NCBI GenBank assembly: GCA_017303355.1
Contig: JAFLCU010000005.1
Location: forward strand, 124,001-188,000
Length of the DNA stretch: 64,000 nucleotides
Source: Caulobacterales bacterium
GTDB taxonomy: Bacteria > Pseudomonadota > Alphaproteobacteria > Caulobacterales > Aquidulcibacteraceae
Direction: 5' to 3'
The notes under the pieces are model-generated. The model searched no databases. It had not been told where the DNA came from and saw only the letters and a program-made list of their open reading frames with translations. How positions within the stretch are numbered: the stretch's first letter is position 1; the number at the start of each line of letters is the position of its first letter. The position numbers and the translations under genes are program-made. Positions 1 to 64,000 of this stretch are shown here, piece by piece.

Positions 1-636
1 GTATAGACGATCATGGGTGTGGGGCGCCGTAAGCAGGCGCCTGCCCAGATCGTTTTCACCAAAGCCCATATGGCGGCGCTCGTCCGAGACGATACCGCGC
101 AACATCTCCGCCGTGACCGGATCGGCCGTCCCGGCGTGATGGCGAAAGACGGTGAACTCCAGGCACTCCAGGATCACATTCTGCGCAAACACAGATGCTT
201 CCCAATCGCGCGCATCGACAAACTCGAGCAGACGATCCTTGAATTTGAGCAAGCTTCGATTGGCGCGCCGCGCGATTTCGGCGTCCGGGTCGGCGACGCC
301 GAGTTGCTTCATGCGATGGAGCAGAACCTCCAGGTGGCGGCCCTCGTCGACGACTTGCGTCGCAAGAAATATCTTCGCGCCGCGATCGGGTGCAAACCCG
401 ATCATGCCGCTTGAGGCGTCGAGTGCGGCGGTTTCACCTACGCAATAATTGCAGAGCGTCGTTATGAGTCCGTCGCGCTGGCGCTCAGTGAGATCGACTT
501 CTTCAAGCCCAGGGCTCACGCCGTATGGCCGGCCGTGGAGGTAGCCCTCCACGGCCTCGAACCAGAACTCGAACGAATGCACAGTGGCGCGAAACTCGGC
601 TTCGCCCAATTCGTGCGGGTTATCGGCTTCAGTCAC
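1..636 (-). CDS. Ferritin-like diiron protein, paralogue of the next gene (partial, 3' end off window)
   Basis: The reading frame is open from a GTG at 636 to the window edge (212 codons, no stop). It carries the four-helix diiron pattern: a Glu in GETAAL (near residue 70), DEGRH (near 100), ILE (near 150) and SDERRH (near 180), the same motif set as the neighbouring gene at 647-1519, so the two are tandem paralogues 10 nt apart and probably one operon. The family is ferritin-like; ligands of this type bind two irons and usually react with O2 or peroxide. No substrate can be named. The GTG start is chosen because there is no in-frame ATG close by and it directly follows the upstream stop. Confidence 0.75.
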   Translation of the reverse strand, partial: MTEADNPHELGEAEFRATVHSFEFWFEAVEGYLHGRPYGVSPGLEEVDLTERQRDGLITTLCNYCVGETAALDASSGMIGFAPDRGAKIFLATQVVDEGRHLEVLLHRMKQLGVADPDAEIARRANRSLLKFKDRLLEFVDARDWEASVFAQNVILECLEFTVFRHHAGTADPVTAEMLRGIVSDERRHMGFGENDLGRRLLTAPHTHDRLY

Positions 637-646
637 GGGAGGCGCC

Positions 647-1519
647 TTAGACCGGTGACTGATATTCAAGGCCGATGCGGCCAAGCCGCGTCTTGAATTC
701 CTTCAGCACCGTCGCCGAAAGCGCCCCTTCCATTTCTTCATTGGAAGCCTCGGCCATATTGAGCCCCTGATAGGTAGGCGCGGGCTTGCCTTTCTGAGGC
801 GCACTTGGGCGCGCTTCAGCGGGACCGCCATTCCTCGCGAACGCTTCGTGGAAGGTCGCCAGCATGTGCTTGGTCATATCGCGCTGCATGCGCTGCACTT
901 CCGGTTTCTTCTCCGGATAGCGGCGGATGAGATCGCCAATGCGATTTTCGCCGAAGCCAACATGGCGCCGCTCGTCGGCGATTGTGCCCGACAATGTGCG
1001 CGCGAATTTCGGATTTGCCGCCTCGGCCCCCGCATGCAGCATTTCGAACACCGAAAACGCCATGCCTTCGAGTACGATATTCTGGCCAACGACGCCGGCG
1101 ACGAAATCCTTCTTGTCGATCTTTTCCAACAGAACCTCGGCGAACTTGCCGAGATGGGGGTTGATGTAGGTTGCGATCGTCGATTCCAGATCGTTCGGCT
1201 TGACGCCAAGATCGAAGAGCCGCTGCGTGAAGATCTCGACATGGCGGCCTTCGTCGAGCGTTTGCGTCGCCAGGAAGGTCTTGCTTGCCTGGTCGGGTGC
1301 GGCGTTAACGAGCCCAGATGAGGCCGCGAGCGCGCAGCGCTCGCCGGCGATCAATTGCACCGTCGTGCGGATCTGTTGCTCGCGATAATCATCGTTCTGG
1401 AGCAGCTCCTCCGGCTCGCGCTCATCGGCGCCATGACCATAGATTGTGTCCTCAAGATAGCCTTGCGGACAAGATTCAAGCCATTTCTGGATCGAATAAT
1501 TGGAAAGAAAATCCACCAT
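647..1519 (-). CDS. Ferritin-like diiron protein
   Basis: A 290-residue protein whose N-terminal two thirds form a ferritin-like bundle. Metal-ligand motifs are visible: Glu in AGERCAL (about residue 60), DEGRH (about 90), NIVLE (about 148) and ADERRH (about 183). The last 70 residues are a Pro/Ala-rich linker and a charged tail not found in the downstream paralogue. A good GGGAGG ribosome site precedes the ATG. Two FNR/FixK-type boxes lie 128-282 nt upstream, so oxygen-responsive expression is plausible. Proteins of this type are annotated ferritin-like or ribonucleotide-reductase-like; the real reaction is unknown. Confidence 0.8.
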   Translation of the reverse strand: MVDFLSNYSIQKWLESCPQGYLEDTIYGHGADEREPEELLQNDDYREQQIRTTVQLIAGERCALAASSGLVNAAPDQASKTFLATQTLDEGRHVEIFTQRLFDLGVKPNDLESTIATYINPHLGKFAEVLLEKIDKKDFVAGVVGQNIVLEGMAFSVFEMLHAGAEAANPKFARTLSGTIADERRHVGFGENRIGDLIRRYPEKKPEVQRMQRDMTKHMLATFHEAFARNGGPAEARPSAPQKGKPAPTYQGLNMAEASNEEMEGALSATVLKEFKTRLGRIGLEYQSPV

Positions 1520-1646
1520 CGCAGCACCTCCCTGCGCAACGTGTTGTGAATTTCAACAGCGTCGCGGCTCGCGGCGCTCGGCCCAGCCGGCGTCGCGTAA
1601 ATGGTGGAGGCGACGTGAAGATTAGCTCTCCTCGCGCGGTTGGAGT

Positions 1647-1660
1647 TTGATCCCCATCAA
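1647..1660. promoter_or_regulatory. Perfect FNR/FixK consensus box
   Basis: TTGAT-CCCC-ATCAA is a full match to the CRP/FNR-family consensus TTGAT-N4-ATCAA recognised by FNR, FnrL, FixK and Anr proteins. It lies 128 nt before the diiron gene start at 1519, which is the only gene it could serve in this direction. Confidence 0.65.
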
Positions 1661-1787
1661 GGGATAAGTTGCGCTCTGTCGCCGCAGGCCCAACGGATCT
1701 TTCTCGCAAGGCGCAAACAGCACATCGTTCTCAATCGCGACGCGACGGCATTCGCCGCCCTGTTGCGGCTATCGACCGCGCTTTGAT

Positions 1788-1801
1788 TTGATGATGGTCA
1801 A
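1788..1801. promoter_or_regulatory. Second FNR/FixK-type box
   Basis: TTGA-TGATGG-TCAA keeps both four-base half sites of the FNR/FixK core, with one mismatch to the longer 14-mer consensus. It is 127 nt from the first box, closer to the convergent DUF2892 gene end than to any start, so only the diiron operon is a likely target. Confidence 0.5.
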
Positions 1802-1903
1802 ACGCGCCCGCGCAGGATCATGATTGATTTTGCGTCTAGCGCACCCCAGCGCTTTGAGAAGGCCTGCCGCCCGCACCGTGGAGGCGCGGAACGCTCGGTC
1901 GGG

Positions 1904-1933
1904 CAGCCGCTCCGCGCCAAAGCGGAGCGGCTG
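1904..1933 (-). terminator. Strong hairpin behind the RND/DUF2892 operon
   Basis: Perfect 12-bp stem (CAGCCGCTCCGC / GCGGAGCGGCTG) with a 6-nt loop, 12 nt past the DUF2892 stop codon. There is no T tract on the minus strand (three T follow on the plus strand), so it may be a weak terminator or an mRNA 3' stabiliser. Confidence 0.5.
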
Positions 1934-1944
1934 TTTCATGTGCG

Positions 1945-2136
1945 CTATCCGTGCGGCTTGCAGGTGCGGATGCCGAAGAGCGCGTAGGCGGGGCAAAAGC
2001 CAACGATCCCGGTCAGCAGCGGCACAAGCCCGAACCACGCCCATGGCGTCTGCGGGCCGACGAACGCCAGCGAGATGATCGCCAGCCCCACGATGACACG
2101 TAGCACCCGATCGAGCGCGCCTTCATTCGTTTGCAT
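1945..2136 (-). CDS. DUF2892 (YgaP-type) small membrane protein
   Basis: 63 residues with two hydrophobic segments (about 13-27 and 31-50), a GFCPAYALFG motif and a second Cys near the C-terminus. This is the DUF2892 transmembrane half of YgaP-like proteins; in YgaP it is fused to a rhodanese domain. Here the rhodanese is a separate gene at the other end of the same operon (6458-6814). Last gene of the leftward operon, 13 nt after the RND gene. A role in sulfane-sulfur handling is inferred from family and context. Confidence 0.8.
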   Translation of the reverse strand: MQTNEGALDRVLRVIVGLAIISLAFVGPQTPWAWFGLVPLLTGIVGFCPAYALFGIRTCKPHG

Positions 2137-2149
2137 AATATCCTCCTGC

Positions 2150-5100
2150 TTATTCGGCCGCTTTAAGCTCAGCGGCGCCGTGAGAATTGAGCGCGTCCGG
2201 CGCCTGCGTATCGCGCTCGTCGTCGCGCATGACGATGTAGATCGCCGGGATCACGAGCACCGTCAGCAGGGTCGATGACGCCAGACCGAACAGGAGCGAG
2301 ATCGCAAGCCCCTGGAAGATTGGATCGGTCAGAATGACCGCCGCGCCAATCATCGCCGCGAGCGCCGTCAGCAGGATCGGCTTGAACCGTATCGCGCCGG
2401 CCTCCAGCAGGATCTCGCGCAGCGACTTGCCGTCCGTGTCGGCGTGGCGAATGAAATCCACGAGCAGGATCGAGTTGCGCACGATAATGCCCGCCAGCGC
2501 GATGAAGCCGATCATCGATGTCGCGGTGAACGGCGCGTTGAACAGCACGTGACCAATCACGATGCCAATCAGCGTCAACGGGATGGGCGTCAGGATCACC
2601 AGCGGCAGTTTGAAGCTCTTAAACTGCGCCACCACCAGAATGTAGATGCCGAAGATCGCCACAGCGAACGCCGCGCCCATGTCGCGGAACGTGACATAGG
2701 TGATTTCCCACTCGCCGTCCCAAAGCAGCGTAGGCGCGGATTCATCTTCCGGCTGACCATAGAGGCTCACCATGGGACGCGGCAGATCACCCCAATCGTG
2801 CGCTTTGACGGCGTCGCCCACGGCGATCATGCCGTAGATCGGCGCTTCATAGGCGCCCGCCAGCTCCGCCGTCACCATCTCCGCGTAACGCCCATCGCGG
2901 CGGAAGATTGGATACGATCCCTGCTCCGTCCGCGCCGCGACCACTTCGCCCAATTGAACAAGCCGCGAATTGTTCGCCGCCATCGCCACCGGCATGGATG
3001 CAAGATTTTCCGACCAGCTTCGCGCCGATTGCGGCAAGCGCACCGCGATCTCGATCGGATTGCGGCCTTCGCCACGATGCGAATAGCCCACCACCTGACC
3101 ACCAAGCGTCGCGGCGACGGAATCCAGCACCTGTTGTTCGGATACGCCAAAATGTTCGAGTTGCGATCGATCAGGCGTAAGGCGCAGGCGCGGCCGCTGT
3201 TCACCGAAACTGTCGTCGACATCGACGATGTACGGCACGCTGTTAAAAATGCCGCGCACCTCACTGGCGACGGCGCGGCGCGTCTCGGCGTCGGGGCCGT
3301 AGATTTCCGCGAGCAGCGTTGAGATCACGGGCGGGCCAGGCGGCACCTCAACGACGCGAACCACCGTCCCTTCCGGCGTCGCCAGCGCACGGAGGCGCTC
3401 GCGCATGTCGAGCGCGATCGCATGGCTTGCGCGGTCGCGGTCATGGCGCGGCGCCAACGTAACTTGGAGATCGCCCAGTTCCGGCCGATTGCGCAGATAA
3501 TAGTGCCGCACAAGCCCGTTGAAATTGAACGGCGCAGCCGCGCCCGCATAGGCGTCGACCGATTGCACCTCGGGAATGCGCTCCACCACCCGCGCCGCCT
3601 CGATCAGCACGCGCTCGGTTTCCTCAAGCGAGGCGCCTTCCGGAAGATCGACGACAACCTGCACTTCCGACTTGTTGTCGAAGGGCAAAAGCTTCACGCG
3701 CACAATGCCGAAGCCGAAGAGAGAGCAAGCTATAAGCGTCGCCACGCCGACGCCGATGAGAAACGTGCGCGAGGATTTCCGCGACCGTATGATCGGCGAG
3801 GCGACGCGCCGATAGAGGCGGCCGAGAACACCCTCGTCGTGGCCGTGCCCGCCATGCGACGCCGCGAGCGTCTTGCGCGCGAACCGCACCATCAGCCATG
3901 GCGCGAGCACCATGGCGACAAAGAACGAAAACACCATCGCCGCCGACGCGTTCGCCGGGATCGGCGCCATGTAAGGCCCCATAAGGCCGGACACGAACAT
4001 CATCGGCAAAAGTGCCGCGATCACGGTCAGCGTGGCGATGATGGTGGGATTGCCGACCTCGGCGACGGCCTCGATAGCCGCCTCGTAGCGGCCGCGCCCG
4101 TCGCGCATGGCCCAGTGACGGGCGATGTTCTCGATCACCACGATCGCGTCATCGACAAGTATGCCGATGGAGAAGATCAGCGCGAACAAACTGACACGAT
4201 TGATCGTGTAGCCCATCAGATTGGACGCAAAAAGAGTCAGCAGGATCGTCGTCGGGATGACAAACGCCGTCACCAGCGCCTCGCGCCATCCGATCGTAAA
4301 GCCGATCAATATGACAATGGAAATCGTCGCGAGGCCCAAATGGTAGAGAAGCTCGTTCGCCTTCTCATTGGCCGTCTCGCCGTAATTACGCGTCATCACC
4401 GCGCTCACGCCCTCGGGGATCAAGCGCCCTTCGAGTTGATGCAGCCGGCGCTCAATCGCCTGAGAGACGACCACGGCGTTCGCCCCGTCGCGCTTGGCGA
4501 TGGCGAGGCTCACCGCCGGCGCCATGCGGCTTTCGCCCGCCGCTCCTTCACGCGTAAAGCGCCACACTCGCGCTTGATCTTCTCGGGGCGCCAGCGTCAC
4601 ATCGGCGACATCGCGCAGATAGACGCTGCGGCCATCGGCGGCGCTGACTGTCAGCAAGCCAATATCGGTGGGCTCGTCGAGCGTGCGTCCGATGATAGTG
4701 GAAGCAGTTTCGCTGCGCCCGCGCAGATCACCGCCCGGAAACGAGCGGTTGGCGTTACGGACCGCCTCGATCACCGAACCCAGCGGCACGCCGTACAACG
4801 CCAACCTGCCGGGATCCGGCGCCACACGAATTTCCTGCGGGCGCCCGCCGACGATGAAAGTCAGGCCCACATCGTCAATCTTCATCAATTCGTTCTGAAG
4901 CTCATCGGCGAGCAGATAGAGCGCTTGGTCGTTCCAGCGATCCGCGACACGCGCGTCGGGCGAGAGCGTGATGACGGCGATGGGCACGTCGCTGATGCCG
5001 CGCGCGACAATCTGCGGCTCGGGAACGCCAACTGGAATGCGGCTAATATTGGCCCGCACCTCGGATTGAATGCGCGTGATGGCGGCGTCCGGATGAGTGC

Positions 5101-5407
5101 CGACCTCGAAGCGCGCCGTCACAAGCACGCCATCGTCATTGGTCTGGCTATAGACGTGCTCGACGCCGTCTATGCCCTTGACGATAATCTCAAGCGGCTT
5201 GGTGATCAGTTCGACGGCGTCGGGCGCGCGCAGGCCGTCCGCCCGCACCATGATGTCCACCAGCGGCACGCTGATCTGGGGCTCTTCCTCACGCGGAATG
5301 CTGAACAGCGCGAGCAGGCCCAATGCGAGCGCGGTTAACAGGAAGAGCGGCGTCAGCGGCGAACGGATCGTCGCCTTGGTGATCGCGCCGGAGACGCCGA
5401 GATTCAT
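2150..5407 (-). CDS. RND-family efflux pump, inner-membrane permease (HAE1/AcrB-like)
   Basis: 1085 residues, the usual length for an RND pump: one N-terminal TM helix, a large periplasmic loop, TM2-6, a second loop, and TM7-12. The proton-relay pair is visible in TM4 (GILVDDAIVVIEN), as in AcrB. It overlaps the end of the membrane-fusion gene by 4 nt, so the two are translationally coupled. The partner outer-membrane channel is probably the TolC-like gene at 8886 in the divergent operon. RND pumps of this type recur next to BigR/SqrR-type regulators and sulfide genes; the exported substrate is unknown. Confidence 0.9.
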   Translation of the reverse strand: MNLGVSGAITKATIRSPLTPLFLLTALALGLLALFSIPREEEPQISVPLVDIMVRADGLRAPDAVELITKPLEIIVKGIDGVEHVYSQTNDDGVLVTARFEVGTHPDAAITRIQSEVRANISRIPVGVPEPQIVARGISDVPIAVITLSPDARVADRWNDQALYLLADELQNELMKIDDVGLTFIVGGRPQEIRVAPDPGRLALYGVPLGSVIEAVRNANRSFPGGDLRGRSETASTIIGRTLDEPTDIGLLTVSAADGRSVYLRDVADVTLAPREDQARVWRFTREGAAGESRMAPAVSLAIAKRDGANAVVVSQAIERRLHQLEGRLIPEGVSAVMTRNYGETANEKANELLYHLGLATISIVILIGFTIGWREALVTAFVIPTTILLTLFASNLMGYTINRVSLFALIFSIGILVDDAIVVIENIARHWAMRDGRGRYEAAIEAVAEVGNPTIIATLTVIAALLPMMFVSGLMGPYMAPIPANASAAMVFSFFVAMVLAPWLMVRFARKTLAASHGGHGHDEGVLGRLYRRVASPIIRSRKSSRTFLIGVGVATLIACSLFGFGIVRVKLLPFDNKSEVQVVVDLPEGASLEETERVLIEAARVVERIPEVQSVDAYAGAAAPFNFNGLVRHYYLRNRPELGDLQVTLAPRHDRDRASHAIALDMRERLRALATPEGTVVRVVEVPPGPPVISTLLAEIYGPDAETRRAVASEVRGIFNSVPYIVDVDDSFGEQRPRLRLTPDRSQLEHFGVSEQQVLDSVAATLGGQVVGYSHRGEGRNPIEIAVRLPQSARSWSENLASMPVAMAANNSRLVQLGEVVAARTEQGSYPIFRRDGRYAEMVTAELAGAYEAPIYGMIAVGDAVKAHDWGDLPRPMVSLYGQPEDESAPTLLWDGEWEITYVTFRDMGAAFAVAIFGIYILVVAQFKSFKLPLVILTPIPLTLIGIVIGHVLFNAPFTATSMIGFIALAGIIVRNSILLVDFIRHADTDGKSLREILLEAGAIRFKPILLTALAAMIGAAVILTDPIFQGLAISLLFGLASSTLLTVLVIPAIYIVMRDDERDTQAPDALNSHGAAELKAAE

Positions 5408-6447
5408 GCGCCGCCCTCCGCCGGCGCGATCTGATCGCCGGCCCGAAGGCCCGACAAAATCTCAACGCCGTCATCCATGTTCTCGATCGGCGTGCGCGCG
5501 CCGCGCTGCACAGGCGCCTCGATCGCGGCGCCGTCGCGCCAGAGTCGCACATAATCAACTCCATAGCGGGTGACGATATAGCGGCTGGGTATGACGAACG
5601 CCCGCCGCTCGCCGGCCGGCGCAAGCACGCGCACGCGCGCGCCGATGAACTCGCCATCGAGGCTGGCCGCATCGAGATCGGCTGTCACCATGCCATTGTC
5701 GATGGCGGGATAGACTTGGCGCACGCGCGCTGTGCGCACCGGCGCGGCGTCGTCACCCAAAATGCGGATGTCTTGACCTTCGCGCAGCAAGCTCGCTTCG
5801 CCTTCCGGCAGTTCAATGCGCAGCACGCGCGCGCCGGTCGAGATTGCAACGACGATATCGCCCGGCATGACGACAGCGCCTTGCGGGATCGGCAGTCGCG
5901 TCACGCGCCCATCCGCCGGCGCATAAACGCGGCCCTGCCCCGCCAGGGCGCCGGCCGCGCCGGCTTGTGCGCGGGCGGCGCGCAATTGCGCTTCCGCCGC
6001 GCTCGCCTGCGCCTGCACCGCGTCCATGCGCGCTTGCGCATAGACGCCGCGTTCAAAAAGGTATTGCGCGCGCCGGAGATCGCCGCGCGCCTGCTCGGCG
6101 GCCGCCTCGGCCGCGCCAACGCCCGCGCTGCCCGCTTGCGCCTCCAGCGAGAGCCTCTGATCGACGATGACCGCCAGCAATTGGCCGCGTCGCACTGGGG
6201 CGCCTTCGCGCACATGCACCTGCTGCAGCGTGCCACCGATCCGCGCGCGCGCATCGCCGATGTCGCGATTGGTCAAAACCGCGGCCACCGTCTTGTAGTC
6301 GGGCGCGGTCACCTCCTGGACGGTCAACAAACCCTGAGGAGGCGCTGGCGCGGCGGCGGGCGGCGCGTGTTCGCCGCGCCCACAGCTCGCGAGCACGACA
6401 GCCGCCGCCAACGCACCCGTCACACCAAGATGGCGCCACCCTCGCAT
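5404..6447 (-). CDS. RND efflux membrane-fusion (periplasmic adaptor) lipoprotein
   Basis: 347 residues. A lipobox LASC places the lipidated Cys at residue 22. A biotinyl-lipoyl-like hairpin region (ARIGGTLQQVHVREGAPVRRG and its return strand VYAPADGRVTRLPIPQGAVV) flanks an Ala/Gln-rich coiled-coil segment (about 95-165), as in HlyD/AcrA adaptors. It links the permease at 2150 to an outer-membrane channel. Transcribed after the rhodanese gene with a 10-nt gap. Confidence 0.88.
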   Translation of the reverse strand: MRGWRHLGVTGALAAAVVLASCGRGEHAPPAAAPAPPQGLLTVQEVTAPDYKTVAAVLTNRDIGDARARIGGTLQQVHVREGAPVRRGQLLAVIVDQRLSLEAQAGSAGVGAAEAAAEQARGDLRRAQYLFERGVYAQARMDAVQAQASAAEAQLRAARAQAGAAGALAGQGRVYAPADGRVTRLPIPQGAVVMPGDIVVAISTGARVLRIELPEGEASLLREGQDIRILGDDAAPVRTARVRQVYPAIDNGMVTADLDAASLDGEFIGARVRVLAPAGERRAFVIPSRYIVTRYGVDYVRLWRDGAAIEAPVQRGARTPIENMDDGVEILSGLRAGDQIAPAEGGA

Positions 6448-6457
6448 TTTACGCTCC

Positions 6458-6814
6458 CTATCGCCGATCGCGGACCGCGCCGCTCGCCGGATCGATCGTC
6501 ACGGTCGGCAGGCCCGCCGCTTTCCACGCGCCGATCCCGCCCCGCATATGCGCGCGCACCGGAACGCCGGCTTGCACGCATGCCGCGAAGGCGGCGGCCG
6601 AGCGCTTGCCCGATCCGCAATGTAAAACGATCGGTTGCTTTGCATCCTTCGGCAGAAGCGCGGCATCAAATGTCGACAACGGATAAAGCAGCGCGCCATG
6701 GATTCGCTCGGCGGCGAATTCCATCGGTTCGCGCACATCGACCAGTACGATTTCGCGCCGGGCCAGCGCTTCGGCGATCTGATCAGGCGACATGGTCGGG
6801 GGATTGTTAAACAC
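6458..6814 (-). CDS. Single-domain rhodanese (sulfurtransferase)
   Basis: About 118 residues with one rhodanese domain; the active-site loop reads HCGSGKRS with the persulfide-forming Cys, preceded by the VDVREPMEF signature. The start is placed at a GTG at 6814 because GGAGG lies 7 nt before it; a TTG at 6829 would overlap that ribosome site, and an ATG at 6793 is the other option. First gene of the leftward operon, back to back with the sulfide:quinone reductase. It likely transfers sulfane sulfur formed by that enzyme (inference). Confidence 0.85.
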   Translation of the reverse strand: MFNNPPTMSPDQIAEALARREIVLVDVREPMEFAAERIHGALLYPLSTFDAALLPKDAKQPIVLHCGSGKRSAAAFAACVQAGVPVRAHMRGGIGAWKAAGLPTVTIDPASGAVRDRR

Positions 6815-6972
6815 GGATCGCCTCCTCAAACCCTGCGCGCGCGGCCCTTGCCCCGGTGATGCGGCAGGTCTGTTCTTTCATACTTGCGTATATACGGTTT
6901 TACTTATATATAGTCAAGCGGACGCCGCGCGCGCCCTCAAGTGGCGCCCCGGCCGCACCGGAGGAATCAGCA
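6815..6972. promoter_or_regulatory. Divergent control region of the sulfide operons
   Basis: The only AT-rich patch in the block (about 6877-6916). It contains a perfect 10-bp palindrome CGTATATACG at 6887-6896, nested in an ATAC-N4-GTAT repeat starting at 6882, followed by an ACTTATATATAGT run. Both operons start here, and the ArsR-type regulator at 10142 is the obvious candidate binder. The operator assignment is inference. Confidence 0.55.
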
Positions 6973-8244
6973 ATGGCCGAGATCGTCATACTGGGCGCGG
7001 GGCTTGGCGGGGTCATCGCCGCCTATGAGATAAAGAACAAGGTTCGCGCCGAGGACAGGGTCACGCTCGTTTCGAGGGGCGACGCTTACCATTTCGTCCC
7101 CTCCAATCCTTGGGTCGCCGTCAGTTGGCGTGACCGAAAATCGATCGAGGTGAAGCTTCCGGCCGTGATGAAAAAGCGCGGCATCGCGTTCGTGGACAGC
7201 CCCGCCAAACAGGTCCTGCCGGCGCAGAACCGCCTCGCACTCGATGACGGGCGCTCGATTCCTTACGATTATCTCGTCATCGCAACTGGCCCCGACCTCG
7301 CCTTCGATGAAATTCCCGGCCTTGGTCCAGCCGCCAACACGCAATCGATATGTCATGTCGATCATGCGGAGAAAGCAGCACTCGCTTTCGACGCATTCTG
7401 CAAGAACCCCGGCCCCATCGTTGTCGGCGCGGTCCAAGGCGCGAGCTGTTTCGGTCCCGCCTATGAATTCGCGATGATCCTCGATACCGAGCTGCGCGCG
7501 CGACGCATTCGCGACCGCGTGCCGATGACCTTCGTCACCTCCGAACCCTATATCGGCCATCTCGGGCTTGACGGGGTCGGAGACACCAAGGGCCTGCTCG
7601 AAAGTGAAATGCGCAACCGGCACATCAAATGGATCACCAATGCGCGCGTCGCCTCCGTCGATCCCGGCCTGATGCATGTCGAGGAGATCAATGAAGACGG
7701 CTCGGTGAAAGCCGTGCACGATCTGCCATTCGGTTTCTCCATGATGTTGCCCGCCTTTCGCGGCGTCGCGGCGCTGAAGGGCGCGGAGGGGCTGACCAAT
7801 CCGCGCGGCTTCGTGCTGATCGACAAGAACCAGCGCAACCCGACCTATCGCAACATTTTCAGCATCGGCGTCACCGTCGCCATCCCGCCGATGGGCAAGA
7901 CGGCCGTGCCCGTGGGGGTGCCGAAGACAGGCTTCATGATCGAATCCATGGTCACCGCGACGGCCGAGAACATCGGAGCCTTGCTGCGCGGCAAAGCCGC
8001 TGACGCCGAGGCGACATGGAACGCAATCTGTCTCGCAGATTTCGGCGACGGCGGCGTCGCTTTCGTCGCTCAACCGCAAATACCGCCACGCAATGTCAAT
8101 TGGTCGGCCGAGGGCAAATGGGTCCACCTCGCCAAGGAAGCGTTCGAGAAATATTTCCTCGGAAAGGTGCGCAAGGGCCGGAGCGAGCCCTTTTACGAAG
8201 GCCTCGTCATGGATGTCCTCGGCATCAAGAAAGTGAAGGACTGA
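6973..8244 (+). CDS. sqr: Sulfide:quinone oxidoreductase
   Basis: 423 residues from an ATG with GAGGA 6 nt upstream; the longer frame from 6856 has no ribosome site. N-terminal FAD Rossmann motif GAGLGG (8-13) and a second ATGP dinucleotide segment (104-107). Cys127, Cys159 and Cys353 are all present, the trio needed for sulfide oxidation in the Rhodobacter-type enzyme as I recall its numbering. It oxidises sulfide to sulfane sulfur and passes electrons to quinone at the membrane. Followed at 4 nt by a thioredoxin and divergent to a rhodanese, which fits sulfide detoxification. Confidence 0.88.
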   Translation: MAEIVILGAGLGGVIAAYEIKNKVRAEDRVTLVSRGDAYHFVPSNPWVAVSWRDRKSIEVKLPAVMKKRGIAFVDSPAKQVLPAQNRLALDDGRSIPYDYLVIATGPDLAFDEIPGLGPAANTQSICHVDHAEKAALAFDAFCKNPGPIVVGAVQGASCFGPAYEFAMILDTELRARRIRDRVPMTFVTSEPYIGHLGLDGVGDTKGLLESEMRNRHIKWITNARVASVDPGLMHVEEINEDGSVKAVHDLPFGFSMMLPAFRGVAALKGAEGLTNPRGFVLIDKNQRNPTYRNIFSIGVTVAIPPMGKTAVPVGVPKTGFMIESMVTATAENIGALLRGKAADAEATWNAICLADFGDGGVAFVAQPQIPPRNVNWSAEGKWVHLAKEAFEKYFLGKVRKGRSEPFYEGLVMDVLGIKKVKD

Positions 8245-8248
8245 CGCT

Positions 8249-8689
8249 ATGCGCGCGCTCACACAGGTCGCCTGTCCGGCTTGCGCCACAGGCAATCGCA
8301 TCGCGCCAGGACACGCCCCCGCGAGCGGCAAATGCGGCAAGTGCGGCGAAGCTCTCTTCCCGGGCGCGCCGATCGATGTCGATGATTCAGCCTTTGCCAG
8401 CCACCTTCAGCATACGAGAGGCCTGATCGTTCTCGATGTGTGGGCGCCCTGGTGTGGCCCGTGCCGCATGATGGCGCCGCATTTCGCGGACGCCGCCCGT
8501 CAGCTGAACGGCAAGGCGGTGTTTCTCAAGATGAACGCCGACAAATGTGAGACGCCGGCGCGCCTCGGCGTGCGCGGCATTCCCGCGATCTTCCTGTTCG
8601 ACAATGGCAAAGCCGTCGCCAATCAAGCTGGTTTGATGACGACGGATGCGCTGACCCAATGGATCAATAACGCAAGGAGCATGGCATGA
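8249..8689 (+). CDS. trxC: Thioredoxin 2-type protein with N-terminal zinc ribbon
   Basis: 146 residues. An N-terminal ribbon has Cys9/12 and Cys29/32 (CPAC...CGKC), then a thioredoxin fold with WCGPC at 68-72. This matches TrxC. Located 4 nt after the sulfide:quinone reductase gene and overlapping the next gene by 4 nt, so it probably reduces persulfides or polysulfides generated in the same pathway (inference from context). Confidence 0.88.
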   Translation: MRALTQVACPACATGNRIAPGHAPASGKCGKCGEALFPGAPIDVDDSAFASHLQHTRGLIVLDVWAPWCGPCRMMAPHFADAARQLNGKAVFLKMNADKCETPARLGVRGIPAIFLFDNGKAVANQAGLMTTDALTQWINNARSMA

Positions 8690-8889
8690 CACTCGACCGC
8701 GCGGTTCTCGCTTTCGCCGGCACAATTGTTCTCATCAGCCTCGCACTCGCGCACTACGCGCACCCCGCCTGGATCTGGCTCACCGTCTTCGCAGGCGCCA
8801 ACATGCTGCAAGCCGCCTTTACCGGCTTTTGCCCAGCCGCGCTGATCTTCAAGGCGCTGGGCGTCAAACAAGGCTGCGCGTTTAAATGA
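8686..8889 (+). CDS. Second DUF2892-like small membrane protein
   Basis: 67 residues, two hydrophobic helices (about 4-24 and 28-46), a FTGFCPAALIF motif and a Cys near the C-terminus, parallel to the DUF2892 gene at 1945. Four-nt overlaps with both neighbours tie it into the sqr operon. It is the YgaP membrane half without its rhodanese. Confidence 0.75.
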   Translation: MTLDRAVLAFAGTIVLISLALAHYAHPAWIWLTVFAGANMLQAAFTGFCPAALIFKALGVKQGCAFK

Positions 8890-10145
8890 AATGCATCACG
8901 ATCGCGGCGGCCGGCACAATCGCGGCCTTGCTCGCCTCGGCGCCGGCCGATGCTCAAACGCTTGATGACGCTATCGCCGCGGCGCTCGATACAAGCCCCG
9001 TCCTCTCCGCCGCGGACGCGCGTGTGGACGGCGCCGACGCCCGCCTGACCCAAGCGCGGTCGGCGCGTTTTCCGCAGATCACCGCGCGCGGACAATACGC
9101 CGAAGCCGAAACCGATTTCGGCGGCGGCCGACATGATATCAATCCGCGTTCCGGAATCGTGGCCGCCGAACAATTGCTGTTCGCGGGCGGGCGCGTTTGG
9201 GCGGCGGAGCGCCAAGCCCGCGCCGGTCGTGAGGCCAGCGAAGCCGAACGCGACAGCGTACGCGCCGCGTTGATCGCCGATGTCGCGGACGCCTATCTGG
9301 GCCTTGCCGTCAGTCGCCGGGCGCTGACCTTGCGCACCTCCAACCTTGCCGCGCTCACGACCTTGGCCGAGCACGCGCAATCGCGATTCGACGCCGGCGA
9401 CATCGCCCGAAGCGATCTGGCGCAAGCACAAGCCCGGCGCGCCGGCGCGCAAGCCGCGCTTGCACAGGCGCGCGCCGACGAGGCTGGCGCGGTCGCACGC
9501 TTTCGCCGCGTGATCGGCATCGAACCTAGCGCTCTTGTTGCCGCCGACACGCCCCCGACAACGCCTGCGACACGCGAGGAGGCGCTGGCCGCCGCGCAAC
9601 ACGCCAACGCGCAACTCATTGCGTTGCGCCAAGCCGAAACCGCGGCGGCCGCCGGGATTTGGCGCGCCGCATCACAACACGCGCCGACTGTTTCGCTCAG
9701 CGTCGAAGCCAGTTCGGTGCGCGATGAATTTCTGCCTGGCTATCGCGCCGACGGCACGGCCCTAGTCGCGCGCGCCTCGGTTCCGTTGTTTACGGGCGGC
9801 CGCGTCAGCGGCGAGGTACGCGAAGCGCGCGCGGCCCTGGTCGAAGCGCGCGCCACGCGCTTGGCGGCCGAGCGCGGCGTGATCGAAGATGTGACACGCG
9901 GTTTCGAATATCACCAGGCCGCACGCGAAGCAGAGGCGGCCGCGCGTCTGCAGGTCGACGCCTCACGCACCGCGTTACAGAGCATCCGCGACGAAGCCTC
10001 GGTTGGACAACGGCCAACCATTGATGTGCTCGACGCCGAGCGCGACCTGCTGCAGGCCGAGTTGGACCTCGATCGCGCACATGCAATGTCCATCGTGTCG
10101 GCTTACAGACTCAACGCCTTGATTGGCCGCGAGCCCCACGCCTAG
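8886..10145 (+). CDS. TolC-family outer-membrane efflux channel
   Basis: 419 residues with a Sec signal (cleavage near ADAQ, about residue 23) and two OEP repeats of long alpha-helices rich in Ala and Arg, as in TolC/OprM. It probably completes the tripartite pump whose permease and adaptor are in the divergent operon. Its last 4 nt overlap the convergent regulator gene, so the two transcripts collide tail to tail. Confidence 0.87.
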   Translation: MKCITIAAAGTIAALLASAPADAQTLDDAIAAALDTSPVLSAADARVDGADARLTQARSARFPQITARGQYAEAETDFGGGRHDINPRSGIVAAEQLLFAGGRVWAAERQARAGREASEAERDSVRAALIADVADAYLGLAVSRRALTLRTSNLAALTTLAEHAQSRFDAGDIARSDLAQAQARRAGAQAALAQARADEAGAVARFRRVIGIEPSALVAADTPPTTPATREEALAAAQHANAQLIALRQAETAAAAGIWRAASQHAPTVSLSVEASSVRDEFLPGYRADGTALVARASVPLFTGGRVSGEVREARAALVEARATRLAAERGVIEDVTRGFEYHQAAREAEAAARLQVDASRTALQSIRDEASVGQRPTIDVLDAERDLLQAELDLDRAHAMSIVSAYRLNALIGREPHA

Positions 10146-10519
10146 CACCCGCTATAAAGCTCGCACAAAACGCCAATGAGCCGCTCCGCGATCGGATCAG
10201 CGAGACGATAATAGATCGTTTGCGCATCCCGGCGCGTTGCGACGAGCCCGTCCGCGCGCAATTTGGCGAGATGTTGGGATAGCGCCGACTGGCTCAGATT
10301 CACATACTCGCCAAGCTCAGTGACCGACATCTCCTCACCGCTGAGACGGCAAAGCACGGTCAATCGCTGCTCGTTGGCGAGAAGCTTCAACAGACGCGCC
10401 GCCTCGACCGCCCGCGGCTCAAGATGCTCGACCGGTTGCGGCGTCGCCCGGCCGCGCGGCTTCGCCGCCGGGGACTTAGCTTTGGGTTTTGGACCAGAAC
10501 GCACGGCAGCCGAACGCAT
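10142..10519 (-). CDS. ArsR-family repressor, BigR/SqrR-like persulfide sensor candidate
   Basis: 125 residues. A basic N-terminal extension (1-28) precedes a winged helix: recognition-helix region NLSQSALSQHLAKLRADGLV (74-93) and wing RRDAQTIYYRLAD. Cys57 sits where BigR/SqrR have their first redox Cys; Cys119 and Cys125 flank the place of the second one. In that family a Cys-Cys tetrasulfide releases DNA. Its position at the end of a sqr/rhodanese/RND block supports this role, but the exact sensing pair is not settled by sequence. Confidence 0.78.
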   Translation of the reverse strand: MRSAAVRSGPKPKAKSPAAKPRGRATPQPVEHLEPRAVEAARLLKLLANEQRLTVLCRLSGEEMSVTELGEYVNLSQSALSQHLAKLRADGLVATRRDAQTIYYRLADPIAERLIGVLCELYSGC

Positions 10520-10535
10520 ACATACCTCTTTCAGA

Positions 10536-10548
10536 CGCTAATTTAGCG
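10536..10548. promoter_or_regulatory. Palindrome upstream of the ArsR-type gene
   Basis: CGCTAA-T-TTAGCG, 17 nt before the regulator start codon. Position suits an autoregulatory operator; its sequence differs from the palindrome between the two sulfide operons. Confidence 0.3.
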
Positions 10549-10686
10549 ATCTCGAATGAATGTTCAATGAACTCCAGCCCGATGCAAGGCCCCAGATCAT
10601 CGCCGCGCCGGCGAGTCCCATCTCGATCCACCTTGCCCGCCAGCCTCGCTGCGTCACACTGGCGCCGCACACCGAGGTTTGTCCCC

Positions 10687-11031
10687 ATGCGCTGGCTTTC
10701 ACTCTTTTTCGCGCCGGAACTGCGCGCCTGGCGCGGACAGATGACGCTTTGGAAGGTTTATTGGGGGTATGGCGTTCTCACCAGCGGCGCGCTCGCCTTG
10801 TTGTTGCTCGAGGCGCTGCGCCAACAAAAGCTCTGGATCGAGCAGGCGCTGCTTGTCGCGTTCGCCCTCTACACGGCATGGATTCTCATTGCGGTCTGGC
10901 GTTGCGCCGAGCACGCCAGACCGCAATGGCGCCTCTTTGCGCGTCTTTCGACCGTCGTATGGGCCGGCAACGCGCTCATGGTGCTGGGCTTTCTGGAACT
11001 CGACCTGCTGGCGCGTCTTCTTGGACATTAA
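10687..11031 (+). CDS. Small integral membrane protein, function unknown
   Basis: 114 residues with three predicted TM helices (about 24-44, 50-70, 85-105). ATG chosen because GAGG lies 9 nt upstream; longer upstream frames overlap the regulator leader and have no family features. The last 4 nt overlap the convergent transporter gene. I do not recognise a named family. Confidence 0.65.
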   Translation: MRWLSLFFAPELRAWRGQMTLWKVYWGYGVLTSGALALLLLEALRQQKLWIEQALLVAFALYTAWILIAVWRCAEHARPQWRLFARLSTVVWAGNALMVLGFLELDLLARLLGH

Positions 11032-12092
11032 GTCCCGCCAGTGCGCGCGCCTCGCGACATGGAAACTACGAGCCCCGCCGCGGTGAGCGCCCATGCGCCT
11101 AGCGCGACCCATACCATCGCGCCTGAAATGAGCCGCAGCGGCGCGAAGTCCGCCGCCAAGGAAAGACGCAGGCTCGCTAAAGCATACATGCCGAGCGGAA
11201 ACACCAGACTCCAGAGCATCGGCGTATAGCCGATGGGCGCACGGCGCACGCCATGCTTCCAGAAGCCGAAAAGAACGAGCAAGGGAATCCACCAGGTCGC
11301 CCACGCCCACATAATGAGCGTCACCCCGTCTATGAATGGACGCATGGATTCAAGAAAGGCGATCCCGGTGTCGGTCAGGATGAGCACTGATCCGGCGTTG
11401 GTGCTGATGGCCGCCGCGCCCATCACCACCCAAATGAGCGGGCTCACATCCTCCGGCTCGATGTCGAAGAAGAAGATGCGGTAGGCGAACAAGGTGACGA
11501 ATATGCCGTAGAGAGCAAGACCAATGCCCCAGAGCATGTGAACGAGCACAAGCGCGCTCTGCTGGTGAGCGCCAAGATTTGGCGCGATGGCAGCGCCCAG
11601 AATGACGAGTGACTGGGTTCCGACGATCGCGATGAGCCAGCCGCCGTGAACGACGTTCGCCCCATGCGCCGTATTGAGGAAGGTGAGAACGCCGAACGAA
11701 AAATATATCAGCCCAACCCAGAGAATGAGCGCAAACACCCACATCGCCGTCGCCGCTTCGCTCCAGCCACGCAGATTCATGCCCACACCCAAAACGTCGG
11801 TGGCGGCGACAGTGGTAAAGAAAGCAAAGACGAGCTTTGGGCTGGTGATGTCCGCCCAGAACGCCTGGCGCGCGATCAGAATGCGCACCCCGGTCAAGAA
11901 CCACAGAAGCGGATAGACGACGATATTAAGCGCGAACAGAAGCGCCGAGAGCCGAGGCTGATGCTCAAGAAACAGAGCATTTGAAATAATGCCCGTCGCC
12001 ATGACGAAAGCGAAATAGCCCGGATAGAGGTTCGCAATGGCCGCGTAGGCTTTATCGCGCAGGGTCTGCGATTGCCGTGGCGCGGGCATCAC
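11028..12092 (-). CDS. TDT-family transporter (TehA/SLAC1-like)
   Basis: 354 residues with ten hydrophobic helices and the opening NLYPGYFAFVMATGIISN typical of the tellurite-resistance/dicarboxylate transporter family (TehA, Mae1, SLAC1 anion channels). It would move small anions such as malate or another carboxylate across the inner membrane; which one is not visible. An FNR-like box lies about 80 nt upstream. Confidence 0.8.
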   Translation of the reverse strand: MMPAPRQSQTLRDKAYAAIANLYPGYFAFVMATGIISNALFLEHQPRLSALLFALNIVVYPLLWFLTGVRILIARQAFWADITSPKLVFAFFTTVAATDVLGVGMNLRGWSEAATAMWVFALILWVGLIYFSFGVLTFLNTAHGANVVHGGWLIAIVGTQSLVILGAAIAPNLGAHQQSALVLVHMLWGIGLALYGIFVTLFAYRIFFFDIEPEDVSPLIWVVMGAAAISTNAGSVLILTDTGIAFLESMRPFIDGVTLIMWAWATWWIPLLVLFGFWKHGVRRAPIGYTPMLWSLVFPLGMYALASLRLSLAADFAPLRLISGAMVWVALGAWALTAAGLVVSMSRGARTGGT

Positions 12093-12173
12093 CCCGTCCT
12101 CCGTGGATGAGCCTGTCAGAGGACGACCTGCCCTGCCGCTATTGAGCAGAAGCCCGATCGCCGCCCGCGATCA

Positions 12174-12187
12174 ATGATGCAGGTCAA
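12174..12187. promoter_or_regulatory. FNR/FixK-like box upstream of the TDT transporter
   Basis: ATGA-TGCAGG-TCAA: seven of eight half-site bases of TTGA-N6-TCAA. It is centred about 88 nt before the transporter start and lies in the 146-nt gap behind the tyrosine phenol-lyase gene. Confidence 0.4.
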
Positions 12188-12238
12188 GCTTGGGCTTGAT
12201 AACAGGCAAGCGCCCATTGGACGCCGTAGCTCGCAAGG

Positions 12239-14332
<2,094 letters not shown>

Positions 14333-14336
<4 letters not shown>

Positions 14337-15334
14337 GCATCACACCGGAACTCGTCTGCCCAGCGGGCACGCCGGCGGCCTTGCGCGACGCGGTCGATGC
14401 CGGCGCCGATAGCGTTTATTGCGGACTGCAAAACGCCACCAACGCGCGCAATTTTCCGGGTCTGAATTTCTCGCTCGAGGATTTGCGCGAAAGCGTCGCC
14501 TATGCGCATGCGCGCCGCGCCAAGGTTCTGCTCGCCGTCAATTCCTTCGCGACAGCCGGAAAGACAAGTCTTTGGCGCGACGCCATCGACGCGGGCGTGG
14601 ATCTTGGCGTTGACGCCATCATCGTCGCCGATATCGGCGTTGCCGCTTACGCGGCGCGCGCCCATCCCCAACAAAGGCTGCACTTGTCGGTGCAGGCGTC
14701 GGCGTCGAGCCCTGAAGCCATCGGCTATTATTGCCGCGAGTTCGGCATCCGGCGCGTTGTCTTGCCCCGCATCCTGACGATCCCAGAGATTGAGCAAATA
14801 GCGTCCGAGATTCCGTGTGAAATCGAGACGTTCATCTTCGGCAATCATGGCCTCATGCTTGAGGGCCGCTGCAGCCTCACCAATTACATAACAGGCCAGT
14901 CCACAAACATGGACGGGGTTTGCTCTCCCGCATCGCAGGTGCGCTTCGAACCGGGCCCGAACGGAACGATGAGCAGCCGGCTGGGCGAACTCGTCATCGA
15001 TTGCTTCACGCAGAGTGATAACGCCGGCTATCCCACGATCTGCAAAGGACGATATCTCACGCCCTGCCGAGAAGGTCCCTACTATGCCTTTGAGGAGCCG
15101 GTGAGCCTCAACCTCGCCGCCATGTTGGGAGATCTGATCAAAGCTGGCGTACATGCGTTCAAGATCGAGGGGCGGCAACGCTCGCGCGCGTACGTCAAAG
15201 CCGTTGTCTCCTCATTCCGGCGCGCCATCGACGCCGCGCTCAGCGGCGGCGCTCCCGATGTCGATGGTTTGCTCGCGCTAACCGAGGGACAAAAGCAAAC
15301 GGCTGGCGCATTCAAAACCAAGACATGGCGCTGA
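14333..15334 (+). CDS. ubiU: U32-family protein, O2-independent ubiquinone hydroxylation subunit
   Basis: 333 residues, the UbiU length, starting LVCPAGTPAALRDAVDAGADSVY as in peptidase-U32 proteins. The UbiU/UbiV pair hydroxylates the ubiquinone ring without O2; each carries a 4Fe-4S cluster. Cys180, Cys197 and Cys237 match three of the cluster ligands of E. coli UbiU, but the first, in the E. coli loop GSLCIMSEGRC, is replaced: here the loop reads GNHGLMLEGRC (170-180), with Gly173 at the Cys position. His172 or Cys162 could substitute, or the cluster may differ. Coupled to ubiT and ubiV by overlaps. Confidence 0.88.
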
Positions 15335-16248
15335 AGACAATGGAGACATCGCTTCAGCTCACGCTCGGGCCGCTGCTGTTTCACTGGCCCGCCGCGCACA
15401 AACGCGATTTCTACGCCCGCATCGCCGATGAAGCGCCCATCGATGTTGTCTATCTCGGCGAAGTCGTCTGCTCAAAACGCGCGCCTTTGTTTGACGCGCA
15501 CTATCCCGCTGTCGTCGAACGACTCGTGCGCGGCGGCAAGCAGGTTGTGTTCTCCTCGCTCGCCGAAGTGGTGCTGCGCAGGGAGCGTCAGATGACCGCC
15601 AGCCTGAGCGAAATCTCCGAGTTCGACGTCGAAGCCAACGATGTCTCCGCGCTGACGTGCTTGAGCGGGCGCCCGCATCGGATCGGCCAGTACCTGAACG
15701 TCTATAATGAAGAGACCTTGCGCCATCTTGCCGAACGCGGCGCCCATCATTTCGCCTTGCCGGCCGAATTACCGCGCGAAGGCGTGGCCGCGCTGAGCGC
15801 CGCGGCTCAAGACCTGGACGTCGGCCTTGAGATCCAGGTCTTCGGCAAGGCGCCGCTGGCGCTTTCGGCGCGCTGCTACCACGCGCGCGCGCACGGACGC
15901 ACAAAGGACAATTGCCAATTCGTTTGCGAGGAGGACGCGGACGGCATGCCGCTGCGGACACTCGACGGCAAATCCTGGCTGAGCGTCAACGGCGTCCAAA
16001 CCCTATCCCACACCCACCTTTGCCTGCTCGGCGAGATCGAAGAGCTGAGGAACGTCGGCGTCACCCATCTACGGCTATCGCCGCACTCGCTGGACATGCT
16101 GGCCGTCGCACAGACGTTTCGCGACGTGATGGACGGGGGCCTGGAGCCAGGGGCCGGGCAAGAGCGCCTCATGGCGATGGACGGCGTCACGGCATTGGCC
16201 AACGGCTTTTGGCATGGCGCCGCTGGCCATCGTTTCGTCGCGCTCTAA
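15325..16248 (+). CDS. ubiV: U32-family protein, O2-independent ubiquinone hydroxylation partner
   Basis: 307 residues. Cys49, Cys184, Cys197 and Cys201 reproduce the spacing of the four Fe-S ligands of E. coli UbiV (13 and 4 residues between the last three). It overlaps ubiU by 10 nt if the first ATG is used; ATG 15340 is an alternative that would start after the ubiU stop. Last native gene before the resistance segment, whose sequence begins directly behind its stop codon. Confidence 0.87.
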   Translation: MALKTMETSLQLTLGPLLFHWPAAHKRDFYARIADEAPIDVVYLGEVVCSKRAPLFDAHYPAVVERLVRGGKQVVFSSLAEVVLRRERQMTASLSEISEFDVEANDVSALTCLSGRPHRIGQYLNVYNEETLRHLAERGAHHFALPAELPREGVAALSAAAQDLDVGLEIQVFGKAPLALSARCYHARAHGRTKDNCQFVCEEDADGMPLRTLDGKSWLSVNGVQTLSHTHLCLLGEIEELRNVGVTHLRLSPHSLDMLAVAQTFRDVMDGGLEPGAGQERLMAMDGVTALANGFWHGAAGHRFVAL

Positions 16249-16568
16249 GAAATGCTCCAATTTACTCCCACTCTATTGTAAACAAGACATTTTTATCTTT
16301 TATATTCAATGGCTTATTTTCCTGCTAATTGGTAATACCATGAAAAATACCATGCTCAGAAAAGGCTTAACAATATTTTGAAAAATTGCCTACTGAGCGC
16401 TGCCGCACAGCTCCATAGGCCGCTTTCCTGGCTTTGCTTCCAGATGTATGCTCTTCTGCTCCTGCAGCTAATGGATCACCGCAAACAGGTTACTCGCCTG
16501 GGGATTCCCTTTCGACCCGAGCATCCGTATGAGACTCATGCTCGATTATTATTATTATAGAAGCCCCC
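16249..16568. other. AT-rich sul2 leader, no gene
   Basis: 320 nt, markedly lower in GC than its surroundings. It matches, as I recall it, the standard sequence preceding sul2 on RSF1010-related replicons. The short open frame at 16378-16560 has no ribosome site or family match and is not called. The sul2 promoter should lie here. Confidence 0.65.
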
Positions 16569-17384
16569 ATGAATAAATCGCTCATCATTTTCGGCATCGT
16601 CAACATAACCTCGGACAGTTTCTCCGATGGAGGCCGGTATCTGGCGCCAGACGCAGCCATTGCGCAGGCGCGTAAGCTGATGGCCGAGGGGGCAGATGTG
16701 ATCGACCTCGGTCCGGCATCCAGCAATCCCGACGCCGCGCCTGTTTCGTCCGACACAGAAATCGCGCGTATCGCGCCGGTGCTGGACGCGCTCAAGGCAG
16801 ATGGCATTCCCGTCTCGCTCGACAGTTATCAACCCGCGACGCAAGCCTATGCCTTGTCGCGTGGTGTGGCCTATCTCAATGATATTCGCGGTTTTCCAGA
16901 CGCTGCGTTCTATCCGCAATTGGCGAAATCATCTGCCAAACTCGTCGTTATGCATTCGGTGCAAGACGGGCAGGCAGATCGGCGCGAGGCACCCGCTGGC
17001 GACATCATGGATCACATTGCGGCGTTCTTTGACGCGCGCATCGCGGCGCTGACGGGTGCCGGTATCAAACGCAACCGCCTTGTCCTTGATCCCGGCATGG
17101 GGTTTTTTCTGGGGGCTGCTCCCGAAACCTCGCTCTCGGTGCTGGCGCGGTTCGATGAATTGCGGCTGCGCTTCGATTTGCCGGTGCTTCTGTCTGTTTC
17201 GCGCAAATCCTTTCTGCGCGCGCTCACAGGCCGTGGTCCGGGGGATGTCGGGGCCGCGACACTCGCTGCAGAGCTTGCCGCCGCCGCAGGTGGAGCTGAC
17301 TTCATCCGCACACACGAGCCGCGCCCCTTGCGCGACGGGCTGGCGGTATTGGCGGCGCTGAAAGAAACCGCAAGAATTCGTTAA
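16569..17384 (+). CDS. sul2: Sulfonamide-resistant dihydropteroate synthase Sul2
   Basis: 271 residues, identical as far as I can recall to plasmid-borne Sul2. Folate-enzyme landmarks: GIVNITSDSFSDGG at 9-22, DLGPASSNPD near 48, LDPGMGFF near 176 and RKSFLRAL near 215. It condenses p-aminobenzoate with the pterin diphosphate while rejecting sulfonamides, so it supplements the host FolP. The short ATG context follows the AT-rich leader. It is a transferred gene; the host copy of folP is not in this window. Confidence 0.97.
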   Translation: MNKSLIIFGIVNITSDSFSDGGRYLAPDAAIAQARKLMAEGADVIDLGPASSNPDAAPVSSDTEIARIAPVLDALKADGIPVSLDSYQPATQAYALSRGVAYLNDIRGFPDAAFYPQLAKSSAKLVVMHSVQDGQADRREAPAGDIMDHIAAFFDARIAALTGAGIKRNRLVLDPGMGFFLGAAPETSLSVLARFDELRLRFDLPVLLSVSRKSFLRALTGRGPGDVGAATLAAELAAAAGGADFIRTHEPRPLRDGLAVLAALKETARIR

Positions 17385-17470
17385 CTGCACATTCGGGATA
17401 TTTCTCTATATTCGCGGTTCAGCAGGCATGTCCCCTTTGAGGGCGACCCGACGACAGGATAATCGACCTT

Positions 17471-17713
17471 ATGGTGCGCAAATATTTCGGCACAGACGGT
17501 ATTCGTGGCAAAGCCAACGAAGGCGCGATGACGGCGGAAACCGCCTTGCGCGTCGGCATGGCGGCTGGCCGTGTCTTTCGTCGCGGTGACCACCGCCATC
17601 GTGTCGTGATCGGCAAGGATACGCGCCTGTCGGGCTATATGCTTGAACCCGCGCTCACAGCCGGTTTCACCTCGATGGGCATGGACGTATTCCTTTTTGG
17701 CCCGCTGCCGACA
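17471..17713 (+). pseudogene. glmM: glmM 5' fragment (phosphoglucosamine mutase), cut off by ISCR2
   Basis: The first 81 codons are a clean GlmM N-terminus ([30 protein letters not shown]), then identity ends at PLPT, just before the conserved PAVA segment and far short of the roughly 445-residue protein. The catalytic serine region is absent, so it is not functional. The same truncated glmM sits behind sul2 on many resistance plasmids. Confidence 0.93.
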
Positions 17714-19553
17714 ACGTATAGGAAGAATAAACGCCCTTTTCACCCAAGTCCAACAGCTTTGGACCGCAGTTGACTCTTTCGACACCCCTGCGATGCAACC
17801 CAATCCGGCTGACGGGGAGCCAGCAACGCTGAAAATTTACCCTCCTCTTTCCCACTAGCGGCTCCTTTTCCGACAACCAGCACGGCGGATCCCTGCCGCG
17901 GCGCTGTGAACGCAGCATTTTGATTGGTATCGTTGGCCTTCAGGCTCGTCAGTCAAACAGACCCAGGAGCAGCTCAGCCGGTGGCGCCCGGCTTTCGGGT
18001 AACGCCCTGGTCCCGCTGGTTTCGGCTTTGTGCTTCAGGTGATCAAGGATCTGCTTGATCACTATAGGGTCTTCAATGCAGGCGATGACTTTCATGGCGC
18101 CGCCGCAGCCGCTGCAGGTCTCGATGTCGATATTGAAAACACGCTTGAGCCGTTGCGCCCATGTCATCGACGCTCGCCGTTGTGCTGGTGTTGCCGGTTC
18201 ATCAGCCACCCTGACCTTGTTGCCCCTGCCCCGTTTTGCCGGCGTGACCAACGCCCGGTGCCGACTGTTGGGTGCGAACACCCCGTGGAAGCGGGTTAGG
18301 TTGACTCTGGGCTTCGGTACCAGGGCGGCCAGCCTTGCAATGAAATCCAATGGTTCGAAAATGACGTGCGTGGTGCCGTCCCGGTACGGCGTCTTGAGCT
18401 GGTAGCGCACGTTGCCGCCTCGTGTTAACGACAGCCGCTTCTCGGATACCGCCGGGCGGCTGATGTACCGGCACAGCCGTTCGAGCTTCTTGCGTTCATC
18501 GGCCCTGGCCGCCACGCCGGCGTGCAGGCTGGACCCGGCTACCTTGCCAATCCCGTCACCGAACGGATCACCACTGGTCGGCAGAGTTTGCAAAGTGAAC
18601 ACCTTTCGCCCCGCCTGTGAACCGACAGCGATACGGTAAGTGATCGAGTGCCCCAGCAGGGGTGTCATCGGGTCGTCATCCACCGCATCCGAGGCCAGAT
18701 AGCTGTTTTCGACATCCCGTTCCAGCAGGCCTTGCCGTTCCAGATAGCGACCCACCCGGTGGGCGATGGTGTGCGTCAGCTGGGTGAGCTCTGGGCTGGT
18801 CGGCGCCTTGACCCAGCGGAAACGCGCTGAGCCGTGGGATTGCTCGACATACACACCGTCGAGAAACAGCATGTGGAAGTGAACATTCAGATTGAGCGCC
18901 GATCCAAAACGCTGGATCAGGGTGACCGCGCCCGTCTTGGCCACTTGGTGGGTATGGCCCGCTTTCTTGACCAGGTGCGTGGCAATGACGCGGTAAACGA
19001 TGCCCAGCACCCACCCCATGATCTCGGGCCGGCTGGCAAACAGGAAACGCAGCTGAAACGGGAAGCTCAACACCCACTGACGCATGGGTTGTTCAGGCAG
19101 TACTTCATCAACCAGCAAGGCGGCACTTTCGGCCATCCGCCGCGCCCCACAGCTCGGGCAGAAACCGCGACGCTTACAGCTGAAAGCGACCAGGTGCTCG
19201 GCGTGGCAAGACTCGCAGCGAACCCGTAGAAAGCCATGCTCCAGCCGCCCGCATTGGAGAAATTCTTCAAATTCCCGTTGCACATAGCCCGGCAATTCCT
19301 TTCCCTGCTCTGCCATAAGCGCAGCGAATGCCGGGTAATACTCGTCAACGATCTGATAGAGAAGGGTTTGCTCGGGTCGGTGGCTCTGGTAACGACCAGT
19401 ATCCCGATCCCGGCTGGCCGTCCTGGCCGCCACATGAGGCATGTTCCGCGTCCTTGCAATACTGTGTTTACATACAGTCTATCGCTTAGCGGAAAGTTCT
19501 TTTACCCTCAGCCGAAATGCCTGCCGTTGCTAGACATTGCCAGCCAGTGCCCG
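17714..19553 (-). mobile_element. ISCR2 (IS91-like, rolling-circle), complete
   Basis: About 1.84 kb, in agreement with the roughly 1.85 kb I recall for ISCR2. The oriIS end is on the left, joined to truncated glmM; the terIS end is on the right, 1-10 nt from the guaA stop codon. The 235-nt stretch 17714-17948 between glmM and the transposase stop is the oriIS side and holds no gene. IS91-like elements lack terminal inverted repeats and do not duplicate their target. Confidence 0.85.
17949..19442 (-). CDS. ISCR2 transposase (HUH rolling-circle type)
   Basis: 497 residues. An N-terminal zinc-binding region (Cys76/79/89/95/98), the metal-binding HUH motif HFH at 188-190 inside NVHFHMLFLDG, and the catalytic Tyr in CRYISRP further on are all intact. 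It nicks at oriIS and drives one-ended rolling-circle transfer that can run past terIS into neighbouring DNA, here into guaA. Full length, so the element may still be active. Confidence 0.93.
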   Translation of the reverse strand: MPHVAARTASRDRDTGRYQSHRPEQTLLYQIVDEYYPAFAALMAEQGKELPGYVQREFEEFLQCGRLEHGFLRVRCESCHAEHLVAFSCKRRGFCPSCGARRMAESAALLVDEVLPEQPMRQWVLSFPFQLRFLFASRPEIMGWVLGIVYRVIATHLVKKAGHTHQVAKTGAVTLIQRFGSALNLNVHFHMLFLDGVYVEQSHGSARFRWVKAPTSPELTQLTHTIAHRVGRYLERQGLLERDVENSYLASDAVDDDPMTPLLGHSITYRIAVGSQAGRKVFTLQTLPTSGDPFGDGIGKVAGSSLHAGVAARADERKKLERLCRYISRPAVSEKRLSLTRGGNVRYQLKTPYRDGTTHVIFEPLDFIARLAALVPKPRVNLTRFHGVFAPNSRHRALVTPAKRGRGNKVRVADEPATPAQRRASMTWAQRLKRVFNIDIETCSGCGGAMKVIACIEDPIVIKQILDHLKHKAETSGTRALPESRAPPAELLLGLFD

Positions 19554-21131
19554 TCACTCCCACTCGATCGTGCCCGGCGGCTTCGAGGTCACGTCATAGA
19601 CCACCCGGTTCACGCCGCGCACTTCGTTGATGATGCGCGTGGCGGCGCGGCCGAGGAAATCCATTGAGTACGGGAAGAAATCCGCCGTCATGCCGTCGGT
19701 GCTCGTCACCGCGCGCAGCGCGCACACATATTCGTACGTGCGCCCATCGCCCATCACGCCGACCGTGCGCACCGGCAGCAGCACCGCGAAAGCCTGCCAG
19801 ATTTTGTCGTACAAACCCGCCTTGCGGATTTCATCGAGATAGACCGCATCTGCCTCGCGCAGAATATCGAGCTTCTCGCGCGTGATCTCGCCCGGCACGC
19901 GGATCGCCAAGCCTGGCCCTGGAAACGGATGGCGGCCCACGAACGTCTCCGGCAAGCCAAGCTCACGCCCCAGCGCGCGCACTTCGTCCTTGAACAAATC
20001 GCGCAGCGGCTCGACCAGCTTCATGTTCATGCGCTCAGGCAAGCCGCCGACATTGTGGTGCGACTTGATCGTCACAGACGGACCTCCAATGGCCGACACG
20101 CTTTCGATCACGTCCGGATAGAGCGTGCCTTGCGCCAGGAATTCCGCGCCGCCGATGGATTTCGCCTTCTCCTCGAACACATCGATGAAGAGCTTGCCGA
20201 TCGTCTTGCGCTTCACTTCCGGATCGCTCACGCCCTCCAGCGCGCCGAGGAAGCGTTCGCTTTCATCCGCGTGGATCAGCGGAATATTGTAGTGATCGCG
20301 GAACAGCGACACCACCTCCCGCGCCTCGTCCTTGCGCATCAAGCCGTGATCCACGAACACGCAATGCAACCGCTCGCCGATCGCTTCGTGGATCAGCACC
20401 GCCGCCACGGAAGAATCCACCCCGCCCGAAAGCCCGCAAATCACCGTGCCGTCGCCGACCTGCGCGCGAATGCGCGCGATCGCTTCTTCCTTGAACGCCG
20501 CCATCGTCCAATCGCCTTTGAGGCCGGCGATGCGATGCGTGAAATTTTGGAGCAGCTTACCGCCATCCGGCGTGTGTACGACTTCAGGATGAAACATCGT
20601 CGTATAGAAACGGCGCTGCTCGTTCACCGCGATCGCGAACGGCGCGTTCTCGCTCACGCCGATCACCTCGAAACCGTCCGGCAGTTTCGTCACGCGGTCG
20701 CCATGGCTCATCCAAACTGGGTAACGCCCGCCCACCTCCCACAAGCCTTCGAACAGCGGCGACGCCTTCTTGATCTCGACATCGGCGCGGCCAAACTCGC
20801 GCGCGTGCCCGCCCTCGACGACGCCGCCCAGCTGCACGCTCATCGTCTGCTGGCCGTAGCAGATGGCCAGGATCGGCACGCCCATGTCGAACGCCTCTTT
20901 GGGCGCGCGCGGGCTCGGCTCATCGAGCACGCTCGACGGCCCGCCCGAGAAAATGATCGCCTTGGGCGCGAAGCTCTTGAGCAGCGCGCCATCGACCTTG
21001 TTGTACGGATGGATTTCGCAATAGACGCCATTCTCGCGCACGCGCCGCGCGATCAGCTGCGTCACTTGTGATCCGAAATCTATGATGAGAACGCGCTCGT
21101 GAGCCTGAGCGCTGGCGACCGGCTGAACCAT
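19554..21131 (-). CDS. guaA: GMP synthase (glutamine-hydrolysing)
   Basis: 525 residues. Class I glutamine amidotransferase domain (nucleophile in ILAICYGQQ near 90, His/Glu in MFHPEVVHT near 180), then the ATP-pyrophosphatase loop SGGVDSSVA near 232 and the dimerisation tail ending PPGTIEWE. Converts XMP to GMP. The stop codon lies at 19554-19556, immediately beside the ISCR2 end, so any native terminator has been displaced. guaB is at 27792. Confidence 0.97.
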
Positions 21132-21174
21132 GTCCCGAAATGCAGTGCGCCGCGCGGGAAATCAATCCGCCGCT

Positions 21175-21216
21175 CTCACCCCTCCCCGCGCGCGGGGAGC
21201 GGCAGGGGTGGGGACA
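21175..21216. repeat. GC-rich palindromic repeat upstream of guaA
   Basis: A perfect 18-bp palindrome (CTCCCCGCG/CGCGGGGAG, 21182-21199) inside an imperfect longer pairing of ACCCCTCC with GGGGTGGGG. This kind of element is scattered through intergenic DNA in many alphaproteobacteria. It lies in the guaA leader. Confidence 0.5.
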
Positions 21217-21275
21217 GCGCCAAAGCCTGCAAATTGAACGCCCAGCACCTTGCGCCCCCAGCCCGTAGCACTTAA

Positions 21276-21298
21276 TTATTGCGAACGACTCGCAATAA
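21276..21298. promoter_or_regulatory. Perfect 9-bp inverted repeat, Fur-like operator
   Basis: TTATTGCGA - ACGAC - TCGCAATAA, 8 nt before the DUF2061 start codon. TTGCGA/TCGCAA half sites are characteristic of Fur-type operators in alphaproteobacteria. Placement so close to the ATG suits a repressor site over the promoter or leader. Confidence 0.45.
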
Positions 21299-21306
21299 GA
21301 AACCCC

Positions 21307-21492
21307 ATGCGCCTGGCCCTAAAGACCGCCTCCTATTCCGCCATGCATTTCGTGGTGGCTATCGCCGTGACGTTCGCCATCACCCGCGATTGGCGCGCCG
21401 CCCTCGCCGTCGGCCTGATCGAACCCGCCGTGCAGACCCTCGCCTTCCTCATCCACGACCGCGTCTGGGCGAGGTTGGACGGGCGCGCCTAG
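21307..21492 (+). CDS. DUF2061 small membrane protein
   Basis: 61 residues: two TM helices (about 9-27 and 33-50) with the DUF2061 pattern KTASYSAMHF...AITRDWRAALAVGLIEP and HDRVWARL at the end. Start at 21307, as the longer frame runs through the inverted repeat. It overlaps the convergent TIR gene by 4 nt. Function unknown; the operator in front suggests metal-linked expression. Confidence 0.8.
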   Translation: MRLALKTASYSAMHFVVAIAVTFAITRDWRAALAVGLIEPAVQTLAFLIHDRVWARLDGRA

Positions 21493-23045
21493 TCACGCGG
21501 AACGGCGTCGCGCCAAAGCGAGATGCAGCCATCCTCGCTGCCGGCGATCAGATACGCGCCCGACGCCGAACAGGCGATCGAGGTCAGCTGGCCAAAATGG
21601 TCGCCGCCATCGCCCGACATTTCGACACGCTGGCCGCTATTGCCCCACGACACCAGAAACGGCCGATAGCCTGAGGCCACCGCCACCACATCGGTGTCGG
21701 GAAGCACGGCGAGGCCACGCACCGGATAATCCGCGCGCACCTGAAAGTTCGGCTTGTCCGGATAGGCGCTGTCCTTTGCCTGATACACATCGATCATGCG
21801 ATCGGCGGGGCTTGTCGACGCGACGCACAAATCCGAACCGCGTGGGCGCTCGGCGTGCAATTGGTTGAAGCCGAGCACCGCGCCTGGCGCACGCCGCTGC
21901 CGCAGCGCATCCTGTTTCAGTTCACCCTTGCGGTCGATCCGATGCGTTCGGCCCTTTCGGTCTGTCACGAAGAAAGATTGCACCGCCGGCGAATAGCAAC
22001 AATCCACCGATCGCCCCGCCGCGTAAGACGGCAACTGAATCTCTTTCGAGGTCCCCTCGCGCCAATTCCAAAGCACGGCCTTGCCGCCGCTGATGCTCAG
22101 CACAAGGCCATCGGGGCCGACCGCCGCATCGGCGACGCCGCCGCTGAATTGATTTTGCCCGACCATGCGCTGGCTGACATCGTGCCCCGGATACACGACT
22201 GAAAGATGCGAGAGCGTCCGCGTCTCGCCATCAAATCTCTTGCCGTGAAATAAATTGGTGGCGCCGGCTTCCGTCGCCAGGAAAATCGCATCGCCCGCAT
22301 ACGAAAAGCCGCCGCGATTGATGCCCCACGGCCGGCCGGCCTGATCAGCGCCGGCGAAATGTTCGAACGGGCCGCTTGGGCACTGCGCCGGCGCGATAAC
22401 GTCGTCGGCATTCTCTTGCTTGACCTGCTCCAACTCGCCACGCGCGGCGCCGCGCGACCACAACAGCGCGCGGCCATCCTTGCCGGTCGACAAGATCGCA
22501 TCATCATCGAATGGATTGAACTCCACCGAGGTGACGCCGCCCGCGTGCGCGACGCCGCCGCCAAGCCAACCGACGAATTCGTATTTCGGCAGTCGCGGCA
22601 ATTTGTGATCGAGATCGCGCAGCAATTGCTGCCAGTCCGCGGTCTGCCAGAATTTCTTGAGGAGCGGCTTCGAAAGGCGAATGGATTGGATATCCTTAGC
22701 CCAGCTCTCGCTCTTGGCCGCGACATCGTGGAAGCTCACGATGAGCAGCTTCTCCAATTGGTTGGCGCGCATCGCCTCATACGCCACCCACCAGCTGCGC
22801 TCGGCCAGCGGCGACCAATAGAGCAGCACGCAACGCGCGCGCTTGATTTTAGTGTCGAGCACCGAGCGCCAATCGCTGCCCGAGACGATGCCCTTATCCG
22901 ACCAGACAACATAGCGTTTAGACAATTGCTCGGCGATGGCGTGCGCGATCTCTTTGTCCACGCGCGAATACGAAAGGAAGATGTCGGGCCGCTCGGCCGC
23001 GAGACTTTCCTCGATCGTGACGTCGCTCTTCCCACTCGTGCTCAT
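21489..23045 (-). CDS. TIR-domain protein with C-terminal WD40-like propeller
   Basis: 518 residues. Residues 20-150 are a TIR domain: RPDIFLSYSRVDKEIAHAI opens strand A, SWWVAYEAM carries the likely catalytic Glu (residue 90) used for NAD cleavage by enzymatic TIR domains. From about 165 on, propeller-type repeats follow (GGVTSVEFNPFDDDAILSTGKDGRALLWSR, and a last blade SGAYLIAGSEDGCISLWR). Bacterial TIR proteins often act in antiphage defence, with the second domain as sensor; no partner gene is adjacent. A signalling role other than defence is possible. Confidence 0.8.
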   Translation of the reverse strand: MSTSGKSDVTIEESLAAERPDIFLSYSRVDKEIAHAIAEQLSKRYVVWSDKGIVSGSDWRSVLDTKIKRARCVLLYWSPLAERSWWVAYEAMRANQLEKLLIVSFHDVAAKSESWAKDIQSIRLSKPLLKKFWQTADWQQLLRDLDHKLPRLPKYEFVGWLGGGVAHAGGVTSVEFNPFDDDAILSTGKDGRALLWSRGAARGELEQVKQENADDVIAPAQCPSGPFEHFAGADQAGRPWGINRGGFSYAGDAIFLATEAGATNLFHGKRFDGETRTLSHLSVVYPGHDVSQRMVGQNQFSGGVADAAVGPDGLVLSISGGKAVLWNWREGTSKEIQLPSYAAGRSVDCCYSPAVQSFFVTDRKGRTHRIDRKGELKQDALRQRRAPGAVLGFNQLHAERPRGSDLCVASTSPADRMIDVYQAKDSAYPDKPNFQVRADYPVRGLAVLPDTDVVAVASGYRPFLVSWGNSGQRVEMSGDGGDHFGQLTSIACSASGAYLIAGSEDGCISLWRDAVPRD

Positions 23046-23125
23046 GATCGTTCCCCCAGCGCCATGTCAGCAACCAAACCAATGCCCGTCAAGGTTGATC
23101 CCCTGTCCGCCGCCGCGAAACGCCC

Positions 23126-23231
23126 CACCCATCCCCGGGGCGCAGCGAAGCTGCGAGCCCGGGGCCCATAAACACAGGCGCTTGAGCGTATGGGCCGGAC
23201 TTGGCGCCGCGCGCCAATCCGGGGATGGGTG
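23126..23231. repeat. Dispersed palindromic repeat, copy 1
   Basis: Arms CACCCATCCCCGG and CCGGGGATGGGTG close a 106-nt element; inside are AGCCCGGG, CCCATAAA, GGACTTGGCGC and GCGCCA. The same blocks in the same order occur at 55896-56058, so this is a repeat family and not a chance hairpin. Confidence 0.75.
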
Positions 23232-23346
23232 AGTTTATTGGAGAATGCGCGGCCGTTCGAAAGTTGGAGCGCGTCGCTCCGCGACGCATGCGCGGCGGAG
23301 CCGCGCGCTCCCATTTTCAGGCGCCGCGCGTGGGATAGACCGCGCG

Positions 23347-23427
23347 CTAATCCTACGGCGTCATTTTTAAAAACACCGCAACGCCAAGCTCTTGCACGAA
23401 TCTTCGCGCGAATAATCCGACCGCTTC
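23347..23427 (+). promoter_or_regulatory. 81-bp conserved promoter-like element, copy 1
   Basis: A 27-nt box (23347-23373, from CTAATCCTACGG to TTTTTAAAAA), a variable centre with CTTGCACG at 23391-23398, and the conserved run GAATAATCCGACCGCTTC at 23410-23427. A second copy with the same total length and internal spacing lies at 41693-41773. CTTGC and GAATAATCC have the spacing of a -35/-10 pair; the 27-nt block would be an upstream activator or UP element. It ends 23 nt before the ATG at 23451. Confidence 0.6.
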
Positions 23428-23450
23428 ACAACAGGCGCATAATGCGCGCC

Positions 23451-23948
23451 ATGAAACAGCAACCCCGCCCCATCGTCAGCAAAATAGAAATCGAGGCCCT
23501 CGTGGCCGCGATGATCTATGGGCTGGCGTGCCTGGCCGGGCTGCTGCTGCGTCTCGGCAAACCCCGCAAAACGCGCCGCCTGGAAAAGCTGCTGCGTCAT
23601 GCAGAGCGCCAGGTCGAATGCACGATCTTCATGCAAGCGCTGCAGGAGCTGGGGCTCCATTCACGCGCGGCGCCGCTTCTCACCGCGCGCGCCGGTTTCC
23701 GCAAAAAACGCTCCAACGCGCGTCTCATCGTCAAATGCAGCCGCGTGCGCTTGTGCAACGCGTCACCCTTCGAACGCTGCATGCGCCTTATCCATGCGCT
23801 CTGCGATCAGCGCCGCTTCCTCGAACGCGCCAAGCGCCGCTTGCGCCACGGCTATGTCGATACGCGCCTGATCGCCTGCGCGCCGCCATCGCGCACTCTC
23901 ATCACGCACGCGCTCGCGCCTATGCCCGCGCTCGCGGACTCTTCCTAA
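23451..23948 (+). CDS. Hypothetical protein with one N-terminal TM helix
   Basis: 165 residues, very basic. One TM helix at about 15-37 (ALVAAMIYGLACLAGLLLRLG), then an Arg/Lys-rich region with several Cys (VECTIF, KCSRVRLCN, ERCMRLIHALCD). ATG 23442 is an alternative start. No named family recognised. Of interest mainly because it shares its upstream element with the phage-like cassette at 41653. Confidence 0.55.
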   Translation: MKQQPRPIVSKIEIEALVAAMIYGLACLAGLLLRLGKPRKTRRLEKLLRHAERQVECTIFMQALQELGLHSRAAPLLTARAGFRKKRSNARLIVKCSRVRLCNASPFERCMRLIHALCDQRRFLERAKRRLRHGYVDTRLIACAPPSRTLITHALAPMPALADSS

Positions 23949-23968
23949 ACCCCATCGGACCGCCGGCC

Positions 23969-24011
23969 GTCATTCCGGGGCATCGCGTAGCGATGAACCC
24001 GTAACAGCCGG
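23969..24011. repeat. Fragment related to the dispersed palindromic repeat
   Basis: GTCATTCCGGGGC-ATCGCGTAGCGAT-GAACCCG: the outer part of the same CATTCCCGGGGC...GAGCCCGGG pattern, closing a small perfect hairpin ATCGC-GTA-GCGAT. Much shorter than the two full copies. Confidence 0.4.
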
Positions 24012-24073
24012 CCTTCTATCATCCCAACAACCGCGCGGAGCCCAGGCTCCACGCGGCCAAACGTGCTGGGTGA

Positions 24074-24550
24074 TCAATCCAGATATTGCGACCCGACACT
24101 CGGATTATACGGATCAAGCGGCGCCAGCATGTTCACCGCCGAGCAATAGCCCACGAGCAAACAGAACAGCAGCGCAAGCACGGTTGAGCTCCAGCTCCGC
24201 CCGTCCGCCTTGCGCGCATAGAGAAGCAAGACCACGCCGCCGATGCAAAACAGCAGAATGACCGCCATCAGCACTTTTTGAATGAGGATCTTGCCGATGA
24301 GATCGGCGGTGGGCGCGATTGTGCCGAGCCACGCATCGACGCCGCCAAGCGTCTCCTCCACCGAGAAGCCGAAGATCGCGCCCACCGCTGCCAGGATGAC
24401 GGCGATGACGCCCAGCAGCAAAAAGAGAAACAACAGCCCGCCGCCGAGCCGATTGCCGACGCGGGCGCCATCGGCCGCGAAGGGCGGCGCGCGCCAGCGA
24501 TCGGCAAAGCGCCAGAGCCGGCTCAAAAAGTCGCTTATGAATTTGAACAT
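24074..24550 (-). CDS. Hypothetical three-TM membrane protein
   Basis: 158 residues with TM helices at about 36-60, 88-110 and 120-140, and a conserved-looking N-terminal amphipathic part (FISDFLSRLWRFADRWR). ATG at 24550. Stands 45 nt behind the FAD monooxygenase in the same direction, possibly co-transcribed. No family recognised. Confidence 0.55.
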   Translation of the reverse strand: MFKFISDFLSRLWRFADRWRAPPFAADGARVGNRLGGGLLFLFLLLGVIAVILAAVGAIFGFSVEETLGGVDAWLGTIAPTADLIGKILIQKVLMAVILLFCIGGVVLLLYARKADGRSWSSTVLALLFCLLVGYCSAVNMLAPLDPYNPSVGSQYLD

Positions 24551-24595
24551 CAGCGCCCCCGCGCCGCCAGCATGACACCAGCGCTGAGCGGCTCG

Positions 24596-25777
24596 TCAAG
24601 CGCCCCGTTTGTTGATGGCGTGGAGCGGTGCGCCGATTTGCCCGGCAACGAGCGCGGCCAGGATCGCCGGCGCCGGCGGCGCGCGCGCCAACGGCGAGAC
24701 GATCACGTCGCGCAGCCAGGCGATGAAACGATCGTCGGATTGATAAGCCGGCGTGAACGCCCAGCTCGCCAGCTGATAGAGCCGAATATGCCAAAGCCGC
24801 ATGCGCGCGTATTCGCCAAGCGCCGTCGCCAGATCGTCCTGCCGCTCAAGCGCCATCGCTAGCGCAAACGCGTCAAGCAGCGCCATATTGGCGCCCTGCC
24901 CAAGCTGCGGGCTGGTGCAATGCCACGCATCGCCCAGATGCACGCACTCACGCGAGAGCGGCTCGCGCAGCGTGCGGTGCGCATACGCCGCAAACACCAG
25001 ATCGTCATGGCGCATGATCTGGTTCAGCAGCGGCGCCGTCTGCGGCCAGAGCGCCAGCACCTCGCGCTTCCACGCGTCGAGATCGCCCGCCGCCCACCCC
25101 GCGCGATCGACGTGCTTCAAACTCCAGAAGAACGCCGCCTGTTGGCGCTCGCCATCCGGCATGCGTCCGATCGGCAGCACGCCCACCATCTTGCGCGCCG
25201 CCTCATAGCGTTGCTCCAAGGCGTGCGGATCAAATTCCGGCGTCCAATCCAGACTGGCCCACAGCGCCCCGTACGGCAGCGGCGCTTCGGGCGCGCGCGA
25301 CAGGGGCGAACGCGCGCCCAGAGCGTCAATCACCAGATCAAAGCGCGGCGCGTGCGCGCCATCGGCGAACGCCAATCGCCCATCGCTCACGCTCGCCACC
25401 TCGCGGCCGCTCACGATTTCGGCGCCTGCTTCCAGCGCCGCTTCGTACAACACTTGAAACAGCGCGCCCCGGTGAACACCTATTCCATGCGGCGCATGCG
25501 CACCTAACGCGTCGTAGCGCACATCCAGCACAACGTGTCGTCCGCTCTTGCCGAACAATCTCTTGATCGGCGCCCCCATCGCCCGCATCCGCGCACCGAC
25601 GCCGATCTCATCGAGCACATACAAGCCCACGGGCTGCAGAATGAGCCCCGATCCAATCGGCTTCGGCGTCTCAAGCTTGTCGTAGATCACCACCCGCGCG
25701 CCGCGCGCTCTAAGCAAGCTTGCGCACGCAAGCCCCGCGACGCCACAGCCGGCGATGGCGATCGTGCGATGTTTCAT
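24596..25777 (-). CDS. FAD-dependent monooxygenase (group A)
   Basis: 393 residues. GCGVAG (residues 10-15) for the FAD ADP part, then the GD motif VHLGDAWHCTSPQLGQGANMALLDA near 285, both standard for UbiH/salicylate-hydroxylase-like enzymes that use NAD(P)H and O2 to hydroxylate aromatic or polyketide substrates. The C-terminus ends soon after a short helical region. Substrate not identifiable; no catabolic genes next to it. Confidence 0.82.
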   Translation of the reverse strand: MKHRTIAIAGCGVAGLACASLLRARGARVVIYDKLETPKPIGSGLILQPVGLYVLDEIGVGARMRAMGAPIKRLFGKSGRHVVLDVRYDALGAHAPHGIGVHRGALFQVLYEAALEAGAEIVSGREVASVSDGRLAFADGAHAPRFDLVIDALGARSPLSRAPEAPLPYGALWASLDWTPEFDPHALEQRYEAARKMVGVLPIGRMPDGERQQAAFFWSLKHVDRAGWAAGDLDAWKREVLALWPQTAPLLNQIMRHDDLVFAAYAHRTLREPLSRECVHLGDAWHCTSPQLGQGANMALLDAFALAMALERQDDLATALGEYARMRLWHIRLYQLASWAFTPAYQSDDRFIAWLRDVIVSPLARAPPAPAILAALVAGQIGAPLHAINKRGA

Positions 25778-25842
25778 TTCAGCACAGCGCTTTTCGCGCG
25801 CGCTTGAACGAAACGCTAACCGCGTTGTGCGATGCTTGCTCG

Positions 25843-26100
25843 ATGGCCGCGATCACACCCGTCGATCCCGCCGCGCCCGCACCGATCCTTGCGCCTCGCG
25901 AGCAGAGGGATAACGCCAACCGCGCCGCCGCGGAATTTGGCGCAGCCCTCACGCATCGCGAACGCGTGGAGCAGAAGCCGCGCGTCGATCCCGCCGCCCG
26001 CGCCGCGAGCAAGCGCCAGATCGATCGCGAACGCCGCGACGACGACGCTGAAGACGGCAAGTCCAAGCGCCCCGGCAGCCGCGTCGACATCAGGGTTTGA
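25843..26100 (+). CDS. Small hydrophilic hypothetical protein
   Basis: 85 residues, highly charged, Pro/Ala-rich start (MAAITPVDPAAPAPI), then an Arg/Asp-rich tail. Runs against both neighbours and overlaps the end of the RsmB-type gene by 11 nt. The amino-acid use is unlike a shadow frame (ordered charge runs, no Cys), which is the reason to keep it; still uncertain. Confidence 0.45.
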   Translation: MAAITPVDPAAPAPILAPREQRDNANRAAAEFGAALTHRERVEQKPRVDPAARAASKRQIDRERRDDDAEDGKSKRPGSRVDIRV

Positions 26101-27367
26101 GCCGCAGCTTGGCGACGAAGAAACCGTCGCATCCCGTGAGCCGCGGCGTGAACTGAAGCGCGGCGCCCCGCTTGTAATGCGGCGCCTCCGTCTCCAGATC
26201 CTCAGAAACGAAACTCGCACGCGCCGCGAGGAAGCCCGCGACCTGATCCTCGTTCTCCTCCGGCAACACCGAGCACGTCACATACACAAGCGCGCCGCCC
26301 GGCTTCACCAGCGGCGCGGCCATCGCCAAAGCCTCGCGCTGCTCTTCCAGCCGCCTCGCCAGCGCATTTGGCCGCAAGCGCCATTTCGAGTCAGGATTGC
26401 GCCGCCACGTGCCCGAGCCCGTGCAGGGCGCGTCGACAAACACAATGTCCATGCGGCCGCTCAGATCTTCCAATGCGTCTTTCGTGCGCATCGGCGTGCG
26501 GATCTGAACATTGCGAACGCCCGCTCTATCCGCCCGCTCCTTCACCGGCGCCAATCTGCGTCCATCGACATCGTATGCGAAGATTTGCCCTTTGTTTTGC
26601 ATCAGCGCCGCCAGCGCCAATGTCTTGCCGCCGCCGCCGGCGCACACGTCCGCCACTTGCATGCCCGGCTGCGCGCCCGAAAGCAGCGCCGCCAATTGGC
26701 TGCCTTCGTCCTGCACCTCGAACCAGCCTTTGAGGAACGCCTGCTCCGTCGCCCACGGGAAATTGCGCCCTTGCGACCACGGAATGCGCACGCCCTCGGC
26801 CGTGTGCGGCGAAGCCTGCGGCGGTTCTTTCAGCTTCGGGCTTTCGCTCAAGGCCTCGATGAGTTTCTCGCGCGAGGTCTTCAGCGCATTGGTGCGCAGA
26901 TCAAGCGGCGCGGGCGCCGCGAGCGCCGCCCCCTCCTCGGCGCGCGCATCGCCGAACATGCGTTCAAAGCTGGCGTCGAGCCACTCGGGATAATCGCCGC
27001 GCACAAACGCCGGCGCGCCATCGAGCGTGGCGCTCTCGAGTGCGGCGCGCTCCTTCTCCGTCGGTGGCGAAGGCGCGTGCGGATCATTATATGTGCTTTG
27101 CTCGATCCACTCGGCGGTTCGGCCGAAGCCCCAACGCAAGGCGCCCCACACCCACGCGCGCGGCTCATCGGCGCCCATGCGCCAGGCGCTCGATTGCTTC
27201 CAGCGCAACGCCCCGAACACGAGATCGCCAATCTCGGCGCGATCCTTGGAGCCCGCGAAGCGATGCGACAGCATCCACGCCTTCACCGCATCGGCTGCGG
27301 GCTGGCGTTGGCTTTCAAGCGATGTGAGAATTTCGATAGCCGCCTGCTGGCGGGCGCCGTCACGCAT
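26090..27367 (-). CDS. RsmB-type RNA cytosine-C5 methyltransferase (NOL1/NOP2/Sun)
   Basis: 425 residues. N-terminal NusB-like RNA-binding region, then a SAM fold: CAGGGGKTLALAAL (motif I), DAPCTGSGTWRRNPD (motif IV, PC dyad) and YVTCSVLPEENEDQ (catalytic Cys, motif VI). Substrate is rRNA or tRNA cytosine; the family resembles RsmB (16S m5C967) but this is a divergent, alphaproteobacterial type, so no symbol is given. Confidence 0.85.
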   Translation of the reverse strand: MRDGARQQAAIEILTSLESQRQPAADAVKAWMLSHRFAGSKDRAEIGDLVFGALRWKQSSAWRMGADEPRAWVWGALRWGFGRTAEWIEQSTYNDPHAPSPPTEKERAALESATLDGAPAFVRGDYPEWLDASFERMFGDARAEEGAALAAPAPLDLRTNALKTSREKLIEALSESPKLKEPPQASPHTAEGVRIPWSQGRNFPWATEQAFLKGWFEVQDEGSQLAALLSGAQPGMQVADVCAGGGGKTLALAALMQNKGQIFAYDVDGRRLAPVKERADRAGVRNVQIRTPMRTKDALEDLSGRMDIVFVDAPCTGSGTWRRNPDSKWRLRPNALARRLEEQREALAMAAPLVKPGGALVYVTCSVLPEENEDQVAGFLAARASFVSEDLETEAPHYKRGAALQFTPRLTGCDGFFVAKLRLKP

Positions 27368-27407
27368 GGGAGGAACCCCTATAAAAAGAAACGCATTCCG
27401 CGACCCA

Positions 27408-27788
27408 TTAAATTGACTGGCCGAATACGATCAGATTTCCGTCCGGCGCAAGTATGCACAACTCACGCTGACGATAGTCCTTGTCGGCGGGGCCGTGCAC
27501 TTCTCCGGCGGGCAAGGTATCCAATTTCGGCTTGAGTTCAGCGTACAATCGATCGATGTCCGCGACGTCGACATAATATGCAAAACGCCGATTGCCCGGC
27601 GGGGCGCCATCGTCGCCGCTATTTTGCAGAAGGCGGATACCAGCTGTTTCGCGCTGGATGTAGGCGTACGTTCCCGCGCGAAAATAGGTGGTGAACCCCA
27701 GCACGTCGTTGAAGAAATGGAGCGCCGCCTCGATATCGGGCACGTGCATGAAAGGCGTGATGCGAATGAAATTCGGCGCGCCTGTCAT
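27408..27788 (-). CDS. VOC-superfamily (glyoxalase/bleomycin-resistance-like) protein
   Basis: 126 residues of paired beta-alpha-beta units (ITPFMHVPDIEAALHFFNDVLGFTTYFRAG, then YYVDVADIDRLYAEL and ILAPDGNLIVFGQ). Single-domain VOC proteins bind a metal or a drug. It starts 3 nt behind guaB and is read in the same direction. Exact role unknown. Confidence 0.8.
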   Translation of the reverse strand: MTGAPNFIRITPFMHVPDIEAALHFFNDVLGFTTYFRAGTYAYIQRETAGIRLLQNSGDDGAPPGNRRFAYYVDVADIDRLYAELKPKLDTLPAGEVHGPADKDYRQRELCILAPDGNLIVFGQSI

Positions 27789-27791
27789 GGA

Positions 27792-29297
<1,506 letters not shown>

Positions 29298-29999
29298 TCA
29301 GCCCTTCCGCCCCATCGCCACCAGATAGACTTCCGAACTTTCCGCCCGGCTCGCCGGGGGCTTGGCGTGTTTCACCGTGGTGAAGCTCTGCTTCAGGCGC
29401 GCGAGCAATTCGGCGTCGAGCCCACCCTGAAACGCCTTTGTCACAAAGGCGCCGCCCGGCGCACAATGCGCGATGGCGAATTCGGCGGCCGCTTCGGCGA
29501 GCGCGCCGGTGCGGATTTGATCGGTCCGGGCGTGACCCGTAGTGTTGGCCGCCATATCCGAGAGCACGAGATCGGGTTGGCCGCCGAGCGCATCCATCAG
29601 CACGCCGGGCGTTTCAGGCGCCAGCAAATCCATCTGGAAGAAGGTGGCGCCGGGCATCGGCTCGATCTGAAGCAAATCAACACCCACGACCTTCAAGGCG
29701 CCGCGCTTGACCGCTACCTGCGCCCAGCCGCCAGGCGCCGCGCCCAGATCGACGACGCGCTGCCCACGCTTCAGAAAATGAAACTGCGCGTCGAGTTCGA
29801 TCAGCTTGTAAGCCGCGCGGGCGCGATAGCCTTCGGCGCGCGCCTTGGCGACATAGGGATCGTTCAATTGGCGCTGCAGCCAATTGCGTGAGCTTTCCTT
29901 GACCTTTTTATTCTTCACTCGCGTCGCCATCTGACGCTCGCCGCCACCCGTAATCGGCTTGCCGGTCCAGCGGCGCTTGGGTTCTTCTTCGTCGCTCAT
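29298..29999 (-). CDS. rlmE: 23S rRNA 2'-O-ribose U2552 methyltransferase
   Basis: 233 residues from the ATG at 29999; the open frame runs further but overlaps ppx/gppA. FtsJ fold with DLGAAPGGW (SAM site) and the K-D-K-E tetrad: Lys in ARAAYKL, Asp in LSDMAANTTGH, Lys in FVTKAFQGG, Glu in SSEVYLVA. Its start overlaps the ppx/gppA stop by 4 nt, so the two are coupled. Confidence 0.92.
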   Translation of the reverse strand: MSDEEEPKRRWTGKPITGGGERQMATRVKNKKVKESSRNWLQRQLNDPYVAKARAEGYRARAAYKLIELDAQFHFLKRGQRVVDLGAAPGGWAQVAVKRGALKVVGVDLLQIEPMPGATFFQMDLLAPETPGVLMDALGGQPDLVLSDMAANTTGHARTDQIRTGALAEAAAEFAIAHCAPGGAFVTKAFQGGLDAELLARLKQSFTTVKHAKPPASRAESSEVYLVAMGRKG

Positions 30000-31042
30000 G
30001 GCGCGCCTCGTGCGTGCTCGGCGATCAGACGCATCAGCACGCCCTCGCGCAAGCCCCGATCCGCGACCCGAATGCGCGTCGCCGGCCAAACGCGCAAGAC
30101 CGCGTCGAGAATGGCGCCGCCGATAACCACAAGATCGGCGCGATCCTTGCCGATACATGCGTTGCCGGCGCGCTCGTCACGCGTTTGCGCCAGCAGCTTG
30201 GCGATGGTTGTGCGGCAATCGCCCGTGTCGAACCACATGCCGTCCACGCGCGCGCGATTGTATCGGGGCAGATCGAGGAAGACGCCGGCGAGGCTGGTGA
30301 CGGTGCCCGAGGTGCCGATGATGTGGCCCCGGCCTTGCACGAAGGCGTCACGCAAATGGTGCGCATCGCCCACCTTGGCGATACCTTCGGCCAAGCATGC
30401 GACGACCGTTTCGTACCAAACGTGCTTGTCCGTATCGGGTTCGGGATCATCTTCCGCCAGCGTGACGACGCCGATTGGACACGTGCCCCAAGAGATGATC
30501 GGCGGATCGAGACCGGCGCCCAACACCGCTTGCGGCGACACCCAAGAAATCTCCGTCGAGCCGCCGCCAATATCGACAATCATCGCGTGTTCGGATTCGC
30601 GCTCGAGCAAGCTGGCGCAACCGAGCACGGAAAGCCGCGCTTCTTCCTCGGCGCTGATGATCTGGAAATCGAGGCCGAGATCCTTGCGCACGCGATTGAG
30701 GAACACCTCGCCGTTCGTCGCCGCACGGCACGCTTGCGTCGCCACGCAGCCCACGCGCACCGGCGCGCGCGCTTCGATGCGCTCCGCGCACGCGGCCAGC
30801 GCCTGGTACGCGCGCGACATCGCGCCTTCGCTCAAGCGGCCCGTGTGCGCCAAGCCTTCGCCCAGGCGCACGATGCGCGAGAAGCCGTCGACGACGCGCA
30901 AACCGCCATCGCCATCCGACGCCGCCATCAGCAAGCGGCAATTATTGGTGCCCAGATCGAGCGCGGCGAAAAGCGGCGCGCGTGACCGTGGGCCGGTGCG
31001 CCTGTCGCTTCGCGACGGCGGCGTCCGCCCATCCTTGACCAT
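29996..31042 (-). CDS. Ppx/GppA-family phosphatase
   Basis: 348 residues; actin-like ATPase fold with FAALDLGTNNCRLLM (phosphate 1) near 26 and MIVDIGGGSTEIS (phosphate 2) near 160. Hydrolyses polyphosphate or pppGpp; sequence alone does not tell which. The short (single-domain) form and the gppA-rlmE order recur in alphaproteobacteria. Confidence 0.88.
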   Translation of the reverse strand: MVKDGRTPPSRSDRRTGPRSRAPLFAALDLGTNNCRLLMAASDGDGGLRVVDGFSRIVRLGEGLAHTGRLSEGAMSRAYQALAACAERIEARAPVRVGCVATQACRAATNGEVFLNRVRKDLGLDFQIISAEEEARLSVLGCASLLERESEHAMIVDIGGGSTEISWVSPQAVLGAGLDPPIISWGTCPIGVVTLAEDDPEPDTDKHVWYETVVACLAEGIAKVGDAHHLRDAFVQGRGHIIGTSGTVTSLAGVFLDLPRYNRARVDGMWFDTGDCRTTIAKLLAQTRDERAGNACIGKDRADLVVIGGAILDAVLRVWPATRIRVADRGLREGVLMRLIAEHARGAP

Positions 31043-31218
31043 TTTAACCGTTCCGGGGCCGCCTGTGAGGACGCCCGCAAATCTACTTCAAGTTGGAAAC
31101 TAGCCCATTTGCGCCGTCGCGAAACCCTGCTTTCGCCGGCATTTGGCCTGCTTCCGGCGCGACCGGGGCGATGAAGACACACAAATTCGTGCACCGATTA
31201 GCCTGGAGGGCACATCCG

Positions 31219-31250
31219 CTTGTTGGAGGCGTTCTACCTTCCTACGTTAC
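31219..31250 (+). promoter_or_regulatory. Heat-shock (RpoH-type) promoter candidate for hspQ
   Basis: CTTG, 18 nt, then CCTACGTTAC ending 40 nt before the hspQ ATG. This fits the alphaproteobacterial RpoH pattern CTTG-N17/18-CYTATNT with one mismatch in the -10 part. The gene behind it is a heat-shock factor, which raises the prior. The rest of the 248-nt gap (31043-31290) shows nothing else. Confidence 0.45.
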
Positions 31251-31290
31251 GGGGGCGAGAGATTTTGAGGAGGTTTAGAAGGAGGAGAAG

Positions 31291-31614
31291 ATGCAGCAAG
31301 CGAAATTCTCCATCGGTCAAGTGGTGCGTCATCGGCTGTTCCCGTTTCGGGGTGTCGTGTTTGACGTCGATCCAGAATTCTCCAACACCGAGGAATGGCT
31401 TGAGGCCATCCCTGAGCCGGTGCGGCCTGACCGTAAGCAACCCTTCTATCACCTGTTCGCGGAAAATTCCGACAGCCATTACGTGGCCTACGTGTCCGAG
31501 CAAAACTTGATCGCCGACGATAGCGGCGAGCCGGTCGAGCACCCGCAGATCGAACTCATGTTCGATGAAACGGATGAAGGCGCTTATAAGCTGCGGCCGG
31601 AGAGCTTGAACTAA
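31291..31614 (+). CDS. hspQ: Heat-shock protein HspQ
   Basis: 107 residues matching the HspQ/YccV hemimethylated-DNA-binding fold: FSIGQVVRHRLFPFRGVVFDVDPEF, WYxxIP-like WLEAIP, and QPFYHLFAENSDSHYVAYVSEQNL. In E. coli HspQ is a Lon specificity enhancer. GGAGGAG lies 4 nt before the ATG. Monocistronic, closed by a terminator at 31638. Confidence 0.93.
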   Translation: MQQAKFSIGQVVRHRLFPFRGVVFDVDPEFSNTEEWLEAIPEPVRPDRKQPFYHLFAENSDSHYVAYVSEQNLIADDSGEPVEHPQIELMFDETDEGAYKLRPESLN

Positions 31615-31637
31615 AAGTTCGACGCACTCGAACGTGC

Positions 31638-31665
31638 AACGGCGGTCAGAGATGGCCGCCGTTTT
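31638..31665 (+). terminator. Rho-independent terminator of hspQ
   Basis: 8-bp stem AACGGCGG / CCGCCGTT with a 10-nt loop, followed by TTTT. It ends where the convergent astB gene stops and may also serve that operon. Confidence 0.7.
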
Positions 31666-33004
31666 ACGTGCGCTGAAATGGATAGAAATCCGCGCCGAGC
31701 GGCAAGATGCGCGTGAGTTCATCAAGCGCGGCTTGCGTCTCATCAACCAAATTCGGATCGCCCAGATCGGCTGGCGCCAGCTCCTCGCGATAGTGCTTCG
31801 TCACCCAGGCTTCGAGCTTTGCCGCCAGCGCATCATCGAGAAAGAATCCTTGCGCCGCGGCCGCCCGCTCCTGCGCCGTCATCACGATGCGCAAACGCAG
31901 GCACGCCGGGCCGCCGCCATTGCGCATGCTTTCGCGCACTTCGACATATTCGACACGCCCAATCGCCGCGTTCGGCGCCGCGATCATCGCGCGTACGAAT
32001 TCAGCGGTGCGGTTGTTTTCGCGAACTTCGGTGGGCGCAATCAGAGTCAGCGTCGCCTCGCCCGGCAGACTGAGGAGCTGAGAATTGAATAGATACGAGG
32101 AGACTGCGTCATCCAGCCCGACCTGCTCGCGGGGGACCTCGACAAACACAGGCTCGAACCCATCCGCCTTGGCGCGCACCTCGGCATAAAGCCCCGCTTT
32201 GTCGGCGAACGCGTCTTCGTGATGAAACAGCACGCGCTCGTGCGCCACTGCGACAACGTCGTTGTGGAACGCACCAGCATCGATCGCTTGCGGCGCTTGC
32301 TTGGCGAACACCGTCCGCCCCGGATCAAGCGCGTGACGGCGTGCAACGGCGTGGCAGGCTTCCAATGTTTGCCGCGCCGGAAAGCCGTGGCGCGGCTCGC
32401 TGGCGCGGCGGCCATAGACGAATATTTCCACACCGGCAGCGCCAGCGTTCGCGGCCATACGCATGTGATTTGCAGCCCCCTCGTCGGAAAGGGCATCGTG
32501 CGGCGGCAGCGCGGGGTGCACAGCGAAACGCGCTTCATCGGGCAGCAAACGGCAAAGCGTGCGCTCGGTTTGCTCGGCCTCGATCAGCCGATGCAGCATG
32601 GTCTGCAGATTGGCGACGGAGGCGTGGAGCTTGCCGTCGCAGCAGTCCGCGCTTGGCGAGATCGTCGCCGCATTCGCCGCCCACATCGCCGATGAAGCGA
32701 GTGCGGCGCGCGCGACGTTCGGCTCGCCCTCCCAAGCGCGCGCCCAGACATTGCGATCCGAACCCGTGAACCCAAGCGAGCGCAGCCATGAGATGTTCGG
32801 GCGCTCATGCGGCGGCAGCACGCCTTGGCTGAGACCAAGCGTCCGCAGGCGCCGCATCTTGCCGATGCCTTGCAACGCAGCCTCGCGCGGGCGAGCAACC
32901 ATGTCGCGATTGCGCGCGGAGGCGAGATTGCCTTCCGAGAGGCCGGCATAATTGTGCGTCGGCCCAACCAAGCCGTCGAAATTGATCTCGACGGCCTCGG
33001 TCAT
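31664..33004 (-). CDS. astB: N-succinylarginine dihydrolase
   Basis: 446 residues, the AstB length. Starts with INFDGLVGPTHNYAGLSEGN. The catalytic triad residues are in place: Glu in DEGAANHMR, His in AFHNDVVAV and Cys in NGGGPACLRLR. Converts N2-succinyl-arginine to succinyl-ornithine, CO2 and two ammonia. Last gene of the operon, overlapping astD by 4 nt. Confidence 0.96.
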   Translation of the reverse strand: MTEAVEINFDGLVGPTHNYAGLSEGNLASARNRDMVARPREAALQGIGKMRRLRTLGLSQGVLPPHERPNISWLRSLGFTGSDRNVWARAWEGEPNVARAALASSAMWAANAATISPSADCCDGKLHASVANLQTMLHRLIEAEQTERTLCRLLPDEARFAVHPALPPHDALSDEGAANHMRMAANAGAAGVEIFVYGRRASEPRHGFPARQTLEACHAVARRHALDPGRTVFAKQAPQAIDAGAFHNDVVAVAHERVLFHHEDAFADKAGLYAEVRAKADGFEPVFVEVPREQVGLDDAVSSYLFNSQLLSLPGEATLTLIAPTEVRENNRTAEFVRAMIAAPNAAIGRVEYVEVRESMRNGGGPACLRLRIVMTAQERAAAAQGFFLDDALAAKLEAWVTKHYREELAPADLGDPNLVDETQAALDELTRILPLGADFYPFQRT

Positions 33005-34452
33005 GATGGCAGACCAGGCGCGGGGATCGCCGCCGCCTTCTCAGAGAGTTGCGTCGCCACCGGATAGGCTACGTAGTCCGCCGCGTAATAAGCGCTCGGA
33101 CGCAGCGAGCCCGAGAGACCGGGGCCGCCGAACGGCATGGCGCCGGATGCCCCCGTAGTTGGGCGATTCCAATTGAGCACGCCGGCGCGCATCTCGTGCT
33201 TCACGCGCGCCCATAGTGCTGGATCGTCGCTGATCAAGCCACCGGCCAAGCCGAAGCGCGTGGCGTTGGCGATATCGAGCGCGTGGTCGAAATCAGCGAC
33301 GCGATAAACCTGCAACACGGGGCCGAACAATTCCTCGTCCGGCGGTGCAAGGCCCGTCACATCGACGATGCCGGGATACACGAGCGCGCCTTCCCGCTTC
33401 ACGGCGAGGATCGACTTGCCGCCAAGCGCGAGCAAACCTTGCTCGAAATGCACCGCGCGCTCGGCCGCGTGCGCGTTGACGAGCGGGCCGAGGAACGGCT
33501 CCGGTGTTTGCGTAGCGGGTCCCGCGCTGATTTGCGGCGTGAGCGCGACAAGCGCCGCGATGATCTCATCGCCAGCCGATCCCGCAGGAAGGATCAAACG
33601 ACGCGCGCACGAGCAACGCTGGCCGCTGGTGGCGAAGGCCGAGTGTACGATGAGGTTGGCCGCCGCCTTGGCATCGACGGGCGGCCACACGATCAGCGGA
33701 TTGTTGCCGCCGAGTTCGAGTGCAAGCACCACGTCAGGTCGGCCCGCGAATTTCTTGTGGATCAGCGCCCCGGTTTGCGCGGAGCCCGTGAACAGCACGC
33801 CATTGAGGCCATGGCTATCAAGCAGCGCCGCGCCAGTCTCGCGTCCGCCTTGGAGCAGATTGAGCACGCCCGCCGGCAAGCCGGCCTCTTCCCAAGCTTC
33901 CAGCATCAACGCGGCGACACCGGGCGCCAGTTCGCTGGGCTTGAACAACACGCAATTGCCAGCGAGCAGCGCCGGCACGATATGCCCATTCGGCAAGTGC
34001 CCCGGAAAATTGAACGGCCCGAATACAGCCAGCACGCCATGCGCGTGGTGCGACAATGTCATCGCGCCGAACGCCGCTTTCTCCTCGCGCGCGCCAGCGC
34101 GTTCGGCCTGGGCGCGGATCGAAATCTCGATCTTGCCGATCATGGCCTGGACCTCGCCTTTGGAATCCCAAAGCGCCTTGCCCATTTCACGGCTGATGGT
34201 GCGCGCGATATCATCGGCGCGCTTTTCAATGCCTTTGGCGAAGGCGCGCACGATCTCAAGGCGCTCGGTAAGCGGTCGGCGCGACCACGCCGGAAACGCC
34301 AATCGCGCGGCCGCCATTGCTTCGGCGACATCGTCCTCGCTGGCCGCGCGCCCTTCCCAAACCTTGTCGCCGGTCGCCGGATCAAACGAGGCGAAACTCT
34401 CGCCGCCGCCCTGACGCCACTCGCCGCCGATATAATTCTCAGTTCGCATCAT
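33001..34452 (-). CDS. astD: Succinylglutamate-semialdehyde dehydrogenase
   Basis: 483 residues of NAD-dependent aldehyde dehydrogenase. ELGGNNPLIVW and the catalytic Cys in SGQRCSCARRLI are present; SFDPATGDKVWEG opens it as in AstD. Oxidises N-succinyl-glutamate semialdehyde to N-succinyl-glutamate. Overlaps astA by 14 nt. Confidence 0.94.
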   Translation of the reverse strand: MMRTENYIGGEWRQGGGESFASFDPATGDKVWEGRAASEDDVAEAMAAARLAFPAWSRRPLTERLEIVRAFAKGIEKRADDIARTISREMGKALWDSKGEVQAMIGKIEISIRAQAERAGAREEKAAFGAMTLSHHAHGVLAVFGPFNFPGHLPNGHIVPALLAGNCVLFKPSELAPGVAALMLEAWEEAGLPAGVLNLLQGGRETGAALLDSHGLNGVLFTGSAQTGALIHKKFAGRPDVVLALELGGNNPLIVWPPVDAKAAANLIVHSAFATSGQRCSCARRLILPAGSAGDEIIAALVALTPQISAGPATQTPEPFLGPLVNAHAAERAVHFEQGLLALGGKSILAVKREGALVYPGIVDVTGLAPPDEELFGPVLQVYRVADFDHALDIANATRFGLAGGLISDDPALWARVKHEMRAGVLNWNRPTTGASGAMPFGGPGLSGSLRPSAYYAADYVAYPVATQLSEKAAAIPAPGLPS

Positions 34453-35473
34453 CCACCCAGATCAAAGCTTCAGCGCCCGGTTCGAGCTTGAGCGCGGTCA
34501 GCGTCGCGGCCGTGAGATGCGCGACGCCGTCTCGGACCTCCGCGCGGGCAGACACACAGCGATAGCCCTGGATACGCGACGTCGCGATCAGGGCGCGCTT
34601 GGCGTTCGATATAGTATCGCTTGCGGCGAGGCGCACCCGCTTGGTCTCGCGCAAGGTGCGAATGTGATCGCGCGGCGCGCTGACGAGCGGGCCACCGTCG
34701 AAAATATCCACGACTTTCGAGAACGAGAAACCTTCCCACTCCAGCAGACGCAACGCGCCTTCACCGGCCTCGTGGCATTTGCCGATCACATCGCGCGCCG
34801 ATTGCGGCAGCAGATCCACGTAGATCGGATGTTGCGGCATCAGATCGAGGATGAATTGATTGTCGGTGATGGCGCTGAGCTTGTCGGCTTCGTCAAAATC
34901 CATGCGGAAGAAGTGCCGCCCCACCGCTTCCCAGAATGGCGACCCCCCCTCCGGCGAGACGACGCCACGCAATTCGGAAACGACCTGCTCGCGAAAGCGC
35001 TTTGGTTGAGCGGCCATCAGCACGTAGCGATTTTGCGCCAAGGCTCGACCAACGCCGCCGGCCCGGTGCTCCGGACGAAGGAAAAGCGAACCGACCTCAC
35101 TGCAGCCGGTGAAATCATTCACGCCGATCAGCACGTTCATGTCGAAGCGGCGATCCACCACCGCGCAGGATTGCGCTTCGGTGATCAGGCGGAAATTGAA
35201 GAATGGCGGTTTCTCGCCAATCGTCGATTTCACGCCGCAGCAGCCAGCGATCGCGCCCGTTTCCAGATGCTCCAGCGCGATGAAATAGCGTTCGCTGCCC
35301 GCGACATCCGACGTCGAGGCGAAGCTGCGCTCCGACAGCGCGAGTTTTTCCGCCATCGCCTTGTCGTTGAGCATCAGGCTGGTGAAGCCGGCGCCGGCGA
35401 TTTCGCGCAATTGCAGGAAGCCGCTGAGATCGGCGGGGCCCGCGGCGCGCATTACATAAGTTGGCCCGCTCAT
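34439..35473 (-). CDS. astA: Arginine N-succinyltransferase
   Basis: 344 residues; the GNAT-related AstA fold with MRAAGPADLSGFLQLREIAGAGFTSLM at the start, CSEVGSLFLRPEHRAGGVGRALAQNRY as acetyl-CoA-type pocket and WEGFSFSKVVDIFDGGPLV later. Adds succinyl to the alpha-amine of arginine, the first step of the pathway. Overlaps the M20 gene by 4 nt. Confidence 0.95.
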   Translation of the reverse strand: MSGPTYVMRAAGPADLSGFLQLREIAGAGFTSLMLNDKAMAEKLALSERSFASTSDVAGSERYFIALEHLETGAIAGCCGVKSTIGEKPPFFNFRLITEAQSCAVVDRRFDMNVLIGVNDFTGCSEVGSLFLRPEHRAGGVGRALAQNRYVLMAAQPKRFREQVVSELRGVVSPEGGSPFWEAVGRHFFRMDFDEADKLSAITDNQFILDLMPQHPIYVDLLPQSARDVIGKCHEAGEGALRLLEWEGFSFSKVVDIFDGGPLVSAPRDHIRTLRETKRVRLAASDTISNAKRALIATSRIQGYRCVSARAEVRDGVAHLTAATLTALKLEPGAEALIWVDDAN

Positions 35474-36756
35474 GCGCGCAGGCTCCGAACGTCGAATACG
35501 CCGCGCTCAACGCCAGCAAGAAGCAGAAACGAAAGCTTCGCGCGCTCGGCAAAACTATCGAGCAGCGCAAACTCCTGATCGCTGTGCAGGCCACCGCCGC
35601 AGGGCCCGAGCGTATCGATGTTCGGACAGCCGGCGGCCGCCAGATTGTTGCCTTCGCACACGCCGCCCGATGGCTGAAACTTGAGATCAAGCCCGAGCGC
35701 CGCGCCTGCTTGCTTCGTCCACGACACCATCGTGCGCTGCGTATCGGTCAGTGGCTTGGGCGGGCGGGTGAAGCCGCCGTGCAAATGCGCGGCGATGCCA
35801 TCCAGCGCGCCGATGGCGCTGACAATGCGGCGGACCTCGAACTCAGCCCAAGCCGCCGATTCGGCATCAGGCACACGAACATTGAAGCGCAGCACCGCGC
35901 GCTCCGGCACGACGTTTACGGCGCTGCCGCCATCGATGGCGCCGACATTGAACGTCACGCCATCGCGTTTGCCGTTGAGCGCATTGAGCTGCAGCGCCGC
36001 GTCGGCGGCGGCGAGCACGGCGCTTCGGCCTTCGGCAAACGCGCGCCCCACGTGCGCCGCGCGGCCACGCAGCGCCAGGCTGAAATTTCCCGAGCCCTTG
36101 CGCGAGTCCACCAGCGCGCCGTCCGCCAATGCCGGCTCGTAGGTGAGCCCCAGATGCGCACGCGCGCCGAGTTCGCTGAGCAGCGGCGCGCTCGCGGGCG
36201 AACCGACTTCTTCATCGGGGCTGAGCAGCACCTCGTAGCCGACGCGCTTGTCGCCCGGCAGCGCCTCGAAGCTCTGCAGCGCCGCAAGCATGAGCGAGAT
36301 GCCGCCCTTCATGTCGGCGACGCCGGGTCCGCGCAACACGCCATTCTCGCGCCAAACGCTCTGGAACGGGTGCGCCGCCGGAAAGACGGTGTCGTAATGG
36401 CCTGTGAGCGCAACCTGGATCGGCGCCTCAGGACGCACACGAACGCGGATTGACGCGCCATGCTCGATTTCAATCACCTCACCATCAGGGCGCACGCGTT
36501 GTGACGGCTGCAACGGCGCAATCTCGACAGCGGCGCCAGGCAGCGCGCTCCAAGCGCTCGCGAGAACCTCGCGCATGCGCACAAGGCCCGCCTGCTCCCA
36601 CGAGCCTGAGTTGATTTGCGCCCAAGCCTCGGCCCGGTTCGCCATCGCGGCGCCTTCGCTATCGAGGCGCTCCAACAATGGCTCAACGCCAGCGCCCCAA
36701 TCGGAGCGCGCCGGCGCTTGAAACTGCATAGATGACATGGGCGCGAACCTGCCCAC
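35470..36756 (-). CDS. M20-family metallohydrolase in the ast operon
   Basis: 428 residues with the M20 zinc-enzyme pattern: LTGHYDTVF (His and Asp ligands), GVADMKGGI, SPDEEVGS (catalytic Glu pair), and a dimerisation insert. Related enzymes remove acyl groups from amino acids (ArgE, DapE, carboxypeptidase G2). First gene of the ast operon, where AstE (succinylglutamate desuccinylase) is missing, so it may do that last step (inference). AstC, the transaminase, is not in the operon. Confidence 0.85.
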   Translation of the reverse strand: MGRFAPMSSMQFQAPARSDWGAGVEPLLERLDSEGAAMANRAEAWAQINSGSWEQAGLVRMREVLASAWSALPGAAVEIAPLQPSQRVRPDGEVIEIEHGASIRVRVRPEAPIQVALTGHYDTVFPAAHPFQSVWRENGVLRGPGVADMKGGISLMLAALQSFEALPGDKRVGYEVLLSPDEEVGSPASAPLLSELGARAHLGLTYEPALADGALVDSRKGSGNFSLALRGRAAHVGRAFAEGRSAVLAAADAALQLNALNGKRDGVTFNVGAIDGGSAVNVVPERAVLRFNVRVPDAESAAWAEFEVRRIVSAIGALDGIAAHLHGGFTRPPKPLTDTQRTMVSWTKQAGAALGLDLKFQPSGGVCEGNNLAAAGCPNIDTLGPCGGGLHSDQEFALLDSFAERAKLSFLLLAGVERGVFDVRSLRA

Positions 36757-36838
36757 GCGGCAGGCGCCTGTCCAGCCCGTGCGCCCAAAAGCAGCGGCGC
36801 TTTGTCGTCACCCCCAAAGCCCGCCCCCAAAAGCAAAC

Positions 36839-36860
36839 GGGCCCGGCTTTCGCCGGGCCC
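36839..36860 (-). terminator. Terminator of the OmpA-like gene
   Basis: 9-bp perfect stem GGGCCCGGC / GCCGGGCCC with a 4-nt loop; on the minus strand it is followed by GTTTGCTTTTG. It lies 28 nt past the porin stop codon. Confidence 0.7.
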
Positions 36861-36888
36861 GCGCGTCTCAGCCGAGGCTGATCCGTTT

Positions 36889-37965
36889 TTAGCGGAACGT
36901 GATCGTGACCGCGGTGCGGCGGTTCAGCGGCTCACGCACGCCGTCGCGCGTGGCGCGCGCCAGATCGGTTTCGCCGCGCGCTTGCGCGGTGATCGAACCG
37001 GCGGCCATGCCGCGCGCCACGAGGGCGTCACGGACGACCGAAGCGCGACGCTCCGACAGACCTTGGTTGTAGGTCGGCGAACCCGACGTGTCGGTGTGGC
37101 CGACGACCACCGTGCCCGCGACGTTGCACTGACGCGCGCGCGCGACAGCGGCGTCGATGGTTTCGAGCGCGGCTTGGTTGAGGTTCGAGCGATCCCACTC
37201 GAAATACACGACGAATTCCGAGGTCGGGCACGCGGCCGGCGGCGGGGGTGTGACGACCGGCGGCGGTGCGACGCCCGGCGGCGGCACGACGACCGGAGCG
37301 GCCGGCGCGGCGAATTGGTAACGCAGACCAACAGTCAGAGCTTGGTGCTCATAGTCAGCGTCGTAGCTGGCCGGAGAAATCACGATGCTGGAGCCGCCCG
37401 TGTCAGCCACGCCGTCGAACGAAGCGTCCGGGGCCACGAAATAGCGGTAGCCGATGTCGAGGTCCCACTGCTCGGACAAGCCGACAGCGAAGCCAACCAT
37501 CGCTTGATAAGCAACGACGGTGTCTTCGTCATCGAACGAAGCCGGGAAGCTGTCCGCGCCATTGGCGTTCAGGCGAGCGGCGCCCGCACCAACGCCGATG
37601 TACGGCTCGATCGAACCGCCACGGTTGAAATCATAGAACAGGTTCAACATAGCCGACCAAGCGTGCACGTCGCCGCCGAGGTCGATCGTGTCTTCCGCAT
37701 CCAGCTGGTTAAAGCGGTGGCCGAGTTCACCTTCCAAACGGAAACCGTTTTGGAACGCGTAGCCGAGACCCAGATGCTGGGTCCAGTCATGTTCAAGCGT
37801 CGGCGAGCCGAAGTCATAAACGGCGTCGTTGCCGACATCCAATTCACCGTCGAACGACCAGCCGATATCGGCGCGGCCATACCAACCTTCAGTAGCGTGA
37901 GCCGCACCGGCGGCGCTGGCCATCAACGCCGCAAGCGCGACAGTCTTGGTGATGCGCGATTTCAT
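36889..37965 (-). CDS. OmpA-family outer-membrane porin
   Basis: 358 residues. Start at the ATG 37965 with GAGGGG upstream; the longer frame to 38001 lacks one. Signal peptide ends near AAHA (22). Residues 23-225 are an eight-strand barrel with alternating aromatic residues; a Pro-rich linker follows (APVVVPPPGVAPPPVVTPPPP); an OmpA peptidoglycan-binding domain ends it (VVGHTDTSGSPTYNQGLSERRASVVRDAL). Typically abundant, structural. Confidence 0.92.
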   Translation of the reverse strand: MKSRITKTVALAALMASAAGAAHATEGWYGRADIGWSFDGELDVGNDAVYDFGSPTLEHDWTQHLGLGYAFQNGFRLEGELGHRFNQLDAEDTIDLGGDVHAWSAMLNLFYDFNRGGSIEPYIGVGAGAARLNANGADSFPASFDDEDTVVAYQAMVGFAVGLSEQWDLDIGYRYFVAPDASFDGVADTGGSSIVISPASYDADYEHQALTVGLRYQFAAPAAPVVVPPPGVAPPPVVTPPPPAACPTSEFVVYFEWDRSNLNQAALETIDAAVARARQCNVAGTVVVGHTDTSGSPTYNQGLSERRASVVRDALVARGMAAGSITAQARGETDLARATRDGVREPLNRRTAVTITFR

Positions 37966-38552
37966 ATTCACCCCTCTCAAGCGATTTCCCCTGCGCCTCA
38001 ATCCGACGCAAGCCTTTCGCGCCTAAACGCGCCTACGGCTAGCCGAACCAAGCGACACGGACATGTCCTAGGGAGCTTAACCCCCCGTTACGAACACTGT
38101 ACGCGGCGCGCGGTTCCCCGCTTTGCCGATTGTGTATGACACTGGACCAGCCCGCACGGCGAGTCCATGCGGCCGGACGCCCGCCGCCACATTTTACTGG
38201 CGATTGTTGGAATTTTGCCGCCCTTCCGTGGCGTTAGAGCGACACGGACACGAAACGAGGGGCGCCGAGATTACCGAAAATAAATGGGCCACGCCCCCTC
38301 CCGGCGCGGCCCATCCCCTCATCGCCCCTGCGCGCATTCTCCAGGACCCAAGGCCCGAGAACGTCCCCCGCCAAAAACCGAGGAGGCCTACACTGTGACT
38401 CGCCGCTGAGAGGATCGCCAAATGCTAATGGCGCCGACCGCGCCTCATTTCCGGGCGCTGTTGCCACGGCAGCACACGGTTCTGTGAGCGGAACCCCTTC
38501 GGCATCGCGGCGGTTAGACTTGCGTAATCGGAAACCCTTGGAGACGCGCCCC
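37966..38552. other. 587-nt intergenic region
   Basis: No gene with support. It carries the leader of the OmpA-like gene (37966-38100), an imperfect hairpin ATGGGCCACGCC / GGCGCGGCCCAT at 38284-38313 without a clear gene to terminate, and the leader of the downstream gene. No further regulatory site is recognisable to me. Confidence 0.5.
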
Positions 38553-38945
38553 GTGACCAGTCCGCAAAAACAATCCAACGATCCGTACGCACCGCCGCCG
38601 CGCTATCGCGAGAAAAGCGGCGCGGTGGTGCGCGTGGCCATCCTCGGCGCGCTGCTCGCAGGGGCGGCTTGGGGTTACATGCAATTCGCCAACGCGCCGC
38701 AAACCGCGCTTGTGGAGCCCGCCGCGCAGGAACAAGTGATGGCGGAAACAAGCGAACTGAACGCGCCGTACCAAGTTCAAACGCAGGATGCGGCGCCCGC
38801 CGCGACGCCAGCCTCAGAGTCACGCGCCTCACCCCGCCCCGCCCCCGGCGCCGCGTCTGGCGAACTGCTTCCGCCGCCCACCACGACGACCGAGCCGACA
38901 ACACCGCAGCCCCTGCCGCCTGTCGATATGCCTGCTGGTGAATGA
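38553..38945 (+). CDS. Membrane-anchored proline/threonine-rich protein
   Basis: 130 residues from a GTG at 38553 with GGAG 9 nt upstream (the frame is open to an ATG at 38484 without one). One TM helix at about 25-43 (VVRVAILGALLAGAAWGYM), then a disordered periplasmic tail rich in Pro, Ala and Thr (PPPTTTTEPTTPQPLPP). No family recognised. Confidence 0.55.
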   Translation: MTSPQKQSNDPYAPPPRYREKSGAVVRVAILGALLAGAAWGYMQFANAPQTALVEPAAQEQVMAETSELNAPYQVQTQDAAPAATPASESRASPRPAPGAASGELLPPPTTTTEPTTPQPLPPVDMPAGE

Positions 38946-38949
38946 GAAT

Positions 38950-39025
38950 TGGTGAGCCCGGCGGGATTCGAACCCGCGACCCTCTGATTAAAAGTCAGAT
39001 GCTCTACCGACTGAGCTACGGGCTC
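38950..39025 (-). tRNA. tRNA-Lys (anticodon TTT)
   Basis: 76 nt including an encoded CCA. Acceptor pair GAGCCCG/CGGGCTC, D-arm AGCTCAGTCGGTAGAGC, anticodon stem-loop CTGACTTTTAATCAG with TTT, and T-arm GGGTTCGAATCC. All four stems close. Confidence 0.97.
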
Positions 39026-39095
39026 GCTGCGCGAGGGCGGCACTTAAGCCGATGCCCTCGCGCGCGCAACCGTCAATTCTGAAGAAAACCGTGCA

Positions 39096-40583
39096 TCAGG
39101 CCGTCGCCGCGCCCGCAAGTGCGGCCGCGACAGCTTTTCGCCAGCCCCGCGTCGCCTCCGCCCGCGCGGGCGCAGCCATGCGTGGGGACCAGCGCGTGGC
39201 CGTCGCCGCGCCCGCGTTATCGAGCGACGCCGTCAGGCCCGCGCCAAAGGACGCAAGCTTTGCGGCGCCAAGCGCCGTCACCTCCTGAAACGCGGGACGA
39301 GCAACCTCGACATCGCAAATGTCGGCAAGAAATTGCATCGCCCAGCCGTTCGCAGTGAGGCCGCCATCAACGAGCAGCGACTTGATGGGAGGCGCGCCAT
39401 CGGCGCGCAGCGCCTCCAGCAAATCCGCGGTTTGATAGGCGACCGCCTCCAAACCAGCGCGCACCAGATGCTCCAATCGGGAATCGCGGGTGAGACCAAC
39501 GATCGTGCCGCGCGCATCCGCGTTCCATTGCGGCGCGCCAAGGCCGACAAACGCGGGCACAAGATAGACACCGCCATTGTCGGGCAAGCTCGCCGCGATG
39601 GCTTCCGACTCCGCGGAGGATTTGATCAGCTTCAAACCATCGCGCAGCCACTGCATCGTGGCGCCCGCTGAAAAGATCGAGCCTTCGAGCGCGTAGGCGA
39701 AATCTTGGTTGGCCTGATATCCCACTGTCGCCAGCAATCGATTTCTCGAATGCGGCGGCGCATCGCCCATATTCATTACCAGAAACGCGCCGGTGCCATA
39801 GGTCACCTTCGCCATGCCTGGCTTCAAGCATCCATGGCCAACCAGCGCCGCCTGCTGATCGCCGGCCATACCGTGGATCGGGATCGCGCGGCCAAAGTGG
39901 CTTGCGTCCGCCTCGCCGAAATCCGCGTCGCACGCGGCGGCGTCGGGCAACAAGGCGCGCGGCACGCGGAAGAGCGCGCACATGTCATCGCTCCAGTCGC
40001 GCTTTGTAATGTCGAAGAGCAGCGTGCGCGCGGCGTTGGTGACGTCGCTGACGTGCGATCGGCCCTTGGTCAGCCGCCAAACCAAGAATGTCTCGATCGT
40101 GCCGAAGGCGAGTTCGCCTTTCTCCGCACGGACGCGCAAAGCAGGGTCGCGATCCAATATCCATGCGATTTTCGTTGCGGAAAAATATGGGTCAAGCAGC
40201 AAACCGGTGATCTCTTGCACGCGCCGCTCATGGCCCTCTTCGCGTAAGCGCGTACACAGATCGGCCGTGCGGCGATCTTGCCAGACGATGGCCTTGTGAA
40301 CCGGCGCGCCGGTTTGGCGATCCCAGACGATTGTCGTCTCGCGTTGATTGGTGATGCCAATCGCGGCGATATTCGCGGCGGCGCCGATCGCGGCGATCAC
40401 GTCCTCGCAGACTTTAAGCGTCGCCGCCCAAATCTCTTCCGCGTCGTGCTCAACCCATCCAGGCTGGGGGTAGTGCTGACGCAGCTCGATCTGTGCGGTC
40501 GCGCGCGGATTAAACTCAAGATCGAACGCGATGGCGCGCGTGGATGTGGTGCCTTGGTCGATGGCGAGAATGTAGCGGCTCAT
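39096..40583 (-). CDS. glpK: Glycerol kinase
   Basis: 495 residues from the ATG at 40583. FGGY kinase with the N-terminal phosphate loop YILAIDQGTTSTRAI, the glycerol site QRETTIVWD, GDQQAALVGHG near 265 and LLVDGGLTANG near 405. Phosphorylates glycerol to glycerol 3-phosphate. The 138-nt upstream extension has no ribosome site. It is not near glpD or glpF here. Confidence 0.94.
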   Translation of the reverse strand: MSRYILAIDQGTTSTRAIAFDLEFNPRATAQIELRQHYPQPGWVEHDAEEIWAATLKVCEDVIAAIGAAANIAAIGITNQRETTIVWDRQTGAPVHKAIVWQDRRTADLCTRLREEGHERRVQEITGLLLDPYFSATKIAWILDRDPALRVRAEKGELAFGTIETFLVWRLTKGRSHVSDVTNAARTLLFDITKRDWSDDMCALFRVPRALLPDAAACDADFGEADASHFGRAIPIHGMAGDQQAALVGHGCLKPGMAKVTYGTGAFLVMNMGDAPPHSRNRLLATVGYQANQDFAYALEGSIFSAGATMQWLRDGLKLIKSSAESEAIAASLPDNGGVYLVPAFVGLGAPQWNADARGTIVGLTRDSRLEHLVRAGLEAVAYQTADLLEALRADGAPPIKSLLVDGGLTANGWAMQFLADICDVEVARPAFQEVTALGAAKLASFGAGLTASLDNAGAATATRWSPRMAAPARAEATRGWRKAVAAALAGAATA

Positions 40584-40641
40584 GCGGGGCAGGATTGAAC
40601 CGTCGGCGGCTTGCGGGCAAGTGCCGACGGTCCCAACCTGC

Positions 40642-40953
40642 TTATACGCCGGAGGCGGCAAGCGCCTCGCGGAACGCGCCGGACGCCGTTCGCACGCGCG
40701 ACATGGCGGCGTCGAGTTCATCGGACGTTACGGCGCGACCGCTCGCGGCCATGGCCTCGACTTCGGCGCGGATGGCGGCGAGCTTCAACGCCAAATCGTC
40801 GACGTTCGCCGCGACCGCGCCGCCTGCCGCAAGCGCTTTAGCGGCAATCTCAAGCACCTCGGCGATGCGCTCCCGGTATTGACTTGGCGCCAATGGCAGG
40901 AACGCCGAGAGCGCCGTCAGCAAGAGCTGAAGCTGCATGATCCAATTGAGCAT
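40642..40953 (-). CDS. Phage-like hypothetical protein (third gene of a cassette)
   Basis: 103 residues: one hydrophobic segment (LQLLLTALSAFLPLA), then a helical part AVAANVDDLALKLAAIRAEVEAMAASGRAVTSDELDAAMSR of the type seen in small late genes of phages and tail-adjacent genes. No enzyme motif. ATG at 40953 follows 14 nt behind the upstream gene. Confidence 0.55.
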   Translation of the reverse strand: MLNWIMQLQLLLTALSAFLPLAPSQYRERIAEVLEIAAKALAAGGAVAANVDDLALKLAAIRAEVEAMAASGRAVTSDELDAAMSRVRTASGAFREALAASGV

Positions 40954-40967
40954 GGTGCGATATCTCC

Positions 40968-41423
40968 TTAGCCGCGCCGTGCGCGGACGAGGTCTTCAAG
41001 TTCAGCGATGGGCGCTTCGGCGGCGGCGAGCGCCTCGTTGAGCCGTCTCGCCGCGATGGTGAGCGCGGTCGCCGCACGCTCAAGCGTGGGCTGGGTTTCG
41101 CCGGATGCCGCCTCGAAATCGGCGCGCGCACGCACATAGGCGGCGACGGCGATCTGCAGCGTCTCGGCGGCGGGCGTCGCCACACGCTCGGCCTGGCCCA
41201 ACGCACGCTTGAAGCCGACCGGCGCGGCGGGATCGCGAACGATATCCGTCGCCTCTTCGATCACGGCGGCATAGGCGTGGAGCGCGGCGTAAGCGCGCTG
41301 ATCGAGCGTGCGTGCGGCGACGATAGGGTTTTCAATTCGCGTATCGGCGACTTGCACTGAGGCGCAAGCGGGCGTGGCCGCAAGCGCGCAAGCAAGCGCA
41401 ATCGCGCGCAAAGGATGGCGCAT
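40968..41423 (-). CDS. Probable lipoprotein with helical body (second gene of the cassette)
   Basis: 151 residues. Signal peptide with TPACASVQV, a possible lipobox (Cys19 or 21), then an all-helical, Ala-rich body (QRAYAALHAYAAVIEEATDIVRDP and later AAYVRARADFEAASG). Proteins like this stand beside small membrane genes in phage-derived clusters and could be a spanin-like component, which is inference. Confidence 0.6.
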   Translation of the reverse strand: MRHPLRAIALACALAATPACASVQVADTRIENPIVAARTLDQRAYAALHAYAAVIEEATDIVRDPAAPVGFKRALGQAERVATPAAETLQIAVAAYVRARADFEAASGETQPTLERAATALTIAARRLNEALAAAEAPIAELEDLVRARRG

Positions 41424-41434
41424 ATAAATTCTCC

Positions 41435-41653
41435 TTAGATGATGGGGGTGCGAGCGCGCGTGCGCCCGATGGCGACGCCGATAAGGCCCAGCGTGACGAC
41501 TAGATCGATCAACGCGCCGGCGATGTCTTGGGCAGCACCTTCCGGCAGAATGACGCCAAGCCGCTCGGCCGCCGCGGCGACGGCGATCGCGGCGGCGCTA
41601 CGCAGCGTGAGCGATTGGATCGCCGATTTTTCAATTGAACTGAGTGTGGACAT
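41435..41653 (-). CDS. Small holin-like membrane protein (first gene of the cassette)
   Basis: 72 residues with an amphipathic N-terminal part, one or two hydrophobic helices and the ending GLIGVAIGRTRARTPII, which resembles the C-terminus of small phage holins (…IYGRxRAxxPI). AGGAGA ribosome site 5 nt before the ATG. The conserved 81-bp element lies 39 nt upstream. Holin function is a hypothesis from length, topology and ending. Confidence 0.6.
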   Translation of the reverse strand: MSTLSSIEKSAIQSLTLRSAAAIAVAAAAERLGVILPEGAAQDIAGALIDLVVTLGLIGVAIGRTRARTPII

Positions 41654-41692
41654 GATCTCCTCGTTTGCGAGCGAGGAGTTTATGTCAGCTAC

Positions 41693-41773
41693 GAAGCGGT
41701 CGGATTATTCACGCAACCGCGCGCGCAAGCGCGTGTAGTTGCACGGTTTTTAAAAATGACGCCGTAGGATTAG
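41693..41773 (-). promoter_or_regulatory. 81-bp conserved promoter-like element, copy 2
   Basis: Read on the minus strand, it has the same 27-nt upstream block (41773-41747), CTTGCGCG at 41729-41722 and GAATAATCCGACCGCTTC at 41710-41693 as copy 1 at 23347. The ends are identical; the central 36 nt differ except around CTTGC. It lies between the nitronate monooxygenase stop codon, which it overlaps by 4 nt, and the holin-like gene it faces. Confidence 0.6.
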
Positions 41774-42735
41774 CCGGTGCACAATTCCCGTTTGGCGGCG
41801 TCGTACTCGCGCTTCAGGCGCGCAACGAGATCGGCCGCGGGCACGACTTCATGCACGCCGCCGACGCCTTGGCCCGCGCCCCAAATCTCTTTCCAGGCTT
41901 TCGCCTTGGAGCCCTCGCCGCCGCCAAAGCTCATCTTGCTCGGATCGCTTTGCGGCAGATTATCCGGATCGAGGCCCGCGGCCGTGATCGAGCCCTTCAG
42001 GTAGTTGCCAAGCACGCCGGTGAAGAGATTGCTATAGACGATGTCGCCGGCTGAGCTGTCGACGATCATTTGCTTGTACGCTTCCGGCGCATTGGCTTCG
42101 GTGGTGGCGATGAAGGCGGAGCCCATATAGGCGAGGTCCGCGCCCATGGCCTGAGCCGCCAGGACGCCGCGCCCGGTGGCGATGGCGCCGGAAACCAGCA
42201 ACGGGCCATCGAAGAATTCGCGTATTTCGGAGATCAGCGCGAACGGCGAGAGCGCGCCTGCATGGCCGCCCGCGCCAGCGCACACCGCGATCAAGCCATC
42301 GGCGCCCTTCTCCAGCGCCTTCTTGGCGAACTTCACGTTGATGATGTCGTGCAGAACGATGCCGCCGTAAGAGTGGATCGCGTCATTGACGTCTGGATTC
42401 GCGCCGAGCGAGGTGATCACGATCGGCACTTTGTGCTTCACGCACATCTCGACGTCGTGATTCAAGCGCTCGTTCGTCTTGTGCACGATTTGGTTGACGG
42501 CAAACGGCGCCGACGGCGCGTCCGGATTCGCCGCGTCATACGCCGCAAGATCGGCCTTGATCTGCGTCAGCCATTGATCCAGCAATTCCGGCGGACGCGC
42601 ATTAAGCGCGGGAAACGAGCCGACGATGCCGGCCTTGCATTGGGCGGTCACCAGAGCGGGATTGGCGATGATGAATTGCGGGGCGCCGACAACCGGCAGG
42701 CGTAGCTTGTCGAAAATTGGCGGCAGCGCCATCAT
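41770..42735 (-). CDS. Nitronate monooxygenase-like FMN enzyme
   Basis: About 321 residues (start at the first of two ATGs after GGGAG). TIM barrel of the 2-nitropropane dioxygenase/enoyl-reductase class: LPVVGAPQFIIANPALV, GADGLIAVCAGAGGHAG (FMN phosphate site) and ATGRGVLAAQAMGADLAYMGSAFIAT. Oxidises nitronates or acts as an FMN oxidoreductase. Divergent from mutA. Confidence 0.85.
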   Translation of the reverse strand: MMALPPIFDKLRLPVVGAPQFIIANPALVTAQCKAGIVGSFPALNARPPELLDQWLTQIKADLAAYDAANPDAPSAPFAVNQIVHKTNERLNHDVEMCVKHKVPIVITSLGANPDVNDAIHSYGGIVLHDIINVKFAKKALEKGADGLIAVCAGAGGHAGALSPFALISEIREFFDGPLLVSGAIATGRGVLAAQAMGADLAYMGSAFIATTEANAPEAYKQMIVDSSAGDIVYSNLFTGVLGNYLKGSITAAGLDPDNLPQSDPSKMSFGGGEGSKAKAWKEIWGAGQGVGGVHEVVPAADLVARLKREYDAAKRELCTG

Positions 42736-42814
42736 CACTCTCCCTTGTTGCGCTTAGCCGTAGCTTGTTGGCAAAAGCGCGTCGATACATTCCATTACGG
42801 AAACTGGAGCGGAA

Positions 42815-44644
42815 ATGTCTGAGCCTTTGCACCTGGGCGAGCCGGCCGACGAGGCCGCGTGGCGCGCGCTGGTCGAACAAGGTCTCAAGGGCGCGAAATG
42901 GGAACGCTTGGTCGGCAAAACCAGCGACGGCATCGCGCTTGAGCCGCTCTATCGCGAAACCGATGTGGCCACCGCGCGCGACGCCTCGGGCTTTCCCGGC
43001 GCAGCGCCCTTCGTGCGCGGCGCGCGCCAAGGCGCGTGGCTGATCCGGCAAGCGTACGCACACCCGGATCCGGAGAAGGCAAACAGCGCGATCCTGGCCG
43101 ATCTCGCAGGCGGCGTAACCGCGATCGAATTGGTGATTGATCCGAGCGGCGAACGCGGCGTCGCGATCCGGAATGCGCGCGATCTCGATCTTGCGCTCGC
43201 TGATGTAATCCTTGAGGCCGCGCCTGTGTCGCTAGACGCCGTTGGATTGCAGGCGGCGGAATTACTTGAGGCCAAACTGCGCGGCGTGGCTGTCGCGGGA
43301 ACGGCGTTCAATGTCGATCCCATCGGCGCGTTCATGCGCGAAGGTGGCGACGGCCCGAGCGATCTCGCCAATGCCGCAAAATTCGCCGCACGCATCAGTA
43401 AGCAATTGCCGGCGGCGACCGCTTTGCGCGTGGATGCGCGGCCGGTCCACGAGGCGGGCGGCGCGGAGGCGCAAGAGATTGCTGCGGCCCTCTCAAGCGG
43501 TATCGCCTATTTGCGGGTGCTGAGCGGGGCCGGCCACTCGATCGATGAGGCAGCGCCGGCGCTGGCGTTTGCGATCAGCGTTGGCCCCGATGTACTGATC
43601 GAAACGGCGAAACTTCGCGCGTTGCGCCTGTGTTGGGCGTGTGTGCTTGAAGCGTCGGGCGCTTCACCGGCCAAACGGGCCGCGCGCATTCATGCTTTCA
43701 CTGGCGCGCGCATGCTCACGCGCCATGATGCTCAAACCAACATCCTACGGATCACGACAGCCGCTTTTGGCGCCGCTATCGGCGGCGCCGACGTGATCAC
43801 CACATCGAACTTCACCGATGCGCTGGGCGGGCCGACGCCGTTCGCGCGGCGCGTGGCGCGCAACACGCAGCATGTGCTGATCGAGGAATGCCGCCTGGGC
43901 CACGTCGCCGATCCAGCGGGCGGGTCGTGGTTCGTGGAAAAGCTCACCCGCGAATTGGCCGATAAGGCTTGGGCGCTGATGCAGCAGATCGAGGCGCAAG
44001 GCGGCATCGTCGCTACGCTGCATTCGGGCTGGCTGCAAAAGACCATCGCGGAGGCGTGTTCGGCGCGGCAGCGCGCGATCGCGACGCGACGCGAAACCAT
44101 CACCGGCGTGACCGACTTCCCACTGCTCGGCGCCACGGCGCCGGAGGTGGATGCATCGGACCGTCGCGGCGCCGCCAGTACGCCTGCAAGCGCGCTTCCG
44201 GCCATCCGCTGGGCCGAACCGTTCGAAGCGTTGCGCGATCGCGCGGAAACAAGCGGCGCGGCAGCTGTGTTCTTCGCCAATCTGGGTACGCTGCCCGAGT
44301 TTGGGCCGCGCGCGCAATTTTCGCGCAACTTTCTGGCCGTCGGCGGAATCGCCAGCCTCGGCCCCGAAGACGCGCACGCCACGACGGACGCGTTGATCGA
44401 CGCATTTGGCGCCGCCAAGGCCAAGGTCGCGCTGCTTGCAGGCGCCGATGCAAGCTACGCCGATCAAGCGGAGAACGCCGCGCAACGCCTGAAAGCGGCC
44501 GGCGCGCATTGGGTTGCGCTCGCGGGCAAGCCCGGCGAAAGCGAAGCCAAGTGGCGGGCGGCTGGCGTCGATCAATTTATCTATGTCGGTGTCGATGTGC
44601 TGAGGGAATTGGAGACGCTCCACGCAGCACTGGGCGTCGTCTGA
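42815..44644 (+). CDS. mutA: Methylmalonyl-CoA mutase, small (beta) subunit
   Basis: 609 residues; the same TIM-barrel layout as MutB (LYRETDVATARDASGFPGAAPFVRG; NTQHVLIEECRLGHVADPAGGSW) but the C-terminal domain lacks the cobalamin-binding DxHxxG, as expected for the non-catalytic subunit. Forms the heterodimer that converts methylmalonyl-CoA to succinyl-CoA in propionate use. Its TGA stop shares a base with the next ATG. Confidence 0.9.
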   Translation: MSEPLHLGEPADEAAWRALVEQGLKGAKWERLVGKTSDGIALEPLYRETDVATARDASGFPGAAPFVRGARQGAWLIRQAYAHPDPEKANSAILADLAGGVTAIELVIDPSGERGVAIRNARDLDLALADVILEAAPVSLDAVGLQAAELLEAKLRGVAVAGTAFNVDPIGAFMREGGDGPSDLANAAKFAARISKQLPAATALRVDARPVHEAGGAEAQEIAAALSSGIAYLRVLSGAGHSIDEAAPALAFAISVGPDVLIETAKLRALRLCWACVLEASGASPAKRAARIHAFTGARMLTRHDAQTNILRITTAAFGAAIGGADVITTSNFTDALGGPTPFARRVARNTQHVLIEECRLGHVADPAGGSWFVEKLTRELADKAWALMQQIEAQGGIVATLHSGWLQKTIAEACSARQRAIATRRETITGVTDFPLLGATAPEVDASDRRGAASTPASALPAIRWAEPFEALRDRAETSGAAAVFFANLGTLPEFGPRAQFSRNFLAVGGIASLGPEDAHATTDALIDAFGAAKAKVALLAGADASYADQAENAAQRLKAAGAHWVALAGKPGESEAKWRAAGVDQFIYVGVDVLRELETLHAALGVV

Positions 44645-45363
44645 TGAAGAAACCCGCCGCATTCTCTCTTGCAATCGCTGCGCTGGCGCTACTGGGCGCG
44701 GGTGTGGCCATGGCCGCCGGCTGGTGGACGCCGTGGGCGCAGGCGCGGGTACAGGGCGTGGATGTTTCCTGGCATCAAGGCGCGATCGATTGGCGCGCGC
44801 TTGCAGCCGACGATGTGCATTTCGCCTACATCAAAGCGACCGAAGGCGGCGATTACGTTGATCCGCGTTTTGCCTTCAATTGGCGCGAGGCCGCCGCGGC
44901 CGGACTTTATCGCGGCGCCTATCATTTCTTCACGCTCTGCCGCACGGGCGAGGCGCAAGCGGCGCATTTTATCGCCACGGTGCCGCGCGAAGACGGCATG
45001 CTGCCGCCCGCTGTCGACCTGGAACACATGGGACCTTGCACGCAAGGGCCGACGATGACCGATGTCGTCGCCGAGGCGCGTATCTTCCTCGATCTGCTAG
45101 AAGCGCATTACGGCGTGCGGCCGCTCCTTTACACCACGCGCCAATATCACGATCTGCATTTGACGCAGATGCAAGGCGAACGCTTCTGGCTCCGCTCGCT
45201 CTTCACCGAGCCGAACTACCGCACCAATGATTGGATAATCTGGCAGCATCATAATAGCGCGCGCAAACGCGGCGTCGCCGGCCCCATCGATCTCAACGTC
45301 TTTCGCGGCGATGCAAACGATCTCGCCCGCTTCGCCATTCCGGCCTCTGGACCAAGCTCATGA
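44644..45363 (+). CDS. GH25 family muramidase between mutA and mutB
   Basis: 239 residues: an N-terminal signal/anchor (about 5-28), then GH25 landmarks GVDVSWHQG (first catalytic Asp region), [21 protein letters not shown], and PAVDLEHMG with the acidic pair. GH25 enzymes cut the glycan of peptidoglycan. It starts within the mutA stop and overlaps mutB by 4 nt, so it is expressed together with a B12 mutase, an odd combination. Confidence 0.88.
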
Positions 45364-47510
45364 CGCTTCCTGATTTTTCCAAACTCGCCTTGGACACAGA
45401 TATCGCGACGAGTCCACCGCACACTGGCGAGCCTTGGCTTACGCCCGAAGGCATCGCGGTGAAGAGCGCCTACACCGCCGCCGATCGCGCAGGGCTCGAT
45501 TTCGTGGATGGTTTCCCGGGCCTCGCGCCGTTCGGCCGTGGCCCCTATCCGACCATGTACGTGCAGCAACCGTGGACGATCCGGCAATATGCGGGCTTCT
45601 CCACGGCAGAGGATTCCAACGCCTTCTACCGCCGCAATCTAGCGGCGGGGCAAAAAGGTCTCTCGGTCGCGTTCGATCTCGCCACGCACCGCGGCTACGA
45701 TTCCGATCATCCGCGCGTGCTGGGCGATGTCGGCATGGCCGGCGTGGCGATCGACTCGATCTACGACATGCGCACCTTGTTCAGCGGCATTCCGCTCGAT
45801 CAGATGAGCGTGTCGATGACCATGAACGGCGCGGTGTTGCCGATCATGGCGCTCTATATCGTCGCCGGCGAAGAGCAGAACGTGCCGCACGCCAAACTGA
45901 GCGGCACGATCCAGAACGACATCCTCAAAGAATTCATGGTGCGGAATACGTTCATCTATCCGCCTAAACCTTCGATGCGGATCGTGGGCGACATCTTCGC
46001 CTACACCGCGGGCGAGATGCCGAAATTCAATTCGATCTCGATCAGCGGCTATCACATGCAGGAAGCCGGCGCGACGGCCGACCTGGAACTCGGCTACACG
46101 CTGGCGGATGGCGTCGAATATATTCGCGCCGGCATCGCGGGCGGCTTGGACGTCGACAAATTCGCGCCGCGCCTCTCCTTTTTCTGGGCGATCGGCATGA
46201 ACCCATTCATGGAAATCGCCAAGATGCGCGCCGCGCGCCTGCTTTGGGCGAAGCTCGTCGGCCAATTCGGCGCCGCCGACAAATCGCGCGCGTTGCGCAC
46301 GCATTGCCAAACCTCCGGCTGGTCGCTGACTGCGCAGGACGTTTATAACAACGCCGTGCGCACGTGCGTCGAAGCGATGGCGGCGGCGTATGGCGGCACG
46401 CAATCGCTGCACACCAACTCGCTCGACGAAGCGCTCGCCCTGCCAACCGATTTCTCCGCGCGCATCGCCCGCAACACGCAGATCCTGTTGCAAAGCGAAG
46501 GCGGCGTCTGCCGTCCGGCCGATCCGTGGGGCGGCTCGTATTATGTCGAGCGCCTCACCGCCGATCTCGCCGCAAAGGCGTGGGCGCATATCGAAGAAGT
46601 CGAAAAGCTCGGCGGCATGGCGCAAGCGATCGATCAAGGCTTGCCGAAAGCGCGCATTGAGGAAGCCGCCGCGCGCACGCAAGCGCGCATCGATACCGGC
46701 CATCAAACCATCGTCGGCGTGAACAAATATAAGCTCGACGAGGCCGAGGACATTCCGGTGCTGAAGGTCGACAACGCCAAGGTGCGCGCGATGCAGCTTG
46801 ATAAATTGACGCGCCTGAAGGCCGAGCGAGAGCAAGTCGAGGTCGATGCCGCACTGGAAGCGCTGGAGAACGCGGCGCGCGGCAAAGGCAATCTGCTGGA
46901 GCTTGCGGTGAACGCAGCGCGCGCGAAGGCCACCGTGGGCGAAATGTCGTCGGCGCTGGAGCGTGCGTTTGCGCGCCACCAGCCGCCGATCCGTTTGGTG
47001 ACGGGCGTGTTCTCGCGCGAAGCCGGCAGCGATGTCGCCGTGGAGCGCGCGCGTCAGAGCGTGTCGGCGTTCCAAGAAGCCGAAGGCAAGCGCCCGCGCA
47101 TTCTCGTCGCCAAGATGGGCCAGGACGGCCACGATCGCGGACAAAAAGTGGTCGCGAGCGCCTTCTCGGACATCGGCTTCGATGTGGAAATCGGGCCGTT
47201 GTTCGCAACGCCCGAGGAAGTCGCGGATCAGGCGATCGAGAAAGGCGTGCACGTCGTCGGCGTGTCGTCGCTCGCTGCCGGGCATTTGACGCTGACGCCG
47301 GCGCTGCGCTCGGCCCTGCTCGAACGCGGCCGCGGCGACATCATGATCGTCGTCGGCGGGGTTATTCCGCCGGAGGACGTGCCGACTTTGAAGGATATGG
47401 GCGCAGCGGCGGTCTATCCGCCCGGCGGCGTAATCGCGGAGATCGCGCAGGATTTGCTGAGCGCGTTGAACGAAAAGCTCGGATACGCGCAGCCGGCGCG
47501 GCGTGGCTAG
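45360..47510 (+). CDS. mutB: Methylmalonyl-CoA mutase, large (alpha) subunit
   Basis: 716 residues. Barrel with [56 protein letters not shown]-terminal cobalamin domain with GQDGHDRG (DxHxxG, His as lower cobalt ligand) near 600 and GVSSLAAGH. Adenosylcobalamin-dependent isomerisation of (R)-methylmalonyl-CoA to succinyl-CoA. Complete. Confidence 0.96.
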
Positions 47511-48169
47511 CCGAAGAGGACATCGAGCAATACGGGCAATGTCGTAGTGATCAACGTGACCCACACGACAATCCGAATTTCTCGATTCGGGTGAAGCAAC
47601 CAGTGACGTACATCGTACCACCGCACGCGACGCAGATAGATGTTGTATTTTGAGATAATGTCCGCGCCTTCGGCGTCATCCTCTTCATAGCCGTTACCTA
47701 GTCGGATGTCGGTCAATAATTGCTGGTCAAGCTGAATGCTTCCCGGAGCCGCGCGACCTCGACGAGTGGCGACCTGCAGAAGGAGTTCTTTGTAGATTAG
47801 CGCGCGCGCCTTTCCGCTCTCAACGATTGTGACCACGTAGTAGCGCGACGAGTCCTTCTTGAGCAGTCCCTTTACCTGTTCACTATCGAAGCTCAGCTTC
47901 GATTGTAGCCCGTGAAAAGCCAGATAATCTTCAGGGCTGATGCGCAGATTGTCTTGGTACATATGCGCAGCGCTCTTTATGCGCGCGTCACGAATGGCGG
48001 GTTTGGACCATGTCCAAGAATAGCGAATGAGGACGGTGGCGACTAACAGAACAATAAGTACAGTCACCACAAACAGGGAGAAGGTCTCCCACGTAAGCCG
48101 ATGCAAGGGATCGATCGCCCTGTGCCAGTAAGTATCCCCCGCTTCTTGTAGGACTATGACCGGATCCAT
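47507..48169 (-). CDS. Hypothetical protein with N- and C-terminal TM helices
   Basis: 220 residues from the ATG at 48169. TM helices at about 27-49 ([18 protein letters not shown]) and at the C-terminus ([19 protein letters not shown]); between them a cytoplasmic or periplasmic domain ([30 protein letters not shown]). The frame stays open to 48262, which would overlap the divergent gene further. Base composition is lower in GC than its neighbours. No family recognised. Confidence 0.6.
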
Positions 48170-48890
48170 GCTCACCCCCTCGCAACAAGCTAGCGGCGAA
48201 AGCGCTTTTCGCAACCGCAAATTGATCTTTGGTGGTTTGCTCGCGTCAGCCATCCTTGCCATCGCTTACGGCGCCTTTGGCTCAAGCCTCTACGAAGGCG
48301 CGCCGCCTTACGTGGTGGGCACAATCTTCAAAGCTTCGAGCATCATCATGCTCGGCATCATCGCGATGGTCTCGCGGTCGCGCTTGCTGGCGGCGGGCCT
48401 TTTCTTTGGGGCGCTTGGCGATGCGTTGCTGGCGTGGAGCCCGGAGACGTTTCTTTTCGGCGCGTTCGCGTTCCTGATCGGCCACCTCTTCTACATCACG
48501 CTCTTCCTGCGCAGCGGCCTCGGCATTGGCGCCGCGTTGAAGAGCCCGCCGCGTCTGCTCGGCGCGCTTGCGCTGATCGTCGCCTGCTTCGTGATGACGT
48601 ATCTGCTGGTGCCGCGCGACAATGCGATGTTCACGCCGCTTGCAATCTATACCGGCGTGCTGACTTTGATGGCGCTTTGCTCTTTCACACTGCCGGCGAC
48701 GCGTTGGCTCGTGATGGCCGGCGCGGTGCTGTTCTTCATCTCCGACGGCTTCGTCGCCTGGAATATGTTCCACCACGATCCCGACCCGTCGCTCGCGTAT
48801 TGGCGCAGCTTCGCCGGCTGGATGATCTATTGGGCAGGCCAAGCCGGTATCTGCATCGGCGCTTTGGGACTTCACCGCTCGAAAGACTAA
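48156..48890 (+). CDS. YhhN-family membrane protein (lysoplasmalogenase-like)
   Basis: 244 residues, eight hydrophobic helices, YhhN pattern with LFFGALGDALLAW and VLFFISDGFVAWNMF (conserved Asp pairs). The human relative TMEM86B is a lysoplasmalogenase. ATG 48168 is an in-frame alternative to 48156; in both cases the start lies inside or against the start of the divergent gene. Confidence 0.78.
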   Translation: MTGSMLTPSQQASGESAFRNRKLIFGGLLASAILAIAYGAFGSSLYEGAPPYVVGTIFKASSIIMLGIIAMVSRSRLLAAGLFFGALGDALLAWSPETFLFGAFAFLIGHLFYITLFLRSGLGIGAALKSPPRLLGALALIVACFVMTYLLVPRDNAMFTPLAIYTGVLTLMALCSFTLPATRWLVMAGAVLFFISDGFVAWNMFHHDPDPSLAYWRSFAGWMIYWAGQAGICIGALGLHRSKD

Positions 48891-48955
48891 TGTTCTCTTT
48901 TTGTTCTTGACAGGTTTGATCCCTCGGCGCTCAATGGGCGCGCAGGGAGAGTCAC

Positions 48956-49342
48956 ATGATCGGGTACGTCACCATCGGTTCAAACAACATCGCGCGCTCA
49001 TGCGCGTTCTTCGACGCCGCGTTCGAGCCGCTTGGCTACAAACGCAGCTTCGAAGGCGGCGGCTGGGCGGGCTACGGGCCGGACGGCAAGCAGGACGAAG
49101 GCCTGCAAATCTATCTGGCGACGCCGTTCAACGGCGAACCAGCCACGCTCGGCAATGGCTCGATGCTCGCCTTCAAGGCGCCATCGCGCGCGATGGTCGA
49201 AGCCTTTCACGCACAGGCGCTTGCGAATGGCGGCGCGGACGAAGGCGCGCCGGGCGTGCGCGGCGAAAGCGATCCGCCTTTCTTCGGCGCCTATGTGCGC
49301 GACCCGGACGGGAACAAGTTCTGCGCCTATTTCAGGGGCTGA
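48956..49342 (+). CDS. VOC-superfamily protein
   Basis: 128 residues: MIGYVTIGSNNIARSCAFFDAAFEPLGYKR, FKAPSRAMVEAFHAQALANGGADEG and YVRDPDGNKFCAYF, a common glyoxalase-like single-domain form. A GGGAGA site precedes the ATG. Substrate unknown. Confidence 0.85.
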   Translation: MIGYVTIGSNNIARSCAFFDAAFEPLGYKRSFEGGGWAGYGPDGKQDEGLQIYLATPFNGEPATLGNGSMLAFKAPSRAMVEAFHAQALANGGADEGAPGVRGESDPPFFGAYVRDPDGNKFCAYFRG

Positions 49343-49391
49343 TTTCACGCCGCACTTTGCCGTCTCCGCTTTCACGTGTAGCGACGCGCAC

Positions 49392-51230
49392 GTGAATGGC
49401 GCGACTCTCTCCGAAGCGCGCGTGCTGTTGAAGCGCGTGTTCGGCCACGACGATTTTCGTGGGCTGCAGGCCGATGTGATCGCCGAGGTGCTGGAAGGCC
49501 GCGACGTGATGGCGGTGCTGCCAACGGGCGGCGGCAAGAGCTTTTGCTATCAAATCCCGGCGATGCTGCGGTCAGGCGTGGGCCTCGTAGTCTCGCCGCT
49601 GATTGCGCTGATGCAGGATCAGGTCGCTGCGTTGCGTGCAGCGGGCGTTGCGGCGGCGCGGTTGGATTCCACGCTCGATCGCGACGCGCGGCGCGAATGG
49701 CTGAATGCCGCACGCGACGGCAAGCTTGATCTGCTTTACATTTCGCCGGAAGGCCTCTTCGCTCAAGGCTTTCTCGATTTCCTCGAACAATGCCCGATCG
49801 CGCTGATCGCCATCGACGAAGCGCACTGCGTCAGCCAATGGGGGCATGATTTCCGACCGGATTATCGCGCGCTGGGGCGATTGGCTGAGCTTTTCCCGAA
49901 TGTACCGCGCATGGCGGTGACGGCGACGGCCGATCTGAAGACGCAGGCCGACATCCGCACACAGCTCAGGCTTGAGCACGCCAAGAGCTTCATCGCCTCG
50001 TTCGACCGCCCGAACCTCGTCCTCTCGGCGGAGCGCAAATCCACGAAGCCGCAAGAGCGCATCTTCGATCTGGTGCACGCACGGCGCGGCAAATCCGGCA
50101 TCATCTATGCGGCGACACGCGATCATGTCGACAAGATCGCGGCGTCTCTGCAGGAGCTAAAGGTTCCAGCGCTCGCTTATCATGCGGGGCTCGACGCTGG
50201 CTTGCGCGCCGAGCGGCAGCACAAGTTTCAGGAACAAGACGACGTGGTGATGGTCGCGACTGTCGCCTTCGGCATGGGCGTTGATAAGCCCGACGTGCGC
50301 TACGTCATTCACGCGGATTCACCAAAAAGCATCGAGGCCTACTGGCAAGAGGTCGGGCGCGGCGGGCGCGATGGCGAGACGGCCGAGGGCTTTTGCATCT
50401 ATTCGGCGTCGGACCTGCGCCGCTCGGTGATGTTCGCGAACCAATCGAGCGCGAGCGAGCAAGTCAAAGCCGTGCAAGTGAAGAAGGCGCGGCAGCTCTT
50501 TGCCTATCTCGACGGCCTCACCTGCCGCCGCGCCGGCGTGCGGCGTTATTTCGGCGAGGAAGGCGTCGAGCCCTGTGGCGTGTGCGATATCTGCACCGAT
50601 CCGCCCGCCTCGATCGACGCCACGGAACTTTCAGCGAAAGCCATCTCCGCCGTCATGCGCATGGATCAGCGCTTCGGACGCGGGCGCGTGGTGAATCATC
50701 TGCTCGGCAAAGCCGGCGATGAGATCGATCAGCGCTACGCGTCGCGCAGCACGTTCGGCATTGGCGCCGATCAGCACGAAAGCGTTTGGCGCAACGTGAT
50801 TGAGCACTTGCTGTTCGAGGGCGTGTTGAGCGAAGGCGAGGATGAACGCCCAACCTTAAGCATCGGCGATGATGACGCCGTGCGCGCGATCTTCCGCAAA
50901 GAGCGTATTGTGCGCATCCGCGAAGCGGCAAAATCAACGCGACGCGGCAAAGAGGAGCGCCGCGCCGCGCGCGACGCCAAGGGGGCGGGAAAGGCTGGTT
51001 TCAGCGGCGCGGATGCAAAGCTGTTCGAAGCCCTGCGCTCATGGCGGCGCGATGCAGCGCAAACACAAGGGGTACCGCCCTATGTGATCCTGCATGATGC
51101 GACCTTGGCCGCCATCGTCAGCGCCAAGCCGGATAATTTGATCGCATTGGGCCGAGTTCAGGGCATCGGCGAAGCCAAGCTCAAGAAATATGGCGCCGAA
51201 GTGCTCGCCGTTGTGATCGCAGGCTGCTGA
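49392..51230 (+). CDS. recQ: ATP-dependent DNA helicase RecQ
   Basis: 612 residues with a GTG start at 49392; the frame remains open far upstream, into the VOC gene, but homology begins at LLKRVFGHDDFRGLQADVI. Motifs: LPTGGGKSFCYQ (Walker A), DEAHCVSQWGHDFRPDY (II), QEVGRGGRDG (VI); zinc-binding Cys set CRRAGVRRYF…CGVCDIC; winged helix; HRDC domain at the C-terminus. 3'-5' unwinding in recombination and fork repair. Confidence 0.94.
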   Translation: MNGATLSEARVLLKRVFGHDDFRGLQADVIAEVLEGRDVMAVLPTGGGKSFCYQIPAMLRSGVGLVVSPLIALMQDQVAALRAAGVAAARLDSTLDRDARREWLNAARDGKLDLLYISPEGLFAQGFLDFLEQCPIALIAIDEAHCVSQWGHDFRPDYRALGRLAELFPNVPRMAVTATADLKTQADIRTQLRLEHAKSFIASFDRPNLVLSAERKSTKPQERIFDLVHARRGKSGIIYAATRDHVDKIAASLQELKVPALAYHAGLDAGLRAERQHKFQEQDDVVMVATVAFGMGVDKPDVRYVIHADSPKSIEAYWQEVGRGGRDGETAEGFCIYSASDLRRSVMFANQSSASEQVKAVQVKKARQLFAYLDGLTCRRAGVRRYFGEEGVEPCGVCDICTDPPASIDATELSAKAISAVMRMDQRFGRGRVVNHLLGKAGDEIDQRYASRSTFGIGADQHESVWRNVIEHLLFEGVLSEGEDERPTLSIGDDDAVRAIFRKERIVRIREAAKSTRRGKEERRAARDAKGAGKAGFSGADAKLFEALRSWRRDAAQTQGVPPYVILHDATLAAIVSAKPDNLIALGRVQGIGEAKLKKYGAEVLAVVIAGC

Positions 51231-51282
51231 AGCGCACGTTGACGTTTCGCCCGTGCGATCCAAATTGGACACAGGAGGCGAC

Positions 51283-51450
51283 ATGGAAAACCAAGATACC
51301 GTCAAACGGCGCGAACGCGCGCAGCGTGAGATCGCGGTCGCGGAAGCCACTGGCTCCAAAGCGCACGCGAGCCCAGATTTCCGGCAGGTCTTTATCGAGC
51401 GCCGCGACGGCACCCGCGAAACGGTGCGGATCGCACCGCGCCCGCACTAG
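51283..51450 (+). CDS. Small hypothetical protein behind recQ
   Basis: 55 residues, charged: KRRERAQREIAVAEATGSK and VFIERRDGTRETVRIAPRP. A consensus AGGAGG stands 5 nt before the ATG, the best support for this gene. No family recognised; ends 6 nt before the convergent repeat-protein gene. Confidence 0.6.
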   Translation: MENQDTVKRRERAQREIAVAEATGSKAHASPDFRQVFIERRDGTRETVRIAPRPH

Positions 51451-51455
51451 AGCAT

Positions 51456-52784
51456 CTAGGCGTCTTCACCTTCAAGCACACGACGCGCGGCAATCACGCC
51501 GTCGCGCGCCAAATCCTCGGCCTGCTCCACCCATTCTTCGTTGGCGACGCGGCCGCGCAGGCGGAAATAGCGCTCGATCCAGGCGACATTCTCCGGCGTC
51601 CACGCCGCGATCTGATCGAAGTGAAAAACGCCGATCGCGTTCAGCGTGGTCTGCTGCAAGGGGCTGACGCCTTCGATCAACGTGAGGTCATCCGGCGCGC
51701 CATGACGCGCGGAGGTCAGCACCGGCGGCTTCTTGCTGGGCGTCGTGGACGCAGCAGGCGTGGGCGCGACCTCTTCCGCGTCGACGTGCACGGGTGCGGC
51801 GATCGTCTGGACGATCACCTGCGTCGGGCGCTGTTCAAGATGGCGGACGCGCGCTTCAAGATAGCGCGCACGCCAACGCCAACGATCCGGATCGGGGCCC
51901 GTGTCGGCGACGAATATCGGCTCGGGCGCGACCGCGGCCTCCGGCGCCGGCTCCTCCGCGACCGCCGCATCGGCCTGGAGATAGGCCACGCGGCGCTCAA
52001 GATAGAGCAATCGCCAGCGCAGCAGCATGTCCACATCGGCGTTGGCGGCGAACGGCGGCTCCTCCGCGAGCGCATGCGGTTCGTCCACGATATCTTCCTG
52101 GATCGGCGCGGTCACGCGGCGCAGCTCGGCTTCGAGGAAATTCGCGCGCTGTTCCGCGTCACGCGCGCGCCATGCCTCCGTTGGCGCCACTTCTAGCGAT
52201 TCCGGCACAACGGGCTGTGGCGCGGGGACGACCGCCGACGCAGCGGCGGCCAAGCCTTCCAAGTAGCGGACGCGCTGCTCGAAATAGCGCAAGCGCCACG
52301 TCTGCAACGCATCATCCTCACGCGGCGCCTGTTCTTGCACCGCTTCGACCGGCGCGGCGATCACATCCACCTCGCGCGAGCGTTGGGTCTCGTACTCGGC
52401 GACAAGAGCGCGAAGGCGTTCGAGTTCCTCATTATCTGCGCGCCCGCCCTCGATGCGACGCTGCGTTTCAGCAAGCAGACCCGCGGCGTCATCGGCGCGG
52501 CCGCGCGCTTGCCCAAGCAAGCCTTCCAACTCGACGATGCGCCCATCGCGCACCTCGATCAGACGGCGCAACGAATCCAACTCGCGTGAAGTTTCCAATT
52601 CATCGCCAGCGACCGCATCACCCGAGGCCAAGCGCGCCAGATCGCGCAGCAATCCCTCGCGCTCACGACGAAGCTTCGCCTCGCCGGGCGCTGCGCGTTG
52701 TGTTGCATACGCCCAGCCAGCGAGCGCCGCGAAGGCAGCGGTGAGGATGAGCCAGAACGCCAATTGTCCGATCAGATAGGCCAT
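51456..52784 (-). CDS. Repeat protein: TM anchor, coiled coil, four WRxRYLE repeats, C-terminal helix-hairpin domain
   Basis: 442 residues. TM helix 5-25; coiled coil about 33-135; four degenerate repeats of the form W-R-x-R-Y-x-E-x-R-V-x-Y-L-E at 163-177, 205-220, 257-271 and 302-317 separated by acidic, Pro/Ala-rich linkers; then a helix-hairpin-helix-like domain (DDLTLIEGVSPLQQTTLNAIGVFHFDQIAAWTPENVAWIERYF, 366-407) like that at the C-terminus of some NADH-dehydrogenase and ribosomal-protein homologues. Four nt behind the OmpA-domain gene. I know no function. Confidence 0.75.
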   Translation of the reverse strand: MAYLIGQLAFWLILTAAFAALAGWAYATQRAAPGEAKLRREREGLLRDLARLASGDAVAGDELETSRELDSLRRLIEVRDGRIVELEGLLGQARGRADDAAGLLAETQRRIEGGRADNEELERLRALVAEYETQRSREVDVIAAPVEAVQEQAPREDDALQTWRLRYFEQRVRYLEGLAAAASAVVPAPQPVVPESLEVAPTEAWRARDAEQRANFLEAELRRVTAPIQEDIVDEPHALAEEPPFAANADVDMLLRWRLLYLERRVAYLQADAAVAEEPAPEAAVAPEPIFVADTGPDPDRWRWRARYLEARVRHLEQRPTQVIVQTIAAPVHVDAEEVAPTPAASTTPSKKPPVLTSARHGAPDDLTLIEGVSPLQQTTLNAIGVFHFDQIAAWTPENVAWIERYFRLRGRVANEEWVEQAEDLARDGVIAARRVLEGEDA

Positions 52785-52788
52785 GGCC

Positions 52789-53907
52789 TCACCCGCTCAC
52801 ATAAAATTCGATGCGCCGGTTCGACGCCTGGCCGGCCTCTGTTGCGTTGCTTGCGCGAGGCCGATCGGGCCCATAGCCGCGCGCCGTCAGCCGTGAACGC
52901 GCCACCCCTTGTCCGGAGAGATAGTTCGCGACAGCGTCGGCGCGCGTCTGCGACAATTCCATGTTGAGTTCGCGCGTGCCGACATTGTCGGTGTGACCAG
53001 CGACCTCGAGCGAAAACCGATCGCAGCGCAACGCGACCGAGGCAAGTGAATCCAGCACGCGGCGGCTGGACGGATCGATGGCCGAGGACCCTGGCGCGAA
53101 ATTGATGACATTGCGCTCCATCAAGCGATCGAAAGCGCGTTCGCACGTCTCGGCATCACCATTGTTGAGGTTCAATCCCTGAAGCTCAGGATGATCGACG
53201 TCCAGCCCATCGATCGTCACCGCCAGACGCGAGCGGAACGGCGCGGGCGGCTCCTCGAAGGCGCCGCGCAGCGCATCGACGGCAGGCTGGCCGCCATCGC
53301 CAATCACCACGAGCTGGCTATCGACGATGCGCGCCTCGCCGCTATTCATGTCCGCGAGCAGGCGCACGGCGTCGCGCGCGACCTGTGTAAACGAAGGCGA
53401 AGGCGCACCGCCCGCGACGTGCATATCGTCAACGGCTTCAACTGTCGGGAACGCTTGCGCGGCCGCGGCCATCAAATCCGCACGCGCGTTTTCGGAAGGT
53501 ACAGCGCCTGCAAGCACCACCCGGCTCTCCGCGCGACGAACGCTCCAAGTATATGGGCGCTCGAACGCGCCGACGCTGACGCCCGCCACGTCAACGCTTG
53601 TGACGCCGCCCGCCCAAGCGCCGCCCGCGCCCTCGGCCGAGAGCGCGGCGCGGCGCGCGGCTTCAACGTCGGTTTCGTCTTCAACGATGCCGCGCAAGAC
53701 AGCGCGCTGCCCGTCCATATCGATTTCAAGGCCTGGATAGCCCGCCGCCAGCAACGAGGTGGCGACATGCTGCTCCAGCACGCCGGGCATCTTCCAGAAG
53801 GCGCCCGCATGCGGCGAGGCAATGCCCAGAAGCGCACACAAAGCAGCGCCGGCGGCGCCAATCCACAGCAGGACCCGCTGTGACGCCGGATCGCGTTCGT
53901 CGTTCAT
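52789..53907 (-). CDS. OmpA-domain protein with BON-like periplasmic repeats
   Basis: 372 residues. An N-terminal TM helix (about 13-33) instead of a cleavable signal; two BON-like units (AVLRGIVEDETDVEAARRAAL and VVLAGAVPSENARADLMAAA) at about 60-165; an OmpA/MotB peptidoglycan-binding domain at 262-372 with VAGHTDNVGTRELNMELSQTRADAVANYL. Inner-membrane-anchored OmpA proteins tether complexes to the wall. It overlaps the upstream small gene by 4 nt. Confidence 0.82.
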   Translation of the reverse strand: MNDERDPASQRVLLWIGAAGAALCALLGIASPHAGAFWKMPGVLEQHVATSLLAAGYPGLEIDMDGQRAVLRGIVEDETDVEAARRAALSAEGAGGAWAGGVTSVDVAGVSVGAFERPYTWSVRRAESRVVLAGAVPSENARADLMAAAAQAFPTVEAVDDMHVAGGAPSPSFTQVARDAVRLLADMNSGEARIVDSQLVVIGDGGQPAVDALRGAFEEPPAPFRSRLAVTIDGLDVDHPELQGLNLNNGDAETCERAFDRLMERNVINFAPGSSAIDPSSRRVLDSLASVALRCDRFSLEVAGHTDNVGTRELNMELSQTRADAVANYLSGQGVARSRLTARGYGPDRPRASNATEAGQASNRRIEFYVSG

Positions 53908-54080
53908 CGGGCGCGCCGCACTTGCGCTTCGCTGAGCGCGGCCCGCAATTGACCGATCTCACGTTCTTCGGCGCGACGGCGCTGCGCCGCGAAATAGGCG
54001 CGTATGCGCCACCCCAGCGCGAAGCCAAGACCGGCGGCGACAACGAACAAGATCACCTGGGATAAGAAGAGGCCGAGCAT
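53904..54080 (-). CDS. Small single-TM protein, first gene of the envelope-like operon
   Basis: 58 residues from the ATG at 54080 (a GTG at 54110 is the alternative). One TM helix (LFLSQVILFVVAAGLGFALGW) then a short basic coiled-coil tail (RAEEREIGQLRAALSEAQVRRAR). Stop overlaps the OmpA-domain gene start. Confidence 0.6.
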   Translation of the reverse strand: MLGLFLSQVILFVVAAGLGFALGWRIRAYFAAQRRRAEEREIGQLRAALSEAQVRRAR

Positions 54081-54186
54081 ATTTCCCGCGTCACGCGCGT
54101 TGATGCGCACTTAACGCCCTTCTAATGCCTGGCGATCTAGGCGAAAACCTGAAACACCCCGGCGGGCGAACGCCCAGAAGAGACCC

Positions 54187-54993
54187 ATGGCGCACCAGAT
54201 CACCAGCGCGTCCAATCCCCTGATCAAGACGCTCAAAAGCCTGCACATGAAGAAGGGCCGCGCCGAGACCGGCCTCTTCCTTGCCGAAGGCGCAAGGTTG
54301 GCGGTCGAGGCGTCGGAACTGGGCGTCTGGCCGGATATCTTGGTTTATGCGCCGGCGGCGACGGAGCGCCCGCAGGTGCGCGCGCTGATCGCGGAAGCTG
54401 AGAAACGCAGTGTGCGCGTGATCGAGACCAATGAGAGCATTCTCGGCCAGATCAGCAAGCGCGATAACCCGCAGACGGTGATCGGCGCCTACAAGCAGAA
54501 TTTGGCTTCGCTGGAGGCGCTGGAGGGCGAGACGATCGTGGCGCTCGAAGGCATCCGCGATCCTGGCAATCTTGGTACGATTTTACGCACAGCGGATTCG
54601 ACCGGCGCTGGCGGCGTCGTGCTGATTGGCGAAACCTGCGATCCGTTTTCCGTGGAAGCCGTGCGCGCGAGCATGGGCTCACTGTTTGCGATGCCGCTGG
54701 CGCGGGCGTCGTTCGAGGATTTGGTACGTTTCAAGACGACGCGCGGCGCCGAGATGTCGGGCTTATCGCTGAAAGGCGCGATGGCCGATGCGAGCGCGAC
54801 GGCGCCGAAACGTGCGATCATTCTGATGGGCAACGAACAATCGGGCTTGCCGTCGCATATGGAGGCGGCATGCGATGTGTTGGTGAAGCTGCCCATGCGC
54901 GGGCGCGCGGATAGTTTGAACCTGGCGATCGCGACGGGCGTGATGCTGTATGATGTGTGGCGGAGACGCGGATATGACGGCGCGCGCGCCTGA
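54187..54993 (+). CDS. SpoU/TrmH-family RNA 2'-O-methyltransferase
   Basis: 268 residues. An L30e-like N-terminal RNA-binding part (SASNPLIKTLKSLHMKKGR…FLAEGARL) and the knotted SPOUT domain with all three motifs: RDPGNLGTILRTAD, LMGNEQSGL and LPMRGRADSLNLAIATGVMLYD. Modifies a ribose of rRNA or tRNA; the exact target is not visible. Confidence 0.9.
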   Translation: MAHQITSASNPLIKTLKSLHMKKGRAETGLFLAEGARLAVEASELGVWPDILVYAPAATERPQVRALIAEAEKRSVRVIETNESILGQISKRDNPQTVIGAYKQNLASLEALEGETIVALEGIRDPGNLGTILRTADSTGAGGVVLIGETCDPFSVEAVRASMGSLFAMPLARASFEDLVRFKTTRGAEMSGLSLKGAMADASATAPKRAIILMGNEQSGLPSHMEAACDVLVKLPMRGRADSLNLAIATGVMLYDVWRRRGYDGARA

Positions 54994-55882
54994 AATTTTG
55001 ATCGCCGACGATTGGCAGGATTATCGCCTGCTGGATTCCGGCAATGGCGGCAAGCTTGAACAAGTCGGCCCCTATCGCTTCGTGCGACCAGAGCCGCAAG
55101 CGCTTTGGGCGCCAGCGCTGAGCGCGACTGAATGGGATTCAGCGGACGCGATCTTTTCGCCGTCTTCAGCGGATGACGATGAAGCTGGCCGCTGGCGCTT
55201 CAATCGCGAGCTGCCGCAGAATTGGACATTGCGCTGGGATGATCTCTCGTTCGTCTCGCGGCCAACGCCGTTTCGGCACTTGGCGTTCTTTCCCGAGCAT
55301 TCTGTGCATTGGCGCTACGCGCGCGAATGCTTGAAGGCGCATCGCAGGCCGCAGCCGGAAGTGCTGAACTTGTTCGGATACACTGGCCTCGCCTCGCTCG
55401 CGTGCGCCAAAGCCGGCGCAAAGGTGACGCATGTGGACGCGTCAAAGAAAGCAATTGGCTTTGCGCGCGAGAACCAAACGGCGGCCGGTTTGGCAGACGC
55501 GCCGATCCGCTGGATTTGCGACGATGCGCTCGGGTTCGTGAAGCGCGAGATCAGGCGTGGGCGGCGCTATGATGGCGTGATCCTCGATCCGCCGAAATTC
55601 GGGCGTGGGCCTGACGGCGAGACGTGGCGGCTCGAAGAAAGTATGCCGGAATTGCTGGATGCCTGCCAAACGCTGCTGCGCGCCGATCCAAATGATCGCG
55701 CGAGCGCCAAGGGCTTTATGATCGCGACTGTGTACGCGGTGCGGCTTTCATATCTGGCGCTGGCGCAAACCGCGCAGCAAATGTTCGTAGGTGGCGAGTG
55801 GCAGACGGGCGAAATGGCGCTGCCGCATGTCGGGCGCGATTTGCTGTTGCCGACGGCGATCTTCGCCCGCTGGCGTGGTTGA
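54974..55882 (+). CDS. Class I SAM methyltransferase (RlmI/COG1092-like)
   Basis: 302 residues from the ATG at 54974, overlapping the SpoU gene by 20 nt. SAM motif I VLNLFGYTGLASLACAKAGA with VTHVDAS, and the catalytic-type motif VILDPPKFGRG. COG1092-type enzymes methylate cytosine or guanine in rRNA. The N-terminal PUA domain of RlmI is not evident. Confidence 0.85.
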   Translation: MTARAPEILIADDWQDYRLLDSGNGGKLEQVGPYRFVRPEPQALWAPALSATEWDSADAIFSPSSADDDEAGRWRFNRELPQNWTLRWDDLSFVSRPTPFRHLAFFPEHSVHWRYARECLKAHRRPQPEVLNLFGYTGLASLACAKAGAKVTHVDASKKAIGFARENQTAAGLADAPIRWICDDALGFVKREIRRGRRYDGVILDPPKFGRGPDGETWRLEESMPELLDACQTLLRADPNDRASAKGFMIATVYAVRLSYLALAQTAQQMFVGGEWQTGEMALPHVGRDLLLPTAIFARWRG

Positions 55883-55895
55883 TCAGCATGAACAT

Positions 55896-56058
55896 CACCC
55901 ATTCCCGGGGCGATGCGGTGCGCGTCGAGCCCGGGTTTTTGCCCACCGAAGCGGGCTTCGGCCCGCGTAGGCGCGCCCCATAAACTTTAGCCTTTCCAGA
56001 AAAGACTGAGTCTATAGGTCCCGGACTTGGCGCTTACGCGCCATTCGGGGAATGGGTG
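55896..56058. repeat. Dispersed palindromic repeat, copy 2
   Basis: 163 nt closed by CACCCATTCCCGG and CGGGGAATGGGTG. It shares with copy 1 (23126) the blocks AGCCCGGG, CCCATAAA, GGACTTGGCGC and GCGCCA in the same order, plus about 60 extra nt with its own hairpin GAAGCGGGCTTCGGCCCGC. Confidence 0.75.
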
Positions 56059-56098
56059 CGGTGTTTTATACAAAGCGAGCAAGCGCCGACGGTCCGCT

Positions 56099-59000
56099 TT
56101 AGTGGAAGTTGCGGCCCTTGGGCATCACTTCGGCGGCAGGGCTTACTCTCAGATTGATCCGCACATTGCGCGGATGCCGCTCGCGCGGATCGTCACCCAC
56201 ATTGCGGCGCGCTTCGTCGGCGCGCGGGTCAACGTCGATGCCGTGGCGAGACGCGGACAGCGCCGCCAGCAGCGGCGTAAAGTCGTGGATACGTTCAGCG
56301 ATCACGTGGGTTACGCCGCTTTCGCTTTGCACTGGCCCATCCACCGCCACGAGCCGCCCAGCCAACACCTGCCGCCGGAATTCCTCGAACACTTTGGGCC
56401 AGACGACGATATTGGCGATGCCGGTTTCGTCTTCGAGCGTCATGAAGATCACACCCGACGCCGTGCCGGGCCGCTGACGCACGAGCACGAGCCCGGCCAC
56501 GCGCGTGCGCTGGCCATTTGGCATGTGCCGCAAATTCTCCGCTTTGATCGCGCGGCGATCGGTCAGATCATCTCTGATCAAAGCGACAGGATGCGTTTTC
56601 AGCGAAAGCCCGAGCGTGCGATAATCCTCCACCACGTGCTCGCCGAGCGGCATCGTCGGCAAATCGAAATCCGGTTCGCGCGTCGGATCGTGCGCTTGCG
56701 CGAACAGCGGCAAATCCTCTTGCCCGCCCACCCGATTAAGCCCCCGCGCCGCCCACAATGCCTCGCGCCGATCGAGGCCGAGCGAACGGAACGCATCGAT
56801 GTCGGCGAGGTGTTCGATGGTCGAGATCGAAAGCCCGCTGCGCAACCACACATCGCGCACGGAATCGTAGCCGCGGCCGCGATTGGTCACGAGCGCCTCT
56901 ATCTCGTCCTGACCCAACCCCTTGGCCTGGCGAAAACCCATGCGCATTGCGTGCGTGGTGCGAATGTCGCCCGCCATCTCCGCATGATTGCGATGCACGC
57001 GCTTGGCCGCCTCCGGGCCAGGTTCAAGCGTATTGTCCCAATCGGAATGATTGATGTCGACCGGGCGGATTTCCACGCCGTGGTCGGCGGCGTCGCGGAT
57101 GATCTGCGCCGGCGCGTAAAAGCCCATTGGCTGGGCATTGAGCAATGCCGCCGCGAACACGTCAGGGTAATAGCATTTCAGCCAAGACGAGACATAAACA
57201 AGGATCGCGAAACTCGCAGCGTGGCTTTCTGGGAAGCCGTATTCGCCAAAACCTTCGATTTGCGAGAACGACGCTTCGGCGAATGCGCGTTCGTAGCCTC
57301 GTTCCGTCATTCCATTGATGAATTTGTCCTTGAGCTGATTGATCGTGCCGACCCGTCGAAACGTCGCCATCGCGCGGCGAAGCTTATCGGCCTCCGACGG
57401 TGAGAAGCCCGCGGCCGTAATCGCAATCTGCATCGCTTGTTCTTGGAAAAGAGGAACCCCCAAGGTTCGATGCAGAACGTCCCGCAATTCTTCCTTGGGA
57501 TAAGTTACCCTCTCGATCCCCTGCCGGCGCTTCAGATACGGATGCACCATGCCGCCTTGGATCGGTCCAGGCCGCACGATCGCGACCTCGATCACGAGAT
57601 CGTAGAACTCCTTTGGCTTAAGCCGTGGCAGCATCGACATTTGCGCGCGGCTTTCGACTTGGAATACGCCGACCGAGTCCGCGCGGTGGAGCATTTTGTA
57701 AACGCGCTCATCGTCTGTCGGTGAGGTAAGCGTGGCGTGCTCTTCGCCCGGATAATGCTTAACGCAGAGATCGAACGCCTTCTGCAGGCATGTCAGCATG
57801 CCAAGGCCAAGCACATCCACCTTGAGGATGCCAAGATCTTCCAGATCGTCTTTGTTCCATTCGACGACTGTACGCTCATCCATCGCCGCATTCTGGATCG
57901 GCACCACGTCATGCAGCATTTCGCGCGTAATCACGAACCCGCCGACATGCTGTGAAAGATGGCGTGGAAAACCCTGCAATTCATTCGAGAGCGCCAAGCA
58001 TTGCATGAGCCGGCCATCGCTTATGTCAAAGCCATGCTCTCGCAAATCCTTGTTCTCCACCCCGCGCGACCACCAATGCAGCATCTTGGAGAGTGAGTTG
58101 ACGGCGTCCTCGGAATAGCCGAACACCTTAGCGACTTCGCGTACGGCGCTGCGGCCGCGATAGCAAATGAGCGTTGCCGCAAGCCCCGCGCGCTCGCGCG
58201 TATATTTCTTGTAGATATATTGGATCACCTCTTCACGTCGCTCGTGCTCGAAATCGACATCGATATCCGGCGGCTCGTTGCGTTCTTCCGAGACGAAGCG
58301 GTCGAACAGCAATTGATTCTTCGCCGGATCGACGGATGTGACGCCCAGACAATAACAGATCGCGGAATTGGCGGCGGAGCCCCGGCCTTGGCAGAGAATC
58401 GGTTTGACCGGATTGCCGTCCTTGTCGAAACCGGAACGGGCGAATTCGACGATATCCGCCACCGTCAGGAAATACGGCGCATATTGCTTGCGCCCGACGA
58501 TGCCGAGTTCGCGCGTCAGCGTATCGCGTACTTTCTCGGGGATTCCATCGGAGTAGCGTTTCCGTGCGCCCGCCCAGACGCGCGCCTCCAGCGCCTGCTG
58601 AGGATCGGCATATCCTTCCGAGGTTTCCTCCGGATATTCATAGCGCAGATGCTCCATCGAGAAGCTTATGCGCTCCAGAAAACGCACGCTTTCGGCCACG
58701 GCTTCGGGCGCGTCCTTGTAAAGCCGCAGCATCTCCTCAGCAGGCTTCAGATAGCGCTCCGCGTTTTTCGCCAGCAGCGCACCGGCATCTGTAAGGCGTT
58801 TCTTTTCGCGAATGCAGGTGACGACATCGAGCAGCGGACACCGATCCGGGTGATGCATCAACGGCTCGGTGGTGGCGATGAGGCGCGCGCCGGTTTGCGT
58901 GGCCAGCGCTTTGAGTTGGCGAATGCGGCGGCGATCTTCGCCGTTGAACTGGAAGGATGCGGCGAGCCATGCCTCGCCCGCCGCTTGCTTGATCTGCACA

Positions 59001-59440
59001 AGATACGCCGCCATGCGCTCTGGAGCTTCGCCCAGAGCGAACGCCGGAATGAGGATCGTTTGCAGACCTGTTGCGTGCGCAAGGTAATCGGCGAAATCGA
59101 GCCAGCATTCGCCTTTCGGCGCGCGGCGATTGCCGATCGTGAGCAGACGCGTGAGATTGGCGTAGGCCGGACGATCCTTGGGATAGACGATCAAATCCGG
59201 CGTGCCGTCACGAAACACGAGCCGCGATCCGACGATCAAGCGGATATTTCCTTTACCGCTCTCCTTGAGCGATCTCGCCTGCACATGCGCGCGCACAACG
59301 CCCGCCAGCGTATTGCGATCAGCAACACCAATGCCGGCAAGCCCAAGCGCAAGCGCTTGCTCCACCATCTCCTCGGGATGCGAACCTGAGCGGAGGAAGG
59401 AAAAATTCGTCGTGACGCAAAGTTCGGCGAAAGCGCTCAT
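56099..59440 (-). CDS. dnaE2: Error-prone DNA polymerase III alpha subunit (ImuC)
   Basis: 1113 residues. PHP domain (start MSAFAELCVTTNFSFLRSGSHPEEMVEQA), polymerase core with NEPPDIDVDFEHERREEVI (catalytic Asp pair), C-terminal OB fold ending VMPKGRNFH. Together with ImuA and ImuB it does damage-induced mutagenic synthesis. Start at 59440: the frame runs on to 59920, but that part is repeat sequence and antisense to imuB. The 5' end is duplicated upstream at 59566-59592. Confidence 0.95.
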   Translation of the reverse strand: MSAFAELCVTTNFSFLRSGSHPEEMVEQALALGLAGIGVADRNTLAGVVRAHVQARSLKESGKGNIRLIVGSRLVFRDGTPDLIVYPKDRPAYANLTRLLTIGNRRAPKGECWLDFADYLAHATGLQTILIPAFALGEAPERMAAYLVQIKQAAGEAWLAASFQFNGEDRRRIRQLKALATQTGARLIATTEPLMHHPDRCPLLDVVTCIREKKRLTDAGALLAKNAERYLKPAEEMLRLYKDAPEAVAESVRFLERISFSMEHLRYEYPEETSEGYADPQQALEARVWAGARKRYSDGIPEKVRDTLTRELGIVGRKQYAPYFLTVADIVEFARSGFDKDGNPVKPILCQGRGSAANSAICYCLGVTSVDPAKNQLLFDRFVSEERNEPPDIDVDFEHERREEVIQYIYKKYTRERAGLAATLICYRGRSAVREVAKVFGYSEDAVNSLSKMLHWWSRGVENKDLREHGFDISDGRLMQCLALSNELQGFPRHLSQHVGGFVITREMLHDVVPIQNAAMDERTVVEWNKDDLEDLGILKVDVLGLGMLTCLQKAFDLCVKHYPGEEHATLTSPTDDERVYKMLHRADSVGVFQVESRAQMSMLPRLKPKEFYDLVIEVAIVRPGPIQGGMVHPYLKRRQGIERVTYPKEELRDVLHRTLGVPLFQEQAMQIAITAAGFSPSEADKLRRAMATFRRVGTINQLKDKFINGMTERGYERAFAEASFSQIEGFGEYGFPESHAASFAILVYVSSWLKCYYPDVFAAALLNAQPMGFYAPAQIIRDAADHGVEIRPVDINHSDWDNTLEPGPEAAKRVHRNHAEMAGDIRTTHAMRMGFRQAKGLGQDEIEALVTNRGRGYDSVRDVWLRSGLSISTIEHLADIDAFRSLGLDRREALWAARGLNRVGGQEDLPLFAQAHDPTREPDFDLPTMPLGEHVVEDYRTLGLSLKTHPVALIRDDLTDRRAIKAENLRHMPNGQRTRVAGLVLVRQRPGTASGVIFMTLEDETGIANIVVWPKVFEEFRRQVLAGRLVAVDGPVQSESGVTHVIAERIHDFTPLLAALSASRHGIDVDPRADEARRNVGDDPRERHPRNVRINLRVSPAAEVMPKGRNFH

Positions 59441-59634
59441 TCTGCTCCTCCGCTTGCGGGGGAGCTGTCGCGAAGCGACTGAGAGGGCGCGGCGCTTGCG
59501 GCTGGCGAACTTGCCCCCTCCGGCTCGCTCACGCTCGCCACCTCCCCCGCAGGCGGGGGAGGATAAGGAACGCAAAGTTCCGCGAAGCTCATCCCTTCTG
59601 ACTTCCGATCTCTGATTTCTGACTTCTGTTTCAT
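59437..59634 (-). other. Small coupling ORF made of repeat sequence between imuB and dnaE2
   Basis: A 65-codon frame whose ATG overlaps the imuB stop by 4 nt and whose TGA overlaps the dnaE2 ATG by 4 nt. It reads MKQKSEIRDRKSEG, then MSFAELCV (a second copy of the dnaE2 start), then Pro/Ala/Ser residues encoded by the repeat. It probably exists to keep ribosomes coupled through the insertion and not as a functional protein. Confidence 0.45.
59441..59571. repeat. Twin-hairpin repeat element between imuB and dnaE2
   Basis: 131 nt with a hairpin at each end: CTCCTCCGC-TT-GCGGGGGAG (59445-59464) and the perfect CCTCCCCCGC-AG-GCGGGGGAGG (59541-59562), and a centre with short pairs (GTCGCGAAGCGAC). 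It is flanked by two copies of the dnaE2 5' end (59412-59440 and 59566-59592). Confidence 0.7.
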
Positions 59635-61163
59635 GCGAATAACCCATGCACGAACCAGCGCGGCGTTTCCGCTTCGCCATAGAGACCTTCGCGGTAGAGC
59701 CAATAGCGACGACCTTCGCGATCCTCGACGCGATAATAATCGCGCGTGAGCGAGTCTTCCGTCCAATCGCCGCTGATCCGCTCAGGCCCTTCCGCGCGCG
59801 CGACTTCGCGCAGCACACGCCGCCAACGGAAGCGAATGGGCGGGCCATCCGGCACCGTGGCCAGCGCTTCGATTGGTTGCGCGGGTGAGAACAAACGGAT
59901 CGGTCGGCGTTGCACCCCATCCGCCGACGGCTTCAGCGTTTGCGCATCTTTCTGTTCACTCAACGCCGGACGCCAACCGCTCGCGCGTTCGGGCGCATGC
60001 AGCTCATGCACTTGCGGGCGCAGCACGCGTTTGGCGCCGAGACGAACGCTCAAGATGTCGGCGATGCCGCTGATCTGTTCCGGCGTGGCGCGACCTTCCT
60101 CGGAGACAACCAATTCGCGCGCGGCTTCGGCGATGGGCGCCAATTGCACCACATCCAGTCGCGCCGCTTCGATACCAAATTCCGCGTTGATGTTTTCGGC
60201 GACAACATTCAGCTTTTCACGAAACAGCCGGATCAGCGCTTTCACTTCGCGCTCCGGCCGCGACACGCCGACCGAAATCACACGATCGCGGCCATCGACG
60301 CCGAACAGCACCAATTCCAAACGCCGCGCGCCAGCGCCGCGAATATCGAGCTTTTCGACCACATCGGCGCATAGATCCTGCATCACGTGCAGGATCGAAT
60401 CTGTTGTAAAAATCGGTTCGAGAAAACGGCGCAGCGCGAAAACCGGCGGCGGCGGGCGGCGCGGCGTCAGCGCCTCACGTGCGCGGCCATAGGCTTGATC
60501 GAGCCGCAGCATGGCGCGTTCGCCAGCGCGCGCGGTGAAAGCGCTGCGCGGCGCGTCGTTCAATTGGCCGATGGTTTTCATGCCGAGGCGGCGCAGCAAC
60601 GCGGCCGCTTGCGGATCGAGGCGCAAGGCTTCCACCGGCAATGCGGCGAGCGCTTCCAGATCAGCATCTGGCTTACGGACATAACGCGCAAACGCCCACG
60701 CCGCGCCCGTCGTTGGCGCGATAGCGGCGCGGGCGCCAAAACCTTGCGCATACAAACGCGCAACGATCGTATCGCGCAGCGCCTCTTCGCCGCCGAACAG
60801 ATGCGCGCAGCCAGTGATATCGAGGAAGAGGCCTTCCGGCGGATCAATCACGACGATCGGTGTGAACCGCTCACACCAAGCCGCGATTGCGTCGAGCGCG
60901 CGCGCGTCTTCCTCCGGTTCAGCTTCGATGGCTTCCAGTTTCGGCTGGATCGCACGCGCATCGGCAAGCGACATGGCGAGATGCAAACCCAGCTCGCTCG
61001 CGCGTTTATCGACCCCCGTCAGCTGATAGGCATTGGCTTGCTTGGCATAGATCGCGAGCGGACGATCATCGCCCGGCGCGCGCCCGGATCGCTTCAAGCG
61101 ATCCGTCGCGAGACGCGGCAGATAAATCGCCAGCCAGCGCGCGTTCTGCGAAGGCGCGGACAT
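59631..61163 (-). CDS. imuB: ImuB, Y-family polymerase-like mutasome subunit
   Basis: 510 residues from the ATG at 61163. Y-family fold (RWLAIYLPRLATDRLKR; palm region PPEGLFLDITGCAHLFGG), but the catalytic acidic residues of active Y polymerases are not present, as usual in ImuB, which is a scaffold binding beta clamp and DnaE2. Its start lies 98 nt inside imuA, an unusually long overlap. Confidence 0.92.
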   Translation of the reverse strand: MSAPSQNARWLAIYLPRLATDRLKRSGRAPGDDRPLAIYAKQANAYQLTGVDKRASELGLHLAMSLADARAIQPKLEAIEAEPEEDARALDAIAAWCERFTPIVVIDPPEGLFLDITGCAHLFGGEEALRDTIVARLYAQGFGARAAIAPTTGAAWAFARYVRKPDADLEALAALPVEALRLDPQAAALLRRLGMKTIGQLNDAPRSAFTARAGERAMLRLDQAYGRAREALTPRRPPPPVFALRRFLEPIFTTDSILHVMQDLCADVVEKLDIRGAGARRLELVLFGVDGRDRVISVGVSRPEREVKALIRLFREKLNVVAENINAEFGIEAARLDVVQLAPIAEAARELVVSEEGRATPEQISGIADILSVRLGAKRVLRPQVHELHAPERASGWRPALSEQKDAQTLKPSADGVQRRPIRLFSPAQPIEALATVPDGPPIRFRWRRVLREVARAEGPERISGDWTEDSLTRDYYRVEDREGRRYWLYREGLYGEAETPRWFVHGLFA

Positions 61164-61779
61164 GAGCGTTCCAATCAAGAAGGAAAGTTTGGCCGGAAGG
61201 GCCGGCGCGGCTGCGTGTGAGCTCAGCGCGGAAGGCGGGCGCGCCGAGTTCGTGAGCGACGCCATCGCTCGCCGCCGGTGCAATGCGCCAGCGTGTCCAC
61301 GCCGCACTTGGTCCAGCTTCGGGCTGCAGCAATAGACAACGCGAACGATTGCGCTCGGCGAACAGCAGCAAACGGCGGCTGGCTTTGAGATCGAGCGCCT
61401 TGCCACGCGCGCCGAGCGCGCAGAGGACGACAGCGCCGGGCGCCGCCAACCCCTGCTCGGCCGCCCACAATGTCTCCTCCCGCTTCTTGGCGCGGATGAC
61501 GATCAGTCGGCTGAGATCGAGTCCGTAGTGCGCAAGCCCCACCGGATAAGGCGCGCCTTCCTCGGCAAAGGCGGCTTCCTCCCCGGCCCAGAAGATCGCG
61601 GGCGGGTTCCACGAAGCGGTCAGCGCCAAGGCAAACCCCATCGCCGCGGCTTCAGCGCCTGGGCCGGCAGGGCCAATCTCATGCAAAGCCGCCTTGGCCA
61701 TGCGCCCGGCCTGGGCGGTAAAGCCAGGTTCGAGCGCGGAACCCGAAACGAGACGCGGGAGGGCTGGACGCTGACTCAT
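61066..61779 (-). CDS. imuA: ImuA, SOS-induced RecA-like mutasome component
   Basis: 237 residues from the ATG at 61779; the frame remains open upstream through the SOS box, which is not coding. Features: EIGPAGPGAEAAAMGFALAL and VLCALGARGKALDLKASRRLLLFAERNRSRCLLLQP, as in alphaproteobacterial ImuA. Starts directly at the SOS box, so it is first in the LexA-controlled cassette. Confidence 0.88.
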   Translation of the reverse strand: MSQRPALPRLVSGSALEPGFTAQAGRMAKAALHEIGPAGPGAEAAAMGFALALTASWNPPAIFWAGEEAAFAEEGAPYPVGLAHYGLDLSRLIVIRAKKREETLWAAEQGLAAPGAVVLCALGARGKALDLKASRRLLLFAERNRSRCLLLQPEAGPSAAWTRWRIAPAASDGVAHELGAPAFRAELTRSRAGPSGQTFLLDWNAHVRAFAERALAGDLSAASRDGSLEAIRARAGR

Positions 61780-61794
61780 GTTCTCTATATGTTC
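61780..61794. promoter_or_regulatory. LexA (SOS) box
   Basis: GTTC-TCTATAT-GTTC is a perfect match to the alphaproteobacterial LexA consensus GTTC-N7-GTTC. It touches the imuA ATG on one side and stands 33 nt before the ogt start on the other. The imuA transcript must therefore start within or beyond the box. Confidence 0.9.
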
Positions 61795-61827
61795 TAGCCC
61801 TTCGAGTCGCTTTCGGCAAGGGTCGCC

Positions 61828-62370
61828 ATGTACGCCTACGCGCTGTTCGACACCTCGATTGGCCGCTGCGGCCTGGCCTGGGGGCCGCGCGGCATTGTTG
61901 GCGTGCAATTGCCGGAACGCAGCGAAGGCACGACGCGCACGCGCCTGATGCGCCATTGCCCCAACGCCGACGAGATCGAGCCGCCCAAACAGATCGCACG
62001 CGCCATTGAGGAGATCGCCGCACTCTTGCGCGGCGAGAAGAAAGGCTTGCGCACGCTACAGCTCGATATGAGCCGCGTGCCGGCGTTCAATGCGCGCGTC
62101 TATGAAACCGCCCGCGCCATCGCGCCCGGCAAGACGCGCACTTATGGCGAAATCGCCCGTGCGATCGGTGACCCAAGCGCCGCACGCGCCGTCGGCCAAG
62201 CGCTTGGGCGCAATCCATTCGCGATCGTGGTGCCGTGCCATCGCGTCGTTGGCGCCAACGATCGCCTCGTTGGCTTTTCCGCAAGCGGCGGTATCGCGAC
62301 GAAGCTGAAACTCTTGGAGATCGAAGGCTGGCGCGCGGAAGAACAATTGCTGTTTGAGGAATTGGCTTAG
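61828..62370 (+). CDS. ogt: Methylated-DNA-protein-cysteine methyltransferase
   Basis: 180 residues with the alkyl-acceptor site PCHRVVGAND (active Cys) near 137 and the helix-turn-helix KTRTYGEIARAIGDPSAARAVGQALGRNP. Removes methyl groups from O6-methylguanine. Divergent from imuA with the SOS box between them, so it may share SOS control. Confidence 0.93.
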   Translation: MYAYALFDTSIGRCGLAWGPRGIVGVQLPERSEGTTRTRLMRHCPNADEIEPPKQIARAIEEIAALLRGEKKGLRTLQLDMSRVPAFNARVYETARAIAPGKTRTYGEIARAIGDPSAARAVGQALGRNPFAIVVPCHRVVGANDRLVGFSASGGIATKLKLLEIEGWRAEEQLLFEELA

Positions 62371-62420
62371 CGTTCGCAGCCGCGCCGACGCGTCAACACC
62401 GAACAGCCAACATCCTCTTC

Positions 62421-63341
62421 CTAACCGGCCGCGCGCTCCGCATCGTAATTCGCGTACGAATGCTTCAACGTGGCGTGATTGAGCAGCATTTCCGCGACTT
62501 GGCGTTTTCCGGTTGCATCAAAGATACGCGTGCGCACCCAGAAGGATTCCGTACGCTTGCCCTCCGACAGCGCCACGATCTCGCGGCGCAGGATGTAATC
62601 CTCGCCAACGAAGAGCGGCCCTTCGATCATGCGGATTTCCTGATCGGCGAAGAGCCCGATCGCGGGCCCCTTGGTTGGAAACGCCGCTTGCGCGCTTGAG
62701 TATTCCGCCAGCACGCTCACCATTTCAAGCGGAATGATCGGCCGGCCCCAGGGCGAGGCGGCTGCGTCAAAATACCAAGGCGAGTTCTCGGTGATGGCGG
62801 CGAGCTTCTGCTTCAAACTGAATGGATAGAGCGCGCCCATGTTTTGATCGGCGTCCATGCGCACGCGCTCGTCCGCGGCGCCCGTCATGCCGACCTTGAG
62901 CTTAGAGAGAATGACAAGCTTCTCTGGCGGCTTCAGCGCCGCCATACGCTCATCCAGCAGCGTGCGCTCCGCACCGATGTTTGCGCTCGCTTCAAGCACC
63001 GGCGTTCCGTCAGCCTTCTCCGCCCACGCTTTCGTGGACGTAGCGCCCTCGCCGGGAATGGCGACGAAGGCGCGCACGGCTTCGCCTTCGACCACCATGT
63101 TCTGATAGTGCGCCGACAAGCATCCCCGCTCGAACCATTCCTTGCCCCACACTTTCCCGAGCAACGGTGCGAACTGGCTGAAGTGCGTCGGCCCTTCGAT
63201 CGGCCCGGCTTTGAAGCCGAGCTTCTCGGCCATTGCATCATCATGCAATGACGTGTGCCCGCCATATTCCTGTTCCGCCAACATTTGCCGCGGCTTTCGC
63301 AACGGCCCGGCCAGCGCGAGCGGCGCGTCGAAGCCTGACAC
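62421..63341 (-). CDS. Hotdog-fold (MaoC-like dehydratase-type) protein
   Basis: 306 residues, length of a double hotdog. SLHDDAMAEKLGFKAGPIEGPTHFSQFAPLL is the helix region of MaoC-like hydratases; the C-terminal half has its own hotdog strands (SEGKRTESFWVRTRIFDATGKRQVAEMLLNHATLK). Two nt behind the acyl-CoA dehydrogenase gene, consistent with a fatty-acyl or steroid degradation operon. Confidence 0.75.
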   Translation of the reverse strand: MSGFDAPLALAGPLRKPRQMLAEQEYGGHTSLHDDAMAEKLGFKAGPIEGPTHFSQFAPLLGKVWGKEWFERGCLSAHYQNMVVEGEAVRAFVAIPGEGATSTKAWAEKADGTPVLEASANIGAERTLLDERMAALKPPEKLVILSKLKVGMTGAADERVRMDADQNMGALYPFSLKQKLAAITENSPWYFDAAASPWGRPIIPLEMVSVLAEYSSAQAAFPTKGPAIGLFADQEIRMIEGPLFVGEDYILRREIVALSEGKRTESFWVRTRIFDATGKRQVAEMLLNHATLKHSYANYDAERAAG

Positions 63342-63343
63342 GT

Positions 63344-64000
63344 TCAGCGCCCGCTCGGCAAATCCTTGAACGCCACGCCTTTATCGACGCGCACGTCTTG
63401 CGGCAGACCAAGCACGCGCTCGGCAATAATGTTTTTAAGAATCTCATCGGTGCCGCCAGCGATGCGCAGGCCAGGCGCCCACATGTAACCTTGATGGAAC
63501 GCGGCCTCCATCGGCGCCAGATCACCGTCATTGATGATGCCGTAATGATCCATCGACTCGATGGCGGTATTGCAGATGTCCATCAGATGATTGGCGTTGA
63601 TCACCTTGCCGATCGAGCTTTCCGGCCCCGGCGTTTGCCCGCGCGAAAGCGCGGTCATGGTGCGGAATTTCGAGAGCTTGTAGCCCTCGGCTTTCACGAT
63701 CCAATCGGCGAGCTTTTGACGGAACGCTTCATCCTGCGCCAGCGTGCCTTGGCCGGTCGGCCCCGGCATGTTGCGCGCGAGTTCAAGAATTTCCGCGTAA
63801 TCCGGACCGGTCGAGCCGCCGACCGCCAGACGCTCGTTCATCAGCGTGACGAGCGCGACGTTCCAGCCCATGCCCGGCTCACCGAGACGGTTTTTGTCAG
63901 GGATGCGCACATCTGTGAAATAGACTTCGTTGAACTCGCGTCCGCCGGAGGCTTGGTGGATTGGGCGCACCTCAACACCGGGCGCCTTCATGTCGATGAT
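63344..64000 (-). CDS. Acyl-CoA dehydrogenase (partial, 5' end off window)
   Basis: The visible part is the C-terminal half (about 218 codons): GREFNEVYFTDVRIPDKNRLGEPGMGWNVALVTLMNER in the middle domain and GLRIAGGTDEILKNIIAERVLGLP, the FAD-binding end. The helical C-terminus is complete. Reads into the hotdog gene with a 2-nt gap. Oxidises an acyl-CoA to the enoyl-CoA. Confidence 0.88.
   Translation of the reverse strand: MIDMKAPGVEVRPIHQASGGREFNEVYFTDVRIPDKNRLGEPGMGWNVALVTLMNERLAVGGSTGPDYAEILELARNMPGPTGQGTLAQDEAFRQKLADWIVKAEGYKLSKFRTMTALSRGQTPGPESSIGKVINANHLMDICNTAIESMDHYGIINDGDLAPMEAAFHQGYMWAPGLRIAGGTDEILKNIIAERVLGLPQDVRVDKGVAFKDLPSGR

Follow-up and report, generated by a model that had tools for sequence, protein, structure and literature searches.

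Three closely spaced genes in the window (the whole 64,000-nt stretch of Caulobacterales DNA analysed here) raise the question of whether a bacterium can be joined from its cell wall, through the inner membrane, to something in the cytoplasm by a set of small anchored proteins and, if so, whether the cytoplasmic end holds nucleic acid or protein. The earlier note had proposed such a bridge and had left both kinds of target standing. To address this question we examined the genes themselves, the domains that they encode and their conservation in related genomes.

The three-gene operon is real. A check of the ORF list confirmed three open reading frames at the positions given in the earlier note, all on the minus strand, as are the features within them: gene A (53904..54080; ORF, alignment, dN/dS, TM prediction and charge), which encodes 58 amino acids with one TM helix and a basic, predicted cytoplasmic tail ending LRxALxEAQVRRAR; gene B (52789..53907; Pfam, AlphaFold2 and Foldseek), 372 amino acids with a TM helix, three BON-like modules and an OmpA_C peptidoglycan-binding domain; and gene C (51456..52784; ORF, NCBIfam and model), 442 amino acids with a TM segment, a coil, four WRxRYLE helices and a C-terminal helix-hairpin (HhH or H3TH) domain. 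The 4-nt couplings noted before were found at both junctions, but they differ in kind, with an ATGA overlap between genes A and B and a gap between the stop of gene B and the start of gene C. Because gene A lies 5′ of gene B with the identical 4-nt overlap wherever the genus has a full-length locus, and because purifying selection acts on each of the three (dN/dS about 0.09-0.31 for gene A, 0.04-0.25 for gene B and 0.10-0.35 for gene C), we consider all three to be genuine. Promoter and terminator scans of the operon gave scores no better than shuffled sequence. The region upstream of the operon is shared with a divergent plus-strand gene at 54187-54993, which by eye resembles a TrmH/SpoU-type RNA methyltransferase, and a similar gene occupies the equivalent position in one other locus (L041).

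Gene A starts at the ATG at 54080, where the alignment begins, and an in-frame GTG lies upstream at 54110. Its predicted TM helix spans residues 4-22 (hydropathy and charge), and the C-terminal tail, residues 45-58 (53907..53948), is near-invariant in an alignment of 23 homologues. The gene is specific to the family, whose other genera have a similar small TM gene at the equivalent site. Matches to the TM segment of gene C were weak (E 0.002-0.004), and we do not claim gene A as a duplicate of that segment.

The AlphaFold2 model of gene B (mean pLDDT 89, 23 sequences) opens with a TM helix at residues 7-30 (53818..53889; model, hydropathy and charge), oriented so that the C-terminus is predicted to be periplasmic. 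This is followed by a BON module at residues 40-112 (53572..53790; Pfam BON 29.8 bits against a cut-off of 27, and model), a BON-like module at residues 120-164 (53416..53550; Pfam BON_like 19.7 bits, below the cut-off of 24.1, and model) and a second BON-like module at residues 173-232 (53212..53391), recognized in the model by its alpha-beta-beta-alpha-beta order. The protein ends in an OmpA-like peptidoglycan-binding domain at residues 252-371 (52795..53154; Pfam E 1.5e-21, alignment and model), in which NxxLSxxRAxxV and GHTD hardly vary within the family and the mDAP-binding motif is kept. The assignment of gene B as a BON/OmpA protein was therefore upheld by Pfam, although the model contains three BON-like modules, not one. 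Pfam, the model and charge also agree with the inner-membrane anchor and predicted periplasmic peptidoglycan-binding domain proposed for it. In a sister genus, the OmpA domain of the gene B homologue (L047:4980-6023) has lost GHTD and the peptidoglycan-binding motif, and with them the protein may have lost its wall anchor.

Gene C begins with a TM segment at residues 4-22 (52719..52775; alignment, hydropathy and charge) followed by a GW signature. Its model, of low overall confidence (pTM 0.30), has a long N-terminal helix at residues 2-53 that includes the TM segment and a second long helix at residues 62-138. Downstream lie four repeats found by pattern, each coinciding with a modelled helix: WRLRYFEQRVRYLEG from residue 163 (52251..52298; helix 153-184), WRARDAEQRANFLEA from residue 205 (52125..52172; helix 203-225), WRLLYLERRVAYLQA from residue 257 (51969..52016; helix 249-276) and WRARYLEARVRHLEQ from residue 304 (51828..51875; helix 299-318). 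Four matches to the motif W-R-x-x-Y-x-E occurred in none of 20,000 shuffles, with a pattern composed after the repeats had been seen. The description of gene C as an anchored protein with four WRxRYLE repeats thus stands, but not that of a single coiled coil, since the repeat helices in the model are isolated and short, with disordered linkers between them. These helices may be only part of a self-associating coil. Weak Pfam matches to Tropomyosin and baculovirus PEP were dismissed as coil composition, and a Foldseek search with gene C returned no significant match. Three to four WRxRYLE copies are found in the genus, other families usually having one (of the WRNRYLE type) or none, and the four-fold repeats are confined to the genus. 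Three gene C homologues from family f4 of the order have an extra conserved C-terminal segment, VKDVCQEMKGERFKSRVTFYYLAAKKA, which we suspect to be DUF2853.

The HhH/H3TH domain of gene C occupies residues 359-441 (51462..51710; NCBIfam and PDB matches, model and residue counts), with GVS rather than GVG in the hairpin, and is modelled as a compact, all-helical unit with pLDDT above 90 over most of its length. While a Pfam search found no domain in the tail, NCBIfam and PDB searches matched it. The domain is a homologue of the extensions found at the C-termini of NuoE, ribosomal L21, ribosomal S2 and the phasin PhaH, the NuoE C-terminus giving E 8.9e-26 (below cut-off), and it also matches PDB entries 8yy9_O (RC-LH1 protein-O) and 9wqv_a (complex I 41 kDa subunit). 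Gene C is thus similar to known H3TH carriers in both sequence and fold, and we take the domain to be of the COG3743 type. Identification of the whole protein as NuoE, L21 or S2 was rejected (91, 63 and 52 bits against cut-offs of 514, 281 and 526), as was its identification as a PhaH phasin (56 bits against 250, over the C-terminal part only). In eleven Rhodobacterales loci a protein-O-like TM-TM-H3TH gene stands directly after an H3TH-tailed NuoE gene; one of these loci (L131) adds a third, phasin-like H3TH gene behind the two. Some partners in three further loci (L102, L063 and L107) have H3TH domains in tandem, two or three per protein.

Each of the three proteins has one predicted TM helix, and in genes A and C the basic flank lies C-terminal of it, so that by the positive-inside rule their tails are predicted to be cytoplasmic. 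The C-terminus of gene B is probably periplasmic, because it carries the peptidoglycan-binding domain. Inner-membrane anchors on all three proteins and a cytoplasm-facing helix-hairpin domain on gene C, both part of the original proposal, are consistent with these predictions.

Conserved synteny, which had been set as a test of that proposal, was also found. All 26 full loci of the genus have a TM partner next to gene B, and the arrangement with the partner directly downstream is kept in four of the five families of the order (f1, f2, f4 and f5) and in other alphaproteobacterial families; in a class-wide sample, genes B and C were adjacent in ten members of further families. The fifth family of the order (f3), perhaps Caulobacteraceae, gave weaker gene B matches or none in the order-wide sample. 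As the sampled Caulobacteraceae are without a full gene B, no Caulobacter phenotype can be transferred to the operon. A TM protein starts within about 50 nt 3′ of gene B in 64 of 69 distinct strong homologues, a count partly biased by loci that were retrieved via gene C; among loci outside the genus that were retrieved via gene B alone, the partner is present in 18 of 18, being read for one of them (L177) from L094, which contains the same gene. At four loci of a genus in f5 (L051, L052, L176 and L186, with L052 and L176 representing a single site), all that is left of gene C is a TM stub of 61-62 amino acids, 13-15 nt 3′ of gene B and without coil or H3TH. Because even the stub still directly follows gene B, TM pairing appears to be the conserved core and the tail the variable part. 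Named loci in a scan of genome contigs included ones from Hyphomonas polymorpha, H. johnsonii, Hyphomicrobiales MAGs and three Campylobacterota MAGs, and in a phylum-wide sample 67 of the 70 domain-bearing genomes belong to the window's own class. The three loci binned as Campylobacterota (L116, L162 and L163) have an OmpA gene with a TM-H3TH gene after it; horizontal transfer or a binning error is possible. With the B-C pair adjacent across families, the objection that synteny might be absent fails. Taken together, the predicted anchors, the wall domain of gene B, the cytoplasmic domain of gene C and the synteny make up the layout of a wall-to-cytoplasm bridge.

These proteins might nonetheless be co-transcribed envelope components that form no single complex, gene B being a lone wall anchor while the products of genes A and C work in other inner-membrane machines in the manner of NuoE or protein-O. 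That the H3TH domain is borne by many unrelated proteins (PMC12079452) would fit such an arrangement. However, a TM partner follows gene B in several families, even as a bare TM stub, and the genes are tightly coupled in translation, and we regard separate functions as unlikely.

To examine what the cytoplasmic domain might hold, we aligned 25 distinct HhH domains from the genus with 132 distinct relatives. At position 374, the second hairpin glycine, 127 of 131 relatives have Gly and all 25 genus domains have Ser or Thr; Lys or Arg at position 376 (101/132 relatives) and Arg at position 415 (128/130) do not occur in the genus at all, with the qualification that the relatives' domains were partly found by patterns from the H3TH domain itself, which favours conserved sequences. 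By analogy with HhH proteins in general, the residues lost at these three positions would be expected to contact DNA. Core residues D365, D366, G385, Q391, W418 and Q421 are kept in the genus, and the mean net charge of the domain is -6.5, where the larger groups of relatives have means of -1.5 to -2.7. Gene C therefore does not have the hairpin G-h-G and basic residues of a canonical HhH. The genus domain thus appears to have kept its fold and lost the face on which nucleic acid would be expected to bind, and more likely holds a protein than DNA. The earlier description of a 'nucleic-acid- or protein-binding' domain is supported for the helix-hairpin itself, but its nucleic-acid option is unlikely in the genus, given the loss of the hairpin residues.

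These replacements also bear on the possibility of a wall-to-nucleoid tether, in which the HhH domain of gene C would bind DNA nonspecifically, as PhaH does, and gene B would anchor the chromosome to the envelope. The gene C domain matches the PhaH C-terminus (NCBIfam E 5.8e-15, below cut-off), relatives paired with gene B outside the genus mostly have the canonical hairpin, and the HhH domain of PhaH is described in a review as binding DNA nonspecifically (PMC13052382). Against this, the hairpin glycine, the next lysine and the distal arginine are all replaced in the genus and the domain is acidic, which makes a nucleoid tether quite doubtful here. Relatives whose hairpin is canonical may use this layout to tether DNA.

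A further possibility comes from gene B. Its best PDB match by Foldseek is Mycobacterium tuberculosis Rv0899/ArfA (2L26; E 1.7e-13, 260 columns, both domains), although the two superpose poorly over their full length (TM-scores 0.30/0.41, rmsd 13), a result that we take to reflect differing domain orientation. With its N-terminal anchor, BON-type centre, OmpA_C domain with the peptidoglycan-binding motif and structural match over both domains, gene B has the features of an Rv0899/ArfA-type protein. The operon could accordingly be an ArfABC-like system of small TM proteins and a BON-OmpA protein, working in acid adaptation, ammonia release or envelope permeability; we know of no HhH-tailed member of the arf system. 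A role of Rv0899 in ammonia release and at low pH is given in a review, yet its porin role is itself disputed (PMC3816664), and we hold this function to be improbable for the operon. That gene B is the peptidoglycan-binding half of a MotB- or ZorB-like ion-driven stator can be dismissed almost entirely, since the PADLOC ZorB match (E 1.5e-10) is limited to the generic OmpA domain, BON modules fill the stretch between the TM helix and that domain, and there is no MotA/ZorA or multi-TM partner gene in the operon or directly beside gene B in relatives.

We therefore favour, at a probability of about one half, an operon that encodes a wall-anchored inner-membrane scaffold in which the gene C tail binds cytoplasmic proteins. 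In such a scaffold, the N-terminal helix of gene B would sit in the inner membrane, its three BON-like modules would reach outward and its OmpA-type domain would clamp peptidoglycan. Gene C and, in this family, gene A would be single-pass partners whose TM helices, which carry a conserved Gly-Trp signature, pair with gene B. The gene C tail would extend into the cytoplasm as four short helices, each with a WRxRYLE repeat, joined by flexible linkers and with the acidic HhH domain at the end, offering several docking sites and fixing a cytoplasmic protein or assembly relative to the wall; the HhH domain of the genus would have shifted from a canonical nucleic-acid-type surface to protein binding. 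We infer that the three proteins contact one another, that the repeats and HhH domain bind protein and that a cytoplasmic partner exists. More tentatively, and with the odds against it, the B-C pair could be an alphaproteobacterial envelope-to-cytoplasm tether that ancestrally joined wall and nucleoid through a DNA-binding HhH domain, the tail having been rebuilt in the genus as a multivalent protein scaffold by hairpin loss and four-fold amplification of WRxRYLE.

The operon matters because the H3TH domain, which is attached to many alphaproteobacterial complexes and whose cytoplasmic role is called obscure (PMC12079452), is paired here with a peptidoglycan-binding protein in many families. 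Relatives with a canonical hairpin, the genus that has lost it and the genus that has lost the whole tail form a natural comparison, which makes the binding target of the H3TH domain directly testable; the answer would show by what means such bacteria link their wall to the cell interior. The term undescribed, applied to the operon before, is apt only in part. The components are of known kinds, gene B having the Rv0899 or BON+BON+OmpA architecture and gene C the catalogued H3TH/COG3743 domain, while neither the conserved pair of an OmpA and a TM-H3TH gene nor the genus-specific switch was found described in the open-licence literature searched, which is not proof of novelty.

Several known systems resemble parts of this arrangement. 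The H3TH extensions of alphaproteobacterial NuoE, L21 and S2 are homologous to the gene C domain, but are borne on soluble proteins. The acidic HhH of NusA AR2, complexed with the protein SuhB (6ib8), has a fold like that of the gene C tail (TMt 0.68, 69 columns), in a match that is weak (E 2.8, prob 0.35). PhaH of Caulobacter crescentus, which connects a structure with something in the cytoplasm, carries at its C-terminus an HhH from the family of the gene C domain; unlike PhaH, gene C has no phasin part, is predicted to be membrane-anchored and in the genus has lost the hairpin residues. Protein-O of Dinoroseobacter shibae (8YY9) shares with gene C a membrane anchor, a flexible linker and the same C-terminal domain, whose function on the RC-LH1 complex is called obscure (PMC12079452), but it has two TM helices where gene C has one together with the coil, the WRxRYLE repeats and, as partner, an OmpA gene. 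The BON+BON+OmpA architecture has been catalogued (cluster 7; PMC7806268), and Rv0899-like proteins are a described family whose spread has been reviewed (PMC3816664). Rv0899 (ArfA/OmpATb) shares with gene B the N-terminal TM anchor, BON-type middle and OmpA-type C-terminus; in contrast to Rv0899, gene B belongs to a Gram-negative alphaproteobacterium, is preceded by the small TM gene A and has a conserved downstream TM partner with a predicted cytoplasmic HhH tail.
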